From: an uncultured Halieaceae bacterium
GTDB taxonomy: Bacteria > Pseudomonadota > Gammaproteobacteria > Pseudomonadales > Halieaceae
Length of the DNA: 64,000 bases
Assembly: GCA_913056165.1 (NCBI GenBank)
Contig: CAJXMD010000007.1
Location: 1 to 64,000, forward strand
Direction of reading: 5' to 3'
Shown here: in pieces, positions 1-64,000 of the stretch
How the letters are laid out: each line of letters begins with the position of its first letter
Position numbering within the stretch: the stretch's first letter is position 1
Position numbers and translations under genes: made by a program
Notes under the pieces: generated by a model
What the model was told of the DNA's origin: nothing
The model's database searches: none
The model's input: only the letters and a program-made list of their open reading frames with translations

Positions 1-389
1 ATTACAATGCTTGACACAGTTTACCCACTTCAGACTTTGGCACCCTTGACATAGTTGTCAGAGGCACATAAATAACACAATTGACACAAATGACCCATGT
101 GACATGCAACAAAGTTCCTATTTTTTAGAAAATGAAATTACATGCACTTGAGTGAACGCCATAATGACAATACGGCATAATGACAATACGGCGTAATATA
201 CAGACGGCATGATCACCCGACGTCTTTAAAGCAATACAAAGTATTTGAAAAACGGTTAATTAAACGGCTTATTTCATGTACTACGTTACAACAATACGGT
301 TAATTACAGTTACGACAATTTTTATTATATTAAATTAAAACAACCAAAATTTGAATGGGACCCTATGATGCTATTAAATCAAACCATAA
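1..389. other. AT-rich, repeat-rich non-coding region
   Basis: No open frame is convincing here and the composition is clearly more AT-rich than the rest of the window. It contains three TTGACA hexamers spaced exactly 35 bases apart (11, 46, 81), a perfect 16-bp tandem duplication with a degenerate third unit (161-208), and an 11-bp direct repeat, ACGGTTAATTA, at 252 and 296. It directly precedes the Lon fragment. It may be a promoter/operator array or the scar of an insertion or deletion that removed the rest of lon; the sequence alone does not decide. Confidence 0.6.
161..208. repeat. 16-bp tandem repeat, two perfect copies and one degenerate
   Basis: The unit ATAATGACAATACGGC occurs perfectly at 161-176 and 177-192. 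A third copy at 193-208 matches at about 10 of 16 positions and keeps the ACGGC end. One and a half helical turns per unit would suit a protein-binding array, but that is inference. Confidence 0.8.
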
Positions 390-1076
390 GTGATAGTAAT
401 GAAAACCCTCGAATTAAGTCTCAGTGACCACCAAATCGAAGTAAAACATGAGGACTTGCGGGACATCCTGGGCATTGCGCGCGAGAAGGACCACTACGAA
501 GGGAACGATGTGGCTGGTGTCGTCACAGGTTTGGCTTGGACCCCAAGAGGTGGCGACATTTTGTTCATCGAGTCTTCCTTGACGCCGGGCACTGGAAAGC
601 TTACGCTGACCGGCAATTTGGGTGATGTCATGAAGGAAAGCGCAGAGATTGCCTACAGTTATGTTGTTGCCCACCTGCGCGAGCTGGGCTGCGATGAGGA
701 CTTTTTTGATATGTCGATGGTGCATCTCCATGTGCCTGAAGGAGCTACGCCAAAGGATGGACCTAGTGCCGGGATCACCATGGCGACAGCTCTGGTTTCA
801 CTCGCGAGGAGAGAGAGAATTCGCCAGCCACTGGCTATGACTGGGGAGTTGACGTTAACGGGTCGGGTCCTCGCCGTTGGTGGTATTCGTGAGAAGGTAA
901 TCGCAGCGCGGCGTGCAAAAATCTCTGAATTGATCTTGCCCTTGGCGAATCGGGCCGACTATGAGGAGTTACCGGATTACCTGCAGGATGGACTGATCGT
1001 GCATTTCGTGCGGAGTTTTCGCGAAGTGTTTGACGTGGTATTCGATGCCTCCAGAGAACAGCGTCAGCTTCACTAA
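390..1076 (+). CDS. Stand-alone Lon-type protease domain (N-terminal and AAA+ domains absent)
   Basis: The 228 residues align by eye with only the C-terminal proteolytic domain of Lon (peptidase S16), which is normally the end of a protein of about 800 residues. The nucleophile Ser126 lies in PKDGPSAGIT and the catalytic Lys169 in GGIREKVIAARRA. Their 43-residue spacing equals that of the Ser-Lys dyad in E. coli Lon, so the active site looks intact. The substrate-binding N domain and the AAA+ unfoldase are missing and no coding trace of them lies in the 389 bases upstream. The start may be GTG at 390 or ATG at 399. It could be a decayed lon gene that still has an open frame, or a real ATP-independent small protease. 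Without the unfoldase it could cut only unfolded or peptide substrates (inference). The next gene is convergent. Confidence 0.8.
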   Translation: MIVMKTLELSLSDHQIEVKHEDLRDILGIAREKDHYEGNDVAGVVTGLAWTPRGGDILFIESSLTPGTGKLTLTGNLGDVMKESAEIAYSYVVAHLRELGCDEDFFDMSMVHLHVPEGATPKDGPSAGITMATALVSLARRERIRQPLAMTGELTLTGRVLAVGGIREKVIAARRAKISELILPLANRADYEELPDYLQDGLIVHFVRSFREVFDVVFDASREQRQLH

Positions 1077-1113
1077 CCGGTCGCCCGTCCCTGTGGCGCA
1101 TTGAACCCCCGGA

Positions 1114-2103
1114 CTAGGGCGCTTCTGCGGTAATAATAGCTCGCCGGGGTGCTGGGTGGCCTTCGACGGTGAGGTCTTCATTATTGGGATCCAAGAACTG
1201 CTCGAGTGAGTGAAAAGTCATCCAGTCGGTTGAGCGTTGTTCTTGTATCGTTGTTTTAGTGCAGTCGATCAGCTCTGCCTGCCTAAAGCCAATTTTTTTA
1301 AGCCAACCAATGAGGGTAGGCACGCTAGGCAAGCACCAGACATTTCCCATGCGGGCATAGCGTCCGGGAGGCGTGAGTACGGTGTTTTCAGCTCCATCCA
1401 CTACCAGTGTTTCGAGCACCAACTGTCCGCCTGAACACAGGGCCTCTCGTAGCTCTATTAGGTGGTCGAAGGGGGATCGACGGTGATAGAGAATCCCCAT
1501 AGAGAACACCGTGTCAAAGGCGCGTAAGCCTGTGGGCACTTGCTCCAAACCAACGGGCAGTACAAAGATGCCGGGCATATTCAGATAGTACTGGATAGCT
1601 TTGAACTGGAGAACAAATAGCGGTGTCGGATCAATTCCAACCACCTCGGCTGCACCCTCGCCAAGCATCCGCCAGCAGTGATAGCCGCTGCCACAGCCCA
1701 CGTCCAAGACGCGCTTGTCTTTAAGAGGCAGCAACCCGGGCAGCAGCCGGTCCCATTTCCAGTCGGAGCGCCACTCGGTGTCAATGGCGACGCCGAATAG
1801 ATCAAAGGGACCTTTACGCCAGGGGTGTAATCCTCGCAGCGCCGAAGTGAGTTGGTTTTTTTCCTGAGGTGTGATGCTTCCCTCGCAACCTACTGCGGCG
1901 CGATCAAGAACTACCCGCAGAGGTGTCAGGGAAGGGAGGGACTCAAGTGCTTGGCGCCAGCGAGGCAGGTCGCCATAGCGAAGCGGAGACAGTCCTTCAC
2001 TGACTGCATCCTCCAGTGATGCCAGCCAAGGCTCTAGTGGTGTGCCTTGCCAGAGATTGTGCAGCAGGTCGAGATCGCGGCTGAGCTCGTGGGGTTGGCT
2101 CAT
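1114..2103 (-). CDS. cmoB: tRNA U34 carboxymethyltransferase CmoB
   Basis: CmoB transfers the carboxymethyl group of carboxy-S-adenosylmethionine to 5-hydroxyuridine at tRNA position 34, giving cmo5U for wobble reading. The SAM-type fold motif VLDVGCGSGYHCWRML, the segment YHRRSPFDHL and the C-terminal stretch with GRYARMGNVW and STDWMTFHSL are typical of the family. The frame extends upstream to 2145, but the ATG at 2103 overlaps the cmoA stop in an ATGA and gives 329 residues, close to the usual length of about 323, so I choose it. It forms a two-gene operon with cmoA, the usual arrangement. Confidence 0.95.
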   Translation of the reverse strand: MSQPHELSRDLDLLHNLWQGTPLEPWLASLEDAVSEGLSPLRYGDLPRWRQALESLPSLTPLRVVLDRAAVGCEGSITPQEKNQLTSALRGLHPWRKGPFDLFGVAIDTEWRSDWKWDRLLPGLLPLKDKRVLDVGCGSGYHCWRMLGEGAAEVVGIDPTPLFVLQFKAIQYYLNMPGIFVLPVGLEQVPTGLRAFDTVFSMGILYHRRSPFDHLIELREALCSGGQLVLETLVVDGAENTVLTPPGRYARMGNVWCLPSVPTLIGWLKKIGFRQAELIDCTKTTIQEQRSTDWMTFHSLEQFLDPNNEDLTVEGHPAPRRAIITAEAP

Positions 2104-2831
2104 GCTATCGCTATCATTGACGCAAAATTGAAGCATTGGAACCACGTGCTGCAGTCACTGAATCCCGCTTTGGATAGCCTTTCCCGATGGGTCGAGAGAG
2201 TCTCCGGAATCAAGACGTTTTCGAGCGCCTGGCGCTTTTTTGCGATCTCCAAGTCGCTGTAGCCTTGGGCTCTTTTGAAATCGTGATGCATGGTGATCAT
2301 GTACTCATCCATGCCGGGAGAATCGAGTTTTATTTTTTCAGACAGTATTAGCGCATCCCCGGGACGAAGTACGCTCCTTATTTTTTCGAGAAGGGCGAGG
2401 CGAGAGGTGACGGGAACAAACTGCAAGGTGTAGTTCAGGATCACCACACTCGCGGGTCTCAAGGAAAGTTCGAGGATATCTTGCTCTACCAGTTCTGCCG
2501 GAACATCTGGCATTTCCTGCTCCAGCGTTGATCGTGCCGCAGCTAGCATGGCCGAACTATTGTCGACCCCAACAAGCTGACATTGCTGGCAGCTCGGCTG
2601 GCGCGCAGCCGCCAGAAGCGAGGCCCCAAGAGAGCACCCCAAGTCATAGATGCAGGTATCGGCTCTGGCATGACGCGCCGCCATTAGCCCGGTCATGCTG
2701 ATCACAGTGGCATACCCCGGGACAGAGCGGTTTATCATGTCGGGAAACACGCCTACAACGTCTTCGTTAAAGGTAAAGAGGCCGGGATCTCCAAGAGTTT
2801 TTGAGTAAATGGTGTCGCGGTTTGTCGTCAT
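2100..2831 (-). CDS. cmoA: Carboxy-SAM synthase CmoA
   Basis: CmoA converts S-adenosylmethionine and prephenate to carboxy-SAM, the substrate of CmoB. The family segment VFPDMINRSVPGY, the SAM-binding YDLGCSLGAS and the NYTLQFVP segment are present. The open frame reaches 2897, but known CmoA proteins begin just before an RDT motif, so I take the ATG at 2831 (MTTNRDTIYS), giving 243 residues. It is translationally coupled to cmoB by a 4-base overlap and is divergent from the aminotransferase gene, with promoters presumably in the 121-base gap. Confidence 0.95.
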   Translation of the reverse strand: MTTNRDTIYSKTLGDPGLFTFNEDVVGVFPDMINRSVPGYATVISMTGLMAARHARADTCIYDLGCSLGASLLAAARQPSCQQCQLVGVDNSSAMLAAARSTLEQEMPDVPAELVEQDILELSLRPASVVILNYTLQFVPVTSRLALLEKIRSVLRPGDALILSEKIKLDSPGMDEYMITMHHDFKRAQGYSDLEIAKKRQALENVLIPETLSTHRERLSKAGFSDCSTWFQCFNFASMIAIA

Positions 2832-2952
2832 CAGAGCAGTGATTCGTTTGCCTCGATGACGCGTAGAATAGCAGGAGATGGGCTTGGATATTGGCACTCA
2901 GATGCCAGCTAGCGCATACTTCGCCGCCATTTATCGTTTTGGATTCGTTGCC

Positions 2953-4140
2953 ATGTTTGACCACTTGCCGATTCTGCCTCCCGATTCCATTTTAGGGCTT
3001 GCTGCCGCCTGCCGTGCAGATACCAACCCTGACAAGGTTGATCTGACAATCGGAATCTATATGGATGAAACCGGTGCCTGTCCCGTATTTCAGGCGGTGA
3101 AAGACGCCCAGCGCGCCATGATCGATGAAGAGGTCACGAAAGCCTACATCGCGCCGCAGGGTGACGACGGATTTCTGACTGGAATGATGGGACTGGTGCT
3201 CGGTCAGGAGCGATTTCAGACGAGGGCAGCGGAAGTAGCGGCGGTGCAGGCACCCGGAGGGTGCGGTGCAGTGCGATTGGGTGCCGAGGTGTTAAAAGCT
3301 GCGGCTCCCGCGGGTAAGGTGTGGGTCAGTCGACCCACCTGGCCGGTTCACGTACCACTCATCACCAGCACCGGATTGGAATTGAGTGAGTACCGTTACT
3401 ACGAACCCGCGACCCATGGTGTTGACTTTGACGGCATGGTCGCCGATTTACAGCAGGCGAAGCAGGGGGATATCGTGTTGTTACACGGTTGCTGTCACAA
3501 CCCGTCCGGTGCTGATTTAAGTGTTGATCAATGGGATGTGGTCGCCGAAATGGCCGTTACACAGGGTTTTACCCCGATGGTGGATCTCGCTTATCAGGGG
3601 TTTGGTGAGGGTTTGGATGTTGATGTATACGGTCTGCGGACGCTGGTAGACAAAACCCCAGAGGTGGTCATTGCCGCTTCCTTATCAAAGAACATGGGAC
3701 TTTATCGAGAGCGAACAGGCATCGCTATTTTTACAGGTCCTGACGCCAGAACCGCTGAGGCGACCGCGAGTCAAGCCAAGGCTGCCGCGCGGCGGATTTA
3801 TTCCATGCCTCCAGCACACGGTGCTCTCATTGCTGCAAAGATTCTGGCGGATCAAACTCTCCGCCAAAGCTGGGCCAATGAGCTTGAACAGATGTGTGAG
3901 CGCATAAACAGCCTGCGGGTTGACTTCCGGGATCGCCTTGAGTCGACAACTGGGCGAGACTTTGGGTTTATTGCGCGAGAGAAGGGCATGTTTTCGTTTC
4001 TGGGTTTGACAGAAGAGCAAGCGCTCGCAGTGCGAGAGGATCGCAGCCTTTATATGCTGAATTCATCTCGAATAAATATCGCCAGCCTGAATCAGCAAAA
4101 CATGGATCAGGTTGTCGAAGCGGTGGCATCGGTACTCTGA
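2953..4140 (+). CDS. Aromatic/aspartate aminotransferase (class I, PLP-dependent)
   Basis: The protein belongs to the AspC/TyrB group of class I aminotransferases, which exchange amino groups between aspartate or aromatic amino acids and 2-oxoacids. The PLP-binding lysine lies in SLSKNMGLYRERTG, and the PLP-contact regions CCHNPSGADL and DLAYQGFGEGL are present. The start at 2953 (MFDHLPILPPDSILGL) gives 395 residues, matching the family length of about 397; the upstream extension to 2878 overlaps the cmoA promoter side and is unlikely. Substrate preference between aspartate and tyrosine/phenylalanine cannot be told from the sequence. Confidence 0.92.
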   Translation: MFDHLPILPPDSILGLAAACRADTNPDKVDLTIGIYMDETGACPVFQAVKDAQRAMIDEEVTKAYIAPQGDDGFLTGMMGLVLGQERFQTRAAEVAAVQAPGGCGAVRLGAEVLKAAAPAGKVWVSRPTWPVHVPLITSTGLELSEYRYYEPATHGVDFDGMVADLQQAKQGDIVLLHGCCHNPSGADLSVDQWDVVAEMAVTQGFTPMVDLAYQGFGEGLDVDVYGLRTLVDKTPEVVIAASLSKNMGLYRERTGIAIFTGPDARTAEATASQAKAAARRIYSMPPAHGALIAAKILADQTLRQSWANELEQMCERINSLRVDFRDRLESTTGRDFGFIAREKGMFSFLGLTEEQALAVREDRSLYMLNSSRINIASLNQQNMDQVVEAVASVL

Positions 4141-4251
4141 TAAGGCTTTCTGTTTGATTCAAAATTTCTAGCGCTTTATGGGCCCACGCTTCGTACTGTG
4201 CGGGGGATTTCGAGAGCAGCTTTGGGCTGCGGCCTCGTCCGTTGATTCCGC

Positions 4252-6174
4252 TTACTCCTCGAGCTCCGTCCATCGCTCCAACGCCTGATCAAGCGCGTGC
4301 TGGGTGTCGGTGAGGGTGTTCAAGGTTTCGTCAATCGATGCTTGATCACTCGAATAAAACGTCGGCGCACTGATAAGCGCTTCCAGTCGACCAAGTTCGG
4401 CCTCGAGGGCTTCTATTTTTTCGGGAAGACCCGCCAATTCTCGTTGTTCTTTGTAGCTCAACTTCTTCCTTGATGGTGTTGCCTCCTCTCTTGGCTCCAC
4501 TTCAGTTTGCTGTGTTTTAAGGTGTGATTCGGAAGCTAGGCTGTTTTGAGATTGCGCTTTGTTTGATTGCGTTGCCTCTTCTGCTTTGAGTCGACCACCA
4601 CGAGCTTCCCAGTCGCTGTAGCCACCCGCTTGTTCTTCAATCACGCCATCCTCTTGAATTACCAACAGGCTTGTGGCGACTCTATCCATGAAATCTCGAT
4701 CATGGCTCACGAGGAGTAATGTCCCACTGAATTCAAGCAATAATTCTTCAAGCAATTCCAGCGTTTCAATATCGAGATCGTTTGTCGGCTCATCCAGCAC
4801 AAGAAGATTTGCAGGTTGGGTAAATAGCTTGGCGAGAATTGCTCGGTTTCGCTCGCCTCCCGAGAGAGCCTTTACGGGTGTTCTGGTTCGCTCTGGTGTA
4901 AACAAAAAATCACTCAAATAACTGATTGCGTGCCGTCGTTTGCCATTGATCTCGATAAATTCTTGACCCCCGCATACGTTGTCTATCAGGTTGGCATCTG
5001 GATCAAGGTGGTCTCTGAGCTGATCCGAGTAGGCTATTTCAAGCTTGGTGCCCACCCGGACTTCACCCGAGTCCGGATTGATTTCGTTTAATAATAATCG
5101 GACAAGGGTCGTTTTACCGATACCGTTGCGACCCACGATGCCGATTCGATCGCCCCGCTGAATCGTCGTTGTAAAGCCCTTCACAATGACCTGATTTTCC
5201 CAGCTGAAGTCGATCTTGCGGACGTCGGCGACGATTTTTCCAGAGCGCGATGCGTCTTCAATGGTAAAACTTGCCTTACCCTGCCTCTGTCGCCGTTGGG
5301 CCCGCTGTTCACGCATCGCTTTTAAAGCTCTTACCCGTCCTTCATTGCGAGTCCTGCGAGCTTTTATACCCTGTCGTATCCATACCTCCTCCTGCGCGAG
5401 TTTTTTATCAAATAAAGCGTTGGCCTGCTCCTCGGCAGCAAGCTGCTGCTCCCTGAATTTAAGGAAGCCCTGAAAGTGTCCCTGCCAAACCGATAACTGG
5501 CCTCGCTCCAGTTCACCGATAGAGGTGGCAACACGCTGCAAAAATCTGCGATCGTGGGTGATGACAACCAGTGCGCCTTTGAACAGCTTTAGCTGCTCTT
5601 CAAGCCATTCGATAGTGGGAATATCGAGATGGTTTGTTGGCTCATCGAGAAGCAGGATATCGGGCTGCGAGACCAGCGCGCGTGCAAGGGCAACCCGACG
5701 GCGCCATCCCCCCGATAGGTCTCCCACGGCAATGTCCGCGGGGAGGGAAAGCTGCGAGATGATACTTTCGATCCGTTGCTGTATCTGCCAGCCACCCTGA
5801 TTTTCGAGCGCTGTTTGTACCCGCGCAAGTTCATCAAGGCTCGTGGTGTCGGTAGTCTCTAGGAGATGATGGTAGCGCGCGAGCAGCGCACCCACGTCCT
5901 GCAATCCGCCCGCAACCGCCTCATAGACGGTTTGGTCGTTGGCAACCGGCAGCTCCTGTTCCAGTCGCGATAGTTTGGTTTCCGGGGCGACCCACCGCTC
6001 GCCATCGTCCGGTGTTACTTCTCCTGCCAGCACTTTAAACAAAGTCGTTTTTCCGGCGCCATTGCGCCCCAAAAGTCCCAGACGGTCGCCTTTGTCTAGC
6101 TGCAGAGAAACATGGTCAAGCAGGATATGCGTACCAAATCGCAATTCAATATTGTCGATTCGCAATAAAGGCAT
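4252..6174 (-). CDS. uup: ABC-F family ATPase Uup
   Basis: A soluble protein with two ABC nucleotide-binding domains and no membrane segments. The Walker A motifs are GRNGAGKTT (about 37-45) and GRNGIGKTT (about residue 347); the signature motifs are LSGGWRRR and LSGGERNR; Walker B motifs are ILLLDEPTNHLD and LLVLDEPTNDLD. The C-terminal 90 residues form a charged coiled coil, as in Uup, which binds DNA there and affects transposon excision and Holliday-type intermediates; ABC-F proteins also act on ribosomes. At 640 residues it is the usual Uup length. It is divergent from the heme A synthase gene, with a 94-base gap. Confidence 0.92.
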   Translation of the reverse strand: MPLLRIDNIELRFGTHILLDHVSLQLDKGDRLGLLGRNGAGKTTLFKVLAGEVTPDDGERWVAPETKLSRLEQELPVANDQTVYEAVAGGLQDVGALLARYHHLLETTDTTSLDELARVQTALENQGGWQIQQRIESIISQLSLPADIAVGDLSGGWRRRVALARALVSQPDILLLDEPTNHLDIPTIEWLEEQLKLFKGALVVITHDRRFLQRVATSIGELERGQLSVWQGHFQGFLKFREQQLAAEEQANALFDKKLAQEEVWIRQGIKARRTRNEGRVRALKAMREQRAQRRQRQGKASFTIEDASRSGKIVADVRKIDFSWENQVIVKGFTTTIQRGDRIGIVGRNGIGKTTLVRLLLNEINPDSGEVRVGTKLEIAYSDQLRDHLDPDANLIDNVCGGQEFIEINGKRRHAISYLSDFLFTPERTRTPVKALSGGERNRAILAKLFTQPANLLVLDEPTNDLDIETLELLEELLLEFSGTLLLVSHDRDFMDRVATSLLVIQEDGVIEEQAGGYSDWEARGGRLKAEEATQSNKAQSQNSLASESHLKTQQTEVEPREEATPSRKKLSYKEQRELAGLPEKIEALEAELGRLEALISAPTFYSSDQASIDETLNTLTDTQHALDQALERWTELEE

Positions 6175-6268
6175 GAGTGGGCCCCCTCTGGATGCTGGAA
6201 ATTCTACGCGAAAGCCTGTTGCGCGTCCGTGTTTCCGTTACTATGTCAGGGTGACTTGGGGGGGTTCC

Positions 6269-7300
6269 GTGTACGCTAATACGACAGATTTTTACGACCG
6301 CTGGATCGCGCGCTGGCTCACGCTGTGTGCGCTCGTCATTTTTGGGATGATTTTGCTTGGAGGTGTCACGCGTTTGACCGACTCCGGCCTGTCCATGGTT
6401 GAGTGGAGTCCGATTATGGGCATCATCCCGCCGCTGTCCGAGGCAGACTGGCAGATAGCCTTTGAAAAATACAAGCAGTATCCCGAATTCCAGAAGATAA
6501 ACTTTGATATGGATCTTGACGGATTCAAGGTGATCTTCCTCTACGAATATCTGCATCGAGTGCTGGGCCGGCTAATCGGACTACTCTATTTCGTGCCCCT
6601 TGTGGTTTTTTGGGTCAAAGGCATGGTGAAGCCCTCCTTGCGCGGACACCTGGCATTGCTTCTGATTTTGGGTGGATGTCAGGGGTTAATGGGTTGGTAC
6701 ATGGTGAAGAGTGGATTGGTCGACAGGCCCGACGTTTCCCAGTATCGACTCACGGCACATCTGGGATTGGCGCTGTTGGTCTACGGTTATATGGTTTGGC
6801 TAATATTGCGACTGGTAAACCCTCGGCGCCTGATTCCCAGTATGCCCTTGCGTTGGCCGGTCGCACTGGTGTGCTTGGTGTATGTCATGGCACTAAGTGG
6901 TGGATTTGTTGCCGGAACGGACGCAGGCTATGCGTACCCCACCTGGCCGTTGATGGGCAGTAGTTTTTTTCCACCCATGCTTTACGAGCAAGGGTGGCTG
7001 TCTGCTTTTGAGCAGGTGACCACCATTCATTTTAATCATCGCATGCTTGCCTATGGAGTCGTGGGAATCCTTATCGGGGTGGCTTTGACGAGTTATTTGA
7101 GCAGTCCCGACACGACGGTTAGGTTTACGGCCCTTTTAATGGGCGCCGCAGTATTCCTTCAGGCGTCACTTGGCGTGGCTACGGTGTTGAGTCAGGTGGC
7201 AATACCCGTAGCTGCTAGTCATCAGGGTGGAGCGGTTATTCTTCTAACCATGACACTTTTCTTCGCACATGCCCGGATAACCGAGAAATCGAGACTCTGA
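6269..7300 (+). CDS. ctaA: Heme A synthase (COX15/CtaA)
   Basis: A polytopic inner-membrane enzyme of about eight helices that oxidises the C8 methyl of heme O to a formyl group, making heme A for aa3-type cytochrome oxidase. Conserved histidines are visible in EYLHRVLGR, LTAHLGLAL, TTIHFNHRML and ASHQGGAV, and the N-terminal GGVTRLTDSGLSMVEW is a COX15 hallmark. The frame is open far upstream but that part is antisense to uup. GTG at 6269, preceded by a run of G residues, gives 343 residues and is my choice; GTG at 6251 is an alternative. No oxidase subunit genes lie next to it. Confidence 0.92.
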   Translation: MYANTTDFYDRWIARWLTLCALVIFGMILLGGVTRLTDSGLSMVEWSPIMGIIPPLSEADWQIAFEKYKQYPEFQKINFDMDLDGFKVIFLYEYLHRVLGRLIGLLYFVPLVVFWVKGMVKPSLRGHLALLLILGGCQGLMGWYMVKSGLVDRPDVSQYRLTAHLGLALLVYGYMVWLILRLVNPRRLIPSMPLRWPVALVCLVYVMALSGGFVAGTDAGYAYPTWPLMGSSFFPPMLYEQGWLSAFEQVTTIHFNHRMLAYGVVGILIGVALTSYLSSPDTTVRFTALLMGAAVFLQASLGVATVLSQVAIPVAASHQGGAVILLTMTLFFAHARITEKSRL

Positions 7301-7331
7301 CCCTCGCTGATCAGTGGGGAGCAGAAAAAAC

Positions 7332-7358
7332 TAAAGAAGTCTCAATGTCGGCCGATAA
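7332..7358 (+). promoter_or_regulatory. sigma28 (FliA) promoter of flagellin 1
   Basis: TAAA at 7332-7335, 15 bases, then GCCGATAA at 7351-7358: a perfect match to the FliA consensus, 74 bases before the flagellin start, which has an AGGAGG ribosome site. Confidence 0.93.
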
Positions 7359-7432
7359 CTTGAGTTGATTGGGGAAAACAGGGGCTTGCCGCCCTTGTTT
7401 GTAGTACCGAAGATGAACTCAGGAGGCCTACA

Positions 7433-8308
7433 ATGGCAGTTGTAAATACAAACGTAAACGCTACCGTTGCGCAGAACGCGTTAGTTCGCAACGAGCGTCA
7501 GATGAACACTGCCATGGAGCGACTGTCGACTGGTCAGCGTATCAATGGCGCCAAAGATGATGCGGCTGGACTCGCCATCTCATCCAGAATGACCTCGCAG
7601 ATAAGGGGTCTTGAAGTCGGTGTTCGCAATGCAAACGATGCTATCAGCATGATTCAGACTGCTGATGGGGCGTTAGTAGAAGTCTCTAACATGCTGCAAC
7701 GGATGCGCGAGCTCGCATTGCAGTCGGCGAACGGGACGACTACCGAGTCTGACCGCAACTACCTCAATAAAGAATATCAGAACCTGCAAAGCGAAATTGA
7801 GCGGATCGCCGATGCCACGGAGTTCAACGGCAAGGTCATTTTGCACGGCGATGCCGCTGCTGCCGGGGATTCAAGCGTTAAGTTTCAAGTGGGTGCCAAC
7901 GGCGGGCAAACGATTGCAGTGGACTTTGGAGATATTTCTGCATCGGGTAATGCGGCTTTCACGGCGTTGAGCGCCGGCGCTGGCACTGGCGGCTTTATTT
8001 CCGCGCAGACTACAGCATCGGCCATTACGACTGCGTCGACGGCAGTGGTGGCTATTGACTCAGCTATCACCTCTGTAAACACTCAACGTGCGACCTTTGG
8101 TGCGGCGATTAACCAACTAAACTACGCCATTGATAACCTGTCCAGTGTAAAGGTAAATGCGGAGGCATCACGTAGCCGCATCCTTGATACTGACTATGCG
8201 ACCGAGACTTCTGAACTCGCTCGCACGCAGATTATCCAGCAGGCGGGAACGGCGATGTTGGCCCAGGCTAATCAGTTGCCTCAGACGGTTCTTTCGCTTT
8301 TGCAGTAA
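7433..8308 (+). CDS. fliC: Flagellin 1
   Basis: The filament subunit, exported through the flagellar type III channel. The N-terminal D0/D1 helices ([20 protein letters not shown], then [18 protein letters not shown]) and the C-terminal D1/D0 ([20 protein letters not shown] to QTVLSLLQ) are well conserved. At 291 residues there is only a short Ala/Thr/Ser/Gly-rich central part, so no large D2/D3 domains. It is almost the same as flagellin 5 at both ends and shares its promoter-leader sequence, pointing to a recent inverted duplication. A strong terminator follows. Confidence 0.97.
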
Positions 8309-8321
8309 TAGCGGATTGAAG

Positions 8322-8352
8322 AAAAAAGCGCCCTCACCGGGCGCTTTTTTTT
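8322..8352 (+). terminator. Rho-independent terminator after flagellin 1
   Basis: Stem GCGCCC (8328-8333) and GGGCGC (8339-8344), a 5-base loop, flanked by an A run and a T8 run. It separates flagellin 1 from the flagellin 2 promoter. Confidence 0.92.
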
Positions 8353-8422
8353 GTGGCTATGTTTTCGGGAAGTTCAGCAAGCGTTCATTAGGCTTGAGTG
8401 AACTTAAGTAACGAAGTGACGC

Positions 8423-8449
8423 TAAAGATTTTTAGACTAATGCCGATAT
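8423..8449 (+). promoter_or_regulatory. sigma28 (FliA) promoter of flagellin 2
   Basis: TAAA at 8423-8426, 15 bases, GCCGATAT at 8442-8449. It lies 57 bases before the start codon of flagellin 2. Confidence 0.92.
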
Positions 8450-8506
8450 TTTCTAATGAAGTGAAATCCGCATCGGGTTGGGCCGAACGATATTGAGGAG
8501 AGAGCT

Positions 8507-9364
8507 ATGGCGGTAGTGAACACAAATATTGGGGCGTCGATCGCGCAAAATGCCCTGAGTAAGAACGAACGGTCGATGAATACAGCGATGGAGAGACTCT
8601 CGACCGGGAAACGTATTAACGGTGCCAAGGATGACGCCGCCGGGCTTGCAATCTCCTCGAGGATGACCTCACAGATCAATGGTTTGGCAACAGGAATGAA
8701 GAACGCCAGCGATGCGGTCAGTATGATTAGTGTCGCTGATGGGGCTATGGTAGAGATAGGCAACATGCTGCAACGTATGCGGGAACTTGCCCTGCAGGCC
8801 TCAAATGGCACTACAACATCGGCTGATAGGGATTACCTGAATACCGAGTATCAGAACCTGATTACTGAGATTGAGCGCATAGCACAGAATACACAGTGGA
8901 ACGGCACCGATATATTGAATGTAGCCAGCAATTCGGTGAAGTACCAGGTCGGCGCGAATGGCGGACAAACCATTGCAGTGGACTTCGCGGCGGTTGATCA
9001 AACAAACGGGTCGGCTTTTGGCGTATTCGCTACAGGTGCTTCGGCGGTTTCTATAGCGGCAGGCACCACTGCTTCAGCGCTTACCGCTGGAACTGAGGCG
9101 GTAACAAAAATTGACGCAGCCATCACGGAACTTAATGAGAATAGAGCGACATTTGGTGCGGCCATCAATCAATTGACCTATGCCATGGACAATTTAGCAA
9201 GTGTAAAAGTCAACTCCGAGGCAGCCCGTTCTCGTATTGAGGACGCCAACTACGCCGAGGAGACGTCTGAGCTCGCCAGAACCGCAATTATCCACCAGGC
9301 AGGCCTCGCTATGCTTGCGCAGGCGAATCAGGTGACTGCAACTGTTTTGGCGCTGCTGAAGTAA
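8507..9364 (+). CDS. Flagellin 2
   Basis: A 285-residue flagellin with conserved N-terminal ([20 protein letters not shown]) and C-terminal ([20 protein letters not shown]) helices. It departs from the other four near the C-terminus: [20 protein letters not shown] instead of the usual Gln-Gln and Leu-Pro-Gln sequence, and it ends in LALLK. This suggests a specialised place in the filament. It has its own sigma28 promoter and is followed at 70 bases by flaG with no terminator between, so the two are probably co-transcribed. Confidence 0.96.
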   Translation: MAVVNTNIGASIAQNALSKNERSMNTAMERLSTGKRINGAKDDAAGLAISSRMTSQINGLATGMKNASDAVSMISVADGAMVEIGNMLQRMRELALQASNGTTTSADRDYLNTEYQNLITEIERIAQNTQWNGTDILNVASNSVKYQVGANGGQTIAVDFAAVDQTNGSAFGVFATGASAVSIAAGTTASALTAGTEAVTKIDAAITELNENRATFGAAINQLTYAMDNLASVKVNSEAARSRIEDANYAEETSELARTAIIHQAGLAMLAQANQVTATVLALLK

Positions 9365-9434
9365 GGGCTTTAACCGAGCTGATTTTTTGCACCGGATAGG
9401 GGAGTCGTTGCAAGACAGCTGGAGGGAATGAAAG

Positions 9435-9863
9435 ATGGACAAGGTTCCTGCGAGCACAGCATCTACTGCGGCCCAAGTGGCCGCTAACAAAGCCGCTGTT
9501 GCAAGTGGTAAGGATCAGAATGCAGGTCCTGATAACAAAGTTAAAGTAAAGCAAGACCGCGCACCTGCAGTATCTATTGCGGAGGTAGCAGCTGACGCCG
9601 CAGATGGTAAGTTGAGGAGTGTAAGCGCGTTAGCTTCGATTTCCGAGTCAATTGACGACGCGGTTGAGGTGTTGAACGAAGCTTTGAGTAAAAGGCATAC
9701 GAGTGCGCAAATTCGGCGTGATGATCAGCTCAACAGATTTTTGGTCACCATCAAGGACAAGGACTCCGGAGAGGTGGTGCGCGAAATTCCAGCAGAGGCG
9801 CTGCTTAAGTTTGCTCGGAATTTAGAAGAGCTTAAAGGCATCCTGTTTGACGAAACGCTTTAA
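9435..9863 (+). CDS. flaG: FlaG family flagellar protein
   Basis: A 142-residue protein whose last 70 residues match FlaG: a helix followed by QLNRFLVTIKDKDSGEVVRE and IPAEALLKFARNLEELKG. The N-terminal half is Ala/Lys-rich and low in complexity. FlaG proteins affect filament length in polar flagellates and usually sit between flagellin and fliD; here fliD does not follow, and the next gene is a convergent flagellin. GGAGG lies just upstream of the ATG. Confidence 0.88.
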   Translation: MDKVPASTASTAAQVAANKAAVASGKDQNAGPDNKVKVKQDRAPAVSIAEVAADAADGKLRSVSALASISESIDDAVEVLNEALSKRHTSAQIRRDDQLNRFLVTIKDKDSGEVVREIPAEALLKFARNLEELKGILFDETL

Positions 9864-9883
9864 ATTTGGCTTCTGGGAGACGT

Positions 9884-9918
9884 CCCGGTTGTGTTAATGA
9901 AACCGGGGGTTTGTTTTT
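9884..9918 (+). terminator. Terminator after flaG
   Basis: Inverted repeat CCCGGTT (9884-9890) and AACCGGG (9901-9907) with a 10-base loop, followed by a T-rich tract, just downstream of the flaG stop. Confidence 0.75.
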
Positions 9919-9941
9919 ATCAGACAGGTATTTTCCGCGAC

Positions 9942-9969
9942 AAAAAAAACGCCCAGTCGGGCGTTTTTT
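9942..9969. terminator. Bidirectional terminator between flaG and flagellin 3
   Basis: Short stem CGCCC (9950-9954) and GGGCG (9959-9963) flanked by A8 on the left and T6 on the right, so it can work on both strands between two convergent genes. Confidence 0.88.
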
Positions 9970-9984
9970 GTTGCTTTGTAAGCC

Positions 9985-10857
9985 TTACTGCAGCAAAGAA
10001 AGCACTGTTTGGGGAAGCTGATTCGCCTGAGCCAGCATTGCCGTTCCCGCCTGAGAGATGATTTGCGTTCGTGCGAGCTCTGATGTTTCTTTGGCGTAAT
10101 CAGCGTCTAAGATTCGACTACGAGAAGCCTCAGCATTTACTTTCACGCTAGCCAGGTTGTCAATGGCGTAAGTTAACTGATTGACAGCTGCGCCGAAGGT
10201 AGCGCGCTGGCTATTCACAGCAGTAATCGCACTATCGATCGCGGTGACTGCTGCAGTGCCGGTCGTGATTGCTGATGCGGTGGTCTGAGCAGATATTGCC
10301 GCGGTGGCGGCTGCGGCACTAAACGCCTGAAACGTGGTCCCACCCGATTGAGAAATATCTCCGAAATTCACAGCAACAGTTTGTCCGCCGTTAGCACCAA
10401 CTTGGAAGCTTACCGTCGGATCACCGGCAGCATTAGCGTCTCCTTGAAGGATAGAGCGTCCATTCCACTGCGTATTTTGAGCGATGCGCTCCATTTCCGA
10501 GATTAGGTTGGCGTACTCCGCATTAAGGTAATTGCGATCTGCCTCTGTCGTGGTGCCATTCGAGGATTGAAGTGCGAGCTCTCTCATCCTCTGAAGCATA
10601 TTTGTTACCTCGATCATCGCACCGTCAGCTGTTTGCAGCATGCTGATCGCGTCATTCGCATTTCGAATGCCCACTTCCAAGCCTCGAATTTGTGACGTCA
10701 TTCGAGAAGAAATTGCCAGTCCCGCTGCGTCGTCTTTGGCGCTATTGATGCGACTACCAGTGGATAGGCGCTCCATGGCGGTGTTCATATCGCGCTCATT
10801 TCTCGTCAAGGCGTTTTGCGCAATGCTGGCGCCTACATTTGTGTTTACGACTGCCAT
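9985..10857 (-). CDS. Flagellin 3
   Basis: A 290-residue flagellin with standard D0/D1 ends ([46 protein letters not shown]) and an Ala/Thr/Ser-rich short middle. No clear sigma28 or sigma54 site is seen in the 104 bases upstream, and no terminator separates it from flagellin 4, so it is probably read from the sigma54 promoter of flagellin 4 or from an unrecognised promoter. Confidence 0.96.
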   Translation of the reverse strand: MAVVNTNVGASIAQNALTRNERDMNTAMERLSTGSRINSAKDDAAGLAISSRMTSQIRGLEVGIRNANDAISMLQTADGAMIEVTNMLQRMRELALQSSNGTTTEADRNYLNAEYANLISEMERIAQNTQWNGRSILQGDANAAGDPTVSFQVGANGGQTVAVNFGDISQSGGTTFQAFSAAAATAAISAQTTASAITTGTAAVTAIDSAITAVNSQRATFGAAVNQLTYAIDNLASVKVNAEASRSRILDADYAKETSELARTQIISQAGTAMLAQANQLPQTVLSLLQ

Positions 10858-10961
10858 AATGGCCCTCCTAATATTAACAAGTACTGCGTTACCTTTCGTT
10901 GTTTAAAGAGTTCTGGGTGATCCAAGCTTAGGGCCTTGATCTAAATCAGCACTCGTTCTTA

Positions 10962-11858
10962 CTACCCTAATAAATCCAATACGCTTGCCGGCAGCTGATT
11001 CGCCTGGGCGAGCATTGCTGTACCTGCTTGCTGAATGATTTGCGTCTTGGCGAGCTCAGAGGTCGCATGAGCGTAATCTGTGTCCATGATTCTGCTTCGG
11101 GTGGATGCAGCATTGATGGACACCTGCGTTAAATTGTCGATCGCGTGAGTCAGTTGGTTCACCGCAGCGCCGAAGGAAGCTCGTTGATTACTGACGTTTT
11201 CGATGGCGTTGTCGATGCCGGTCATCGCCGCGGATGCGTTGGTTTGAGCCACGGCTGTCGTGGCACCTGAAATGGCGATGTCAGCCAAAGCTCTGCTGCC
11301 CGAGTTTGTTCCAGCCGCAATACCAGAGGCGCCAGTGGCCAAGCCACCTCCCGTCATGTTGCCAAAATTAACAGAAATAGTCTGACCGGCGTTGCCGCCC
11401 ACCTGATAGGAGACATCGGTCACAGCGGAACCCCCTGCGTTTCCGTTGAGTACTGCTCGACCATTCCACTCGGTGTTGTTAGCAATTCTATCTATCTCGG
11501 CCTTTAACCGACCAAACTCATCCTGAAGATAGTTCCTGTCAGCAACACTGCCAGTGCCGTTAGAGGCTTGGAGTGCCAGTTCTCTCATGCGCAGCAACAT
11601 GTTGGTCATTTCGTCCAGAGCGCTTTCTGCGGTCTGGATCATGCTGATTGCATCGTGGGCATTCTGTACAGACTGCTCGAGCCCTACGATCTGTGAGGTC
11701 ATCCTGGAGCTGATCGCAAGACCCGCGGCGTCGTCGGCTGCAGTGTTGATCTTCTTGCCAGTTGATAACTGCTCCATCGCCTTGCTGAGCGCGCGCTCGT
11801 TTTTGGCTAACGAAGCTTGCGCAAGCGATGCGCTGATGTTCGTATTTACAACCGCCAT
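10962..11858 (-). CDS. Flagellin 4 (divergent, sigma54-driven)
   Basis: At 298 residues the longest and least similar of the five: the N-terminus reads SLAQASLAKNERALSKAMEQ, then [20 protein letters not shown], and it ends in LPASVLDLLG rather than QTVLSLLQ. The middle is Gly/Ala-rich. It is the only flagellin with a clear sigma54 promoter. In Vibrio species one sigma54-dependent flagellin (FlaA) is the essential core subunit while the others use sigma28. By analogy flagellin 4 may be made first and form the filament base or core; that is inference. Confidence 0.95.
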   Translation of the reverse strand: MAVVNTNISASLAQASLAKNERALSKAMEQLSTGKKINTAADDAAGLAISSRMTSQIVGLEQSVQNAHDAISMIQTAESALDEMTNMLLRMRELALQASNGTGSVADRNYLQDEFGRLKAEIDRIANNTEWNGRAVLNGNAGGSAVTDVSYQVGGNAGQTISVNFGNMTGGGLATGASGIAAGTNSGSRALADIAISGATTAVAQTNASAAMTGIDNAIENVSNQRASFGAAVNQLTHAIDNLTQVSINAASTRSRIMDTDYAHATSELAKTQIIQQAGTAMLAQANQLPASVLDLLG

Positions 11859-11905
11859 GATTCTGGTCTCCTAATGGCTTTGTTCTTCGGTGCACAAGCT
11901 GAACA

Positions 11906-11920
11906 GCAGGAACCGTGCCA
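11906..11920 (-). promoter_or_regulatory. sigma54 promoter of flagellin 4
   Basis: Read on the minus strand the site is TGGCACG, GTTCC, TGC: the -24 GG and -12 GC are separated by exactly 10 bases and the -24 box is a perfect consensus. It lies about 48 bases before the start codon. Confidence 0.88.
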
Positions 11921-12159
11921 ATTCGTGATCTACCAGTTCTAAGTGCCTGTTTTTTAGAGATATTAATTTTTTTTGTTGGTGAGGCTGGCAACTTAAAAAT
12001 GGTTTATGAGGCGGGGCCGGCAATGATTTGCCGCCGGATATTGGGGATTAGTAGTCGTAAAAATTGAGATGTGGGTTTAGTCCGCAACGGGCCATACGGT
12101 GGAGCATTGTTTTGCCTGCAAAGCTTCACTCTGCAGCGGCCCGGACAGCAATTTAGGGC

Positions 12160-12190
12160 AAAAAAAAGCGCCCTGTTGGGCGCCTTTTTA
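12160..12190. terminator. Terminator after flagellin 5, able to act on both strands
   Basis: Stem GCGCCC (12168-12173) and GGGCGC (12178-12183) with loop TGTT, flanked by an A8 run and a T5 run, immediately downstream of the flagellin 5 stop. It resembles the terminator of flagellin 1. Confidence 0.9.
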
Positions 12191-12208
12191 TGGGTTTCTG
12201 ATTTTTCG

Positions 12209-13072
12209 CTACTGCAGAAGCGACAGCACTGTCTGGGGCAGCTGATTGGCCTGGGCCAACATCGCTGTTCCGGCTTGCTGGATGATCTGGGTGCGAGCAA
12301 GCTCAGACGTCTCGGTCGCGTAGTCCGTATCGAGAATGCGGCTCCGAGAAGCCTCAGCATTCACCTTAACGCTAGCAAGGTTGTCTACTGCGTAAGTCAA
12401 CTGATTCACCGCCGCACCAAAGGTGGCCCTCTGAGAGTTAACAGAAGCAATAGCCGAGTCGATCGCAACAACAGCTGATGTGGCAGTAGTCATTGCGCTT
12501 GCAGTGGTACCCGCTGCGATGCTGCCGTGGGCCGAGTTGACCTCTTGCATCACCCCAGAGGCGCCAGTGTTGTTGAAGTCACCGAAATCCACCGAAATCG
12601 TCTGACCACCATTTGCACCCACTTGGTAGGAAAACGTGCTACTGGCTGTGGTGGTGTGATTCAGTATTGACCCACCGTTCCATTGCGTATTCTGCGCAAT
12701 GCGATCGATCTCAGTAATTAAATTTTGATATTCCGAGTTTAAGTAATCCCGGTCGGAAGAGGTGGTTGTTCCGTTCGCTGACTGCAACGCCAGCTCTCGC
12801 ATGCGCTGTAGCATGTTTGTAACCTCGACCAGCGCGCCATCTGCCGTACTGATCATGCTGATGGCGTCATTGGCGTTGCGAATTCCGACCTCTAACCCTC
12901 GGATTTGCGATGTCATCCGTGAAGAAATGGCCAGCCCGGCGGCATCATCTTTGGCGCCGTTGATGCGTTGACCGGTAGATAGCCGCTCCATGGCGGTATT
13001 CATGTGGCGCTCATTACGCACTAGCGCGTTCTGAGCAACGGTTGCGTTTACATTTGTATTAACGACGGCCAT
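12209..13072 (-). CDS. Flagellin 5
   Basis: A 287-residue flagellin almost identical in its first 110 and last 80 residues to flagellin 1, and in inverted orientation to it. The central part differs (it has [18 protein letters not shown] and GVMQEVNSAHGSIAAG). Its promoter leader is also related to that of flagellin 1, so the duplicated unit included the promoter. It is divergent from maf. Confidence 0.97.
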   Translation of the reverse strand: MAVVNTNVNATVAQNALVRNERHMNTAMERLSTGQRINGAKDDAAGLAISSRMTSQIRGLEVGIRNANDAISMISTADGALVEVTNMLQRMRELALQSANGTTTSSDRDYLNSEYQNLITEIDRIAQNTQWNGGSILNHTTTASSTFSYQVGANGGQTISVDFGDFNNTGASGVMQEVNSAHGSIAAGTTASAMTTATSAVVAIDSAIASVNSQRATFGAAVNQLTYAVDNLASVKVNAEASRSRILDTDYATETSELARTQIIQQAGTAMLAQANQLPQTVLSLLQ

Positions 13073-13153
13073 GGCGGTCTCCTGATTTTCTTCCTATGAA
13101 TCCTGTGCGTTTCGGCTTTGGGATCTCCCCAAGCCCTGTTGTCCTTGACTCAG

Positions 13154-13180
13154 TTATCGGCACACGTCCCTGATCCTTTA
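13154..13180 (-). promoter_or_regulatory. sigma28 (FliA) promoter of flagellin 5
   Basis: On the minus strand: TAAA (13180-13177), 15 bases, GCCGATAA (13161-13154), a perfect consensus. The transcribed leader resembles that of flagellin 1. Confidence 0.93.
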
Positions 13181-13226
13181 GAAAAAATTGTGTCGTTCTG
13201 GTAGAAGAGAGAGGGTTTTAAAGGTT

Positions 13227-13242
13227 TGGCCTGATTTTTGCT
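13227..13242 (+). promoter_or_regulatory. sigma54 promoter of maf
   Basis: TGGCCTG, ATTTT, TGCT: GG and GC are 10 bases apart and the -24 TGGC is intact. It lies about 85 bases before the maf start. Confidence 0.75.
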
Positions 13243-13326
13243 TGATTTATTGGAGCGGCATTTATATCGCCATTTGACGCTTTTCAGAATCTCAAGGCTT
13301 CTGCCGACCGAAACGGGAGATAACAC

Positions 13327-15228
13327 ATGTACTCAGCCACACTCGAGCCGTTGCTTCAGCAATGCAATGAAGCCATTGAAATGGCCAAGCAAGGTGCCAT
13401 CGATGAGGCCAGAGTGTGCCTGGACAGAATACGTTTCCTGCGATCATTGCTTGCTCACAGCAATGTGTCCAACGATAGTCAGCTTGGTGCGACGGAGGCG
13501 AATTTCCCTTCAGGCGCTGCAGATCTATTAGGCCATCACATATCAATAGCAACCGCTGTTAATCAACGGCTTGAGACCATTCATCAGTGGATCAAAGAAT
13601 CACGTGCAGCATTCTCGGTTGAAGAGTTGCGGCAATCTAATGCCGGTATCAACTTATTTATCGATGATGCGCTGCCGGATATCTGGGATTTCAAACAGGA
13701 TCTGGTGCTACTAACCGATTTGGACGGTTATGAAATTCGTGAGGTATTACGCGCACGTGGACAGGCAAAATTTATCTGGATGACGGAGCACGTCATTTCT
13801 GACGGGAGTGGTGATGACTCTCGTGATTTGGACACTCTTTACGTCGTTGCGGGTCAAGATCCCGAGAAAACTGAGCTTGAACGATTTTTGAGGCGGTTCT
13901 CAGTGCCTCGAGCGGCCCTTATCACCACCAGCGTCGGTCCTCGGGATGAGCAAAATTTTAATGCAGTCGCTCGAGCGATTGGGGCTGCAGTGATTGCGGG
14001 TTCTACCACGCAGTGGTTGCCTCAGGCGACTGCCGAACAATGGATCGGATCAACCCCAACACTGGCAAATTGTGCTTCGGCGATTGAGTTGAGGCCTGAA
14101 TTTGAGGACGCAGACGTGCTGGTCGTGTCCCCGGGACCCTCCTTAAAACATGACCTTGAGCTTCTAGCGAAGGTACAGGACCGTTTCCTCATTTTTGCAA
14201 GTGTTAAGGCGCTATCGGCACTGTTTGACGCGGGCATAAAACCTGATTTGGCTATTTGGCAGGATCCTAGGGACCACAGTCACGCCATCCCCGACAGGCC
14301 GGAAATCTCTGAAGTTGGGTTAGTGCTGAGCGAGGGATGCCATCCTGCTTTCTACCAAGCTAATTTTGCTGCTCACTTTCCTTATCCGGATCCTGGTTTT
14401 GTAGGAACCGAGCTTTCGACTGCCTTGCATGGGCCGTCTGTACCTAAGCTTGGCGGTACGTCTGTCTCAACCCTGTCGGCGGTGCTAGCTCTTGAATTTA
14501 ATGCCCGGTCGGTAACCCTGCTGGGACAGGACTTGAGCATCGGTGAGGGCTTGTACGTCTCAGGGGGTGCTCCTACCGAGGAGGGAGCGTCAAGTCGCGG
14601 AGATCATCTCTCGTGTATTGGGATAAACGGAGAGTTGCTACCCACGTTACCCAATTACTATGCTTTTATCAGCGAATTCCAAAACATCGCGCTTCACTTC
14701 AAAGATCGAGTGCCACTATACAACGCTACGTCGTCCGGGGCTTATCTTGAGGGATGGACTCATACGCCGCTTGAATTCCACCCGGTAGTAACCAGTAATG
14801 AGAGCGGTCAACCCAAAAGCGACATAGCGGCCAAGTATTGCAACGCGCGTCCAAAAATTCGTGAGGTCACTGAATCACTTGGCCTAGTAAGTAATCGACT
14901 GGAGCATGCAGCAAAAATCTGTGATGAAATAAAGCTTGAATGCTTGGATAAAGTTAGCTCGGGAAGCAATGACTGCACCGTGATTGATCTGTTGGAGCAG
15001 CGGTTGAAGCTTATTTTTGACGAGGAGTGTCCCCTGCTAAAGTACTACACATCTCGGCAATCGATGGCACTCAATGCCGCGACGGAGTCCGTGCAAAATC
15101 TAGAGGAGAACTTGAGGGTTTCAGCTGATTACTATGAGTCAGTCGCTCGAGCATCGCGTCGACTCCTAATGCTGTGCCGCGACGCGACAGAGCAGCTGAA
15201 CGCCTCGCCCAAGTTGTCGAGTGAGTGA
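13327..15228 (+). CDS. maf: Motility-associated factor (Maf) glycosyltransferase
   Basis: A 633-residue protein with the MAF/DUF115 core: VLVVSPGPSLKHDLELL, a following DRFLIFASVKALSALFDAGI, PDLAIWQDP and later TLLGQDLSI. Maf proteins attach nonulosonic acid sugars (pseudaminic or legionaminic type) to serine or threonine of flagellin in the cytoplasm before export. The position beside five Ser/Thr-rich flagellins supports that role. The C-terminal 150 residues are helical. No sugar-biosynthesis genes lie in the window, so the donor must come from elsewhere. The next two small genes follow at 3 bases and by overlap, so they may be part of the same operon. Confidence 0.9.
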   Translation: MYSATLEPLLQQCNEAIEMAKQGAIDEARVCLDRIRFLRSLLAHSNVSNDSQLGATEANFPSGAADLLGHHISIATAVNQRLETIHQWIKESRAAFSVEELRQSNAGINLFIDDALPDIWDFKQDLVLLTDLDGYEIREVLRARGQAKFIWMTEHVISDGSGDDSRDLDTLYVVAGQDPEKTELERFLRRFSVPRAALITTSVGPRDEQNFNAVARAIGAAVIAGSTTQWLPQATAEQWIGSTPTLANCASAIELRPEFEDADVLVVSPGPSLKHDLELLAKVQDRFLIFASVKALSALFDAGIKPDLAIWQDPRDHSHAIPDRPEISEVGLVLSEGCHPAFYQANFAAHFPYPDPGFVGTELSTALHGPSVPKLGGTSVSTLSAVLALEFNARSVTLLGQDLSIGEGLYVSGGAPTEEGASSRGDHLSCIGINGELLPTLPNYYAFISEFQNIALHFKDRVPLYNATSSGAYLEGWTHTPLEFHPVVTSNESGQPKSDIAAKYCNARPKIREVTESLGLVSNRLEHAAKICDEIKLECLDKVSSGSNDCTVIDLLEQRLKLIFDEECPLLKYYTSRQSMALNAATESVQNLEENLRVSADYYESVARASRRLLMLCRDATEQLNASPKLSSE

Positions 15229-15231
15229 CGT

Positions 15232-15552
15232 ATGGCCCAGGAATGTGTGGTTTGTAAGATAATTCGGACATACCTACTGTTTGCGGTGCCACTCTTGGCG
15301 TTAGTGGGGGCGAGCACCATGGACGGGGGGATGAATGGTACCCCTTGGTTTGCCCGCGTAGAGCTGATTGATTTGCTGTCTTGGGGATGCCTGGTGGCGC
15401 TGGTTGTTATTGTTGTCTACCGAGCTTACCAAGAGTACTACCTGCCCGCGAGACGACAGCGGGCGCTACTCGAGGCTAAAGCTCGGTTTGATGAGATAGC
15501 GGCAAAAATGGAGGACGAGGTTGATCGTTCTTCGGAGGAAGCTGCCCCGTGA
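15232..15552 (+). CDS. Small membrane protein downstream of maf
   Basis: I do not recognise a family. The 106 residues contain two membrane segments (about 12-26 and 46-62), an N-terminal CVVC pair before the first, and a charged helical tail from about residue 70. It starts 3 bases after the maf stop, and its own stop overlaps the next start, so it is likely co-translated with maf. A helper in glycosylation or membrane anchoring is possible but unproven. Confidence 0.7.
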   Translation: MAQECVVCKIIRTYLLFAVPLLALVGASTMDGGMNGTPWFARVELIDLLSWGCLVALVVIVVYRAYQEYYLPARRQRALLEAKARFDEIAAKMEDEVDRSSEEAAP

Positions 15553-15755
15553 ATATAAGTCGCGAGCCAAACTGCTGGCAGTGCAGGTATTTCCAGATAA
15601 CACACCACAGGGCCTTCCCATACGCCTGCACTGTCATAGGGTTTAAGTCGAAACACTTGCCATGTTACGAGGTACGTATGGCTGACGGGGCTAGCTGCAA
15701 GCGTTTTATGCGCAAAAGTGGGAAATTGCCTGAACCCGCATCAAATCTGGCTTAA
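15549..15755 (+). CDS. Small cysteine-rich conserved protein
   Basis: 68 residues with the pattern CWQCRYFQITHH, PYACTVIGFKSK, LPCYEV and SCKRF. This looks like a widespread family of short proteins with C-x2-C, a PYxC, GFKS and a late Cys, sometimes labelled uracil-DNA-glycosylase-related although nothing here shows that activity. Four cysteines could hold a metal. The GTG start overlaps the preceding stop in a GTGA, so it is translationally coupled to the maf operon. Confidence 0.7.
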   Translation: MNISREPNCWQCRYFQITHHRAFPYACTVIGFKSKHLPCYEVRMADGASCKRFMRKSGKLPEPASNLA

Positions 15756-15801
15756 ATAAAGCCTTTAACGAAATTCATGCGCAAAAGACGTGTTACCGGT
15801 T

Positions 15802-16344
15802 TCAGTCGCTTTTAACCAACAAGAAGGGTTGCGGAATATCCCTAGACTGCCGACAGAATACTCGACCCTGATAGGTGTAGACCGAGCACCGAAACTTGTC
15901 TTGGTGAAGACCTTTCGAGGCTGTCCAGAAATTCGCGACCTCTAGATCCGGGAACACATAAGGATTTACTGCGGGATTAATGCAGCTGCTCTCCAGAATG
16001 TCAGGCATTTCGCCTTTCTCCGGCAAACGCCAAGGCTCACCAGTTTTTTCTCGAACTTCAGCGGCATAGTCCATGGCCTCATCCCAGGTCATTTTAAGCG
16101 AGTCACCTCGACATCGATAATTGCTCATTCGTTGACCCACGGCGCATTGCGTTACCGTGAGGCCTGTCGGAATATGTAAAGCCACCCCCCCATCGAATAT
16201 CTCGAAGTCATCCTTTTCGAGACGGCTTTTGTAAACGTCGCGACATTCGGGCTGATTACGTTGATCGTTACAGCCAGTGAGTAAAAATGCCGTCACAAGT
16301 GTGGCCCAGAAGGTTATCTGAATGCTTTGTTTCTGCTTTGCCAT
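15802..16344 (-). CDS. Lipoprotein with DUF1566 (Lcl C-terminal) type domain
   Basis: A predicted lipoprotein of 180 residues: a signal peptide ends in a LLTGC lipobox. The mature part has the DUF1566 pattern of CxVGQ, MTWDEAMDYAAEV, WRLPEKGEM and a late FWTASK, domains found in many secreted bacterial proteins of unclear function. I prefer the ATG at 16344 (MAKQKQS) to the one at 16359. It is convergent with the maf operon and divergent from pomA. Confidence 0.8.
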   Translation of the reverse strand: MAKQKQSIQITFWATLVTAFLLTGCNDQRNQPECRDVYKSRLEKDDFEIFDGGVALHIPTGLTVTQCAVGQRMSNYRCRGDSLKMTWDEAMDYAAEVREKTGEPWRLPEKGEMPDILESSCINPAVNPYVFPDLEVANFWTASKGLHQDKFRCSVYTYQGRVFCRQSRDIPQPFLLVKSD

Positions 16345-16359
16345 CCCCTGTGTCCCCAA

Positions 16360-16777
16360 AATTGTCGTCGACGGGCCGCCACAGATCCGAAGGACTGTGT
16401 TTGATCCGCTTATTCACGTTTGACCCTGTCACTATCAGTTGATCAAGGTCGCTATCAGTCGGACTATCGGTCGATCACGCCGCGGCTTTATCCTCCGCTA
16501 CGCTAGCACATTTTTCTAACTGAGACCGAAAGCCAAGACCGAAAGTGTCAGGTCTGAGCAGGCCTTCGAATATTGCCTGAGACCCGTTGGTTAGTATCAA
16601 GCTTTTTCGGGGAAAGCCGATATTTATCCCACGTTGATGTCTAACTGTCTTAGTTGGTGGGAAAGCCAGCGGAGCGGTAACACAGCAGTGATTGTGTCAC
16701 CCTAGGAAAGCAACAACCGAGCTTGCTATATTTAGCAAACCGAAACACATCGTATTTGATCGTTTGAGGAGCAGTTT
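16360..16777. other. Intergenic region upstream of pomA
   Basis: No gene is supported here. It carries the sigma28-like promoter of pomA at 16597-16623, leaving an untranslated leader of roughly 140 bases. The left part contains the unrecognised promoter of the divergent lipoprotein gene. Confidence 0.7.
16597..16623 (+). promoter_or_regulatory. sigma28 (FliA) promoter of the pomA-pomB operon
   Basis: TCAA, 15 bases, GCCGATAT. The -10 box is perfect and the -35 box has one mismatch. Confidence 0.78.
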
Positions 16778-17533
16778 ATGGACATTGCAACAATCGTTGG
16801 CTTGTTGGCTGCATTTGGCCTGATTTTTATGGCTATCTCAGAAAACGCGCCGGCTTTCGTCGACACCGCTTCTTTGCTCATCGTTGTTGCTGGGTCGGTA
16901 GCCGTCGTGATGGCTAGATGCTCTCTAGGTGAGTTTCTGGGTGCCATCGGCGTGATGGGTAAGGCCTTCTCCAGGAAAATCGATGACCCGGTAGATCTGA
17001 TCACACAAATCGTTGAACTGGCCAACATAGCTCGCAAGGACGGCATGATAGCTCTTGAAGGGCAGGACATTAGCAACCCGTTTATGGCGAAAGCGGTGTC
17101 GATGCTGGTTGACGGCACCGATGGCGAAATCATAAAAAGTTCGCTCAATCGCGACAACGACATGATGAAGCTTCGTCACGAGATGGGGGCAAAAATATTT
17201 AGTGCTTGGGGTGAAATAGCACCAGCCATGGGCATGATTGGAACTTTGGCGGGTCTGGTCATTATGCTGGGAAACATGTCCGACCCCAAAGCTATCGGAC
17301 CGGCGATGGCGGTTGCCCTGCTGACGACGATGTACGGCGCCATCCTGGCTAACGTAATTTGCTTGCCGATTGCACAAAAACTTGAGAACGCGTCAGCACT
17401 TGAGTCGGCCAATAATGAGCTAATTATAGAGGGTGTTCTCTTCATGCAGGAAGGTGGCAACCCCAGAGTTCTGGGTGACATGCTGGCTTCGTTCGTATCG
17501 CCAAAGAGCCGCGAAAAGATTGCGGCAGCGTGA
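16778..17533 (+). CDS. pomA: Flagellar stator subunit PomA (MotA family)
   Basis: A 251-residue inner-membrane ion-channel subunit. Four membrane helices can be placed (about 5-22, 29-46, 149-170, 180-200) with a large cytoplasmic loop between the second and third. LRHEMGAKIFSAWGEIAPAM followed by GMIGTLAGLVIMLGNMSDP is typical of PomA, and the length fits the Na+-driven type better than proton-type MotA (about 295). It forms the channel with the B subunits encoded next; PomA5-PomB2 is the known stoichiometry for the family. It is led by a sigma28-type promoter, as for late genes. Confidence 0.93.
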   Translation: MDIATIVGLLAAFGLIFMAISENAPAFVDTASLLIVVAGSVAVVMARCSLGEFLGAIGVMGKAFSRKIDDPVDLITQIVELANIARKDGMIALEGQDISNPFMAKAVSMLVDGTDGEIIKSSLNRDNDMMKLRHEMGAKIFSAWGEIAPAMGMIGTLAGLVIMLGNMSDPKAIGPAMAVALLTTMYGAILANVICLPIAQKLENASALESANNELIIEGVLFMQEGGNPRVLGDMLASFVSPKSREKIAAA

Positions 17534-17567
17534 TCTGGGTTCTTCTTCATTTTTGAGATAGCGCAAG

Positions 17568-18920
17568 ATGGCTGATGGCGAAGACGCAAAACCCGATGCC
17601 GTAAGCAGCGAAGCGGGCGCCCTCGACACCGAGGTTGGCGAGCCGGGTTCTGCGCCGCCGGAGGAGCAAGCCGGGGAAAATGAGCACGCCGGCGAGACTG
17701 ATGAGGCGACTGACAGCCAGACTGACAAATCTGACGACGCAGATGATTCTGGAGAGGGCGAGGGGTTGGTGGATGCCGATTTACCGCCGCCCGGGCCTCC
17801 ACCGCCTGAAGAGCCCAAAGATGATTGCCCAAAGTGTCCTGGCGGTGGGGCACCTGCTTGGATGGCCACGTTTGCCGATATGGCGACTCTTCTGATGGCG
17901 TTTTTTGTTCTGCTCCTGAGTTTTGCGGAAACTGAAGTCCCCAAGTTTAAACAGGTTGCGGGCTCTCTTAAGCAGGCCTTTGGTATCGAAAAGATCGTTC
18001 CCAAGGTAACAATTCCAATGGCGCGTAGCATCATGGTAGAGAATTTCACGCCTGCTGTAGCTGAGCGCTCGGTTATGGACGTGAAGGAGCAGCAATCTGA
18101 TTTCGTCCGCGGTGATTTTATCGAAAAGAAAACTCAAGAGGGCGAGTATGAAGACCCGCTGGATGACGATTTCGAGCAGGTACAAGAAGCCCTTGAAGAG
18201 GAACTAAACAAAGGGATGGCGGACGTTCGAATTGAGAACGGTGAAATAAAAGTGACCTTGCTCGAGCCTGCCTCTGCTGGTGGTCAAGAGGGCAAAGACG
18301 GTGAGGGAAGAGGCGGTCAAGTGGCTCAAGAGACTCTTGATGCAGTGGCCAAAGTGGCGGAAATTTCCGCAGAGCTGAGCACAAAGGTAGGGGTTCATCT
18401 CGCTGATCAAGCTCAGGGCAGTCAAACGGGTGCCAACTCAAGTCGACGTCAGTCTCGAAGCAGTGATGCCTCTGGTATGTCTAAGTATGACCGCCTCCGC
18501 GCCGATTTATCTGACGAGATCGCGGCTGGTTTGGCCGAGGTAGAAAAAGACGGCGACAAAATCATTGTTAGGCTGGCGAGTCAGGGAAGTTTCACCTCTG
18601 GTTCGTCAGACTTACGACAGGCGTTTACGCCAACTTTGACGCGTTTGGGTAACAGTCTCGCAAAATACCCTGGTAGCGTCATGGTCGAGGGGCACACAGA
18701 CAACGTTCCCGTGGCCTTCAGCGATCGATTTAAATCCAATTGGGATCTATCCGCTGCTAGAGCAGCTTCGATTGCAGATTTTTTGCTTACTTCAACCAGT
18801 TTGGAGGGAGGAAACGTGCAAATCGCGGGGTTTGCTGACACCCGACCACTAGATACCAATGATACGGCGAGTGGCCGCGCCCGAAATCGCCGTATTGAAG
18901 TGATTGTTGACGATAATTGA
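17568..18920 (+). CDS. pomB: Stator subunit PomB, first paralogue, with acidic N-terminal extension
   Basis: A 450-residue MotB/PomB-type protein, against about 310-320 usual for PomB. Residues 1-85 are an acidic, Pro-rich cytoplasmic extension. CPKC (87-90) then leads into APAWMATFADMATLLMAFFV with the ion-binding Asp104 in the single membrane helix, followed by a plug-like region. The C-terminal OmpA/MotB peptidoglycan-binding domain (about 370-448) has the EGHTDNVPV and NRRIEV motifs. A motif of about 32 residues occurs twice, at 201-232 and 306-337, the second copy leading into the OmpA domain. The Cys pair resembles that of Vibrio PomB, supporting Na+ coupling (inference). Confidence 0.92.
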   Translation: MADGEDAKPDAVSSEAGALDTEVGEPGSAPPEEQAGENEHAGETDEATDSQTDKSDDADDSGEGEGLVDADLPPPGPPPPEEPKDDCPKCPGGGAPAWMATFADMATLLMAFFVLLLSFAETEVPKFKQVAGSLKQAFGIEKIVPKVTIPMARSIMVENFTPAVAERSVMDVKEQQSDFVRGDFIEKKTQEGEYEDPLDDDFEQVQEALEEELNKGMADVRIENGEIKVTLLEPASAGGQEGKDGEGRGGQVAQETLDAVAKVAEISAELSTKVGVHLADQAQGSQTGANSSRRQSRSSDASGMSKYDRLRADLSDEIAAGLAEVEKDGDKIIVRLASQGSFTSGSSDLRQAFTPTLTRLGNSLAKYPGSVMVEGHTDNVPVAFSDRFKSNWDLSAARAASIADFLLTSTSLEGGNVQIAGFADTRPLDTNDTASGRARNRRIEVIVDDN

Positions 18921-18941
18921 ACCGTGCGGAGAGTGTGATTT

Positions 18942-20201
18942 TTGGCTGAGGAAGACGACAAACAAGATATCCAAGGTGCAGGAGACGAGGAGTCCGAGGC
19001 AGTTGATGCAAATGCACCCGAAGACTCCGAGGCCCAAGCTCCGGAGGAGGAGCCTGTTGGTCCGCCGCCCGAGCCACCCGAGGAGTTGCCCCCCGTCGAA
19101 TGCCCTAAGTGTCCAGGTGGTGGCGCCCCTGCGTGGATGGCGACCTTTGCTGATATGGCTACTCTCCTTATGGCGTTTTTTGTTTTGCTGCTTTCTTTCG
19201 CTCAGATGAACGTTCCGAAATTTAAGGAAGTCAGTGGTTCTATGAACGACACCATGGGCGTACAGCGTGTGGTACCGGTCGTAGAACCCCCGACAGCTGA
19301 CAATATTATTGCCGATCAATTTATGCAGGCAAAAGTGGAACCTACGCCCTTGCAAACAATAAGTGAGCAAACCACCGACGAAGAACAGCCACCTGACCCT
19401 GAGTTAAAGATAACAAACAGACCATCGGATACGCCAAACGCAACGGATCTAGAGAAAGTCCGCAGTGCATTACAAGAGGAAATTACTCGCGGTCAGGTGA
19501 CGGTGGCCGAAACCGACGGAAAGATCACGGTCCTCATGACGCCGAATCAGAAAGATGGAGAAAATCAGGGTGATGTTGGTTTGGACTCTGGACAGCGTTT
19601 GGATGAAGACACGGTTGCGATATTTGCTAAGGTCGCCCAGGCTCAGGCCGAGGTGGTCTCTGAGGTTCAGGTACTGCGATCGGCTTCAACTCAAACCCAA
19701 TCTTTTGACAGTACCTCACAAGCAGAGGATAGCGCTGGCGAGGAGTTGGCTCAGAGCGAGTATGAACAGATAAGAAGTCGATTAACCACTGAAATTGCCA
19801 ATGGTCAGATCAACGTAGAGCGAATCAATGATGAAGTGAAGATTTCACTTGCTGATCAAGGGGCGTTCGTGAGCGGAAGCGCAGATTTGCGTAGCTCTTT
19901 TTTTGCCGTGTTGACTAGCGTAGGGCAGGCCTTGGCTCAAAGCCCGGGGGAGGTCACCGTGGCCGGCCATACAGATAACGTTCCGGTAGCGTTTAGCGAG
20001 CGGTTTCAATCCAATTGGGATCTCTCGGCAGCGCGCTCTGCGTCGGTGGCTGATTATTTGGTGAATGAGGGATTTATTCAGCCCGGCGCGGTTACAGTGA
20101 CTGGGTATGCCGACACCGTGCCGATTGCTTCAAACGATACCGCTGCGGGTCGCGCGCAAAATCGTCGAATAGAAATTACAGTTAAGGGGAGAGCGGGATG
20201 A
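18942..20201 (+). CDS. Stator subunit PomB, second paralogue
   Basis: A second, 419-residue PomB-type protein in tandem with the first. It has an acidic Pro-rich extension (1-50), CPKC (54-57), the same membrane helix with Asp71, the duplicated motif at 170-199 and 274-303, and an OmpA domain (about 338-414) with AGHTDNVPV and NRRIEI. The membrane helix region is identical to that of the first paralogue while the linkers have diverged strongly. The start is TTG at 18942, 21 bases after the previous stop. Only one pomA is present, so the two B proteins may form heterodimers or compete for the same A ring. Confidence 0.9.
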   Translation: MAEEDDKQDIQGAGDEESEAVDANAPEDSEAQAPEEEPVGPPPEPPEELPPVECPKCPGGGAPAWMATFADMATLLMAFFVLLLSFAQMNVPKFKEVSGSMNDTMGVQRVVPVVEPPTADNIIADQFMQAKVEPTPLQTISEQTTDEEQPPDPELKITNRPSDTPNATDLEKVRSALQEEITRGQVTVAETDGKITVLMTPNQKDGENQGDVGLDSGQRLDEDTVAIFAKVAQAQAEVVSEVQVLRSASTQTQSFDSTSQAEDSAGEELAQSEYEQIRSRLTTEIANGQINVERINDEVKISLADQGAFVSGSADLRSSFFAVLTSVGQALAQSPGEVTVAGHTDNVPVAFSERFQSNWDLSAARSASVADYLVNEGFIQPGAVTVTGYADTVPIASNDTAAGRAQNRRIEITVKGRAG

Positions 20202-20545
20202 AACCAGGTGTGATCTCTCATTTCGTGGCAGGGTTTATTGCTGTATTCATGATTGCTTCCGCAGACACAGCCTTGGCGGAATCAAAAGCGCAAAAAGCGT
20301 TTCTGGAAAGTATCAAAGCAGTTTCCACTATTGATGACGCCCATATCTCTGAAGGGGCACTTGTCATCTGGCCCTCTCCACCCGTACAGGGTGCACTTGA
20401 TTATGACGTTATGGCAGAGAAGCTGTGTCTGGAGTACAAAACCTATGGGTACCTGGTAATTTGGTTTATGGATTCTTCGAAATACCGCCGCAGTAAAGAG
20501 ATGGCTATGCTTCAAAGCCACGTGTGTTTGGAAGACGGACAGTGA
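20198..20545 (+). CDS. Small exported protein coupled to pomB2
   Basis: No family recognised. 115 residues with an N-terminal signal peptide ending near ADTALA and a mature part of about 90 residues with two Cys (CLEYKT and HVCLED) that could form a disulphide in the periplasm. Its ATG overlaps the pomB2 stop in an ATGA, so it is made together with the stator proteins. A periplasmic stator partner, in the role that MotX/MotY play in Vibrio, is conceivable but there is no similarity to show it. Confidence 0.75.
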   Translation: MKPGVISHFVAGFIAVFMIASADTALAESKAQKAFLESIKAVSTIDDAHISEGALVIWPSPPVQGALDYDVMAEKLCLEYKTYGYLVIWFMDSSKYRRSKEMAMLQSHVCLEDGQ

Positions 20546-21858
20546 TAGACCCCCCTGCATTGTCTGAACGTAAAGGCAGATCCTCTTGGCGATTTTTGCA
20601 GACCATGATGTATTGGATGTTAATGGTCACTCTAAGTGGGTGCGGTATCGGGTCGGGCGGAAGCGATGACCCTGATAGTAGCTCGGGCTCGCAGAATGTA
20701 GTTGACGAGCAACAGCTAGCGATTGAACTTTCCGGGGATACTCGATATCGCGCAGATCAGAGAGTTTCTCTTGCGTACGTGCTAAGCGGCGACAGCGTCA
20801 GCGGCGCATCAGTTTCTTACCAGGGTCCGGTTGAATTGATACATGATCCAATAGCACAAACATTAAAGGCAGACGCGGTACCGCCCGGCGTTTACACGGT
20901 AACCTTAACTGCAAAGGCAGATAAATATATTGCCGAGGCTACTCTTGAGCTTTTCATCGACGCAAATTTTGGCGGTCAGTACGTCAGCTCTGACGAGCTG
21001 AAAATTCTCACCATGGGGCGAGGAGAGATTTCTGACGCCACCGATTCTGCAAGCACCGGCGACGACTCTCTGGCACAACAACCTCAACAAAGGGCAACTA
21101 TTTTTTGGTACGTCAAAGCGGACGATTCGACTGCATTTATAGAATCGTTATGCACTGCAGATATCACTGTCGATGGCGATCAAGCCATCGGCAGTGGATT
21201 GTGCAAGCAGTCGGTCGATGGGCAAAAAAAAGTCTTTACCACTTTGGACGTTTTGGTGGTTTACCAAGACACCGGAGGTGTACAGCTGACGTATTCCTTT
21301 GATGGCGACGGCACATCGTTTGATTTTAGTCTCAACGAGATCAGAGATAACTACATAGCAACTGATCTTGATCTCTCGGGGGTTTATCGCTCCGTGCTGA
21401 CGGAAGGCTTGGATTACCTTCTAGTATCTGGAGTTGCTGGCTCGGAAGAGAGCATGTCGGCGGCTGACGATGGTTCAGGAATACAAAGATGCAGTATCAC
21501 TGGCAACCTGTCACGCTATGATGCCAGCTTCATCGCCGCAACAGAGGGTGATGGATCGATCCTGAAGATTTCGGATATGGTGATCGACAACTGTGACCTT
21601 TCCTCAGAGGCTGGCTATCGAATAGCTGTCGGTGAGGCAACGGGTTCAAATCAGTCGGGTCTGCTGTCAGTACTACAAAGTGGTATCAGTGATAGTGTCA
21701 CTCGATTCGATATCTATGCCTACAGGGGGGCAGACTATACCGATCCCCTGAGCAAACTGCGGTACGCGCGAGTTTGCTTCAACGGCGCCCCAACTTCTCT
21801 CGCAGCGGACTACGACGTGTCCGAGGCAATGTGCGAGTCACTATCCAGCGGCCTCTAA
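20542..21858 (+). CDS. Large lipoprotein of unknown function
   Basis: A predicted lipoprotein: the N-terminal hydrophobic helix MMYWMLMVTLSGC has a lipobox, then a Gly/Ser/Asp-rich spacer. The mature part of about 400 residues is rich in beta-forming stretches, with an early Ig-like region (YRADQRVSLAYVLSG to PPGVYTVTLTAKADKY). Two later Cys pairs could form disulphides. The GTG at 20542 overlaps the previous stop in a GTGA and is preferred; ATG at 20605 would leave a short leader before the lipobox. Its coupling to the pomB2 unit suggests an envelope role linked to motility. Confidence 0.75.
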   Translation: MIDPPALSERKGRSSWRFLQTMMYWMLMVTLSGCGIGSGGSDDPDSSSGSQNVVDEQQLAIELSGDTRYRADQRVSLAYVLSGDSVSGASVSYQGPVELIHDPIAQTLKADAVPPGVYTVTLTAKADKYIAEATLELFIDANFGGQYVSSDELKILTMGRGEISDATDSASTGDDSLAQQPQQRATIFWYVKADDSTAFIESLCTADITVDGDQAIGSGLCKQSVDGQKKVFTTLDVLVVYQDTGGVQLTYSFDGDGTSFDFSLNEIRDNYIATDLDLSGVYRSVLTEGLDYLLVSGVAGSEESMSAADDGSGIQRCSITGNLSRYDASFIAATEGDGSILKISDMVIDNCDLSSEAGYRIAVGEATGSNQSGLLSVLQSGISDSVTRFDIYAYRGADYTDPLSKLRYARVCFNGAPTSLAADYDVSEAMCESLSSGL

Positions 21859-21963
21859 TAGCCCAACGACTAGCTGGTTTGTAGGGTTTGCTTTGACAAC
21901 GGTCGTAGATCTATTATGGCGGTGAGATAAAGCGCTCGGGTCAGTTGGGGGGTAGCACACGCA

Positions 21964-23748
21964 ATGAAGCTCTTCGGTATGTTTGGCAAATCGGCAGAGG
22001 ACCAGCCTGACAGTGCGTCTGCGGTGCCCGACTCGGATGAACCTCCTGCTGAGGATAAAGCGGTACAAGAGCAAATTTCTCAGGAACCTGAGGAAGAAAT
22101 TGATAGGGGGGCGACCATGACTGATGTAATACAGGCAGTGACAGATCAGTTCGCTTTGATCAACGCTGAAAGCGACGCCGATCTTGAAGCTGTGGGTGCT
22201 GCATTGTGTCAAATCCCTGAGCAGATGCCCTCTCTTGACAATGAGTTCGCGTCTTTCCGACACGAGGTGCTACATGCCATCCTCACGGCGGGCGATGAGG
22301 CAGGTGTGGCTGATCGCGCAGTAATTTTGAATCGGTGTCTCGTTGCCATCGAACATGTCCCCGACCTGGCGGAGCATGTCAATTCTCTCAAAGCAATCGC
22401 AAGTGAACTTCGAGCCAGTTCCGCCTCCTCTGGTGCCGTGCACGCAGAATCTTCAGAGGTGATTGAGCCGCCGGAATTCGATAATCCAACTGAGATTTCT
22501 CAAGCCACCAACAACTCACCTGACGTTGCGGAAAATGCGGAACGGGCTGAAGCTGACGCCACAGAAGCGGGTGAGTCTTCAGCCGAATATTCACCAGCTT
22601 TTCAGGTCATTGATGGTGCAAATGTTGTTGAGGAGGGCCGCTCAAGTGAGTCCTCTGAGCAGGTTCCAGAACAGTTGGAGCCTGACGCTCATGAGGACAT
22701 TATTTCCTCGGAGGATGCGATGCCGCCTGAGGGCCATGGGCAAGCCTTGGGGACCGTTGAGCATGCAGACCGCTTAATTACAGCAGCCCAGTTTGCGCAA
22801 AATGGTGTCCGAGAGGAATTAGATAGCAACACCTCTGAGTCAGCAGAGGGTCATCAAGATGACGACATGTTTGAGTTCGTGAAATCGCTGGCGAATGTTA
22901 GGGTGAGTTGCCTGAAGGCGCTGGAATCCTGTTTCGATCGCGAGCTCGCCACGCTTGATCATTATCGAGACGTTTGTGTTGAGCTTGAGCTGAGCGCAAC
23001 ACGGCTCGCAGAGTCCAAGCGCTGTATTACTTTTATTGATGCCGGGCTTCGCGGCGAACCCCTTGGAGAGGATTATCTTGACACGCAACATCAATGGTTG
23101 TGTTCACTTACGGCACAGCTGGCCAGCGTAACGAGAGAGCAGGGCGCAATAGCTCTTGAGAAGGCTGAGCAGATCAAGGGCCAGATTTCGGAAATCCAGC
23201 TCGAGGCTGATCAGGCGGCTGAGCTAATTAAAAAGTTGGGTGCAGAGACACTCGAGCCGCCCAGCGCTGTACTGCAATCGTTAACCAGCCATGACTTTGG
23301 ATCTGAAAACAGCAGCGACGAAGTTGATTATGAAGATTCGATAGACCAGTACATCGATTGGATGAAGAGGCAGCGCGAGGCGATAAGAGAGCAGCGTCGG
23401 CGTATAGAAGAGCTGGATAAAAAAATGGCGGATGCCGAGAGAGCCTCAGACGGTCAGTATTCTGGGAGACTGGAGCCTATCCAGCGTCGAAAAGATGAAC
23501 TTACTCGCAACTTGAAAGATGCTCTACAAAGTGCAAGCAAAGATGCGGAGGAAACCGAAGCCCGGCTGGATGTACTCTCGCAGGATGCCTCTACGTTGAT
23601 GGTGGAGTATGGTGCGGTGGTAGAGAAGCGCATGGCTTTCGCGGCGAATGTTGAAGACTCGATGGCGAGTACGATGATCAGCTTGGGGAAAGTTCTGGAT
23701 GAGGCTAATTTCACACAACCGCAGGAGACTCCGCAGATTCATGACTGA
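21964..23748 (+). CDS. Large acidic coiled-coil protein
   Basis: No family recognised. 594 residues, strongly acidic, with no signal peptide or membrane helix, so probably cytoplasmic. Residues about 125-280 are a low-complexity Ala/Glu/Ser region. Two long coiled-coil regions follow, at about 340-430 and 455-580, the second containing RQREAIREQRRRIEELDKKM. It is the first gene of a four-gene chain in which every junction overlaps. A scaffold or tether function is a guess from the shape only. Confidence 0.75.
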   Translation: MKLFGMFGKSAEDQPDSASAVPDSDEPPAEDKAVQEQISQEPEEEIDRGATMTDVIQAVTDQFALINAESDADLEAVGAALCQIPEQMPSLDNEFASFRHEVLHAILTAGDEAGVADRAVILNRCLVAIEHVPDLAEHVNSLKAIASELRASSASSGAVHAESSEVIEPPEFDNPTEISQATNNSPDVAENAERAEADATEAGESSAEYSPAFQVIDGANVVEEGRSSESSEQVPEQLEPDAHEDIISSEDAMPPEGHGQALGTVEHADRLITAAQFAQNGVREELDSNTSESAEGHQDDDMFEFVKSLANVRVSCLKALESCFDRELATLDHYRDVCVELELSATRLAESKRCITFIDAGLRGEPLGEDYLDTQHQWLCSLTAQLASVTREQGAIALEKAEQIKGQISEIQLEADQAAELIKKLGAETLEPPSAVLQSLTSHDFGSENSSDEVDYEDSIDQYIDWMKRQREAIREQRRRIEELDKKMADAERASDGQYSGRLEPIQRRKDELTRNLKDALQSASKDAEETEARLDVLSQDASTLMVEYGAVVEKRMAFAANVEDSMASTMISLGKVLDEANFTQPQETPQIHD

Positions 23749-23938
23749 TGCCTTTGGGCGTTTAGTCTGCGCTCTTGCGATAAAGGGCTTCGTGCTATTG
23801 AATCTGGTGGCCTGCGCCGAGGAAGAGCCTACTGAAGCTCAGCGCAAGCAGTGTTTTGACAGCTACATCAGAGAGCATCAAGCGGAGTATCCGGTTGACA
23901 CACTTAAAAAAACCGCTGCATTGAAATGTTACTCATGA
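23741..23938 (+). CDS. Tiny lipoprotein overlapping its neighbours
   Basis: 65 residues: signal sequence with the lipobox LVAC, then a mature peptide of about 45 residues with two further Cys (KQCFDSYIREH and KCYS). The ATG at 23741 overlaps the upstream gene by 8 bases and its stop overlaps the downstream start. No family recognised; the strict overlaps argue that it is a real gene and part of the unit. Confidence 0.7.
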   Translation: MTDAFGRLVCALAIKGFVLLNLVACAEEEPTEAQRKQCFDSYIREHQAEYPVDTLKKTAALKCYS

Positions 23939-25620
23939 ATACTCCTCCAAAAGAATTGGGCCTTGAGTTAGTACGGGTTCTCTTCGTGGGGGTGTTGATT
24001 GGTGTTCTCGGGGGTCTTGCTGCCAATCTTTTTGTTCTGGGCGTTGGAGCCATCGACGGGATCGTTCAGAGTCAAATGGAGGGTCAAAGCACGTTTAGCG
24101 CTGGTCTTATACGATGGGCGGCTCTACTTATCGGTGCCTTTTGTATTTATGGACTCAAACTGGCTTTTCAAATGGACCGATGGCATGGACCGGCCGATGC
24201 AATTTTGGGTGCTCACCGTCCGGACGCTGATTTCCCGGTTAGGGAGGGGTTTCTTTCAACTACAGCTGCGTTTATATCGGCGAGCGCAGGGGCTTCGGTC
24301 GGCCAGTATGGCCCCGTACTGCATTTTGGTGCTTCGGTAGGGGCCCAGATTCGAGCGCTGTTTCCCACCCGGCTGACTTCGGATATCTATGTTGCCTGCG
24401 GCGTTGCAGCTGCCATTTCAGCGGGTTTTGGTGCCCCCATTGCTGCGGTCGTGTTGGTGTCCGAGGCGGTTTTACGGCATTTCGCCATCCGCGCTGTAGC
24501 ACCAATCACCGTATCAGCTATTGTAGCTACGGCCATAACGCCACTCTTCTTTGATCGTATATCGCCCTATTCCGTAGCGGCTAGCCACACTGACTGGGGC
24601 TTGTTGCCAATTGTGCTAGGTCTTGGCGCCAGTGCCGCAGTTTTGGCCATCGTCTTTATGCGTTCACTGTTGATGACAGCGGCTTGGGCCAAGGCACGTA
24701 ACAATGACCTTGCCATGTTACTGCTTGCTGCGACCCTGATGGCTGTGATCGGAATGCTGGTGCCCGAGGCGGTTGGATTGGGAACCCAGTCAGTAAATGA
24801 TTTACTTGCTGGAGAAAAGCTGCTCGGCGAGGCGGTTTTGATGCTGTTTGCCAAGCTTCTGGCGACGGTGGTATGCATTGGGATGGGCCTGTTTGGTGGT
24901 GTTTTTTCACCTGCCTTATTTTTAGGTGCTTCTTTGGGGTATGTTGCTGGTTTTGTTGCCGTTAGCCTCGGTTATGACCCGGCCGCAATTATCATGTTGA
25001 CCGTGGTGGGTATCGCAGCAGTAGTTGCTTCCGTGATTGGAGCTCCCATTGGCGTTGTCTTGATCGTCTTTGAATTCACTCGCAGTTATGAGTTCGCCGT
25101 GGCAGCCATCTTGGCCGTGTCGATGTCGTCGTTTATATCAACCCGCTTATTTTGCTATTCCTTTTTCGATAGACAACTGATTATGCGCGGTTTTGATCTT
25201 CGTCAGGGTAGAGAGTTTTTGTCTCTTAGAGACACCACGGTGTCAGACCTTGATGTTGAGCGAGTCATGCCGGTTACCAAAGATGCAACAGGTGAAGATA
25301 TCGTCGCACATCTACAGAGTTCCAATAGAACAGAGGCTTACGTCGTGGATGACCAGGGGAGGTTGCAGGGTGTCGTTCCAATCCTAGTGGCACTTGGCAA
25401 CAGAGAGTCGATTGCATCATCGCTGATGGCCACAGATTACATAGTTTTAAGCCTTCGTGACGATTTACAGCAGGCGCTCAGTACCGCTCGTCGATTTGTG
25501 GGCGAGGCGATACCAGTGATAGATGATGCAGGCATACTGGCTGGTTGTATCAGCGAGGGCGCGATCCTCGGAGGGACTCTTGATCGTCAAGAGGAGGTTA
25601 AGGGTCGTGAGCGCAATTAA
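23935..25620 (+). CDS. ClC-type chloride channel/transporter with C-terminal CBS domains
   Basis: A 561-residue ClC-family membrane protein with about ten or more membrane segments followed by a tandem CBS pair (about 420-555), which in this family can sense nucleotides. Selectivity-filter motifs are present in altered form: SVGQYGPVLHFGASVG (residues about 121-136) replaces the usual GREGP, so the gating glutamate position is Tyr125; GGVFSPALFLGASLG is the GxFxP motif. Loss of that Glu usually means passive Cl- conduction rather than Cl-/H+ exchange (knowledge of the family; inference here). I take the ATG at 23935, overlapping the previous stop; 23926 is possible. Confidence 0.88.
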   Translation: MNTPPKELGLELVRVLFVGVLIGVLGGLAANLFVLGVGAIDGIVQSQMEGQSTFSAGLIRWAALLIGAFCIYGLKLAFQMDRWHGPADAILGAHRPDADFPVREGFLSTTAAFISASAGASVGQYGPVLHFGASVGAQIRALFPTRLTSDIYVACGVAAAISAGFGAPIAAVVLVSEAVLRHFAIRAVAPITVSAIVATAITPLFFDRISPYSVAASHTDWGLLPIVLGLGASAAVLAIVFMRSLLMTAAWAKARNNDLAMLLLAATLMAVIGMLVPEAVGLGTQSVNDLLAGEKLLGEAVLMLFAKLLATVVCIGMGLFGGVFSPALFLGASLGYVAGFVAVSLGYDPAAIIMLTVVGIAAVVASVIGAPIGVVLIVFEFTRSYEFAVAAILAVSMSSFISTRLFCYSFFDRQLIMRGFDLRQGREFLSLRDTTVSDLDVERVMPVTKDATGEDIVAHLQSSNRTEAYVVDDQGRLQGVVPILVALGNRESIASSLMATDYIVLSLRDDLQQALSTARRFVGEAIPVIDDAGILAGCISEGAILGGTLDRQEEVKGRERN

Positions 25621-26344
25621 GCACGGCATCATATTTCTTGTTGTTCTTGCAGGTTCAGTGAGTAGCGCCGCACAAAATCGAGACGATCAACTCAAAGCCG
25701 GGCTCGCAGCGATGGATCGTCAGCACTATGCCACGGCAATGCGCGCTTGGAGAGATCTCGCCGTGGCTGGAGACCCTCAGGCGCAGCACAATATTGGGTT
25801 TCTTTATGAGGAAGGCCTAGGAGTGACGCAACAATACGATGTTGCAATGGACTGGTATCGGCGCGCAGCACAGGGTGGCCTCGCAGAGGCGCACCATAAC
25901 CTAGGTATGATGTACGTAGAGGGGCGCGGCGCGGCTAAAAGCTGGTCACAAGGACTCATCCATTTTCGGAAAGCAGCAGCTCAGGGGCTTACTGAGAGCC
26001 GCTATATGATTGCACTGAGCTATTTTGAGGGTGAGGGACAGATTCGTAATCGACGATTAGCTTACGAGGGCTTTAGGGAAACGGCTATAGAGGGCTATGC
26101 TGATAGCCAGTATATGCTTTCATTTATGTTGCTGGACGGGACTGATGTGAAAAGGCGCTCGAGTCAGGCGTATGTTTGGGCTTCACTGTCATTGGTTCAG
26201 GGGCAGCAGCAGTCCCAAGAAATTAGGGATGCAGCAGGAATGCGTATAAGTGAAAAGGAAATCAGCGACGCCCTTTTTGTTCTTTCTCAGTGCGAGGCGT
26301 CGGGGGTGTCCGGTTGCTTGCCTGCTCTAGATGCCCTGCCTTAG
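25607..26344 (+). CDS. Exported Sel1-like repeat protein
   Basis: 245 residues with an N-terminal signal peptide (hydrophobic FLVVLAGSVSSAAQ) and about five Sel1-like repeats of roughly 36 residues, e.g. GDPQAQHNIGFLYEEGLGV and GLAEAHHNLGMMYVEGRG. Such solenoids bind partner proteins, often in the periplasm. The GTG at 25607 follows GAGGAGG and overlaps the end of the ClC gene by 14 bases, so it belongs to the same translationally coupled unit. Two Cys near the end could form a disulphide. Convergent with fliS. Confidence 0.85.
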   Translation: MSAIKHGIIFLVVLAGSVSSAAQNRDDQLKAGLAAMDRQHYATAMRAWRDLAVAGDPQAQHNIGFLYEEGLGVTQQYDVAMDWYRRAAQGGLAEAHHNLGMMYVEGRGAAKSWSQGLIHFRKAAAQGLTESRYMIALSYFEGEGQIRNRRLAYEGFRETAIEGYADSQYMLSFMLLDGTDVKRRSSQAYVWASLSLVQGQQQSQEIRDAAGMRISEKEISDALFVLSQCEASGVSGCLPALDALP

Positions 26345-26457
26345 TAGTCCGATCTCTGTTGTTCCCGCATCACATGGGCTTGGCGGTCGAAAGCATCAGA
26401 TCAGGCTGGCTGAAACGCCATTTCAAACGCCATGCACCAATGCCCTGGTAATCGAGG

Positions 26458-26871
26458 TCAAACCGCCATTAGTGTGGTGGGCTTCGACAGGTCCATGTTT
26501 TTCCATGCCTCCGCGATTGGTTCTAACAGGCTTTTCACCTCTGAGACGTGCTCTGGGGCAACATCAATATTGACATTAGCAGCGAATAGCTTGCGAATCG
26601 AATATCCGTAAAGCTCTCCTAGATTTACAGCGATCTCTCCACCTCGGTCGTAATCCAGGCTCCCCTGTAAGCCGGCCAGAATGCGGCATGCCTTGGTAAG
26701 ATACTCCCGAGTTTGCTCTGTATTGCCATGATGATGGTGCACCTCCACGCCAGCGAGAGCTCCAATTAACGCATTAAATAACAAAGTTATTAGTTCGTGC
26801 TTGTCTGCTGATGCAACGGCAGATTCTAGATCGATCCGCTTGTATGCGGCTGCGGCTCTTACACGCGTCAT
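26458..26871 (-). CDS. fliS: Flagellin export chaperone FliS
   Basis: A 137-residue four-helix protein with the FliS features AAAYKRIDLESAVASADKHE, LITLLFNALIGALAGVE and SLDYDRGGEIAVNLGELYGY. FliS binds the C-terminal D0 helix of flagellin in the cytoplasm and delivers it to FlhA. It is normally downstream of fliD; here it is a single gene with its own sigma28 promoter, and fliD is not in the window. Confidence 0.95.
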   Translation of the reverse strand: MTRVRAAAAYKRIDLESAVASADKHELITLLFNALIGALAGVEVHHHHGNTEQTREYLTKACRILAGLQGSLDYDRGGEIAVNLGELYGYSIRKLFAANVNIDVAPEHVSEVKSLLEPIAEAWKNMDLSKPTTLMAV

Positions 26872-26909
26872 AACGTACCTCGGGTAGCTTGAAAACTGTT
26901 CTATATGAA

Positions 26910-26936
26910 TTATCGGCAGATAACGGAAAGACTTTA
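26910..26936 (-). promoter_or_regulatory. sigma28 (FliA) promoter of fliS
   Basis: On the minus strand: TAAA (26936-26933), 15 bases, GCCGATAA (26917-26910), a perfect consensus about 40 bases from the fliS start. Confidence 0.92.
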
Positions 26937-27074
26937 CTGTTTGCTGCCTGCTCTTTGAGCTATTGGAATGAGTGTTTTTGGACAGTATCTTCGGCAGGTT
27001 AGGATGATGGACTGACTTCCAATACCGACACTGGTATGGAAGGCTCGCTTTGCATCCCCAGGGAGAGGTATTTT

Positions 27075-27464
27075 ATGAAGAAAGCGCCGCACCTAGAGTT
27101 TTTTTGCAGGCTTATCACTAATCTGGTTTTTGTGACGTTTGCGTCCGCCAGCATCGCTGCGAGCACTCTACTCGCGCCAAAAACTAATACCAGCCTTCCG
27201 AATATCCACATGAAAGCGGTGAGATGTGCGGAGGTTGGCGTTTGGTCCTTCGACATAGTCAACAACGCTTTTGCGCCTGCCCATATTGACTATTTTTTTT
27301 GGCTGGAGGACGACGACGCTGACGCAATTAGAGGTGATGAGGGACAGGTTCGACTGGGATCAAAGAGCCGTCAGTCAGTGAATTTGACGTTCACCTGTGA
27401 CGTTCCTTTCACCGAGTTAAGGCATCATTTCCAGTGGGCTCCTTCGGGATTTTTGGCGAAGTGA
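27075..27464 (+). CDS. Small exported protein of unknown function
   Basis: The ATG at 27075, preceded by GGGAGAGG, gives 129 residues with a signal peptide (hydrophobic core about 14-29) and a mature beta-rich domain with two cysteines, VRCAEVG and TFTCDVPF. The layout resembles small periplasmic Ig-like folds, but no family is recognised. Confidence 0.6.
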   Translation: MKKAPHLEFFCRLITNLVFVTFASASIAASTLLAPKTNTSLPNIHMKAVRCAEVGVWSFDIVNNAFAPAHIDYFFWLEDDDADAIRGDEGQVRLGSKSRQSVNLTFTCDVPFTELRHHFQWAPSGFLAK

Positions 27465-27843
27465 GCCCGACAGGCCGCAGTAAGGCCTAAAGTCAGGCCA
27501 AATAACGGTATATTTGGAAGTGTTTACTCACTTTAGCCGAGCGCTTTCATGACTTGAGACGTTTTCAAGATGGCCGCGGTGAAATTATGCCCCCGGAAAA
27601 TCTATCCCTGGGTACAGGACTTTTGCCTTTGTGCCGCCGTGTTTAACCGTTCTCGGATGTTCTTTCATCCTTTTGGAGCTTCTATGCTACCTGAATACTT
27701 GAGTGTGATGTTTGAATGATCGCCTGATGCCGGATGCAGAGCCGTTTGCGCTGGCAAAGGCGGCGCTGCGGGGGTAGGCTATTAGCTGCTTTCAGCAGGC
27801 TGCTGTTTCGACTTCTCAATTCAACATAAAGCGGGAGGACATT
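27465..27843. other. Intergenic region without a supported gene
   Basis: 379 bases. A short inverted repeat GGCC-N8-GGCC lies near 27486-27502, and a GGGAGG ribosome site for the next gene is at the right end. No recognisable promoter, RNA or gene is seen. Confidence 0.5.
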
Positions 27844-28221
27844 ATGAGGTCGGTGACTCCTTTACTGTGCACCTTGTTTCTTTCTTCATTACTCTGCCAG
27901 ACGGCAGGAGCAACGTACTACAGTGGTAAAGGAGTAGTTGCCAACTGTTCAAGTGATTCAGCTTATGATAACGGTTGGTGTGCGGGTTACCTGGGGGGAT
28001 GGGCTGATGCGGATATCGATCAGGTCAGGCGCAAGGCTTGCATACCTCCGAATACCAAGCTCGGGACACTCAAAAGGGTGTTGATGGACTATGCTGCAGC
28101 TCAGCCCTCAGAAGTTGAGGAAATGAGTGGCGGGGAGTTGCTCGAGCGAGCTTTCAGCAAAAAGTGGCCCACGAGATCAATTGATGACACAGAGTCAGAG
28201 ATTTATCGCCACGTTTGCTAA
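27844..28221 (+). CDS. Exported Rap1a/Tai-like immunity-fold protein
   Basis: 125 residues with a cleavable signal peptide (to about residue 23). The mature part has the Rap1a/Tai pattern: CAGYLGGWADA, KACIPPNTKLGTLKRVLMDY, then a helix ending in AFSKKWP. The founding members neutralise type VI secretion effectors in the periplasm, but many stand-alone members have unknown roles. No effector or secretion gene is adjacent, so an immunity role is not supported here. Confidence 0.7.
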   Translation: MRSVTPLLCTLFLSSLLCQTAGATYYSGKGVVANCSSDSAYDNGWCAGYLGGWADADIDQVRRKACIPPNTKLGTLKRVLMDYAAAQPSEVEEMSGGELLERAFSKKWPTRSIDDTESEIYRHVC

Positions 28222-28325
28222 CCGACCCCGTTCTCTCGCCTTTGCGGAAAGCCTCTGTCGACCTATGCTCACTCGCCCACTCATTGGGGCACCTCATTGG
28301 CCCGAGCGTTGAGTCAAACACTAGG

Positions 28326-28523
28326 TTAGGCCGCCCCCATACTCCGCAGCATTCTGTTGGCATGGCGCTCAAGACGATCAAGTTGACGCCGAGAGGCCAG
28401 CAACTGACATGCCAGTTTTGATGCTGCATTGAGGTAAATCAAGTTACCCTCGCGAAGGTATTCCGTGCGATTGGGGTTTGGTTGGGCTACCTTTACCAGC
28501 TCTTGCTTTGGGTTTTGTGACAT
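28326..28523 (-). CDS. Possible small protein
   Basis: A 65-residue frame with a plausible amphipathic composition: EYLREGNLIYLNAASKLACQ and then an Arg-rich helix RRQLDRLERHANRML. It is not covered by any other credible gene. No family and no strong ribosome site; it could be chance. Confidence 0.4.
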   Translation of the reverse strand: MSQNPKQELVKVAQPNPNRTEYLREGNLIYLNAASKLACQLLASRRQLDRLERHANRMLRSMGAA

Positions 28524-28856
28524 CTTGCTGGCCTAATTTACGGGCTGGATCTTGTCTATCGGATAAATTTGCGAAAACTTGACGTCCGGTGCTGAGTCGC
28601 ACCCTCCTGACGGCGTCACAAAATACTCAAATCGACAGCTGGCTGAAGAGCTCGGTTCCAGGTTTCTGTTCGCGGTTTCCCAATACAATCAGTACTTTGC
28701 GTGCCCTTATCCCGTTATTTCACGCATACACAGGCGTGCTTTTTAAAGAGCTGGATGGAAACCCGGGTTGAAAAAAGTTTCCCATAAAAACACTTGTCAC
28801 CACTAAAAATTGCAAATAAAATTTCGTTTTGGGATTTTAAACGCGAGGATTGTCGA

Positions 28857-29075
28857 ATGATTGAGAGACCCCTCAAGCCGTTATTGCTGTCACCTGAGGA
28901 GCGAAAAGCACTTGAGGAGGCGATTGAAGCTATCTGCAGCTTCGACTCAGCCTCGACTGTGACCCATTCTCGGGGCGCTGGTCGATTTTTTGGATTTGGG
29001 TTGGCGTTGACAACAACGGCAGCCATTTGTGGTTTTGCGCTGCTGCTACCGGCGGCTAGGGCGCTAGTCTTTTGA
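28857..29075 (+). CDS. Small single-span membrane protein
   Basis: From ATG 28857 the frame gives 72 residues: a charged N-terminal helix (LSPEERKALEEAIEAI), then a Gly-rich hydrophobic segment (about 45-68). GAGGA lies upstream. No family recognised. Confidence 0.5.
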   Translation: MIERPLKPLLLSPEERKALEEAIEAICSFDSASTVTHSRGAGRFFGFGLALTTTAAICGFALLLPAARALVF

Positions 29076-29223
29076 GGCAACTACCACGCCCACAATTTGC
29101 TCCCTGCGTTCCCTCAGTAACCTACACTGGTCATATTTCCACTTTTGCGAAGGCTCGCCACCAGCGTACACTCAACATGTTGTGGTCGTGACATTGGTGT
29201 GAAACTAGATAGGGTGCTTTGTG

Positions 29224-29439
29224 ATGTTATATGAGACTAGTACGGTCCAAAATCCCAGACAATCTCTAAAGGCTTTGCACTCCGATCTGGATCGGATTGA
29301 GCAATTACTGCAGAGAACTGATAAAGATTTTATTGAGACCAGAAGCAGCGCCTGGGAGCGAGCCAGAGCCGCCACCGCTATTTATATTGCAAATTTCAAA
29401 ATCCACAGCCGTTTTACGTTTTGGCTGCTGCCTGACTGA
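29224..29439 (+). CDS. Possible small helical protein
   Basis: 71 residues with a helix LKALHSDLDRIEQLLQRTD and a following Arg/Ala-rich helix, loosely like the ElaB/YqjD type without its membrane end. The C-terminus looks as if it runs out of a natural frame, so it may be a broken gene or chance. Low certainty. Confidence 0.35.
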   Translation: MLYETSTVQNPRQSLKALHSDLDRIEQLLQRTDKDFIETRSSAWERARAATAIYIANFKIHSRFTFWLLPD

Positions 29440-29606
29440 GATTGGAGTTAAGCCGCTCCTAGCCATTGGATCGCGGGCCGGTCAACGTCTCTACTTTTGG
29501 CGGCTAACTTCATCTCCGCGTCTGTCTTCCGTTTTTATCCATTAAAGCGATCGGGGGTGGATCCGATTATCTCCTAGAGCCAAGCAGAGTAATGGAGGTC
29601 GGGTGT

Positions 29607-29987
29607 ATGTCGGCGAGCGTGATCTCACTAAGCGATTATCGCACCATGAGGCAGCAGTCAATCAGCGACCGCGAAGTACATCGTATCAGCGAGGAGGTTG
29701 GTGAGTCCGCTGTGAAGCTTGTTGATCAATTTGCGCAGCAGTATCCGGAATTACCAGATACTTTTTTTGCGTTCTTGATAAATCAGCAGCTTCTATCTAC
29801 TGCCTGTAGCGGCGCCGAAAGAGGTCACGAGGGCTCGAAGAGGTTGCTAAGCCACGCCATGCGTTTACTTAATGTTTATGAGGATTACCTGAATACCAAG
29901 GGTCAAAGTTTCAACTCCAACCCTATCGACTGTACGAAAATCGATCCTCAAAATCCGGAAACCGAGCTTCAAGAGAGGCCTCGTTGA
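29607..29987 (+). CDS. Hypothetical small cytoplasmic protein
   Basis: 126 residues from the ATG at 29607, preceded by GGAGGT. It begins with ASVISLSDYRTMRQQ and is mostly helical to about residue 100, with a polar tail. No membrane segment or known motif. Coding quality looks good, but there is no assignment. Confidence 0.6.
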   Translation: MSASVISLSDYRTMRQQSISDREVHRISEEVGESAVKLVDQFAQQYPELPDTFFAFLINQQLLSTACSGAERGHEGSKRLLSHAMRLLNVYEDYLNTKGQSFNSNPIDCTKIDPQNPETELQERPR

Positions 29988-30060
29988 CTGACCGAATCAT
30001 TGACGGCGCTGGTACTTGCTTCAGTACTTAAAGCAGCAGTTGTTGGTCGAGTGCTGATAC

Positions 30061-30240
30061 CTAATTCAGGGGGGTATCAGGATCAGAGCCAGGTTTCTTC
30101 TTTTTGAAGCCTTTAAAAACAGTCACAAAAACAAAAACAATGGTAGCCATAAAGGCTGCAAATACACCATTGAACCAGCCGCTCGCCATGCACCCAAGGT
30201 AAGTGCTCACCCCGAGCAAAACAGCAAAAAATGTTCTCAT
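30061..30240 (-). CDS. Tiny membrane protein of 59 residues
   Basis: Reading the minus strand from the ATG at 30240 gives MRTFFAVLLGVSTYLGCMAS, then a second hydrophobic helix FAAFMATIVFVFVTVF, a lysine cluster (KGFKKKK) and an acidic tail. CAGGAG stands at a good distance upstream. Two membrane helices with a positive cytoplasmic end make it a believable small gene. Function unknown. Confidence 0.6.
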   Translation of the reverse strand: MRTFFAVLLGVSTYLGCMASGWFNGVFAAFMATIVFVFVTVFKGFKKKKPGSDPDTPLN

Positions 30241-30677
30241 GTAGAAACTCCTGTGGGGTTTCGGCGGGCCGCTAGATTAAAGCCAAAGCGTTTTCTGGCG
30301 CATCACTGGTTGCTGGTTCTTTTGCTTTGGACCAATAATGTGCCCCCATACTAACCAGCGCTCGCGTGACATGCTACCTATCAAGGCGCTGGTGTTTAGT
30401 GCGCCCGGTGAACATGAGTTCAACTGGTCCCGCTGGGTCCCATACCGCTCATGAGGTAAACATGCGATATTTGAGGCGGTGTAGGCGTTTGAGATCGTTA
30501 TTTTGGTGGAAAACATATTTAAATCGTGCAGAATGTGCGCTACACGAGCGTTCTACGGATGGAAAAGCACCTCGCGTGAGGTAGTATCAACTTTGAAGTA
30601 AGGCTAGACCGTCAATCGTGGCAGCACAGCAGCACAAAGTGAGCTGAACACATCAATCGAAATAATGGAGTGAGACC
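30241..30677. other. Intergenic region between the tiny membrane gene and peroxiredoxin
   Basis: 437 bases. Frames of 70-79 codons exist on both strands but look like chance (Cys/Arg-rich, no ribosome sites). The promoters of the two divergent flanking genes must lie here, but none matches the sigma28 or sigma54 patterns. Confidence 0.5.
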
Positions 30678-31160
30678 ATGACCATTGCTGTAGGAGACAC
30701 CATCCCGAATTGTACCCTGTCCGTTATGGGCACCGAGGGTCCGGCCCCCGTATCCACCGCAGACCTCTTTAACAACAACAAGATACTGATGTTCGCTGTG
30801 CCCGGCGCGTTTACGCCGGGGTGTTCCATGACACATTTGCCTGGCTACGTAGCCAACGCGGATAAAATCAAAGAGATGGGTGTGGACGGTATCATCTGTG
30901 TTTCAGTAAACGACGCTTTCGTGATGCACGCGTGGGGTGAGGCCCAAAATGCCAACGACTCTATCGTGATGCTTGCTGATGGAAATGCTGAGCTAACCAT
31001 GGCGCTTGGCTTGGAGATGGATGCGACCAGTTTCGGAATGGCCACGCGGAGCCAGCGTTATGCCCTGATCGCTGAAAATGGCACAGTGACACACCTCAAC
31101 GTCGAGGACGGTCCCGGGGTGGACGTTAGCGCGGCCGAAGCGATGATGGCTCTCTTGTAA
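30678..31160 (+). CDS. Peroxiredoxin, Prx5 type
   Basis: A 160-residue thiol peroxidase that reduces H2O2 and alkyl hydroperoxides. The peroxidatic Cys49 lies in the motif PGAFTPGCS, followed by HLPGYV, and the later CVSVNDAFVMHAW and SQRYALI are typical of the Prx5 group. A glutaredoxin domain, sometimes fused in this group, is absent. It is flanked by unrelated genes and is probably a single transcription unit. Confidence 0.95.
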   Translation: MTIAVGDTIPNCTLSVMGTEGPAPVSTADLFNNNKILMFAVPGAFTPGCSMTHLPGYVANADKIKEMGVDGIICVSVNDAFVMHAWGEAQNANDSIVMLADGNAELTMALGLEMDATSFGMATRSQRYALIAENGTVTHLNVEDGPGVDVSAAEAMMALL

Positions 31161-31449
31161 TAGATAAAAGCGATGTCGACAGCGCTTTAGTAGAAGGCGG
31201 CGGCTGATTAGAGGGTGAGGCCGCCGTTAGGGATGCTGGGCACTGTTACACAAGATGGCTTTCATAGTCCTCAGCCTTAAGGTTACGTGTCCACGACTTA
31301 TTAACCCCTTGCAGGATGGTCCGGCGCCATCGATGGCTAGTTGTCGATATTTTTGGGGCGCCTGACTGACCCTAGCCCGCCCTGCCTTGATGCTTGAGGC
31401 AGAGTAGTGGTGCGGCTAAACTTGTAGGCCTAATCACGGAGGCACCGAT

Positions 31450-31755
31450 ATGTCGTTGATGGTACAAACAACGTACAGAGTTAGAGAGGCACAAAAGGCC
31501 TCATTTCTCGCCGATTTTTCTGTGGTGGCTCAGGCGACTATGGCAGCCCCCGCATGCGACTGGATATACGTCACTGAGGACTTGGAGAACGGCACCGTGA
31601 TAGCCATGTCCTACTGGCAATCTGAAGCCGGATTTGACGATCACTTAAGGTGGCGTATTGGTACCAGTCGGTGGACAGAAATGGAACAAAAGTATCTTGA
31701 ATCGGAGCCGGAGTTTAAGTTGATGCCGGTTATGTTCCGGTTCAGGGACAGATAA
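31450..31755 (+). CDS. Small protein with ABM-like (dimeric alpha-beta barrel) fold
   Basis: 101 residues starting MSLMVQTTYRVREAQKASFL after GGAGG. The pattern of a strand, a helix, WIYVTEDLENGTVIAMSYWQ and a helix with FDDHLR resembles antibiotic-biosynthesis-monooxygenase-like barrels, many of which have no known substrate. The assignment is from fold pattern only. Confidence 0.6.
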   Translation: MSLMVQTTYRVREAQKASFLADFSVVAQATMAAPACDWIYVTEDLENGTVIAMSYWQSEAGFDDHLRWRIGTSRWTEMEQKYLESEPEFKLMPVMFRFRDR

Positions 31756-31804
31756 AGGTAAGCAGAAGCTGCTTTTGCTCTCTGCTCCAGTGACGCCATC
31801 CCCA

Positions 31805-32716
31805 CTAAGTACGTTTTGACTCGATCAAGTGATTGGCGAGCTGTTCAGCTTGTGTTTTTGATAGCCCCATTCTTTCTCGCAACTCTTCAATCTCGCCAGC
31901 CTCTTCTTCGGAAATGATTCCGTCAGCAAGCGCTTCCAGGAGCTTTTGTTCAAATTCAGCATGCTGCTTGGACATTTGTTTTGAAAAGCCCGCGCCGACA
32001 ATGCCTGTGAGTAGTGCGACCGTACACACCCCCATCATAGCAGTAAGTGCGCCGATCAATTTGCCCACGCCAGTGACAGGCGAAACATCGCCGTAGCCCA
32101 CGGTCGTCAGGGTGACAATTGCCCACCACATAGTTTCGGGGATAGACGGGAAGGCTTCTGGCTGAGCATCATGCTCGGCCACATAGATCATCGAGCTCGA
32201 GAGGAATAGTGCAACTGCCATTAGATAGGAGGCAGCGCCAAACGCTTGACGCTCCGAGTGAATGGCAGAGACGAGGTCTTCCAGCGCCGTCGTGTAGTGA
32301 CTTAGCTTGAGCAGTCTCGCCAGCCTCATGACTCTCAGAAGGCGCAGGTCAGCACCTACCCAGATGAATTGTAATAACGTCGGAAGAATAGCAACGAGAT
32401 CAATCAACCCAGTGAAGCTAAAAATATAATTAAGGCGCTTCCGTGCAGGGGTTGTACCTTGCAGATCACGATTATCCGGGGCCGACCAAATACGCAGGAT
32501 GTATTCTACTGAAAACACCATAACAGATAAAAATTCGAAAATCAGGAGTTCGAAAGACCACTTGGCGCTAACCGATTCGACAGATTCGAGTGTAATAGCG
32601 GCAAGGTTAAGCGTGATAAGCGTGAATAAGAATGCATTGAGCCTGCGGGCGGCTTTTTTTTGCTCGGAGGAACGCTCAAAGAGCGACCCGATATATTGTC
32701 GAGGGGTCAAGTTCAA
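31805..32716 (-). CDS. Voltage-gated K+ channel (Kv type, six membrane segments)
   Basis: A 303-residue potassium channel. S1-S6 can be placed, S4 carries regular arginines (DLRLLRVMRLARLLKL, about 123-138), and the pore has the K+ filter TVGYGD (205-210). The C-terminal cytoplasmic tail is short and helical, with ADGIISEEEAGEIEELRERM. The start is TTG at 32716 with an AGAGGA ribosome site. Convergent with the ABM-like gene. Confidence 0.93.
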   Translation of the reverse strand: MNLTPRQYIGSLFERSSEQKKAARRLNAFLFTLITLNLAAITLESVESVSAKWSFELLIFEFLSVMVFSVEYILRIWSAPDNRDLQGTTPARKRLNYIFSFTGLIDLVAILPTLLQFIWVGADLRLLRVMRLARLLKLSHYTTALEDLVSAIHSERQAFGAASYLMAVALFLSSSMIYVAEHDAQPEAFPSIPETMWWAIVTLTTVGYGDVSPVTGVGKLIGALTAMMGVCTVALLTGIVGAGFSKQMSKQHAEFEQKLLEALADGIISEEEAGEIEELRERMGLSKTQAEQLANHLIESKRT

Positions 32717-32912
32717 ATCCTCTCTGCTAATTCAACGCGACTCTAGTTGCCGGGCTGTAGGGCATGAAGTATCTTGCCACTCTAGAGGGAGTAAAGTAAG
32801 TGGTAAAGAGACTGTGCTGGCGCTGAGTTTCAAAGGCTCAGGCTGTGGTGCAAAATTGGATACATAGTCACTGCTCCTTTATTTGGCAAAGGGAAAAGGA
32901 CTGGAGCTTATT

Positions 32913-33248
32913 GTGGATACAAAATGGTGTGCAGGGTTCTTCTTGGCTGTTTACACTCAGCTCTCTCTGGCAGAAACAGTAGCTAGCGCGTCGTACAAGG
33001 ATGTATGTAACAAAATGCGTCAAGAGGGCGTGTCCAGTCGAACCCAAGCAATGCCCAATACGACGTCACCCACAGATAATGTAGTGGTTTTTGTAGAAGC
33101 CGGATCGCGTGCAGGCCCGCGTAATAAGGGTTCTGTCTCCAATGCTGAAATTTTAGTGGGAACAAATATGACTCAGATTTCCACCACCAACGCTCAGCCT
33201 CAAAGAGACGAGAGGGGTTTAGCTCCCTCAGCAAATCCATGTCGCTAA
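32913..33248 (+). CDS. Hypothetical small exported protein
   Basis: From GTG 32913 the frame gives 111 residues with a weak signal peptide (CAGFFLAVYTQLSLA) and a polar, Thr/Asn-rich mature part with a Cys near each end. It ends 20 bases before the sigma54 activator gene and may share its transcript. No family recognised. Confidence 0.45.
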   Translation: MDTKWCAGFFLAVYTQLSLAETVASASYKDVCNKMRQEGVSSRTQAMPNTTSPTDNVVVFVEAGSRAGPRNKGSVSNAEILVGTNMTQISTTNAQPQRDERGLAPSANPCR

Positions 33249-33268
33249 TTTAGGGTTCCCGATTCAGC

Positions 33269-34366
33269 ATGAGATCTGAACAGCAGCTCATAGGCAGTAG
33301 CGCGGTCACTCGGGAGCTCTTGGCATATCTTGGAAAAATTTCTCCTACAGACGCGCCTGTGCTTGTGCGGGGCGAGACTGGCGTAGGGAAAGAACTGGTT
33401 GCGCGAGAAATTCATCGCCTCTCAGGCAGGGCGACCCAAGGTAGGTTTATAGCGCTGAACTGTAGTGCAATCCCTGCGGAGTTGCTTGAAAGTGAGCTCT
33501 TCGGCCATGAAAAAGGAGCGTTTTCCGGTGCGGTGAGCAGCTATCAGGGAAGAATGCGCTTAGCAGATGGAGGGTCTCTTCTTCTTGATGAGATCGGAGA
33601 TATGCCCGGCGCCTTGCAGGCCAAGCTTTTGCGCACTGTTCAGGAAGGTGTTGTCACGCCGGTAGGGTCAGGTAAAGAGATACCGGTAGATGTGCGTATT
33701 ATCTCGGCCACACATAAACCTTTGGAGGAATTAATTGATCAAGGAAGATTTCGTGAAGATCTTTTTTTTCGTCTGAACGTCATTCCCATCATGGTGGCAT
33801 CTCTGAGCGACCGACCTGAGGAAATCCTAGAACTTTTTGATTATTTCAGTGACCTCTATGCGTTGGATGGTGAGTCAATAAAGTTAAATGCGCGCTCGGT
33901 TAGCCTTCTGCAGTCCTACCGCTGGCCTGGGAACGTGCGTGAGTTGGAGAATTTCTGCAGGCGCTTGTCGGCCATATACCCCGGGGAGGCGCTTAGTCTT
34001 TACGATTTGCCGTCTAGCTTTTTACCGCCGGGCATGGTTGATTTAATGGGATCTGACTCGATTCAGGATAAAAAAACTGCCAGTGACGCTGTGCTTGGTC
34101 AACAAACTGAAGCGTTGCTTTCTATTGCCGACCAAGACGAGTACGGAATGGGGCGCGTACTGGGTATAACAGCGGCCGAGACCCCAGCAGATTTTACCTT
34201 TACTGATATAACTTTGAAGGACAGGGTGAGTGACTTTGAGCGACAGCTCATTGTAAAAGCCATTGCTGGCGCGAACGGCAATATTTCAGAGGCTGCCCGG
34301 TCCCTAGGCGTCAAGCGAACTACCTTGATCGAAAAAATGAGCAGGCTGAAGATTGCCAAAACCTGA
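33269..34366 (+). CDS. FlrA/FleQ-like sigma54 activator lacking the N-terminal regulatory domain
   Basis: A 365-residue enhancer-binding protein made only of the sigma54-interacting AAA+ domain and a Fis-type HTH. Walker A is GETGVGKE (35-42), the sigma54-contact loop is GAFSGA (83-88, Thr to Ser against the usual GAFTGA), and Walker B is LLLDE (104-108). The C-terminal helix-turn-helix ARSLGVKRTTLIEKMSRL closely resembles FleQ/FlrA. Family members have about 140 residues before the AAA+ domain; here the protein begins at it, so no sensory domain is left. It probably heads the flagellar cascade, with control at the level of its own synthesis or by partners such as FlhG (inference). Confidence 0.85.
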   Translation: MRSEQQLIGSSAVTRELLAYLGKISPTDAPVLVRGETGVGKELVAREIHRLSGRATQGRFIALNCSAIPAELLESELFGHEKGAFSGAVSSYQGRMRLADGGSLLLDEIGDMPGALQAKLLRTVQEGVVTPVGSGKEIPVDVRIISATHKPLEELIDQGRFREDLFFRLNVIPIMVASLSDRPEEILELFDYFSDLYALDGESIKLNARSVSLLQSYRWPGNVRELENFCRRLSAIYPGEALSLYDLPSSFLPPGMVDLMGSDSIQDKKTASDAVLGQQTEALLSIADQDEYGMGRVLGITAAETPADFTFTDITLKDRVSDFERQLIVKAIAGANGNISEAARSLGVKRTTLIEKMSRLKIAKT

Positions 34367-34464
34367 CGTTTGCCTGTCATAATTTTGACGGAAGTGTCAG
34401 TTTAGCGTAACTCTTTTTATTCCAAAGACCTTAAACTACTGTTTTTATTATAAAAATAAAACGG

Positions 34465-34480
34465 TGGCTTGGCGCTTGCA
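34465..34480 (+). promoter_or_regulatory. sigma54 promoter of the flrC-fliE-fli operon
   Basis: TGGCTTG, GCGC, TTGCA: a near-perfect site with the GG-N10-GC core. Transcription should start near 34491, which rules against the TTG at 34498 as start codon of the next gene. Confidence 0.9.
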
Positions 34481-34518
34481 ATTTCACCGGCAGATGATTG
34501 CGTCGGGAAAACAGGTCA

Positions 34519-35979
34519 GTGCCAACAAACGCTCAACCAGTTGCTAGTTTGAACATATTAGCGGTTCGCGGAACAGGTTTTCCCGAGGAGCTGTTGCTGG
34601 ATCAAGATGCAGTGCGTCTTCAAGTAACCCAGGCCCCCGATACTTTTTTGACCAGAGCCAATGAGGGACTTCCGTCTTGCGTAGCCATTGGACCTGCATG
34701 GTCGCTGGAGGAACGTTATCTGCAGCAGGTTTTACAGCAGGCGCCAGTTGGTGTTGTTGTTTTGACGCCACGTGATGACGTAAGGCTGGCACATCGTATC
34801 GGTCTGCATGGCTTCTCTAGACTTGAGAGTTATGAAGAAGACGGTGACTGGTTGCAGGTCGCTGAGGCCGTACAGACCGCTGCGAGGGATGTTTTGGCTC
34901 AGGGAGCTGCGGCAGAGCAGCCTAAGTCCAGCCCTTCAGTGTTGGCGAGGGGCCAGCGTAAACAAGTTGTTTTCAGTGATCCTGCCAGCAAAGCTATGCT
35001 TGGTTTGGTGCAGAGAGTCGCACAGGTCGACGTCACTGTTTTGCTTTCAGGTCCCTCGGGTGTTGGCAAGGAGGTCGTTGCCCAAATTCTTCATAATGCA
35101 TCGGGCAGGGCAGCCGGTCCTTTTATTGCACTAAATTGTTCTGCAATGCCTGAGCATTTGGTCGAAAGCATTCTATTCGGGCATACCAAGGGCTCCTTCA
35201 CTGGCGCTATAAAAGACCAGCCAGGTATTTTTGAAGAGGCACACAATGGCACCTTATTTCTGGATGAGGTTGGTGAATTACCTCTTCACATTCAGCCAAA
35301 GCTACTGCGAGTCATTCAGGAGCGAAAAGCCGCGCGTATTGGTAGTACGAACGAGGTCCATTTTGATGTTCGCTTGGTTGCAGCGACAAACCGCAATTTA
35401 GCGGAGCTGGTGAGGTCAGGAGAGTTCCGCGAGGATTTGCTTTATCGGCTCAATGCCTTCCACATCGGCATACCCTCGCTCAGAGAGCGTCCTGAGGATA
35501 TTCGGCAACTGGCAATTACCTTTGCAGCTTCAGAGCAATTGGCCGGTGTCAGTATGCAAATTGAAGAGGCGGCTATCAACCTGCTAATGGCCCACGACTG
35601 GCCAGGTAACGTTCGTGAGCTTGATAATGTTATTTGTCGAGCCAAAGTTTTGGCTATACACAATATCATCAAGTCTGAACACATTTATTTCGATGCGCTG
35701 GAGTTTTCAGCAGATTCGTTTGCTGCAGTGCAGAACGAAGTTTCAGGCTCTGCTGTTGCAAGCTCAGGGGAGGGCGACTACGTGCTCCACTCAAGCCAAG
35801 ATTTAATGTCGGCCAAGGAGCAGGCCGAGTGGCATTTGATTCAGGCAGCGCTTCAGGAGACGGACTCCAAAAAAGAAGCCGCGGAACGGTTGGGTATCAG
35901 CCCTAGGACATTGCGGCACAAGCTTCAAAAATTGAAGGCATCCGAGATAGATACTTTGCAATCCATAGGTGCACCATGA
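34519..35979 (+). CDS. flrC: FlrC/FleR-like sigma54 activator with a degenerate receiver
   Basis: 486 residues from the GTG at 34519. The AAA+ domain has Walker A GPSGVGKE (178-185), the sigma54-contact loop GSFTGA (225-230) and Walker B LFLDE (246-250), and the protein ends in a Fis-type HTH (KEAAERLGISPRTLRHKL). The first 125 residues follow a receiver-like strand/helix pattern but lack the acidic pocket and the phospho-acceptor Asp (the matching place reads CVAIGPAW). FlrC is normally phosphorylated by the kinase FlrB, whose gene is missing here. Its gene overlaps fliE, the usual neighbour, so it drives the middle genes. Confidence 0.87.
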   Translation: MPTNAQPVASLNILAVRGTGFPEELLLDQDAVRLQVTQAPDTFLTRANEGLPSCVAIGPAWSLEERYLQQVLQQAPVGVVVLTPRDDVRLAHRIGLHGFSRLESYEEDGDWLQVAEAVQTAARDVLAQGAAAEQPKSSPSVLARGQRKQVVFSDPASKAMLGLVQRVAQVDVTVLLSGPSGVGKEVVAQILHNASGRAAGPFIALNCSAMPEHLVESILFGHTKGSFTGAIKDQPGIFEEAHNGTLFLDEVGELPLHIQPKLLRVIQERKAARIGSTNEVHFDVRLVAATNRNLAELVRSGEFREDLLYRLNAFHIGIPSLRERPEDIRQLAITFAASEQLAGVSMQIEEAAINLLMAHDWPGNVRELDNVICRAKVLAIHNIIKSEHIYFDALEFSADSFAAVQNEVSGSAVASSGEGDYVLHSSQDLMSAKEQAEWHLIQAALQETDSKKEAAERLGISPRTLRHKLQKLKASEIDTLQSIGAP

Positions 35980-36305
35980 TTGATAGGACGAACATGCAAG
36001 GCGTCATGAATGTTATTCGGCAGGCAGAATTGGCGAACAGTAAGGCAGCTGACGCATCTCTTCGAGTTGGAAGTGAGCAGCAGCAGTCGCAATTTGCGTC
36101 TGACTTATTGGCAGCCATCAGATCTGTCAACGCAAGCCAGATGCAATCTGCAGAGACAAAGACCAACTTTGAAGCAAGTGGCGACGTCAGTGTTACGGAT
36201 GTGCTTATTGACTCTCAGCGCGCATCGGTGGCGTTCGAAGCAACACTGCAGATTCGCAACAAGGTCCTAAAAGCCTATCAAGATGTCATGAGTATGCCGG
36301 TTTGA
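35976..36305 (+). CDS. fliE: Flagellar hook-basal body protein FliE
   Basis: The 109-residue adaptor joining the MS ring to the rod and part of the first exported set. The C-terminal half is typical: VSVTDVLIDSQRASVAFEAT then QIRNKVLKAYQDVM. The ATG overlaps the flrC stop. It is the first structural gene of the operon. Confidence 0.95.
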   Translation: MIDRTNMQGVMNVIRQAELANSKAADASLRVGSEQQQSQFASDLLAAIRSVNASQMQSAETKTNFEASGDVSVTDVLIDSQRASVAFEATLQIRNKVLKAYQDVMSMPV

Positions 36306-36339
36306 TTCGCCGGATATGCCGACAAAGAGGTAATTAATA

Positions 36340-38262
36340 ATGGAAGCAGCGCTTGAGCAAAGACCCTTTATTGAAGGTACAGCTACCGAGATCGATGAGG
36401 TTGCCGATACCCAAGAGCAGCGCAGTAAATCGGTAGTTCCTGCTGATGAAGGCGGGGCGGGAAATACAGGAAAGCCACCCGGATTACCTGCTGTAAAAGA
36501 CGTTATGTCACAACCTGCAGTGAAGCGGGCAATGCCGGCGATTGTTGCAGTGTTGTCGCTGCTCTTGGTGCTTATTTTCTGGTCAATTATGACGTCTACA
36601 CCGTTTCGAAGTGTATCCGATGGGTTTGAATCCGCAGACGTACAGCTTGCTTTTGAGGCTCTTAAAAGTGCTAATTATGATGTCCGCATCAACGAGTCCA
36701 CTGGTCGTCTGGAGGTGCCTGAAAGCGACTTTCAGGCAGCGCGTATTTTCCTGGCATCGCAGGGAATTCCCCGCGCAGCGGCGGAAGGTGGGATGGGGGC
36801 TCTCGCTGAGGGTAGCTCCATGACGACAAGCCAGTTCATGGAGCAAGTTAGGTATAACAACGCAGTTGAGATCGAGTTGGCTCGCACCATCACCGAGATC
36901 AGCACGATCGAGTCTGCCCGTGTGCACTTGGCAGCACCGAAACAAAGCGTGTTTGTCAGAGATCGACAACCTGCGAAGGCATCGGTCATCGTAAAACCCT
37001 ACCGGGGCAGAGTTGTCGACCCGGCACAAGTACTTTCTATCGTGCACCTTGTCAGCGCGAGTGTGCCGTATTTGGCAACTCAGGACGTAACTGTCGTTGA
37101 TCACTACGGCAACTTATTGACGGGGAGTAATGCCGATAAAGACGGCACGCCCGCGCTAAACAATGCTCGGTTTGAGGCAGAGCGTGAGGCTGAGTTGGCT
37201 GAGCGCATCCGCGAGCTGCTAATCCCCGCACTCGGTGGAGGCAATGTGCGAACCGTCGTGAATCTTGAGATGGACTTCACGCAGCGCGAGACCACACGCG
37301 AACAGTATCTCGATTTTGAGCCCGAGAGAGCTGAGGTTCGATCTGAGGTTGTCACCGCGGACACGCAAACGGGTATCGCGGCATCCGGGGTGCCGGGGGC
37401 AACCACGAATATTCCACCCGACCAACCCGAGGTTGTACCCGAGGGAGAAGTGGCGGCTAACCCCACCAATACTCAGACGGCGACGACTGAGCGTGAGCAA
37501 ACCACGCGTAATTACGAGCTCGACAAGGAAATCACATTCACCAAAGAGCAGACAGGCCGTGTCACATCGATGACAGCTGGGGTTATCGTTAATGAGGAGT
37601 CTCTCAGGGACTTGGCAAAGCGCCGATATTACGCCTCGCTTGATGAGCAGCCCGCGGCGAGTGCCGATACCCTTGATGACGTTGACGCCGAAGGCGAGGG
37701 GCTGGAGATTGCCGCTGCATCCTTGGCACCGATTCCAAGCGAAGAACTTCAGCGCTTTATGGCAGATGAGGTGGACCGTTTGCGGTCGCTCATTATTACC
37801 GCCCTCCCCTACAATGCTGGGCGAGGGGATACGGTCACTCTGACATCGGCGCCTTTTTTCACCGACCCGCCGCAGGACTATACCTTGCCATGGCATAAGG
37901 ACCCAGCCATCATCGAGTGGGGTCGCCATGGGATGACTTCCATCGGCTTGATAGCGTTCTTTTTGTTGGTAATTGCACCGGTCTTGAGAGTGTACATGCC
38001 CAAGATCGAGGAGAATGAGGCACTGCTGGCTGAGCAGTTGATTGACGGTGAGCTCAGCATGGAGGACAGAAAAGCGCTGGAAGAGGGTGAGTCTCTTGAT
38101 GAAATTAAGGCAAAGCTCAAACCCAAGAAATCGGCAATTTCTGCAGATATGCTCGATACAGCCAATAGTTACGATGACAAAGTGGCAGTCGTACGGCTAC
38201 TAGTTGCTGAAGACGCAGGTCGAGTGGCGAACGTTCTTAAGAAGATGATTAAACCCGTCTAA
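36340..38262 (+). CDS. fliF: MS-ring protein FliF
   Basis: The inner-membrane ring that anchors rotor and export gate. 640 residues, somewhat longer than the usual 550-600 because of about 60 residues before the first membrane helix (about 63-86) and a Thr/Glu/Pro-rich insertion in the periplasmic ring-building part (about 340-385). The second helix is at about 530-550, and the C-terminal FliG-binding segment ends in DKVAVVRLLVAEDAGRVANV. The RBM1 region has the RIFLASQGIPRA motif. Confidence 0.95.
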   Translation: MEAALEQRPFIEGTATEIDEVADTQEQRSKSVVPADEGGAGNTGKPPGLPAVKDVMSQPAVKRAMPAIVAVLSLLLVLIFWSIMTSTPFRSVSDGFESADVQLAFEALKSANYDVRINESTGRLEVPESDFQAARIFLASQGIPRAAAEGGMGALAEGSSMTTSQFMEQVRYNNAVEIELARTITEISTIESARVHLAAPKQSVFVRDRQPAKASVIVKPYRGRVVDPAQVLSIVHLVSASVPYLATQDVTVVDHYGNLLTGSNADKDGTPALNNARFEAEREAELAERIRELLIPALGGGNVRTVVNLEMDFTQRETTREQYLDFEPERAEVRSEVVTADTQTGIAASGVPGATTNIPPDQPEVVPEGEVAANPTNTQTATTEREQTTRNYELDKEITFTKEQTGRVTSMTAGVIVNEESLRDLAKRRYYASLDEQPAASADTLDDVDAEGEGLEIAAASLAPIPSEELQRFMADEVDRLRSLIITALPYNAGRGDTVTLTSAPFFTDPPQDYTLPWHKDPAIIEWGRHGMTSIGLIAFFLLVIAPVLRVYMPKIEENEALLAEQLIDGELSMEDRKALEEGESLDEIKAKLKPKKSAISADMLDTANSYDDKVAVVRLLVAEDAGRVANVLKKMIKPV

Positions 38263-38273
38263 AGGGGGATTCA

Positions 38274-39341
38274 ATGGCCGAAGCAGCAAAGAAATTAGGT
38301 GTTGGTGACGACGAAAGGGAGCTCCCAGAGTTTGTAAGAGCGGAGCTTGAGACCATGACCTCCACCGAGCGAGCAGCAGTCATTATGCTCTTAATGGGGG
38401 AAACGCAGGCGTCGGATATTATCCGGTATATGAATCCCAGAGAGGTGCAGGCGCTGGGCTCGGCGATGGTTGGGGTAGTTGATCTTTCACAGGAAACAGT
38501 AAGTGCAGTGCTCGACGACTTTGTCGGCACCATTAAACAGCAAACCAATTTGGGGTTGGGAACCACCGACTATGTCGAATCGGTATTAAAGCGGGCTCTT
38601 GGAGACGATAAAGCGAGTACGGTACTCAGCAGAATCTTACCCGGAGGCTCTACCAAGGGCTTGGAAATTCTTCGTTGGATGGATGCGCGAGCTATTTCAG
38701 ACATGATTATTAATGAGCATCCTCAAGTGGTTGCCATTATCTTGTCAGTGCTCGAGTACGATGTTGCGGCAGATGTCCTGAGCTTTCTTCCCGAAGAAAA
38801 TCGTGGTGAAGTGATGCAGCGCGTTGCGAGTTTAGAGACTGTTCAACCTTCTGCAATGGAAGAGCTTGAGAGAATTATGACGCAACAATTCTCAAGCAAC
38901 TCGTCGGCGCAATCCTCTAGTTTTGGTGGCGTGAAGACGGCGGCCAAGATTATGAACTTTGTCAAAGTCGATCTGGAAACATCGGTGATGCAGTCGCTGA
39001 CTAATCTTGACGAAGAACTAACCCTGCAGATTCAAGACAACATGTTCACCTTTGAAAACCTTTCCATGGTGGATAACCGTGCCATCCAGGTCATGATGAG
39101 GAATATAGAATCGGATCTGCTGATGGTGGCCTTGAAAGGTGCTAGTGAGGAGACCCGGGATAAGTTTTTCGACAACATGTCGCAACGTGCGAAGGCGATG
39201 TTTATTGATGACATGGAATCCAAGGGCCCCATGCGGATCTCTGATGTAGAAGACGCGCAGAAGAACATCATGCGAATTGCCAGAAAACTGTCCGATGCTG
39301 GCGAGCTGGTGCTTGCCGGTCGTGGAGATGACTTTGTCTAA
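38274..39341 (+). CDS. fliG: Rotor switch protein FliG
   Basis: 355 residues with N, middle and C domains. TSTERAAVIMLLMGE opens the MS-ring-binding domain, the middle has the hinge motif INEHPQVVAIILS, and the torque-generating C domain includes the charged ridge between MFTFENLSMVDNR and NMSQRAKAMFIDDM. It starts 11 bases after fliF with a strong AGGGGG site and overlaps fliH. Confidence 0.96.
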   Translation: MAEAAKKLGVGDDERELPEFVRAELETMTSTERAAVIMLLMGETQASDIIRYMNPREVQALGSAMVGVVDLSQETVSAVLDDFVGTIKQQTNLGLGTTDYVESVLKRALGDDKASTVLSRILPGGSTKGLEILRWMDARAISDMIINEHPQVVAIILSVLEYDVAADVLSFLPEENRGEVMQRVASLETVQPSAMEELERIMTQQFSSNSSAQSSSFGGVKTAAKIMNFVKVDLETSVMQSLTNLDEELTLQIQDNMFTFENLSMVDNRAIQVMMRNIESDLLMVALKGASEETRDKFFDNMSQRAKAMFIDDMESKGPMRISDVEDAQKNIMRIARKLSDAGELVLAGRGDDFV

Positions 39342-40110
39342 GGTGGATAACACGGTCGTATGGGAGTTAAATGAGCTCCTCGCAGCCGATCGCCGTGCCA
39401 AGGCATTCTGCGAGGCCTTGGCAGCGGGCGAAATATCTGACGCGTCCCCTGGCTTTGAAGCTTCCAAATGGCAGGACCTTAGCAACGATTTGGTGGAGCC
39501 CGCCGAGGAGAGTACTGACAGTAGCGAGGCTGATCTTGCAACCGACGATACTGGTGACAAAGATGTAGAGGACCCAGTTGCCGAAGAGCAAGCGTCCGAA
39601 GATATTGAGTCTCTGTTGGAAGCCCGCTATCAAGAGGGACTTGCGGATGGAATACGTCAGACTAATTTAGAGAGTCAGCAAAGAGAGGCCTTGTCACAGC
39701 AGGTGCTGGAGGCTATTCAGCGAAATATATCTGAGCTTCCGAAGATTTGGCCTGTCGTCACGGACTTATCACTGGACATAGCAAAAACAGTGTGCCTTGG
39801 TGCTTTTCGCATCGATCACGCACTTTTTCGCGAGTATTTACATCGAGCACTTAAAGATTCAGATCTTCCACAGAATATCCCGATTGAAATAAAGGTTTCA
39901 GAGGCTATGGCGGGTTGGATATCCGCAGATGCATTGTCGGATATGCTGCCGGAGCACCAGCTAACCGTTACAGTAGACTCCGAAATGTCTGACGGAGATC
40001 TGTCGATAACTTATAACCACATTGCGATTGAGCGACTGCTAGAGGGTGAATTCTCTCAACTTCGCGAGCAGTTGGTGGCGCAGTTCCCAGATCGTTTTAT
40101 TGAGTCATGA
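39328..40110 (+). CDS. fliH: Flagellar export regulator FliH
   Basis: About 260 residues. The N-terminal half is acidic and variable, with a Gln/Glu-rich stalk helix (about 85-125), and the C-terminal FliI-binding domain ends IAIERLLEGEFSQLREQL. FliH dimers regulate the ATPase FliI. I take the ATG at 39328, overlapping fliG by 14 bases; TTG at 39334, better placed behind GGAG, is also possible. Its stop overlaps the fliI start. Confidence 0.88.
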   Translation: MTLSKVDNTVVWELNELLAADRRAKAFCEALAAGEISDASPGFEASKWQDLSNDLVEPAEESTDSSEADLATDDTGDKDVEDPVAEEQASEDIESLLEARYQEGLADGIRQTNLESQQREALSQQVLEAIQRNISELPKIWPVVTDLSLDIAKTVCLGAFRIDHALFREYLHRALKDSDLPQNIPIEIKVSEAMAGWISADALSDMLPEHQLTVTVDSEMSDGDLSITYNHIAIERLLEGEFSQLREQLVAQFPDRFIES

Positions 40111-41462
40111 GTGACAATATGACGGGTGACTGTGCCGAATCTGCTGGGCAAAATTGGCCGAATCTTGTTGCCCCCGATGCTTGGATATGGGCAAAAATAC
40201 GCCACGTCTCTGGACATGTTGTAGAGTGCGAGGGTTTGCAGGCTCCGCTTGGGGCCATGTGTGAAATAGAGACCGATGATCCCTCGGCACCGAATGTACC
40301 TGCTGAGGTAGTGGCCTTCTCAGATGAAACCCTCAAGCTAATCCCCTTTTCAGATACGGTCGGTGTATCCAGAGAGAGCCGTATCCGCTTGGTCAACCGC
40401 AGGGTTGGACTGCCAGTGGGTCCACATTTGTTGGGTCGCGTCATAGACCCCTTGGGAAAGCCGTTGGATGGATACGCCTTGTCTCACCCAAGATTTACCC
40501 CTCATTTTTTTGGCCGTTCCATCCCCGCGTTGAAACGACAGGCTGTAAAAAACCCATTGGATGTTGGTGTTCGCGCGATAAATGGTGTGCTTACTCTCGC
40601 GAAAGGTCAGCGCGTAGGACTGATCGCGGGTTCAGGAGTAGGAAAAAGCACGTTGTTAGGAATGATGACTCGCCACACGGCAGCCGATGTGGTGGTTCTC
40701 GCTTTGATTGGTGAGCGCGGTCGAGAGGCTGGAGAATTTTTAGCAGAGAGCTTGGGAGCCGAGGGGCTTAGCAAAGCTGTTGTTATCCTGGCCACCTCTG
40801 ACTGCGCTTCGGTGATGCGGAGACAAGCAGCAGAGGTTGCGCATCTGGTTGCGGAGTATTTCCGGGATCAGGGCAAAGACGTGCTTCTGCTGTGCGATAG
40901 TCTTACCCGTATCGCCCACGCGCAGCGCGAAATTGGACTGGCAACTGGTGAGCCACCGACAAATAAGGGGTATCCTCCGTCTGTTTTTAGTGATTTGCCC
41001 AAGCTTATCGAAAGAGGCGGGCCGGGAGACGGCGAGGGAACCATCACAAGCGTTTATACCGTTTTATCCGAGCATGATGAGGGCATGGATCCCATTGTTG
41101 AGGTAGCCCGAGCGTCTCTTGATGGGCAGATAATGTTGTCACGAGAGCTAGCGGACTCCGGTGTGTACCCGGCGATTAATCTCAGAGGATCGATTTCAAG
41201 ATTGGCGTCCAAAGTGTCAGGCCAGCATGAATTAAAAATGGCGACAGAGTTTAGAAGGCTCTGGTCGCTCTATGAGGCAAATCGAGATCTTATTATGGTT
41301 GGTGCGTATGAGCAGGGCACTGATCCTGAATTGGACAAGGCTATAGCGATCAGACCAATGATGCTGGACTTTCTGCGTCAGGCAGATTTCGAATCATGCT
41401 CCCTCGACCAATCTGTGGCAGGTGTTGCCCAGATAATTGCTCGGGGGCAGCATGGCCACTAA
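40107..41462 (+). CDS. fliI: Flagellum-specific ATPase FliI
   Basis: The hexameric ATPase of the export apparatus. 451 residues with Walker A AGSGVGKST (174-182), the LIGERGREAGEF motif and Walker B VLLLCDSLTR. Start and stop both overlap neighbours (ATGA with fliH, 11 bases with fliJ), so fliH-I-J are translationally coupled. Confidence 0.97.
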   Translation: MSDNMTGDCAESAGQNWPNLVAPDAWIWAKIRHVSGHVVECEGLQAPLGAMCEIETDDPSAPNVPAEVVAFSDETLKLIPFSDTVGVSRESRIRLVNRRVGLPVGPHLLGRVIDPLGKPLDGYALSHPRFTPHFFGRSIPALKRQAVKNPLDVGVRAINGVLTLAKGQRVGLIAGSGVGKSTLLGMMTRHTAADVVVLALIGERGREAGEFLAESLGAEGLSKAVVILATSDCASVMRRQAAEVAHLVAEYFRDQGKDVLLLCDSLTRIAHAQREIGLATGEPPTNKGYPPSVFSDLPKLIERGGPGDGEGTITSVYTVLSEHDEGMDPIVEVARASLDGQIMLSRELADSGVYPAINLRGSISRLASKVSGQHELKMATEFRRLWSLYEANRDLIMVGAYEQGTDPELDKAIAIRPMMLDFLRQADFESCSLDQSVAGVAQIIARGQHGH

Positions 41463-41898
41463 ATGGGATCCTCTAGTTCTGAAATATAGACGCCGTAGTC
41501 AGCAGGAGTTAAATCAGCTCATCGCATTGCGGCATCAACTAAAGGAAATGGAGTGCAATCGCGACAAAATTTCCGAGAGACAGCAGTATTTCCGTCATCG
41601 TTTAAGTATGAATTCGAAACAGGAGATCGGCGATTGGCGGGTTATGAAGGCTTTTCTCGCGGATTTGGACTTCCTGAGGAACAATTGTGAGGGTCAACTC
41701 ATCGAGTTACGTGGGTTGTTAAAACGCGCCCAAAGCGAAAATGAGAAAACCCTGCAGGTATTGCAGAAATATGAGCACTTGCAGCAGCAAACCGTCCGTT
41801 CACGACGCTCGCAGCAAGAACGCAACGAATTGGATGCGATCGATGAGTGGGCGGTTCAGAGCCACACTAGAAGTAACTTGGCACGTGATTTGCTTTAG
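41452..41898 (+). CDS. fliJ: Flagellar export chaperone FliJ
   Basis: A 148-residue antiparallel coiled-coil protein that acts as the central stalk of the FliI ring. ATG at 41452 (MATKWDPLVLKYRRR) lies inside the end of fliI. Sequence conservation in the family is low, so the call rests on position, length and continuous heptads. Confidence 0.88.
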   Translation: MATKWDPLVLKYRRRSQQELNQLIALRHQLKEMECNRDKISERQQYFRHRLSMNSKQEIGDWRVMKAFLADLDFLRNNCEGQLIELRGLLKRAQSENEKTLQVLQKYEHLQQQTVRSRRSQQERNELDAIDEWAVQSHTRSNLARDLL

Positions 41899-41934
41899 TT
41901 ACTCGTAGTGAACAACGTGATGAATGGTTGAATT

Positions 41935-44334
41935 GTGGAATCTCAGATCGGATCAGACATAGCCAAGCTGCTAGGAAACCTAGGTAAATCAAAGGCTTCC
42001 GCTACCCAATCTGGCTCGCAGAGCGAGGCGGGTTCCTCATTTAAGCGTGCTTTGGTGGCCTCTGAACGGCTTCAGGCAAAAGACGTCACCGGCAAGCCCT
42101 TGCCGGCTGCCTCCCCGACAGAAGTAGCCAGGCCAGCTCCTGAGACTGGACGTTTGAAGGAGCTACAGCCTTCAGCCGGTGCCCCGGCAAGTCAGTTTAG
42201 GACCACCACCCCGATGCCCGAGTTTGATTTAGTCGTCACGGGTGGTCCGGCCGAGCGCCCTGTCATCGTTGATCTGGCACGGAAGAGTGGATTTTCGCCG
42301 GCAGCGGTTGAGAATCTTTTTTCACTCCGTGTCAACGATGGTGAGACTGGGACATTGCCTCAGAAGTCTCTGACCCTTGCGGTCGCGCAGACGCTACTTG
42401 ACTGGTCGTCCACCAATTTGAAGCAGACCGTCGATTCGTCTCAGGCACAGCAGACCGTCGATCCGTCTCAGGTACAGCATACCGTCGATGTTTCTAAGGT
42501 ACAGCAGACTGTTGATCTGTCTCAGATGCAGCAGACGGTTGACCTGTTTGCATTGAAAAAGGCGATGAATGATGGGTTGAAAGATGTCTCGGGTAGCGTC
42601 CTCTTACCTGATGAATCGGTAGATCAAGCTAGTATTGCCGAGCTCGTTAACGCTGTGGCTTCGGTGCTAAAACCGCTGTTATCGCAGTCAGCAGATAAGG
42701 GAGAATCTCCGGAAGCACCCGCGAACGGAGCAGCGGCGCACGAGTTGTCAAGCAAGATTCAGGTGGCAGTGGGGCCCGCTGTAGAGCGATGGGTCGCTAG
42801 CCACTTACCCGTAGAAGAAGCTGAGACCTCACGCGAGTTGCTGCTCTCTCGTTTAACCACCGCAGTGACCCCACTGATAAGCGATTCAACAGCTGCGGTC
42901 GACCGTGTGGTCGCGCAAAATCCACTGGAACAGAATTCACAGGAAATGCTGGTATTGACTCGGCAGCTGCAATCAACGCTTGCGAGCTGGGTCACACAAG
43001 CTATGCGCACCGAGCAGGGAGCGGCGGTTCCGGAGCAATGGGTGCGTGAACTCGCCGGATCTCTCGCACCTGAAGTCGCGGGATGGGCGGCAAAACCCTC
43101 AGAGGATCGACCTGGTGTTATGCAACTGGCTGCCAGGATCTCTCCTGTAATTGAGCAAGCAATGCGAACCGTCCCTGCGCTCGCCCAAGTCGCGTCGTCT
43201 GGTGCAAGCCAGGAGTTGTTTAGCGGCACGGCAACATCGGAAATCAGTCCTCGCCAGAGTGCCTCAATCGTTTCTGCTCCAATTATGGGGCTCTCGGATG
43301 TGACCCCGTCACAGTTGAGCGCTGCCAAGAATGCCGCTGTATCACAGCCTGAGCGGATTAGCCTTACCGTTACAGGACCAAGCTGGGAGATTGATGGTGC
43401 TGACTCGAAGCGTGCAGTAGCCCGGCTCATGCAGGGTGTCCTGCCCAGCAAAACTCCCAGCCCATCCGAATTAGCGGGTGTCTCGCAGGGAACCTTAGAG
43501 AGGTTCGCCGTCCGAGGCGCGGGCATGGGTAGCGGAGATGGGACTGGCCCCGTGAGATATGACCTAACAATCGGGACCGAGAAAGGTAAGACCGATAAGT
43601 CTTTAGATATTAAGGGCGGTAGTCTTGAAACAGCGACAACATTGCGTAACGTTGTGACGGCAAGAAGCTTAGAGCTTGCGCGAATGATCCCTCAGGTGGC
43701 AAAGCCATTAGCAGGTGCTCCCGAGGTACCGTCTCAACTGTCGTCAGCGGGCTCTATCCCAAGTGAAGGCACCGATAGTAGTGCTCCTCGTTTGGCGGCG
43801 CAGAGCGAGCTATCCTTCCGTCAAGCGATGACTACAAATGAGAGACCCGCGCTTTCTGACGCGGCGCGTGCGAATCAGTTTTCTCCGAGTCAGTCCATGC
43901 CTGGGCGCGAGATGGCGAGCCGCGCCATTTCTGAAGCGCTGGGTCAGCGATTGGCCGCTAACATTGCGGCAGGCCATTACCGCCTAACATTCAACGTAAC
44001 TCCCAAGGAGTTGGGTGCAATTGACGTAGTGATGGAAATGCGGGACGGCCGTCTCGACGCTCAGATCAGCGCCAGTAACGCGGTAACTCGAGATTTACTG
44101 GGGGACTCGTTGCCCAGACTGCGAGAAGCTCTCCAACAGACTGGTATCAATTTAGCCCAATTACAAGTGAGCTCAGATGCGCAGCAAAACGGCGCACATG
44201 GTGGCGATGGTAAAGATGAAATGGCTCAGGAGCGGTTTGGTAATGAGGGTCTCCTGGCGGAAAGTTCGGAAGAATTAATATCGGAAGATATTGAGCTGGG
44301 CCTCGACCCAGCTTCAGTTGATTTTTGGGCATAA
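41935..44334 (+). CDS. fliK: Hook-length control protein FliK with internal repeats
   Basis: 799 residues, at the long end for FliK, which measures hook length and switches FlhB specificity. The conserved C-terminal domain is clear: ANIAAGHYRLTFNVTPKELG then AIDVVMEMRDGRLDAQI and LPRLREALQQTGINLAQL. The rest is the usual poorly conserved, Ala/Ser/Gln-rich ruler, which contains a 9-residue tandem repeat near residues 164-208. The start is GTG at 41935. In a ruler protein, repeat number could set hook length (inference). Confidence 0.93.
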   Translation: MESQIGSDIAKLLGNLGKSKASATQSGSQSEAGSSFKRALVASERLQAKDVTGKPLPAASPTEVARPAPETGRLKELQPSAGAPASQFRTTTPMPEFDLVVTGGPAERPVIVDLARKSGFSPAAVENLFSLRVNDGETGTLPQKSLTLAVAQTLLDWSSTNLKQTVDSSQAQQTVDPSQVQHTVDVSKVQQTVDLSQMQQTVDLFALKKAMNDGLKDVSGSVLLPDESVDQASIAELVNAVASVLKPLLSQSADKGESPEAPANGAAAHELSSKIQVAVGPAVERWVASHLPVEEAETSRELLLSRLTTAVTPLISDSTAAVDRVVAQNPLEQNSQEMLVLTRQLQSTLASWVTQAMRTEQGAAVPEQWVRELAGSLAPEVAGWAAKPSEDRPGVMQLAARISPVIEQAMRTVPALAQVASSGASQELFSGTATSEISPRQSASIVSAPIMGLSDVTPSQLSAAKNAAVSQPERISLTVTGPSWEIDGADSKRAVARLMQGVLPSKTPSPSELAGVSQGTLERFAVRGAGMGSGDGTGPVRYDLTIGTEKGKTDKSLDIKGGSLETATTLRNVVTARSLELARMIPQVAKPLAGAPEVPSQLSSAGSIPSEGTDSSAPRLAAQSELSFRQAMTTNERPALSDAARANQFSPSQSMPGREMASRAISEALGQRLAANIAAGHYRLTFNVTPKELGAIDVVMEMRDGRLDAQISASNAVTRDLLGDSLPRLREALQQTGINLAQLQVSSDAQQNGAHGGDGKDEMAQERFGNEGLLAESSEELISEDIELGLDPASVDFWA
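42424..42558 (+). repeat. 27-bp tandem repeat inside fliK
   Basis: Five in-frame units of 27 bases begin at 42424, 42451, 42478, 42505 and 42532, encoding QTVDSSQAQ, QTVDPSQVQ, HTVDVSKVQ, QTVDLSQMQ and the diverged QTVDLFALK. The first two units are nearly identical at the DNA level, so expansion is recent. Confidence 0.93.
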
Positions 44335-44365
44335 TACGCCCTCTTATTAAGGACGGAATAACACC

Positions 44366-44953
44366 ATGGCTGAAGAAGAAGTAGACGCAGGCGAAGAAAA
44401 AAAGAAGTCGCCCATCCTCGGGTACATCTTGATAGGTGTGGGCGTACTCGTTGCGTTGGCTATTACGGTTTTGGCGACTATGTATTTTGTGGGTTATTTC
44501 GACCCGGATTCTGCCGAACGCATAGAGGCAACCGTCCAGCAGCTGGAGATGGATGCTGAAGAAGCTCGCCAGAGGGCAGAGGAGCTGGCGAAGGGACCGA
44601 GCAAGGAAACGCTTGATTCACCTGAGTTGACGCGATTCGAAAATACTTACATGGAAATTGAGCGTCCGTTGGTTGCGAACATCGTCAACTCTCGAAAGGT
44701 GATGCAGATCAAGGTGGCGATCATGACCCACTATGACGATCGAGTGGTGGCAAATATGGAGAAGCATGCTTTTGCAATCCGTTCTGAGATGTTAGATGTC
44801 ATGAGAAAAATCGACGAAGGGAAGCTTGCCGAGCCGAATTTTCGATCAGACCTGGCAGAGCAGCTGAAAATCTCAGTTAACTCGGTATTAGAAAGGTACG
44901 AAGATTTTGGCGGCGTAGAAGAAGTTATGTTCACTGAATTTGTAGTGCAGTAA
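44366..44953 (+). CDS. fliL: Flagellar basal body protein FliL
   Basis: 195 residues: a short cytoplasmic part, one membrane helix (about 18-41), a helical linker and the periplasmic stomatin-like domain (ending FTEFVVQ). FliL surrounds stators and supports torque. AAGGA lies upstream. It opens the fliLMNOPQR-flhB part of the operon. Confidence 0.93.
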   Translation: MAEEEVDAGEEKKKSPILGYILIGVGVLVALAITVLATMYFVGYFDPDSAERIEATVQQLEMDAEEARQRAEELAKGPSKETLDSPELTRFENTYMEIERPLVANIVNSRKVMQIKVAIMTHYDDRVVANMEKHAFAIRSEMLDVMRKIDEGKLAEPNFRSDLAEQLKISVNSVLERYEDFGGVEEVMFTEFVVQ

Positions 44954-44979
44954 AACTGGTGTTCGGGTGAGAATGAGTT

Positions 44980-45981
44980 ATGGCAGAAGATAGCAGCAGA
45001 CTTTCTGAAGAGGAGCTTAATGCGCTGACTTCGGAAGAGGGTTCTGACGAGGAGTTTTCTTCGGCCGTGCACGCGGACGGAGCACTGGGAACCGCTGTCA
45101 AGCCGCATAATTTGGTGACTGAAGATACGACTATTGGCATAAACCTAGCCGCAGTCGATATGATCACCGAGCGCTTTACACGAAGACTCCGGCTCGGACT
45201 GTTGGAGGTGTTGCGTACTAGTCCGAGAATTACTGCGGATCGGGTAAAGACGCTTCCTTTTTCAGAGTATCTTAAAGACCTTAAGGCTCCATTATCGGTC
45301 AACACTGTGCGTCTATCCGGGTTGCGTGGAACATCCATGGTAGTGATTGACCCAAGTGTCGTCTTTGCGTCGCTAGACAATTTTTTTGGTGGGTTTGGAC
45401 GTGGAATCGACGGATTGCCCCCCGGTCGTATGTTCACACCCACTGAAACCCGAATTATCAATATCATGCTCGAAGTGATATTCGCCTCGATGCACGAGGC
45501 GTGGTCGCCAATTATGGAGATCTCTTGTGAGCACGTAGGTTCGGAAATAAACCCCGCGTTTGTTCAAATTGTCGATGAGAATGATTTGGTGATCGTCTGC
45601 CATTTGGAAGTGGAGCTACCAGGGCAAGAGCGTGGTGCTATCGATGTCGTTTACCCATTTGCCACACTCAAACCTATCAGGGATGTCCTGAGAGGACGTG
45701 TTCAGGATTCCGAGGATCCATCGGTAGATCATGACGTCTGGGCTCGTGAGTTGGCGGGGGCTGCTTCAGATGCCGAATTGGAGCACCGCGTTATTTTAGG
45801 TGAGATAGAGCTTACCCTTGGCGATTTTAATAATATGCAGGTAGGCGAAATTCTAGACTTGAAGAAATTTGATTTGGCCCGAGTGTTGGTTGATGACATT
45901 CCCCTGTTTAATGCAGAGGTTGGCACCGCCAATGGGTATGCGGCTGCTCGTCTGTTGGAAGCCGTAGAATTATCTGAATAA
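44980..45981 (+). CDS. fliM: Rotor switch protein FliM
   Basis: 333 residues with an N-terminal CheY-binding segment (LSEEELNALTSEEG), the middle domain that contacts FliG (GGFGRGIDGLPPGRMFTPTE), and a C-terminal SPOA domain (GEIELTLGDFNNMQVGEI). The presence of the CheY-binding segment implies chemotaxis genes elsewhere in the genome. Confidence 0.96.
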   Translation: MAEDSSRLSEEELNALTSEEGSDEEFSSAVHADGALGTAVKPHNLVTEDTTIGINLAAVDMITERFTRRLRLGLLEVLRTSPRITADRVKTLPFSEYLKDLKAPLSVNTVRLSGLRGTSMVVIDPSVVFASLDNFFGGFGRGIDGLPPGRMFTPTETRIINIMLEVIFASMHEAWSPIMEISCEHVGSEINPAFVQIVDENDLVIVCHLEVELPGQERGAIDVVYPFATLKPIRDVLRGRVQDSEDPSVDHDVWARELAGAASDAELEHRVILGEIELTLGDFNNMQVGEILDLKKFDLARVLVDDIPLFNAEVGTANGYAAARLLEAVELSE

Positions 45982-46066
45982 CGAAGCGAGCAGGGACTAC
46001 AAGAAGGGACGTCATGGCAAAGGTTTTCCGCCTGATTACCCGCTTCAACAGTGCTAGGAGATATAA

Positions 46067-46405
46067 ATGAGTGATGAACAGGAACCTGGGGATGTCTCCT
46101 TGGAGCAACTCGCTGATGACGAAACTCTGGCAACAGGTTTTGAAGCTATGGTCAGCGCGGACGTATTACAGAGCGTACCTGTCACGCTGTCGGTCGAAGT
46201 TGGTAGAACGCGCCTAAAGATTCGAGATCTTCTGCGCTTAAAACAGGGGAGCGTAATCGAGCTAGAGCGAAACGCGGGAGAACCCCTCGATTTACTAGTC
46301 AATAATACCGTCGTGGCGCAGGGCGAAGTCGTTTTGGTTAATGATCGATACGGCGTGCGCTTGACGCGAATTTTGCCCTCAGAAGACCGCGTTGAGAAGC
46401 TGTGA
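46067..46405 (+). CDS. fliN: Rotor switch protein FliN
   Basis: 112 residues: a 40-residue acidic N-terminus and one SPOA domain (TRLKIRDLLRLKQGSVIELE then EPLDLLVNNTVVAQGEVVLV). It builds the lower C ring with FliM. An 85-base gap before it, longer than others in this operon, ends in AGGAG. Confidence 0.95.
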   Translation: MSDEQEPGDVSLEQLADDETLATGFEAMVSADVLQSVPVTLSVEVGRTRLKIRDLLRLKQGSVIELERNAGEPLDLLVNNTVVAQGEVVLVNDRYGVRLTRILPSEDRVEKL

Positions 46406-46420
46406 TTATCGGAGCTCTCT

Positions 46421-46690
46421 GTGGCTGAGGAGCTGAGCTGGGTCCGATGGGTTACTGCATTCTTTGTCCTGGCGGTCGCCATGGGTGCGAGTTTCCTTGC
46501 TTTGCGAAAAATTCAGGTTTCAAATAAAAGTTGGCTGCCTATCAAGATTACGGGGCGAGTGAGGCTAAGTCGCTCAGCGGAGCTAGTACTGGTAGAGGTT
46601 GAGAACGAGAGGTTCTTAATCGGCGCGACACCTGCTAACATCAATACTCTGGCTAAGCTTTCGGGCGAAGCTCCTGTAGAAGACCACTAA
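46421..46690 (+). CDS. fliO: Flagellar biosynthesis protein FliO
   Basis: 89 residues with one membrane helix (about 10-28) and a small cytoplasmic domain with VEVENERFLIGATPANINTL. FliO helps assemble the FliP pore and is poorly conserved; order between fliN and fliP supports the call. GTG start at 46421. Confidence 0.9.
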   Translation: MAEELSWVRWVTAFFVLAVAMGASFLALRKIQVSNKSWLPIKITGRVRLSRSAELVLVEVENERFLIGATPANINTLAKLSGEAPVEDH

Positions 46691-46792
46691 GAAGCGACGG
46701 CGGCCCTGCAAGCGGGCAGCGCGATGTATCATCGCTACAGTGACCTCTTCTTTTGTGAGTTGCTATACGCCGGGGCCTTTGAGGGGAGGGGT

Positions 46793-47527
46793 ATGCTTAA
46801 ATACTTGGTGCTGGGGCTCTTGACTCTCTTGGCTACGGAAGCTTCGGCCCAAGGGACAATCCCCATTCTGAGCGCAATTCAGGATTCGAGTGGAGAAACC
46901 GAGTATTCGGTAACGCTCCAGCTTCTGGGCCTCATGACGGTCCTGACCCTGTTACCCTCCATCCTACTGATGATGACTAGCTTTACTAGGATAATCATCG
47001 TTTTGTCACTGCTTCGTCAGGCTTTGGGCACTGCTCAAACACCGCCCAACCAAATTTTGTTGGGAATCGCCTTGTTTCTAACGATTTTTATAATGGCACC
47101 TGTTTTCACGCAGGTATATAACGAGGCAATTACACCATATAGCAACGACGAAATAGGCCTTGAGGAATCCCTTGAGTTGGCGCAAGTTCCGATAAAGGAT
47201 TTTATGTTGCGTCAAACGCGGGAGAAAGATCTGCAAACTTTTGTGAGTATTTCTAATAATCCCGACATTTCGGCCCCGATGGATACACCGTTGTCGGTAC
47301 TGGTGCCTGCCTTCATCACGTCTGAGCTCAAAAGTGCTTTTACTATTGGCTTCATGCTTTACATTCCATTCATCATCATAGATATGGTCGTCGCGAGTGT
47401 GCTGATGTCAATGGGTATGATGATGCTTTCCCCTATGATTATCTCGCTGCCATTTAAACTCCTTCTTTTTGTTATGGTGGACGGGTGGATGTTGCTGATG
47501 ACCTCATTAACCGGTAGCTATGTTTAA
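46793..47527 (+). CDS. fliP: Export gate protein FliP
   Basis: 244 residues from ATG 46793, which follows GGGGAGGGG; a cleavable signal peptide ends near ASAQ. Family motifs MMTSFTRIIIVLSLLRQALG and LLFVMVDGWMLL are present. FliP5-FliQ4-FliR1 forms the export channel. Confidence 0.96.
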   Translation: MLKYLVLGLLTLLATEASAQGTIPILSAIQDSSGETEYSVTLQLLGLMTVLTLLPSILLMMTSFTRIIIVLSLLRQALGTAQTPPNQILLGIALFLTIFIMAPVFTQVYNEAITPYSNDEIGLEESLELAQVPIKDFMLRQTREKDLQTFVSISNNPDISAPMDTPLSVLVPAFITSELKSAFTIGFMLYIPFIIIDMVVASVLMSMGMMMLSPMIISLPFKLLLFVMVDGWMLLMTSLTGSYV

Positions 47528-47537
47528 GGACTAACGC

Positions 47538-47810
47538 GTGGAAACTACCGAAGTTATCAGTATAGGAAGAGAGGCGATCTGGACGGTGATCTACGTGGCA
47601 GGGCCCATTCTGCTGATCGCCCTTTCGGTGGGTTTAATCATTGGTGTCTTCCAAGCGGCCACATCTATACAGGAAATGACTTTGAGTTTTATCCCTAAGT
47701 TGGCCGCCTTGGTAGCGGCCCTCTTAATATTTGGTGATTATCAACTGACAATGCTGTCTGATATGTTTGTCACGATTTTTGACATGATCCCGCAAATTTT
47801 TACGCGATGA
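47538..47810 (+). CDS. fliQ: Export gate protein FliQ
   Basis: 90 residues, two membrane helices with the conserved IGVFQAATSIQEMTLSFIPK. GTG start; the stop overlaps the fliR start. Confidence 0.95.
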   Translation: METTEVISIGREAIWTVIYVAGPILLIALSVGLIIGVFQAATSIQEMTLSFIPKLAALVAALLIFGDYQLTMLSDMFVTIFDMIPQIFTR

Positions 47811-48577
47811 ACTTTATCCTTGATGATGTTGTTGCGATTCTCACTACAGGGCTTATTCCTCTTCTTCGAATATCGGCGTTATTGCTAGCAGCACCTTTAG
47901 TTTCTCTTAAAGTTGTCTCGGTGCGGATTCGGATCGCAATCGCACTAGTACTCACCATTTTTGTTTATCCCACGTTAGAGCTGCCAACCATTGATCCTGT
48001 CAGCGCTGACGGATTAACACTCATTGTTAGGGAACTATTAATCGGGCTCTTGTTTGCCGTTTCTTTGCAGGTTGTCAACGCAGCTTTGGTCGTCGCCGGA
48101 CAGACCTTGTCCATGAGTATGGGGCTGGGGATGGCGCAAACTGTTGATCCAAATATTGGAAGGGTGCCCGTGCTCGCCTCATTTTTGGTGGTGATGTCTA
48201 CCCTGATTTTTTTGTCTATTGGTGGCCATTTAATTCTTATCCAGCTTATCCTGATGAGCTTTGAGGTTATGCCGATTGGTGGCGAGATCAACCTTGTCGA
48301 GACCACTGCTAATCTGATCGAGTGGACGGCAATGGTATTTCTTGGCGGTATCCTCATCGCGCTACCTATTATGTTAACTATGATGCTAGTAAATCTCTGT
48401 ATTGGTATCGTCACTCGTGCAGCCCCGGCCCTGAATATCTTTGCGGTAGGTTTTCCCGCAATGGTCATAGCTGGTTTGGTTTTGCTGCTGGTGTATTTGG
48501 TTAATATAGGGCACAGGATCGAGTGGTTATGGCTTGAAGCGTTTTCAATGGCGCAAAATATGTGGGTCGTTAGCTAA
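47807..48577 (+). CDS. fliR: Export gate protein FliR
   Basis: 256 residues, multi-span, with the conserved MSMGLGMAQTVDPNIGRVPV and GIVTRAAPALNIFAVGFP. Coupled by overlap to fliQ (ATGA) and flhB (TAATG). Confidence 0.96.
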   Translation: MNFILDDVVAILTTGLIPLLRISALLLAAPLVSLKVVSVRIRIAIALVLTIFVYPTLELPTIDPVSADGLTLIVRELLIGLLFAVSLQVVNAALVVAGQTLSMSMGLGMAQTVDPNIGRVPVLASFLVVMSTLIFLSIGGHLILIQLILMSFEVMPIGGEINLVETTANLIEWTAMVFLGGILIALPIMLTMMLVNLCIGIVTRAAPALNIFAVGFPAMVIAGLVLLLVYLVNIGHRIEWLWLEAFSMAQNMWVVS

Positions 48578-49740
48578 TGGCAGACCAACAAGACGACAGC
48601 CAGGAAAAAACAGAAGAACCGACCGCACGCCGTTTGAGTAAAGCTAGAGAAGAGGGCCAAATCGCCCGGTCCACAGAGATTACTATCGCTGCTTCAGTGA
48701 TTAGTGTGGCGATATACATCTTCTTATTTGGCAATTCCTTGTTGGGAAACGTCGCTAATATCTTTGCGAAAGGGTTGGTTTTTGACTCTCTGGCTGTTCT
48801 TGAGCCTCAGGTGGGGCTTGGAAGGCTGAGTGATGCGGCGGTAGAGGCATTGCTAACGATTTTGCCTATCCTGATTCTCACAGGAGTGGTGGTTCTAGTT
48901 TGTTCCGGCTTGATTGGTGGTTACAACTTCAGTTGGAAGTCCATCCAACCGAAGGCCTCCAAGTTTAACCCCATTTCGGGCTTTAAACGCATGTTTGGAA
49001 CGCAAGCTCTGGTAAATCTCGCCAAATCGATTGCCAAATTTTTATTAGTTGGCGGAGTGACCTATTTTTTGATCGACGCCTCAGTCACTGAGTTTGCTCA
49101 AATTTCGCTGATGGCCTTGGAGCCTGGCTTGTCTGCATCGGCGTCCATTTTGACCACCGCATTTTTGGTTGCCTCCAGCACCCTCATCATCATTGCTTTG
49201 ATAGACGCTCCTTATCAGGTCTATCAGCATAATCAAAAAATGAAAATGTCATTGAAAGAGGTCAAGGACGAGCAAAAACAAACTGAAGGATCTCCGGAAG
49301 TTAAGCAACGTATTCGTCAGAAGCAGCGCGAAGTTTCGGCGGCGCGAATGCTGGAGGCGATCTCGGAGGCGGATGTGATCATAACCAACCCGGAGCATTT
49401 TGCCGTCGCTCTAGCTTATGATCCTTCGTCCGACGATCCGCCAAAAGTGGTCGCCAAAGGCGTGGATTTCATTGCAGACCGTATTAGAGAGCGTGGGGGC
49501 GAAGAGGGAGTACCATTATTCCAGTCGCCGGTGTTAGCCCGAGCGCTCTATTTCACCACGGAAGTTGATGGTTTTATTCCTGAGCCACTATTTGAAGCAG
49601 TGGCTCAGGTAATCGCTTATATCTTTAATATAAACAGTATTAATCGTGCGAAAACGCAGCAGTCTAAACCGGTGCCGAGAGTTCCAGATGATATGATTTT
49701 TGATGAAGATGGCCGTCAGTCACAAATTTTCGACAGCTGA
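48577..49740 (+). CDS. flhB: Export switch protein FlhB with NPEH cleavage motif
   Basis: 387 residues: the N-terminal EKTEEPTARRLSKAREEGQI, four membrane helices and a cytoplasmic domain. The autocleavage site, normally NPTH, reads NPEH here (271-274), followed by the conserved FAVALAYD. Asn and Pro, which drive cleavage, are kept. FlhB switches export from rod/hook to filament substrates under FliK. A second, short FlhB-like protein (FlhX) is encoded at 60811. Confidence 0.96.
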   Translation: MADQQDDSQEKTEEPTARRLSKAREEGQIARSTEITIAASVISVAIYIFLFGNSLLGNVANIFAKGLVFDSLAVLEPQVGLGRLSDAAVEALLTILPILILTGVVVLVCSGLIGGYNFSWKSIQPKASKFNPISGFKRMFGTQALVNLAKSIAKFLLVGGVTYFLIDASVTEFAQISLMALEPGLSASASILTTAFLVASSTLIIIALIDAPYQVYQHNQKMKMSLKEVKDEQKQTEGSPEVKQRIRQKQREVSAARMLEAISEADVIITNPEHFAVALAYDPSSDDPPKVVAKGVDFIADRIRERGGEEGVPLFQSPVLARALYFTTEVDGFIPEPLFEAVAQVIAYIFNINSINRAKTQQSKPVPRVPDDMIFDEDGRQSQIFDS

Positions 49741-49789
49741 TCGTCGATCTGCTCGAACCGATACTTATGCTCGTAAGGTGCGATGACCT

Positions 49790-50752
49790 GTGAACAACGA
49801 TTCATTAGATGATTCTCAATTAAGTCTTCTCCCGCATTCTGATGATCGGCGCATTTTGGACGCCGCTTTAGAAGCGCTCGTCAGCGGTGCATCTAATGTA
49901 TTTATTGTCGGTGAGTATGAATTTCATATTGATGCATGTTTTTTAGCGCTTTACGGAGAGCTAAAGCTTAACCCCTCTCTACAACTGCATCGTATGATGT
50001 CCCCCAAGGTTGACGACATCGTAACCCTCTTTAATGAACTCTTGGCCAACCTATCTATCGATGAAGCACGGAATTATGAGGCGGAGGGGCGTCACATCAT
50101 TATCATGCCGGACTTTGGTCCCAATGCTGGGAAGGAATGGCTAGCCTGTGAGTCTCTGGTGAATACGTTCCCCGGCGCAAACGTAAGTATGCTAGCTTTC
50201 TCGACCCTTGCTAATCACGACTCATCGGACTTACGTCAGTTATCAATAAAATCCCGCAACGTGGTCTTGCGTTTGTCAGAGTTGAATAACGAATCGATGG
50301 AAAACTATCTCAGCGAATGTTACGAGCGTGGAGTGCTTTCTGACCTATTACCCGCCCTGACTGGTTCAATTTGGCACGAAGCAGCGCTAGCAATGTTGGG
50401 TTTGAGCGCAAACGAATTGCCCAAGCAAAGCGTTTCTGACTATGACGATTTAATGTCTTCCGAACAGGAGGGCCTGTCACTGGAGCCGCTTGTGGTTGAC
50501 ACCTCGTCTGGTGATGATGACTTAGAAGAGGCCAGTGCTGAAGCTGTCCAACATACTTGGCGCTCATCGCTTGCTGCAGTGTGTATTACGCTGGCGGCAT
50601 TTTCTCTGGTGATAGTGGTTGCCGGACTAGTGCACCCCCCGCTCTGGACCAGCATTGAGATGGTTGTCAGTGCGTCGCTTGAGCTAGCAAATTCGCTCCT
50701 GGAGGAAGCAAAATCATGGCTTAGTACCGTAATGAATCAATGGAACAGCTAA
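49790..50752 (+). CDS. Membrane-anchored protein with a possible degenerate AAA-like domain
   Basis: 320 residues, one membrane helix near the C-terminus (about 261-282). The N-terminal 200 residues follow the order of ExeA/MshM/DamX-type ATPases: VSGASNVFIVGEYEFHIDA where a P-loop would be, GRHIIIMPDFGP where Walker B would be, and a late SIKSRNVVLRLSELNNESME. The P-loop Gly-Lys-Thr and the acidic Walker B are missing, so nucleotide binding is unlikely. The similarity is weak pattern matching and should be treated as a hypothesis. It follows flhB by 49 bases on the same strand and is probably in the operon. Confidence 0.6.
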   Translation: MNNDSLDDSQLSLLPHSDDRRILDAALEALVSGASNVFIVGEYEFHIDACFLALYGELKLNPSLQLHRMMSPKVDDIVTLFNELLANLSIDEARNYEAEGRHIIIMPDFGPNAGKEWLACESLVNTFPGANVSMLAFSTLANHDSSDLRQLSIKSRNVVLRLSELNNESMENYLSECYERGVLSDLLPALTGSIWHEAALAMLGLSANELPKQSVSDYDDLMSSEQEGLSLEPLVVDTSSGDDDLEEASAEAVQHTWRSSLAAVCITLAAFSLVIVVAGLVHPPLWTSIEMVVSASLELANSLLEEAKSWLSTVMNQWNS

Positions 50753-50776
50753 AAATATTGGCCGACATACCGATAT
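50750..50776 (+). promoter_or_regulatory. sigma28 (FliA) promoter of the coiled-coil membrane protein gene
   Basis: TAAA (50750-50753), 15 bases, ACCGATAT (50769-50776). The site starts within the stop codon of the preceding gene and lies 21 bases before the next start codon. Confidence 0.82.
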
Positions 50777-50797
50777 CGACTTAAAGAGAGGTGTGTG

Positions 50798-51625
50798 ATG
50801 ACAGACGACGACAATCTTGATCCGGGCGAGGACTTGGTTTTGCCCAGCAACCGAAGCACAGCGATAAGTGCTCCGGCCAGTACTCCTGTAGATAACGGAT
50901 CTACAACAACACTGGGCGCAGACACACAGGCAAGATTGGACAGGGCGTTGGACTCGGCACATGCAGTGAGCGCTAAAATGGAGACATATGCCAAACGTTT
51001 GGCCGGTGGCGCGGCGGTAGTCGTATTTCTGTCTGTCATTCTTCTCATGGTGGCTGGCGGCCGACTGTCAGGACAAGTGGACGCATTGCAGGCCGCAACG
51101 CTGTCCATTACCAAGCGCGTAGTCAACATGAATTCGGCGTTAGATCGAATGGTCGTCTTGGAACAGCGGCTCGCTCTACTTGATGAGGGACATGCTCAGA
51201 TGGTTGAGGCGGTGGGGCAATTGGACGCCAGGGGTATGAGTTTGGCAGAACAGGTGGAGTCCTCGATGTCTGCTGTACAGTCTACTGTAGTTGATACGAG
51301 TGACGTTACGAGAAGCGGTGTGGAGTCCACTAGGGCGATGATCGCGCAACTGGATCGGCAGGCAGAGCAGCTTGGGACTCTGACTCAGCGTATCGCAGAA
51401 TTAGAGCTGGGTTTAAGAGACGTCGCAGCACTCAAACGTGATGTGGCAACGCTTGTAGAAATAGAAAGGGATAATCTAACTAAACTTTTTGAGGCCCAAT
51501 TGGCCTTAGAACAGGCGCAGATAAGTCAGCAAATGGAACAGTCCACCGGCAGTACGCCTAGCGCTCCAGAAAAAAGCTATTCAGAGGACGCTATCGTCTT
51601 TCCGGAGCCTGCATCTAGACAGTAG
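50798..51625 (+). CDS. Membrane-anchored coiled-coil protein of the sigma28 regulon
   Basis: 275 residues from ATG 50798. An acidic cytoplasmic N-terminus (1-65), one membrane helix (about 68-88), then a long periplasmic coiled coil (about 95-250) and a polar tail. The topology recalls a chemoreceptor with its ends missing or a tether, but no HAMP or signalling domain is present. Its own sigma28 promoter places it among late flagellar genes, with stators and flagellins. Function unknown. Confidence 0.7.
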   Translation: MTDDDNLDPGEDLVLPSNRSTAISAPASTPVDNGSTTTLGADTQARLDRALDSAHAVSAKMETYAKRLAGGAAVVVFLSVILLMVAGGRLSGQVDALQAATLSITKRVVNMNSALDRMVVLEQRLALLDEGHAQMVEAVGQLDARGMSLAEQVESSMSAVQSTVVDTSDVTRSGVESTRAMIAQLDRQAEQLGTLTQRIAELELGLRDVAALKRDVATLVEIERDNLTKLFEAQLALEQAQISQQMEQSTGSTPSAPEKSYSEDAIVFPEPASRQ

Positions 51626-51628
51626 TTT

Positions 51629-52246
51629 TTACGGAGTGATTGCTGGCAGGTCGGGACTTTCGCTTGATTGCCTGCCTGCCACGTCCCGTATAGCGCTTTC
51701 AACGAAAGAAGAGCCAGCATCGATAGCCATTGATATCGCATCTATAACTTCCTCCAGCTGCGTGACTAGAGTGGCATGCCGGTCGCTGTTGTCCTGAACG
51801 CCAAGTTCTTTGCTCAAGGCGTAAAGTCTCTCGGCTTGAGAGGAGGGTAAGTAGGATTCAAATTCCCCCCGAAGCATTTTTATTTTGAGAGGGTTCGATG
51901 GTGGTTCAGTAATTCCTGCTTGCCCATGTTCCATTCCTGTTTTAATAACAGAGCGTACATGGAGTTCGAGCAGGGCTAGAAATCGTTCTTGATCGCCCTT
52001 GATCTGATACTGATCTTCTGCGCCATTGGCCATGGCCACCCATTCATCCCAAAGTTCTCGCCCACTAAGACCCGCAAATACTTTTTGGCGAGCAGGTTCG
52101 ACACTGTTAGCGGTGTCGCTAGGCATTGCGTTCGAGAATGCTCTGGCTTCGAGGTCGTTCACTCTGCTAATCAAATAGATAATAAGGATGAGGAGGACGA
52201 TTCCAAGAAGAAGTGAGATAGCAATGATGGTGCTTTCAAGGGACAT
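51629..52246 (-). CDS. Single-span membrane protein downstream of fliA
   Basis: 205 residues: an N-terminal membrane helix (about 5-27), then a cytoplasmic helical part containing SGRELWDEWVAMANG and LRGEFESYLPSSQAERLYAL. No family recognised. It is the last gene of the flhA-flhF-flhG-fliA transcript and converges, 3 bases apart, with the coiled-coil gene. Confidence 0.65.
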   Translation of the reverse strand: MSLESTIIAISLLLGIVLLILIIYLISRVNDLEARAFSNAMPSDTANSVEPARQKVFAGLSGRELWDEWVAMANGAEDQYQIKGDQERFLALLELHVRSVIKTGMEHGQAGITEPPSNPLKIKMLRGEFESYLPSSQAERLYALSKELGVQDNSDRHATLVTQLEEVIDAISMAIDAGSSFVESAIRDVAGRQSSESPDLPAITP

Positions 52247-52283
52247 AGTTTTTATTCCGTTCTTAGGTTGCAGCTTCTATTGG

Positions 52284-52766
52284 CTATTCATCTCCGTCTT
52301 CTGAGTCTCCGCTTCTGAGTAGACCTAACAATTGAATGTCTTGACTGGTTTGCAATTCTTCAACTAGGCACGCTGCAATTTTGTCGGCTTGTTCTAATGC
52401 TTCATGAGCACTGACCTGTTGAATCTGGTAATCCGCGCCCAGATTGAACATCTTGTCCGCCAATTCTTCAGGCACCCAAGAAACAACCGCACCTGATACC
52501 CCCTGCAGTTGATTATATCCCTCGTGCTTTATTCTTGGCGGTAGCTCCTTGCCTGCTTTCAGGGCTTCCGCAAGGTCTGTTTGCCTTTTTTCTTCTGTTT
52601 TGGCGCCCTGCACGAAAATCTTATCAAGATTGAGGCGCGCTCTTTGCGCTATCCTCGCCGAGAACATGCGATGCAAGCGGTCCTCCGGATCGAGAGTACA
52701 GCACTTGAGAAAGTCAGCTTTCGCGTCAGCTTTTATGCGCTCTAGTTTTGATTTTTTTCCAAACAT
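52284..52766 (-). CDS. Small cytoplasmic protein downstream of fliA
   Basis: 160 residues, basic N-terminus (FGKKSKLERIKADAKADFLK), no membrane segment, a middle with KHEGYNQLQGVSGAVVSWVP and an acidic C-terminus. No family recognised. It follows fliA by 15 bases in the same operon, so a flagellar role is likely from position. Confidence 0.65.
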   Translation of the reverse strand: MFGKKSKLERIKADAKADFLKCCTLDPEDRLHRMFSARIAQRARLNLDKIFVQGAKTEEKRQTDLAEALKAGKELPPRIKHEGYNQLQGVSGAVVSWVPEELADKMFNLGADYQIQQVSAHEALEQADKIAACLVEELQTSQDIQLLGLLRSGDSEDGDE

Positions 52767-52781
52767 GCTACTACCAAAATA

Positions 52782-53501
52782 TTAAATACCCACTCGTTTA
52801 CGTAACTTCTCTACCACTTTAGTTAGTATCTGACTCACTCGAGATTCGCTTACGCCAATGATCGCGCCAATCTCCTTCAGATTCATTTCGTCGTTATAGT
52901 ACAGCGAAAGTATCGTTTGCTCGCGTTCCGGTAATGTAGAGATTTCGTTGGTCAACCAATTGGCAGTTTCTGCGGCTTCTACGTCATCTTCTGGGCCCGC
53001 GTCCTCAGAAAAAGCAGACTGGCCGCTCTCTTCAAGTTCATCAAGTGAGCTAGTACGAAATTTTTGTGAACGACTTCGTTGTTTATGATATTCGTCTACC
53101 GACGTGTCTAACTCTTGGGCGATCTCATGAGCTGTCGGTTGCCTGCCATACTTGGTTAAAAATTTATCTACTACCTGTTCTTCAGCTTTAATATGTGAGT
53201 TGTCAGCCCTGGATAACGGTGATCTTTTTCTTACCTCGTCCAGAATCGCGCCTCTGATTCGCTTGCTAGCGAATGTACCCAGATCAGCACCTTGTGAAGC
53301 GTCGTAGGATTTTGCCGCCTCTAGCAGTCCTACCATGCCAATTTGGACCAGCTCCTCTAGTTCTACATAATCAGGCAGTCTTGCTTTGATGTGTAGAGCG
53401 GTCTTATGTACTAGCCCTATATGTTGAAGCACAGCGGAGTTGTCTCCGCTACCCCTGGAGGTCTCTAATGCATCAGCATATGCTTGATAACCTTTGGACA
53501 T
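52782..53501 (-). CDS. fliA: Flagellar sigma factor FliA (sigma28)
   Basis: 239 residues with regions 2, 3 and 4: LVHKTALHIKARLPDYVELE, FASKRIRGAILDEVRKRSPL and the C-terminal ALPERE-type TLPEREQTILSLYYNDEMNL followed by IGVSESRVSQI. It directs transcription from the TAAA-N15-GCCGATAA promoters in this window and is held by FlgM until hook completion. Preceded by flhG, with AGAGG upstream. Confidence 0.97.
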   Translation of the reverse strand: MSKGYQAYADALETSRGSGDNSAVLQHIGLVHKTALHIKARLPDYVELEELVQIGMVGLLEAAKSYDASQGADLGTFASKRIRGAILDEVRKRSPLSRADNSHIKAEEQVVDKFLTKYGRQPTAHEIAQELDTSVDEYHKQRSRSQKFRTSSLDELEESGQSAFSEDAGPEDDVEAAETANWLTNEISTLPEREQTILSLYYNDEMNLKEIGAIIGVSESRVSQILTKVVEKLRKRVGI

Positions 53502-53504
53502 GGA

Positions 53505-54290
53505 CTAGCCTCTAGCACCTACCGATATCCTGGTATCACTTGAGCTGGCGGGTTTGGAAGGGGACTTTGTGATGACGTCCACAAGTCGCTTGATATCCGT
53601 TGCAATATCACTTTCAGGTGCGTGAAGGATTGCCGGTTGACCTAATCGCGCTGAGTTCAACACTACTGGGTCTTTTCGGATACCCGCAGCGTACTCAAGC
53701 GATAACCCAAGGAACTGTGCCGTCACTTTGTTTATACGTCTGTGAATGTTTTCTGATTCTTTCTCGTTACTGACCTGCACAGGCGTCAGCATGATGTCAG
53801 TAAGATTAAACTCCTGTTGAAGAACCTTGACGGTAGCATAGGCGTCCGCAATCGAAGAGGGCTCGTTCTGGATTAACAGCAGTTTGATGTCGCAAGCGCC
53901 GAACAAAACAGTGACGTTATCAGTAATACCAGCCGCAGTATCGACCACGAGATAATCGCAGTCCTCCAAGGCGGAGAGGGCATGAATCAGCCCCAGGAGT
54001 TGCAATCGAGTTAGGCGAGCCAGAGCAGATGATCCACTAGATCCTGGGACCAAAGTCACCCCATATTCTGATTGAACCATAATTTCTTCAAGAGTCTTTT
54101 GGCCAGACAGAACATGGCCATAACTGTATTCCACCCTCGCATTCAGTAGAATTTGAGCGTTGCTCAGACCCAGGTCGCCATCTAGCAGGACGACTTTCTT
54201 ACCTCGGTTAGCGAGCTCCACAGCAAGGTTTACAGAGACAGTTGTCTTTCCAACGCCCCCCTTACCGCTTGTTACGCCAATTACTCGCAT
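53505..54290 (-). CDS. flhG: Flagellar number regulator FlhG/FleN (MinD-type ATPase)
   Basis: A ParA/MinD ATPase: deviant Walker A KGGVGKTT (about 10-17), [14 protein letters not shown], and the switch [12 protein letters not shown]. It limits flagellar number by acting on FlhF and FleQ-type activators. ATG at 54290, with AGAGGG upstream, gives 261 residues; the frame also extends to 54353, overlapping flhF. Neither version shows the N-terminal DQAxxLR motif with which FlhG stimulates the FlhF GTPase. That fits the loss of the GTPase domain in the neighbouring flhF. Confidence 0.92.
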
Positions 54291-54343
54291 GGGTACCCTC
54301 TTACTACTTTGATTACCGCCCTCTGTTATCAGGGCCAGAGTGT

Positions 54344-55141
54344 TTACGCCCAACCTACCCCTAGTTTACGCTCACTTTCCTCAGAAAACGACAGGGATTT
54401 GCTCGCCTTGGATATGCACCCTAGCAGAAGAAGGGAGAAGTTCTCGGCTTCCTCAGAGGTGCAAACCCGCGGTATGACTGCATCGGTGGATGCGTCGCCA
54501 GGCTTCTCATCAGGGGGCAAAACGCTGTTGAGCCCATCGACGGAATTCAGCGGGGTAGTTGGAAGTCGTGTAGCCAGAAGCGCCGTCTCCTCATGTGGTG
54601 CTATGCCCACTTCGCGAGAGTCAATCGAGATACTTTCATTTGCCATGTCGTGATCTTCACTCTCATCGGCGACCACGTCTGAGAGCACCTCGGAGAAAAT
54701 CGCCGCCCTGAATTCATTAGTTTCAGGTTCCAATATGGCCGGTTTAGGGGGCTCTTCCAGTGCTCTCAAGCGAGCCGCCAGTGCCACCAAACCCGAGTGT
54801 ACCTCGGGTAACGGTTCGTGGACTCCCTGGTCGCTTGGCCCAGCTACCTGCGGAGTGTCCATTGCTAAATTGGCCGATCGGTTTTTGGGCTCATCCACAC
54901 CGCCTCTTTCGACCTCTGCAATGAGGTGATCGGGAGCTACCACTGGAGAGATAACGTCTTTCACGCCATTTACTTGTGAAAGGGTAGATGACTGCTCAGT
55001 AAAAGTCTCTAGTGCTAAAACGATGCGATAGTTGTCTTCAATTCTAAAGCTGTGCACGACTAGACAGTCTGCACCGTACTGCTTTCGTACTTTCTCCATG
55101 CAACTCCCATGATCGGCTGCCTGTACTACGACTAGTCGCAT
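54344..55141 (-). CDS. flhF: FlhF-like protein reduced to the B domain, GTPase domain absent
   Basis: 265 residues instead of about 400-500. The first 45 residues ([20 protein letters not shown], then [13 protein letters not shown]) match the FlhF N-terminal B domain. The rest is acidic, low in conservation, and ends in a short helix. No GPTGVGKTT P-loop, DTAG or TKLD motif is present, and the next gene begins at the stop, so the SRP-type GTPase domain is missing and not frame-shifted. FlhF normally marks the cell pole for the flagellum through GTP-dependent dimers. Position between flhA and flhG is exactly that of flhF. Confidence 0.82.
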
Positions 55142-55147
55142 GCTGAC

Positions 55148-57268
55148 TTACTCCTTCTCTTCTTCAATGGCGGATTCGCCACCAATACTTGATTGAACCT
55201 GAATGCGCTGATCATCTGGTATCTCGGTATAAGATAATACTGTTAGGTCGGGGACCCTTACCCTGACAAAACGAGACATCCAAGTCCTAAGGGTGGGGGA
55301 CACCACCAATGTGGCTGCGGCCCCCAAGTCTTGAATTTTCTCCGCCTCGCTTCGCAAACTTTCAATCATTGAGTTGGCGAGGGTAGGATCCAGCGTTATG
55401 TGGTCGGTCTCCACGCCCGTACGACTGCTCTCTAATAGTTTTTCAAGATCTGGAGCGAGTGTGATAACTGTTAAAGTGCCGGTGTCATCAACTAACGGTT
55501 GACAGATTAACCTGCCAAGTTTTGGCCTCACTGCTGAGGTCAGATGACTTGCATCCTGATTTTCTTTTGCATGAGCGGTTAGCGCGTCAATGACGTTACG
55601 CATGTCTTTTACTGGAACTGACTCTGCCAGTAAGTTTTGAAGCACTTGAGTGACTGTGGATAAGGGAAGGAGATCGGGGACAAGGTTACTGACTAATTTG
55701 GGATAGCGAGTAGCCACCTTATCAAGAAGGAGTTGAGTTTCATCCTGACCAAGCAACTCGCTGGCGCTATCTCGAATGACCGCGTTAATGTGTGTGGCAA
55801 TTGCTGTCGGTGCGTCTACAACCGTATAGCCCAGTCCTCGTGCGAGCTCAGCTTGTGACTGCTCAATCCACAAAGCGTCGAGTCCAAATGCCGGTTCTTT
55901 AGTGGGTTCTCCATCAATGGGTGCCGGCATGTCAGAACTGTTAATGGCCAAGAGCTTTCCAACTCGGACATCACCGCTGCCTCTAACAACACCGTGTAGC
56001 GATATCTGATAGACCTCAGGTTTTAGATCGAGATTGTCTCGAATACGAATTGGCTGAATTAAAAAGCCGAGTTCTGCAGATAACTTTTTGCGAATCCCCC
56101 TAATCCGGGTTAGTAACTGACCGCCCGATTGAGTATTTGCGAGGGGTACTAGGCCGTAGCCGATATCCAGCGCGATGACCTCTACTTGATCGATATCTTC
56201 CCAGTCGAGTTCTCGATTTGCTGGTTCTACTTCGGCGATGGCTTCGGCATTGACCGCCTCACGCTGTTCCTCTTGCGCTTGTTGGCGCAAATAGAACCCC
56301 AGACCAATACCGACAGCACCAAGTGGAAGAAACACAAAGTGTGGCATCCCGGGTATGAGTCCAAGCACGGTTACAATACCGGAGGCGATAAAAATGGCGT
56401 TCGGATCAGCGATCTGGCTCGAAGCTTGCTCAGCCATGCTTTCTTCTGTTGTGACCCGAGTAACAAGGATGGCGGTCGCTAGTGATAATAGTAAGGAGGG
56501 TATTTGCGCTACTAATCCATCACCAATGGTGAGTAGCACGTAGATCCGTCCAGCCTCGCCGAGGCTTAGTTCGTGTTGGGTAGTGCCAACGATAAGCCCG
56601 CCTACAATGTTGATAACGAGAATGAGGATGCCGGCAATGGCGTCGCCTCTTACAAATTTTGAAGCTCCATCCATAGAGCCAAAGAAATCTGATTCCTGAC
56701 CCAGCTCGTTTCGCCTGGTCTTTGCCTCTTCTTGATCAATGATGCCTGCATTGAGGTCCGCATCAATAGCCATTTGCTTTCCAGGCATGGCGTCAAGAGT
56801 GAAGCGCGCGATTACCTCCGATACCCGTCCAGCACCCTTCGTGACTACGATGAAATTTATAATCATGAGAATCAAAAAGATGATGAAACCCACCACGTAA
56901 TTTCCCGCGATCACGAACTCCCCGAATGATTCGATAACTTTCCCGGCGGCATCGGTGCCGGAGTGGCCCTCGACCAGCACCACTCTGGTAGAGGCCACAT
57001 TGAGTCCGAGTCTCAGGAGGGTCGCAATCAGGAGAACCGAGGGGAAGGACGAAAATTCCAGAGGCTTGCGTGTGTTGAGGGTGATCATCACCATCAGCAG
57101 GCCCAACATGATGTTGAATGTAAACAAAACGTCCAGCAGAAAGGCAGGGAGCGGAACGACCAACAGAGCCAATATAAGCAAGACCAGTGTCGGCGCACCG
57201 ACACTTTTCCCGCTCAGCCATGGCATGCGGCCCGAAACCTGTCGAAAATTTGACAGAATTGCTTCCAA
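55148..57268 (-). CDS. flhA: Export gate protein FlhA
   Basis: 706 residues: eight membrane helices with the FHIPEP-type cytoplasmic loop containing DAMPGKQMAIDADLNAGII, and a four-subdomain C-terminal part that docks chaperone-substrate pairs. Start is TTG at 57268, behind GGGAGG and just after an in-frame stop, so no earlier start exists. It heads the flhA-flhF-flhG-fliA operon with its own sigma54 promoter. Confidence 0.97.
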   Translation of the reverse strand: MEAILSNFRQVSGRMPWLSGKSVGAPTLVLLILALLVVPLPAFLLDVLFTFNIMLGLLMVMITLNTRKPLEFSSFPSVLLIATLLRLGLNVASTRVVLVEGHSGTDAAGKVIESFGEFVIAGNYVVGFIIFLILMIINFIVVTKGAGRVSEVIARFTLDAMPGKQMAIDADLNAGIIDQEEAKTRRNELGQESDFFGSMDGASKFVRGDAIAGILILVINIVGGLIVGTTQHELSLGEAGRIYVLLTIGDGLVAQIPSLLLSLATAILVTRVTTEESMAEQASSQIADPNAIFIASGIVTVLGLIPGMPHFVFLPLGAVGIGLGFYLRQQAQEEQREAVNAEAIAEVEPANRELDWEDIDQVEVIALDIGYGLVPLANTQSGGQLLTRIRGIRKKLSAELGFLIQPIRIRDNLDLKPEVYQISLHGVVRGSGDVRVGKLLAINSSDMPAPIDGEPTKEPAFGLDALWIEQSQAELARGLGYTVVDAPTAIATHINAVIRDSASELLGQDETQLLLDKVATRYPKLVSNLVPDLLPLSTVTQVLQNLLAESVPVKDMRNVIDALTAHAKENQDASHLTSAVRPKLGRLICQPLVDDTGTLTVITLAPDLEKLLESSRTGVETDHITLDPTLANSMIESLRSEAEKIQDLGAAATLVVSPTLRTWMSRFVRVRVPDLTVLSYTEIPDDQRIQVQSSIGGESAIEEEKE

Positions 57269-57323
57269 AACTCACTGCCTCCCGAAAGAAATAGGGTTTT
57301 CGCCCCTGGTGCGGATGTAGCAC

Positions 57324-57338
57324 GCAAGTTCTGTACCA
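57324..57338 (-). promoter_or_regulatory. sigma54 promoter of the flhA-flhF-flhG-fliA operon
   Basis: On the minus strand TGGTACA, GAAC, TTGC, with GG and GC 10 bases apart. About 55 bases before the flhA start. Confidence 0.87.
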
Positions 57339-57422
57339 AGTTCGAGAGGCTAGGTGAGATTCAGTGATGCGGGGGTTCCGGTTTACTCGGAAGACTAGAT
57401 TCCGCTGATAGTTGTTTCTGGG

Positions 57423-57449
57423 TAAAGCACTAGCCAGATCGACCGATAT
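57423..57449 (+). promoter_or_regulatory. sigma28 (FliA) promoter of flgP
   Basis: TAAA (57423-57426), 15 bases, ACCGATAT (57442-57449); one mismatch in the -10 box. About 100 bases before flgP. Confidence 0.82.
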
Positions 57450-57550
57450 CTCTTTACGGAGAGCAGATCCCTGCGTGAGCCTGTGAATCTGCAGATATCG
57501 ACAGCATATGATGCGAACAAAGCGTTTAGGCAGCCGCTTGGAGGAGAGTA

Positions 57551-58018
57551 ATGCGAATTGGACTACTTATTTGGAGCGCGTTGTTGCTCACTACGTTACT
57601 TGGTGGGTGCGGCACTTTGGGATCTTCTGAGGCCGATGCGTCCTTTGTCGAACCAATGGTCGAGCGACGAGACACGCTGACGGCTACTGGTTACGCTGTG
57701 ATCGATGTACAGCCTAGTGATAACGCGGCGCACCGTCGGTTAATGGCAATTCGGGCAGCCAAGCTTGACGCCTACAGAGGGCTCACTGAGCAGGTTTATG
57801 GGCAGTATCTCGACTCGACTACCACTGTGGCCGAAATGGTAGTGAGAAGTGACAGCTTCCGGGCCCGCGTTGAGGGCGTAGTTTATGGCGCTAATTTGGT
57901 TCAAATAGAGCCACGCGGCGGCACTACCTACGAAGTCACTCTTTCGCTTGATAAGAGCATCGTCAATGATCTCAGGGTTCTCTATCTGGAGCGCGCTGTC
58001 CTTGCCTCCAGCTCTTAA
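57551..58018 (+). CDS. flgP: Flagellar outer-membrane lipoprotein FlgP (LPP20 family)
   Basis: 155 residues with a lipobox (LLGGC) after the signal peptide and the LPP20-type domain: TGYAVIDVQPSDNAAHRRLM, AIRAAKLDAYRGLTEQVYG and VEGVVYGANLV. FlgP forms the outer-membrane disk or H-ring around the basal body in Vibrio and Campylobacter, needed for polar flagellum stability and torque. FlgO, its usual Vibrio partner, is not next to it. Confidence 0.88.
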   Translation: MRIGLLIWSALLLTTLLGGCGTLGSSEADASFVEPMVERRDTLTATGYAVIDVQPSDNAAHRRLMAIRAAKLDAYRGLTEQVYGQYLDSTTTVAEMVVRSDSFRARVEGVVYGANLVQIEPRGGTTYEVTLSLDKSIVNDLRVLYLERAVLASSS

Positions 58019-58068
58019 CTGAATAGGATAATATCGATATCTGTTCGAGAAGATGGGAGTGGTTTCGC

Positions 58069-59232
58069 GTGGATAGACCTCTGGTTATAGCTGCAATGTT
58101 GACTGTAGGCTCTTTGATGCAGCCGCCTGCACTGCTCGGTCAAGAGGTTACCCGCGGGATAGATTCCAGTGCAGCAGCAGAAAACTATCTCTCATCATTC
58201 AAGCAACGCGCCCTGGACGCGGCTTTTGACGCCGGGGCTCGAGTGAAAGGCTTGGCTTACATAGACGAGCAAGGCCGCCTGCATGAAAGAACCATGTTTT
58301 CAACCGAGGCTGATGTACGAGGGGTTCAAATAGAGAGTTATTTGGATGCGATGGGAAATGAACAGCTATTGGATTCAGTTCAGGTGCCTGAGGCCTCCAG
58401 ATGCCAGCTTTGGACTGGCAACGAGGTGGAATCTGGCCTGATCACGATCAAATTAGAACCAGGATTTGCCCGGGAGGCTTCAGACCGATCATTGCGGCAG
58501 AAAGAAGAGGAAATCTTGGCCGCTATGGTGCAGCGCACTTTGTTGGATTCGGGATTCAGAGCGCTGGAGCCTATAGGCCCTAAACCTGATGAGTATCAGG
58601 ACACCACTTATGCCAGAGCCTTGGTGGGAGATTGGTCTGAAGGTCCAGCACCTGACTTTGCTGCCACGGTCTCGGTGACGCTGCTTGCAGATGAGAGACA
58701 GAAGCGAGACCTGTACATAAACCATCCTGGCATTGCCTCGATTCGATATGTCAGATCATCAACCGCCAGGCCAGCCAATTTTGCAGTTAGCTTGAGTTTT
58801 AGTCAGCCCGCGGCTCGACGACTCATGGGCGAATTTCGAATAGTCGTTGAAGCTGATGCCTACCGTGCGTTCGAATCAGGCGAATGGGTGTTGGATCAGG
58901 ATGTAGATGATCTTGAGGAGTGGGTCCGAGAGGCTGTTGATGAGTTTGTGGCAGGCACGGTGTGCTTGCCTAGGGTATTCAGTGTGCGGAGAGATGGACC
59001 GGATCTGTTCAGCATTGATGCGGGGCGCTCCCGAGGGGTAACCGAGGGTTCTTGGTTACTTGTCGGTGGGCGTGATTTGATGGTGAACAACGTCATCAGC
59101 GACATGACCTTGGACACTTTGTGGATGTTGAGGGTGACCCGGGCTGACGATCACCGAGCTCAAGCGGAGCCTCTGCCGGCTGGTGAGGGAGTTCTGGTGT
59201 CTCAGGGGGAGCTATTGGGCACATTGCCTTGA
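58069..59232 (+). CDS. flgT: Flagellar H-ring protein FlgT
   Basis: 387 residues, close to FlgT (about 377), with a signal peptide to about residue 25. The N-terminal domain has KQRALDAAFDAGARVKGLAY and STEADVRGVQIESYLDAMGN, matching the FlgT N domain, and the C-terminal part after VCLPRVFSVRRDG forms a small beta domain as in FlgT-C. FlgT surrounds the LP ring of Na+-driven polar flagella and helps keep stators, which fits PomA/PomB here. Start GTG at 58069. Confidence 0.75.
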   Translation: MDRPLVIAAMLTVGSLMQPPALLGQEVTRGIDSSAAAENYLSSFKQRALDAAFDAGARVKGLAYIDEQGRLHERTMFSTEADVRGVQIESYLDAMGNEQLLDSVQVPEASRCQLWTGNEVESGLITIKLEPGFAREASDRSLRQKEEEILAAMVQRTLLDSGFRALEPIGPKPDEYQDTTYARALVGDWSEGPAPDFAATVSVTLLADERQKRDLYINHPGIASIRYVRSSTARPANFAVSLSFSQPAARRLMGEFRIVVEADAYRAFESGEWVLDQDVDDLEEWVREAVDEFVAGTVCLPRVFSVRRDGPDLFSIDAGRSRGVTEGSWLLVGGRDLMVNNVISDMTLDTLWMLRVTRADDHRAQAEPLPAGEGVLVSQGELLGTLP

Positions 59233-59245
59233 AGAGGAAATAAAC

Positions 59246-59701
59246 ATGAAGATACGGGCCCTGCGACAGATTATTTATTTTATGACGAGCATTCTGGTGG
59301 TGCTGCCGGCATCTTTGGCGGCACAGCAGAACCCCTCGATTTCAGGAAGCGATGTCGAGCGATTACGAGCGTTTATTGGTGATGTGGAGTTGGGTGAGCT
59401 CACCTCAAGTGACTCGACTTCCACCGGGTCCGTGGTCGATGGAGTCTACAAGGTGCGTCCTGGAGACACACTCAGCGGCATTATGGCTGCCCAGCTTGGG
59501 GACACGGGGGTTAACAACGACGTTCTCCAGAGCGTCATTATAAGTAACAACAAATCTGCCTTTCGGCGCGGTAACCCTCATTGGCTTATGGCTGGTGCGC
59601 AGTTACGGATGCCTACGGTAACGGACGTGATGGATTATGTGGTGCCTAGGAAAACCCACACGGAGCCCGATACTGCCAATGACTGGGTGAGATATCCGTA
59701 G
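59246..59701 (+). CDS. Exported LysM-domain protein
   Basis: 151 residues with a signal peptide (hydrophobic about 10-25, ending SLAAQ) and a FimV-type LysM domain, VYKVRPGDTLSGIMAAQLGD to GAQLRMPT. LysM domains bind peptidoglycan. Located between flgT and the FliK-like gene, it may help fix the H-ring or stator to the wall (inference). Confidence 0.8.
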   Translation: MKIRALRQIIYFMTSILVVLPASLAAQQNPSISGSDVERLRAFIGDVELGELTSSDSTSTGSVVDGVYKVRPGDTLSGIMAAQLGDTGVNNDVLQSVIISNNKSAFRRGNPHWLMAGAQLRMPTVTDVMDYVVPRKTHTEPDTANDWVRYP

Positions 59702-59734
59702 GAGCTTTTTCAGCACTGAAGAGAGCTAGCTATA

Positions 59735-60814
59735 ATGCTGGGGCCAGAGCTAATCAATCTTGCAGTGCGCCCAACCCCCATTTTTTTGGAGGGCTCACCT
59801 AGCCTCCGCATTGACCAGCCGGGGCCGAGAGAGCTTGGACTAGCCAACTTTCAGGTAGTACAGGGACTGGTTTCGATCGAGCGGGGACAATTATTTATCA
59901 ACCTTGCGGGCGTGAGCCAGCCTCTGTTGGCTCCTGATTTTCTGAAGCGCTATCTCGGACAGCAGATTTTTTTTAAGGTACAGATTACCCCCGATGGCGC
60001 GACAATTTTGCGCCCCGTGCCGGAGCCTCCCGCTGCATCTACACCAGTAACAGCGAATCCCCACCTCGGTAGTTCCGGGCTATTTGCCCAGCAATACTCC
60101 GGTACGCCTGCGAGCTTGCTACAGCAGTTAATGAGTCCTGAGTCTCTGCGCGCAATGCCTGCGCCGCTCGCCGCTGCTCTTATTGGACTAGGCGTGAGTT
60201 TGAGTCCCGCGATGTCTATAGAGGCTCAAATAGCGAGAGCAAGAGAGCTACTGGGGCGAGGAGGGGTTTTACGGCTCCCAATCGCTGAGGGGGTTGGTCG
60301 AGACTTGACCCTTCCGTCCATCTTAATGCGATTGCTGGGCATGAGCACTGATGTGTCGGCGAAAGAGCGAGTCCGCGGCCTGCTCTCAGACATAGATGGC
60401 CGCCAGGAGCGCGCCGTCACGGCTTTGCGGTCAGACGTCATAAATGCCGACATCCTGTCATGGGTGAATGGCGCCGCCGTCGAGCTGAATCTGCAGCGAG
60501 GCCCACAAGCTAATGCCCCTAACCGTGCATCATGGGTGATTAATCTCTATACCCAGTTCGAGAAGAATTCTGACGTGTGGCTGCGTGTTGAGCACATGCC
60601 TACAGATCGTATCAGGTTGGATGCGTGGCTTACCGATCCCGCCTTGTATTTGAGGGCCGCAGATTCCCGCACAGAATTCATTCAGCAGGTTTCAGAGTTT
60701 GGTCTGCATCTTGAGCATTTTGCAGTGTTCAACCAGGCTCGGGATACGGCCAGAAATGTGCCAGTAATGGACTCTTCAGCACGGCTTGGCGAGCGCTTGG
60801 ACTCTTCCGTATGA
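59735..60814 (+). CDS. FliK-like protein paired with FlhX
   Basis: 359 residues, Ala/Leu/Pro-rich. The C-terminal part, WVINLYTQFEKNSDVWLRVE then RIRLDAWLTDPALYLRAADS, resembles a FliK C-terminal (Flg_hook) domain, in which a protein surface interacts with FlhB. A short FlhB-C homologue follows immediately by ATGA overlap; FliK-like/FlhX pairs occur in other bacteria (for example the ylqG-ylqH pair of Bacillus). The match is by pattern and context. Confidence 0.65.
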   Translation: MLGPELINLAVRPTPIFLEGSPSLRIDQPGPRELGLANFQVVQGLVSIERGQLFINLAGVSQPLLAPDFLKRYLGQQIFFKVQITPDGATILRPVPEPPAASTPVTANPHLGSSGLFAQQYSGTPASLLQQLMSPESLRAMPAPLAAALIGLGVSLSPAMSIEAQIARARELLGRGGVLRLPIAEGVGRDLTLPSILMRLLGMSTDVSAKERVRGLLSDIDGRQERAVTALRSDVINADILSWVNGAAVELNLQRGPQANAPNRASWVINLYTQFEKNSDVWLRVEHMPTDRIRLDAWLTDPALYLRAADSRTEFIQQVSEFGLHLEHFAVFNQARDTARNVPVMDSSARLGERLDSSV

Positions 60815-61074
60815 AAGACATTGACGAAATAAAGGCAGTGGCTCTTGAGTATGGGAAGCGACAGGCTCCAAGTATTTTGGCAAAAGGCGAGGGTGAGGAT
60901 GCCATGTCGATAATCGACGCGGCCTTCGACCTGGGGCTTCCGGTCATTGAGGATGAAAGCTTGCAGCGACTACTGAGTGGAGTCGATATTGGAGATGAAA
61001 TTCCAGAATCGTTGTATCGAGCGGTTGCAGTGGTGTTAGCGTGGGTGTTTTGGCTTCGCGGCGAGGAGCCTTAA
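60811..61074 (+). CDS. FlhX, a FlhB C-terminal-domain-like protein
   Basis: 87 residues similar to the cytoplasmic C-terminal fragment of FlhB after the autocleavage site: AVALEYGKRQAPSILAKGEG (compare AVALAYD in FlhB), ADIAFxxGxPVxED-type DAAFDLGLPVIEDESLQRLL, and EIPESLYRAVAVVLAWVF. There are no membrane helices. In some species FlhX can replace the cleaved FlhB-CC part. Its ATG overlaps the upstream stop. Confidence 0.85.
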   Translation: MKDIDEIKAVALEYGKRQAPSILAKGEGEDAMSIIDAAFDLGLPVIEDESLQRLLSGVDIGDEIPESLYRAVAVVLAWVFWLRGEEP

Positions 61075-61099
61075 AGTGGAGATACCCACCCTCGTGGTT

Positions 61100-61564
61100 T
61101 CAGACATCCGCTTGTCGCCCGCGACTCTGTCCGCGCTTCAATTTTCCCAACTTGTCATAGGTTTCCCCAGTATCTCCTGAACGGCTGGATCTGAGGACCT
61201 CCAGTGCGGACCGAGTGGCCTCGATTTTTCTATCGATGAGTACGGCATTTTTTAGATGGGCATCTCGGCAGGTTGCAAGCAGGCCCTTTATCTCTTCGAT
61301 CAACGACGACATGAGCTCGTTGTCGGTCTCGTTATGACTGATATCGCCTGTCAAAATCGGCACGATGGCGGTCAGCGCTTCCAGCGTCTCTGATTTTTTT
61401 TCCTGAAGGGCTTCAAAGCTTTCCAGATCACCGCTTTTAAGAAGTGTAAACTCCTCTTCAAGCAAAGACTTCAGAGCTTTAGCTTTGTGCAAGCTCTGAA
61501 CCAGCGTTTCTGGTGTTACAGTTTCAGCCTCAGAGGGAGTAGGGTCTGACGAAGACACGGACAA
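61100..61564 (-). CDS. flgN: Flagellar chaperone FlgN
   Basis: 154 residues, helical, with LVQSLHKAKALKSLLEEEFT and LLKSGDLESFEALQEKKSE as in FlgN, the chaperone of hook-filament junction proteins FlgK/FlgL. Start TTG at 61564 or GTG at 61558. It follows flgM by 7 bases. Confidence 0.9.
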   Translation of the reverse strand: MSVSSSDPTPSEAETVTPETLVQSLHKAKALKSLLEEEFTLLKSGDLESFEALQEKKSETLEALTAIVPILTGDISHNETDNELMSSLIEEIKGLLATCRDAHLKNAVLIDRKIEATRSALEVLRSSRSGDTGETYDKLGKLKRGQSRGRQADV

Positions 61565-61571
61565 GCGGTCG

Positions 61572-61874
61572 TTAGGAGTTTATCATCCGTTCAAGGTCCA
61601 GCATATTCTCTGCTATACGCTGCGCATCCAGGGGATAATTGCCTTCCATAATGGCGAGTCGCAAAGCTTCGACCTTCGCGGCATCAAATTTGGCATCTTC
61701 GATGGTACTCATGACGGCTTCGCTCAGGGCGACTTGGTCGACTTGAGCTTCGGGACTTGAAATGTCAGTCGCGGCGCCCTCAGAAGACGCGGCATTGGCT
61801 TTTTCAGCACGCAGGTCTTTTTTGCCCGTACTTTCGGGAGTCGCACTGCGGATTGTCTCTGTAATACTGGACAT
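61572..61874 (-). CDS. flgM: Anti-sigma28 factor FlgM
   Basis: 100 residues, disordered N-terminus and a C-terminal FliA-binding part with AKVEALRLAIMEGNYPLDAQ then RIAENMLDLERMI. Exported once the hook is complete, freeing FliA. It has its own sigma28 promoter and so takes part in feedback. Confidence 0.95.
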   Translation of the reverse strand: MSSITETIRSATPESTGKKDLRAEKANAASSEGAATDISSPEAQVDQVALSEAVMSTIEDAKFDAAKVEALRLAIMEGNYPLDAQRIAENMLDLERMINS

Positions 61875-61937
61875 TACCTGATCTCCTTCCCAATGGCTGG
61901 CGCTGCTACCACAGGGTTTACTACTTCTCTGAGCTAA

Positions 61938-61964
61938 TTATCGGACATGTGCACCAAAACTTTA
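61938..61964 (-). promoter_or_regulatory. sigma28 (FliA) promoter of flgM-flgN
   Basis: On the minus strand TAAA (61964-61961), 15 bases, TCCGATAA (61945-61938). Confidence 0.88.
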
Positions 61965-61973
61965 GCACCGGCA

Positions 61974-62954
61974 TCACAATAATTCTAGTTCACCAATTCC
62001 CGTGACTCTTGCTCGGAGTGAGATTCCCGATTCGACGTTAGTTACGGCGATTGATTCTCCAATAGTCGCGTCCCTGCTTACCCTAACCACGTTTGTCACA
62101 GTCAGTGCGCCGCGAATTAGGGATATCTCAATCTCCTCATTCTTCTTCACCGCCGGCGCCATTTTAATCACAGAGCGCCGCAATTGGTCTCCCGGCATGA
62201 TATCCCTGAGCGCCTCAAACATGGGAAAGTCGGCCTCCAGCGGAATTAGGTCAGTCGGCACACGCCCTTCAATAATTTCCCAAGAGAATGTTTCTTTTCT
62301 CAACCTATTCCCTCGAGGAATTATTTGGCGAGATATCCAGGCGCCGGTGCCGCTAGTATTCGGTGGATTCAGCGAGGGGGTCGCCTGCAGGTCAAATTGA
62401 GACTCCACCAGTATCTCTCCTGACCGTACCGAACTCACTAGCTTCAAGCCTAAAAAATCCTCCAGCACCCTCACTCGGTTGGTGGAAGCTGTCTCTGCAG
62501 AAACTGTCTGCCGCGATACGTGGCTTCGCAGCAAAACTTCTCCTTTGGGTAGTGCAGAGTTGTAGCGGAAGACATTGATGCCGTTCAAGATGCGTATTTG
62601 CACGAAGCCTCGCCATGAAGGCGACTTGCAATCTATTTGCGTTGTTACCCTGTCGCTGAAAGGGAAGGAGACATCAAAGTCGGTAGCGCAATCAGGCAAT
62701 ATTAGCCTTCTATCCGCAAGCCTGACCTCGATGTTCTGGGGCTCTGTCGAGTAAAGCTTTGCTGCTGCGGCCTGAATTTGTTTGGTGGCTGCAGCTTTTA
62801 TTTCGAGTTGCTCTCGAGCATGCCCCGCAGATGAGAGCATCAAAAGACCACAGAGTGCCAGTGTCGTCGGTCCAATCCCAATCCCAGTAATCCCCCAGGG
62901 TCGTCGAGAGTGCCGGCGTGATGCTTGGCGGGGTCTACGAATCAATCCACTCAT
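61974..62954 (-). CDS. flgA: P-ring assembly chaperone FlgA
   Basis: 326 residues, longer than the usual 220-250 because of a basic N-terminal stretch before the signal sequence (TTLALCGLLMLSSAGHA). The C-terminal SAF-type domain has PRGNRLRKETFSWEIIEGRV, MPGDQLRRSVIKMAPAVKKN and VESGISLRARV. FlgA assists FlgI polymerisation in the periplasm. The true start may be an internal one nearer the signal peptide. Confidence 0.9.
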   Translation of the reverse strand: MSGLIRRPRQASRRHSRRPWGITGIGIGPTTLALCGLLMLSSAGHAREQLEIKAAATKQIQAAAAKLYSTEPQNIEVRLADRRLILPDCATDFDVSFPFSDRVTTQIDCKSPSWRGFVQIRILNGINVFRYNSALPKGEVLLRSHVSRQTVSAETASTNRVRVLEDFLGLKLVSSVRSGEILVESQFDLQATPSLNPPNTSGTGAWISRQIIPRGNRLRKETFSWEIIEGRVPTDLIPLEADFPMFEALRDIMPGDQLRRSVIKMAPAVKKNEEIEISLIRGALTVTNVVRVSRDATIGESIAVTNVESGISLRARVTGIGELELL

Positions 62955-62974
62955 CGACTAAGTATGACCAATAA

Positions 62975-62989
62975 GCGGGTTTGCAGCCA
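62975..62989 (-). promoter_or_regulatory. Possible sigma54 promoter of flgA
   Basis: On the minus strand TGGCTGC, AAAC, CCGC: correct GG-N10-GC core and a good -24 box, but the -12 box has CC instead of TT. It is very near the annotated flgA start, which would support a later start codon. Confidence 0.35.
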
Positions 62990-63079
62990 CCGGCATAACA
63001 TTGCCGCTCACCTAAAAATAACGTCATAGAGGGGGCTACCGAAGAAAAAAACCCAATAAATATAGGGAGTTATTGCCGT

Positions 63080-63095
63080 TGGCACATTTTCTGCT
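63080..63095 (+). promoter_or_regulatory. sigma54 promoter of the flgB operon
   Basis: TGGCACA, TTTTC, TGCT: perfect -24 box and 10-base spacing, 43 bases before flgB. Confidence 0.87.
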
Positions 63096-63137
63096 GAGTA
63101 CGAGGCGAACAGACAAATACCTTCGGTTGAGCAGAAC

Positions 63138-63515
63138 ATGTTAGACAAACTTTTTGGGATACACGCCGACGCTCTCCAGCTCAAAGCCAGCAGGATGGAG
63201 GTGTTGTCCACCAATATCGCGAATGCGGACACGCCCGGGTTCAAAGCCAAAGACGTTGACTTCCGAGAGGTGCTTAGCTGGCAGCTCGGTACGGGCAGTC
63301 TGCGTGCAACCCATGTAAATCACTGGCGCGGTCCTGGTCATTCTGAGAATGGTGAGGTTTTCACTATTCCATACAACACAGCAGTTGACGGCAATACCGT
63401 TGAGATCGGTTTAGAGCAGGCCAAGTTTGGTAAGGCTGCTGTGGAATATCAAGCGACTCTGGATTTTTTGCAGGGTCGAGTCACTGCATACAAGCGTGCC
63501 TTGAAGGGAGAGTAA
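63138..63515 (+). CDS. flgB: Flagellar rod protein FlgB
   Basis: 125 residues with the rod-protein N-terminal motif MEVLSTNIANADTPGFKAKD and a C-terminal helix ALDFLQGRVTAYKRAL-like end. It builds the proximal rod. First gene of the flgBCD... operon. Confidence 0.95.
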   Translation: MLDKLFGIHADALQLKASRMEVLSTNIANADTPGFKAKDVDFREVLSWQLGTGSLRATHVNHWRGPGHSENGEVFTIPYNTAVDGNTVEIGLEQAKFGKAAVEYQATLDFLQGRVTAYKRALKGE

Positions 63516-63518
63516 GCC

Positions 63519-63944
63519 ATGTCAATGGATAAAGTCTTTGGGATAGCCGGCAGTGCACTTGCGGCGCAGTTGGTAAGAATGAACACGACGGCTTCCAACC
63601 TTGCTAATGCGGCAAACACTTCGGCAACAGAAGAAGGCGCCTACAAGGCCAAGCGCACTGTATTCAGGACATTACTGCAGGATCAGAGTATAGGCGACCA
63701 AACACGCTACGCGGGCTCAATTGATATCGGAAATATCGTCGATGACCCGACGCCATCGCCGAGGTCTTACGATCCCGGTAATCCATCAGCGGACGCTGAC
63801 GGATACGTGTACCAAAGCAATGTAAACGAGGTTGCTGAAATGGTCGAAATGACGGCGGCCGCCAGATCATATCGAAACAACATTGAAGTCGTGAACACAG
63901 CGAAGCAGATGATGATGCGCACGCTGGAAGTCATGAAGTCATAG
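63519..63944 (+). CDS. flgC: Flagellar rod protein FlgC
   Basis: 141 residues with TTASNLANAANTSATEEGAY, the conserved VYQSNVNEVAEMVEM and the C-terminal YRNNIEVVNTAKQMMMRTLE. Proximal rod subunit, 3 bases after flgB. Confidence 0.96.
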   Translation: MSMDKVFGIAGSALAAQLVRMNTTASNLANAANTSATEEGAYKAKRTVFRTLLQDQSIGDQTRYAGSIDIGNIVDDPTPSPRSYDPGNPSADADGYVYQSNVNEVAEMVEMTAAARSYRNNIEVVNTAKQMMMRTLEVMKS

Positions 63945-63965
63945 GTAAAAGAGGGAGATTAATTC

Positions 63966-64000
63966 GTGTCAGCCATAGACTCCATCCTGACAACGGAGCA
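63966..64000 (+). CDS. flgD: Start of FlgD hook-cap protein (cut by the window end)
   Basis: GTG at 63966 behind AGAGGGAG opens a frame reading SAIDSILTTE before the window ends. Order after flgC and the opening residues fit flgD, but only 11 codons are visible. Confidence 0.6.
   Translation, partial: MSAIDSILTTE

Follow-up and report, generated by a model that had tools for sequence, protein, structure and literature searches.

The flhF gene in a flagellar cluster of an uncultured Halieaceae bacterium codes for a protein of 265 amino acids in which no GTPase domain is detected. We regard it as likely that this is a domain-deleted but functional FlhF, a nucleotide-free assembly factor which binds FliG, that the HubP tether and the release by GTP hydrolysis are gone, and that the position of the flagellum is either set in another way or is no longer polar. 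FlhF counts as the third SRP GTPase; in present models its NG domain has two jobs, the tethering to HubP and the GTP-timed release of FliG. The textbook mechanism of placement by FlhF cannot operate as described in these bacteria. The whole stretch of DNA analysed, 64,000 nucleotides, is called the window. Statements on published work cited by PMC number refer to parts of the papers concerned.

The features of the window used in the argument are these (cluster types A and B are defined further on):

54344..55141, minus strand: flhF, short form, 265 aa with an ATG start, NG/GTPase domain undetected.
55004..55141, minus strand: residues 1-46 of the short FlhF, fold of the FliG-interacting domain (FID), beta-alpha-beta-beta (AlphaFold, Foldseek, hhalign).
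54668..54799, minus strand: residues 115-158, conserved helical block with predicted helices 116-129 and 142-160, of moderate confidence at best (pN/pS).
54347..54484, minus strand: residues 220-265, C-terminal block with a predicted helix 230-249 and pLDDT 83 and 77 over 231-250 (pN/pS).
55148..57268, minus strand: flhA, type A (Pfam/NCBIfam, FlhA tree).
53505..54290, minus strand: flhG/fleN, MinD-like ATPase with a P-loop and without the DQAxxLR helix (Pfam, motif check).
52782..53501, minus strand: fliA, sigma-28, with sigma-70 regions 2, 3 and 4 (Pfam), named from its position.
52284..52766, minus strand: o160, accessory gene of no Pfam family, homolog in 34 of 80 named loci (the best 80 of 534; flanks often cut).
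51629..52246, minus strand: o205, accessory gene with a hydrophobic N-terminus by eye, homolog in 43 of 80 named loci (the best 80 of 534; flanks often cut).
50795..51625, plus strand: p276, convergent, by eye a membrane and coiled-coil protein, homolog in 24 of 80 named loci (the best 80 of 534).
49790..50752, plus strand: p320, by eye a membrane protein, lacking the C-terminal SPOR domain of its SAR92 and Litoricola homologs.
38274..39341, plus strand: fliG (Pfam FliG_N/M/C), with which the FID is predicted to interact.

A sequence-only reading which preceded this work had placed a protein of 265 residues at the flhF position between flhA and flhG, and an intact open reading frame is indeed found there, 6 nt past the flhA stop. 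That reading also let flhG begin right at the flhF stop, which is nearly right: the longest flhG frame, with a TTG start at 54353, overlaps flhF by 10 nt, and the likely start, an ATG at 54290 matching the start in close relatives, leaves a gap of 53 nt. The intergenic room around flhF is too small for a G domain of about 200 residues. As standard FlhF does, the short form adjoins flhG within the flagellar operon. The order flhA-flhF-flhG-fliA is common to the window and the Luminiphilus type A loci L082, L083, L085, L088, L093 and L208-L214 (some of these loci are one genome twice), and since the same short-flhF architecture is found in nine genomes an assembly error is excluded. The flagellar set of the window is otherwise rich, with Pfam matches for fliE, F, G, I, K, L, M, N, P and R, flhB, flhA, flgA, M and N, two rod genes and five flagellin genes.

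The earlier statement that no P-loop, DTAG or TKLD motif occurs in any frame stands for G3 and G4, as a six-frame scan of 54291-55147 gave neither a D(T/S)xG nor a (T/S/N)KxD string. For the P-loop it has to be amended: one Walker-A-like string, GFSSGGKT, lies in an antisense (+) frame. It is a chance occurrence, since it is antisense and accompanied by no G motif. The profile searches proposed at the same time, with FlhF and SRP54 G-domain models, point the same way. Pfam gave no family at E<=1, and the short FlhF scores -2.3 bits with a G-domain profile built in this study, on which FlhF proteins with G1, G3 and G4 score 58-308 bits (13 of these built the profile); an SRP-type NG GTPase with these three motifs is undetected. 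With the NCBIfam FlhF model TIGR03499 there is a weak match over residues 1-158 (E 2.3e-4), of 21.3 bits against a curated cut-off of 174 bits, and because the score lies under the cut-off we term the protein a domain-deleted descendant of FlhF and not a standard FlhF. A MAFFT placement had suggested that the C-terminal block contains a remnant of the G4 region; this was rejected, as hhalign against five FlhF groups aligned just the first 46-53 residues.

What remains of FlhF is the N-terminal domain. The AlphaFold model, made from 23 sequences, is of low quality as a whole (mean pLDDT 61.9, pTM 0.26), with block means of 94-97 at residues 1-40 and 76 at residues 41-50. A strand (2-8), a helix (11-22) and two strands (26-34 and 37-44) are predicted, and residues 1-44 are predicted to form one beta-alpha-beta-beta domain; the FID of Shewanella is built, within residues 1-44, from one helix and three antiparallel strands (PMC11236974). 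Foldseek against the PDB put chains of 9en1, the FID of Shewanella putrefaciens FlhF, on all of ranks 1-8 (target TM 0.77-0.84, rmsd 1.1-1.9, probability 1.00); the domain is short, the best E is 2.3e-3, and no match reached E<=0.001. With hhalign, residues 1-46 align to the FlhF of the Litoricola group (E 3.3e-7, probability 93) and residues 1-47 to 1-53 to four other FlhF groups (probability 50-83), and nothing past residue 53 aligns to any of the five; no N domain is detected. With a profile made from six short forms the PDB gave no chain at E<=10; a second profile, from an alignment including full-length FlhFs, matched 9en1 and SRP GTPases. The B-domain pattern claimed for the N-terminus is thus recovered by fold, by TIGR03499 and by hhalign, all beginning at residue 1. 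The best folds are FlhF's own N-terminal domain and not those of an unrelated family, and together with gene position and the G-domain score this upholds the descent from FlhF and the GTPase-free state which had been proposed.

The sequence-only reading had allowed for a second full-length flhF elsewhere in the genome. At E<=1e-10 no flhF-like SRP54 match, meaning one adjoining flhA or scoring far below Ffh/FtsY, is found in any of the six type A draft genomes (68-96% complete), and the same search, by our reading of the places listed, gave one in 12 of 21 genomes of other families and in 3 of 37 genomes of the genus. The window genome, a draft of 2.43 Mb in 114 contigs (86.7% complete), has two SRP54 (PF00448) matches above cut-off, which we read as FtsY (370 aa) and Ffh (466 aa, with a methionine-rich tail). 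Matches at E<=1e-10 number two in G000, G020, G024 and G034 and one in G018 and G028; these last two, with one SRP GTPase alone, are incomplete in this respect. That a second FlhF has been overlooked is possible in one draft genome and less likely in six. In 390 genomes of the order TIGR03499 (210 above cut-off) was set against FlhA (289 at E<=1e-60), but the difference was not taken as the number of lost GTPases, since FlhA occurs without FlhF and since Ffh and FtsY match TIGR03499 too.

Relatives came from a search of genome contigs with an FlhA alignment, the best 80 of 534 being used. Among these 80 the nearest FlhA belong to Luminiphilus sp. or Halieaceae records and to L207 (CALKCC010000052.1), filed as Pirellulaceae with an FlhA 99% identical to that of the window and probably mis-binned; the next, at 59-65%, are from Porticoccaceae (SAR92), the Litoricola/HIMB30/LSUCC0096 group, Comamonadaceae, Limnohabitans and one Methylobacillus record. 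FlhA is present in 20 of 37 genomes of the genus, in two cluster types: the FlhA of type A shares 70-95% identity with that of the window, the FlhA of type B about 50%. L. syltensis, the type species, lacks motility and seems to be negative for flh genes, with the column order of the source inferred (PMC3679898). An FlhA tree was built from 70 rows. Its eight rows of Luminiphilus type A come out as a single clade (SH-aLRT 100) within a gamma- and betaproteobacterial group, and the type B rows stand with other Halieaceae; it should be noted that this is a quick tree without bootstrap, with long branches, outgroup rows which are not one clade and 12 open inner branches. Because of this placement of the type A clade, away from type B and the Halieaceae, the type A cluster was probably acquired horizontally and would be foreign to the Halieaceae. 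The comparison with relatives called for at the outset shows the short form in every one of the nine complete flhF genes from type A Luminiphilus/Halieaceae, all lacking Walker A and scoring at most 0.1 bits on the G profile.

The comparison was widened to 129 distinct complete FlhF-position proteins, defined as the first ORF of >=150 aa after flhA on the same strand. This is a non-random sample, made of the nearest by FlhA and of representatives of the order, with duplicates of genome-set proteins counted once. Left out were L076, L086 and L103 (contig ends or flhF absent), L096 and L104 (G043, flhG not beside flhA), L170 (a 20-base stub), L207, L223 and L282 (no flhF ORF in the locus) and L221, L231, L256 and L279 (flhF cut by a contig end). 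Walker A is kept in 110 of the 129 and missing in 19. It is found in none of 9 Luminiphilus type A proteins, 7 of 13 of Luminiphilus type B, 20 of 22 of SAR92, all 11 of the Litoricola group, 11 of 12 from other type A gammaproteobacteria (only 7 of which reach 25 bits on the G profile), all 40 from the remaining named loci, mostly betaproteobacterial by title, and 21 of 22 from other members of the order. The betaproteobacterial type A motifs are intact (e.g. GPSGSGKT..IDTPGV..SKLDE). Most SAR92 proteins have SRFD or SRLE in place of TKxD, and the HIMB30 type of the Litoricola group also has an altered G4, AEMSP. In SAR92 L253 and L261 the strings are GRLGIENS and IETT, in type B G005/G030 and kin GGSGADRA and IETP, and G401 has an FlhF of 295 aa with Walker A present and no G domain that scores.

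At least five changes of the Walker A state are required on the FlhA tree (parsimony; 15 of 70 rows without Walker A). Parsimony itself gives no direction, and we infer loss because the outgroups are intact. Judged from these sequences Walker A has been lost more than once, the GTPase domain has eroded by degrees with type A Luminiphilus at the end of a graded decay, and the destruction of the P-loop in type B appears as a separate loss in the same genus. Several single cases were seen along the way. A recognisable G domain with a destroyed P-loop is found in type B G005, G016, G017, G027, G030 and G035 (L077, L080, L081, L087, L089, L094). The FlhF-position protein at L242:7098-8390 has a normal length of 431 aa and a G domain of just 1 bit, and G045 (L097:4066-5004), from another family of the order, has an FlhF of 312 aa without a P-loop in a genome which encodes DUF2802/FipA. 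In genomes of family f37 (e.g. G109, G253, G293) the open frames which hold the FlhF matches are 722-806 aa long, well above the usual length.

Outside the FID the short FlhF is not uniform. Two of its three predicted helices (116-129 and 230-249) have a block pLDDT of 71-83 around them, the values elsewhere are low, and the linkers are predicted to be disordered. In ten pairs from five sequences pN/pS is 0.16-0.32 for residues 1-46, 0.17-0.44 for residues 115-158 and 0.14-0.65 for residues 220-265 (the peak of 0.65 falls in saturated pairs), compared to 0.46-0.81 and 0.50-1.00 for the linkers. Saturation affects most dS values, and the only unsaturated pair, L210/G034, has 132-183 sites per segment. 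In this pair dN/dS is 0.12/0.48 for the FID, 0.04/0.16 and 0.05/0.48 for the two blocks and 0.20/0.29 and 0.21/0.49 for the linkers, that is ratios of about 0.25, 0.25 and 0.10 against 0.7 and 0.4. As the FID and the two blocks change more slowly than the linkers, the gene does not have the look of a decaying pseudogene. FlhF as a whole has diverged fast: in G020, G028 and G034 FlhA is 91% and FlhG 90-93% identical to the window, FlhF only 37-41%.

The known system closest in fold is the FlhF of S. putrefaciens (FID 9en1; NG 8r9r), which is alike in the N-terminal FID fold and in being encoded in the flagellar operon; in contrast to the Luminiphilus short form it has an NG GTPase, and hence the GTP dimer and the contact of NG with HubP. 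FliG binding in Shewanella both requires the first 60 residues and needs no more of FlhF than these, HubP is bound by NG, and FliG bound by FlhF takes FliF and refuses FliM/FliN (PMC11236974). In P. aeruginosa FlhF-BN, from which the G domain was removed, the B-domain part is kept, as in the short form; flagella form, about 65% of the cells carrying a non-polar one, FlhF-BN is diffuse and does not bring back swimming, and in Pseudomonas GTP hydrolysis is proposed to free FliG (PMC12713375). FlhF-BN is a laboratory construct, whereas the Luminiphilus form is natural, aligns over the FID alone and has a C-terminal block of its own. GTPase-motif mutations in Vibrio FlhF abolish polar localisation and flagellar formation (PMC6092412). 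Type B Luminiphilus FlhF (e.g. G005, G016, G030, G035) comes from the same genus and likewise lacks Walker A, but its G domain is recognisable (42-72 bits), its cluster is of the Halieaceae type and its change is a separate one on the flhA tree. The type A FlhFs of SAR92, Litoricola and betaproteobacteria share cluster type and FID family and differ in having a G domain, intact or altered. A literature search, with subscription journals mostly outside its scope, gave no report of a natural GTPase-less FlhF among the titles and starts of abstracts listed, and the consulted part of a December 2025 review of the FlhF/FlhG switch mentions none (PMC12826062).

Several neighbouring genes were considered as partners in the loss. 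The o160 and o205 genes are met with again behind fliA in type A clusters of gamma- and betaproteobacteria, and p276 in those of gammaproteobacteria. DUF2802 is the domain of FipA (PMC11620751). It is absent from o205 (E<=1), so o205 was rejected as FipA, and at E<=0.01 DUF2802 (PF10975) is found in 0 of 37 genomes of the genus, the window's included, and in 10 of 21 other genomes, 9 of them above cut-off. The absence of FipA was also rejected as the cause of the GTPase loss, as DUF2802 is missing from type B Luminiphilus and Litoricola G050 as well, and G045 has it together with an FlhF lacking Walker A. A matching loss of the DQAxxLR activator helix in FlhG was discarded as uninformative: the motif occurs in only 3 of 63 FlhG rows and is missing also beside intact FlhF. 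Pseudomonas FleN is likewise without it (PMC12713375). The p320 homologs of SAR92 and Litoricola (L287, L288, L289, L290) are 511-548 aa long with a C-terminal SPOR, which Pfam places above cut-off in two of the four, at 21.0 against 21 in a third and below in one. A SPOR-end profile from these four found 9 of 10 SAR92/Litoricola p320 ORFs (the four builders included) and no Luminiphilus ORF examined. The N-terminal domain of the homologs looks NTPase-like by eye, and a P-loop is absent. As a change of partner the SPOR loss was rejected, since it is limited to one clade and since SAR92 L216 without SPOR has Walker A and L253, which lost Walker A, has SPOR; it is kept as a mere lead.

How could such a protein work? 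The ancestor would have had the order FID-linker-N-G and lost the GTPase in the Luminiphilus type A clade, leaving a protein which may be described as the FID, linkers predicted to be disordered and two conserved helical blocks. As this natural short FlhF retains the FliG side only, we infer that it escorts FliG without nucleotide: the FID would still bind FliG and seed or escort the assembly of the MS-/C-ring, and FliG would be released to FliM/FliN by competition or by FlhG instead of GTP hydrolysis. With the NG-HubP tether gone, the position would come from another contact (a helical block or membrane accessories) or not be strictly polar. Against this stand the roughly 46 residues which align here, where 60 are needed for binding in Shewanella, the fast divergence of FlhF (37-39% identical where FlhA is 91% identical), the pN/pS of up to 0.65 in the C-terminal block, the poor model outside the FID, and FlhF-BN and the Vibrio mutants, which show that the G domain matters elsewhere. 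The wider claim is that the GTPase of FlhF is dispensable in nature, with Walker A lost in at least five changes, mainly in marine gammaproteobacteria, that type A Luminiphilus FlhF is a nucleotide-free FliG nucleation factor and that the flagellum is placed or the C-ring released without an SRP-type GTPase; we hold this to be slightly more probable than its contrary.

Within the favoured explanation the flagellum may no longer be polar: the short FlhF would start assembly through FID-FliG, FlhG would still limit the number, and the position would be random or lateral. This agrees with the FlhF-BN phenotype and with the distribution of DUF2802 between the genus and the other genomes. The missing SPOR domain of p320 in the window and in the Luminiphilus ORFs examined also fits, as SPOR might bind the septal or polar wall. 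We can go no further than a tentative view here, since a HubP/FimV C-terminal domain is found in all six type A genomes (FimV occurs also in genomes without FlhA), FlhG is retained at 90-93% identity in close relatives, and DUF2802 is equally missing in type B Luminiphilus and in Litoricola G050, and G motifs persist in several of these, so that its absence is not tied to the GTPase loss. It is conceivable to a similar degree that polar placement survives through a substitute, one of the two helical blocks or o205, p276 or p320, which would hold FID-FliG at the pole without GTP. The greater constraint on the two extra blocks than on the linkers and the recurrence of o160, o205 and p276 in type A clusters would suit such a role; the accessories also accompany intact G domains, however, and therefore did not arise as replacements.

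Fast divergence, and FlhF genes ranging from intact to gutted, would be expected if the short FlhF were a relic on its way out and of no more use, but nine intact ORFs with start and operon place retained and a constrained FID make this improbable. Replacement of flhF by an unrelated small protein could account for the lack of Pfam matches, of PDB sequence matches at E<=10 for the short-form profile and of Foldseek matches at E<=0.001; with the 9en1 folds, TIGR03499 and hhalign all starting at residue 1 and with the position fixed, we give it hardly any credence. If the short protein is a functional FlhF, as we favour, a natural FlhF with an FID and without a GTPase separates the two jobs of NG, and which of them are essential becomes testable; the series from intact domain to altered G4, lost P-loop and deleted domain offers ready-made steps for swaps.

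Near one end of the window, at 7442-13063, the five flagellin genes stand in two facing groups, two on the plus and three on the minus strand, and two more Flagellin_N matches, one of them a fragment, are found elsewhere in the window genome.
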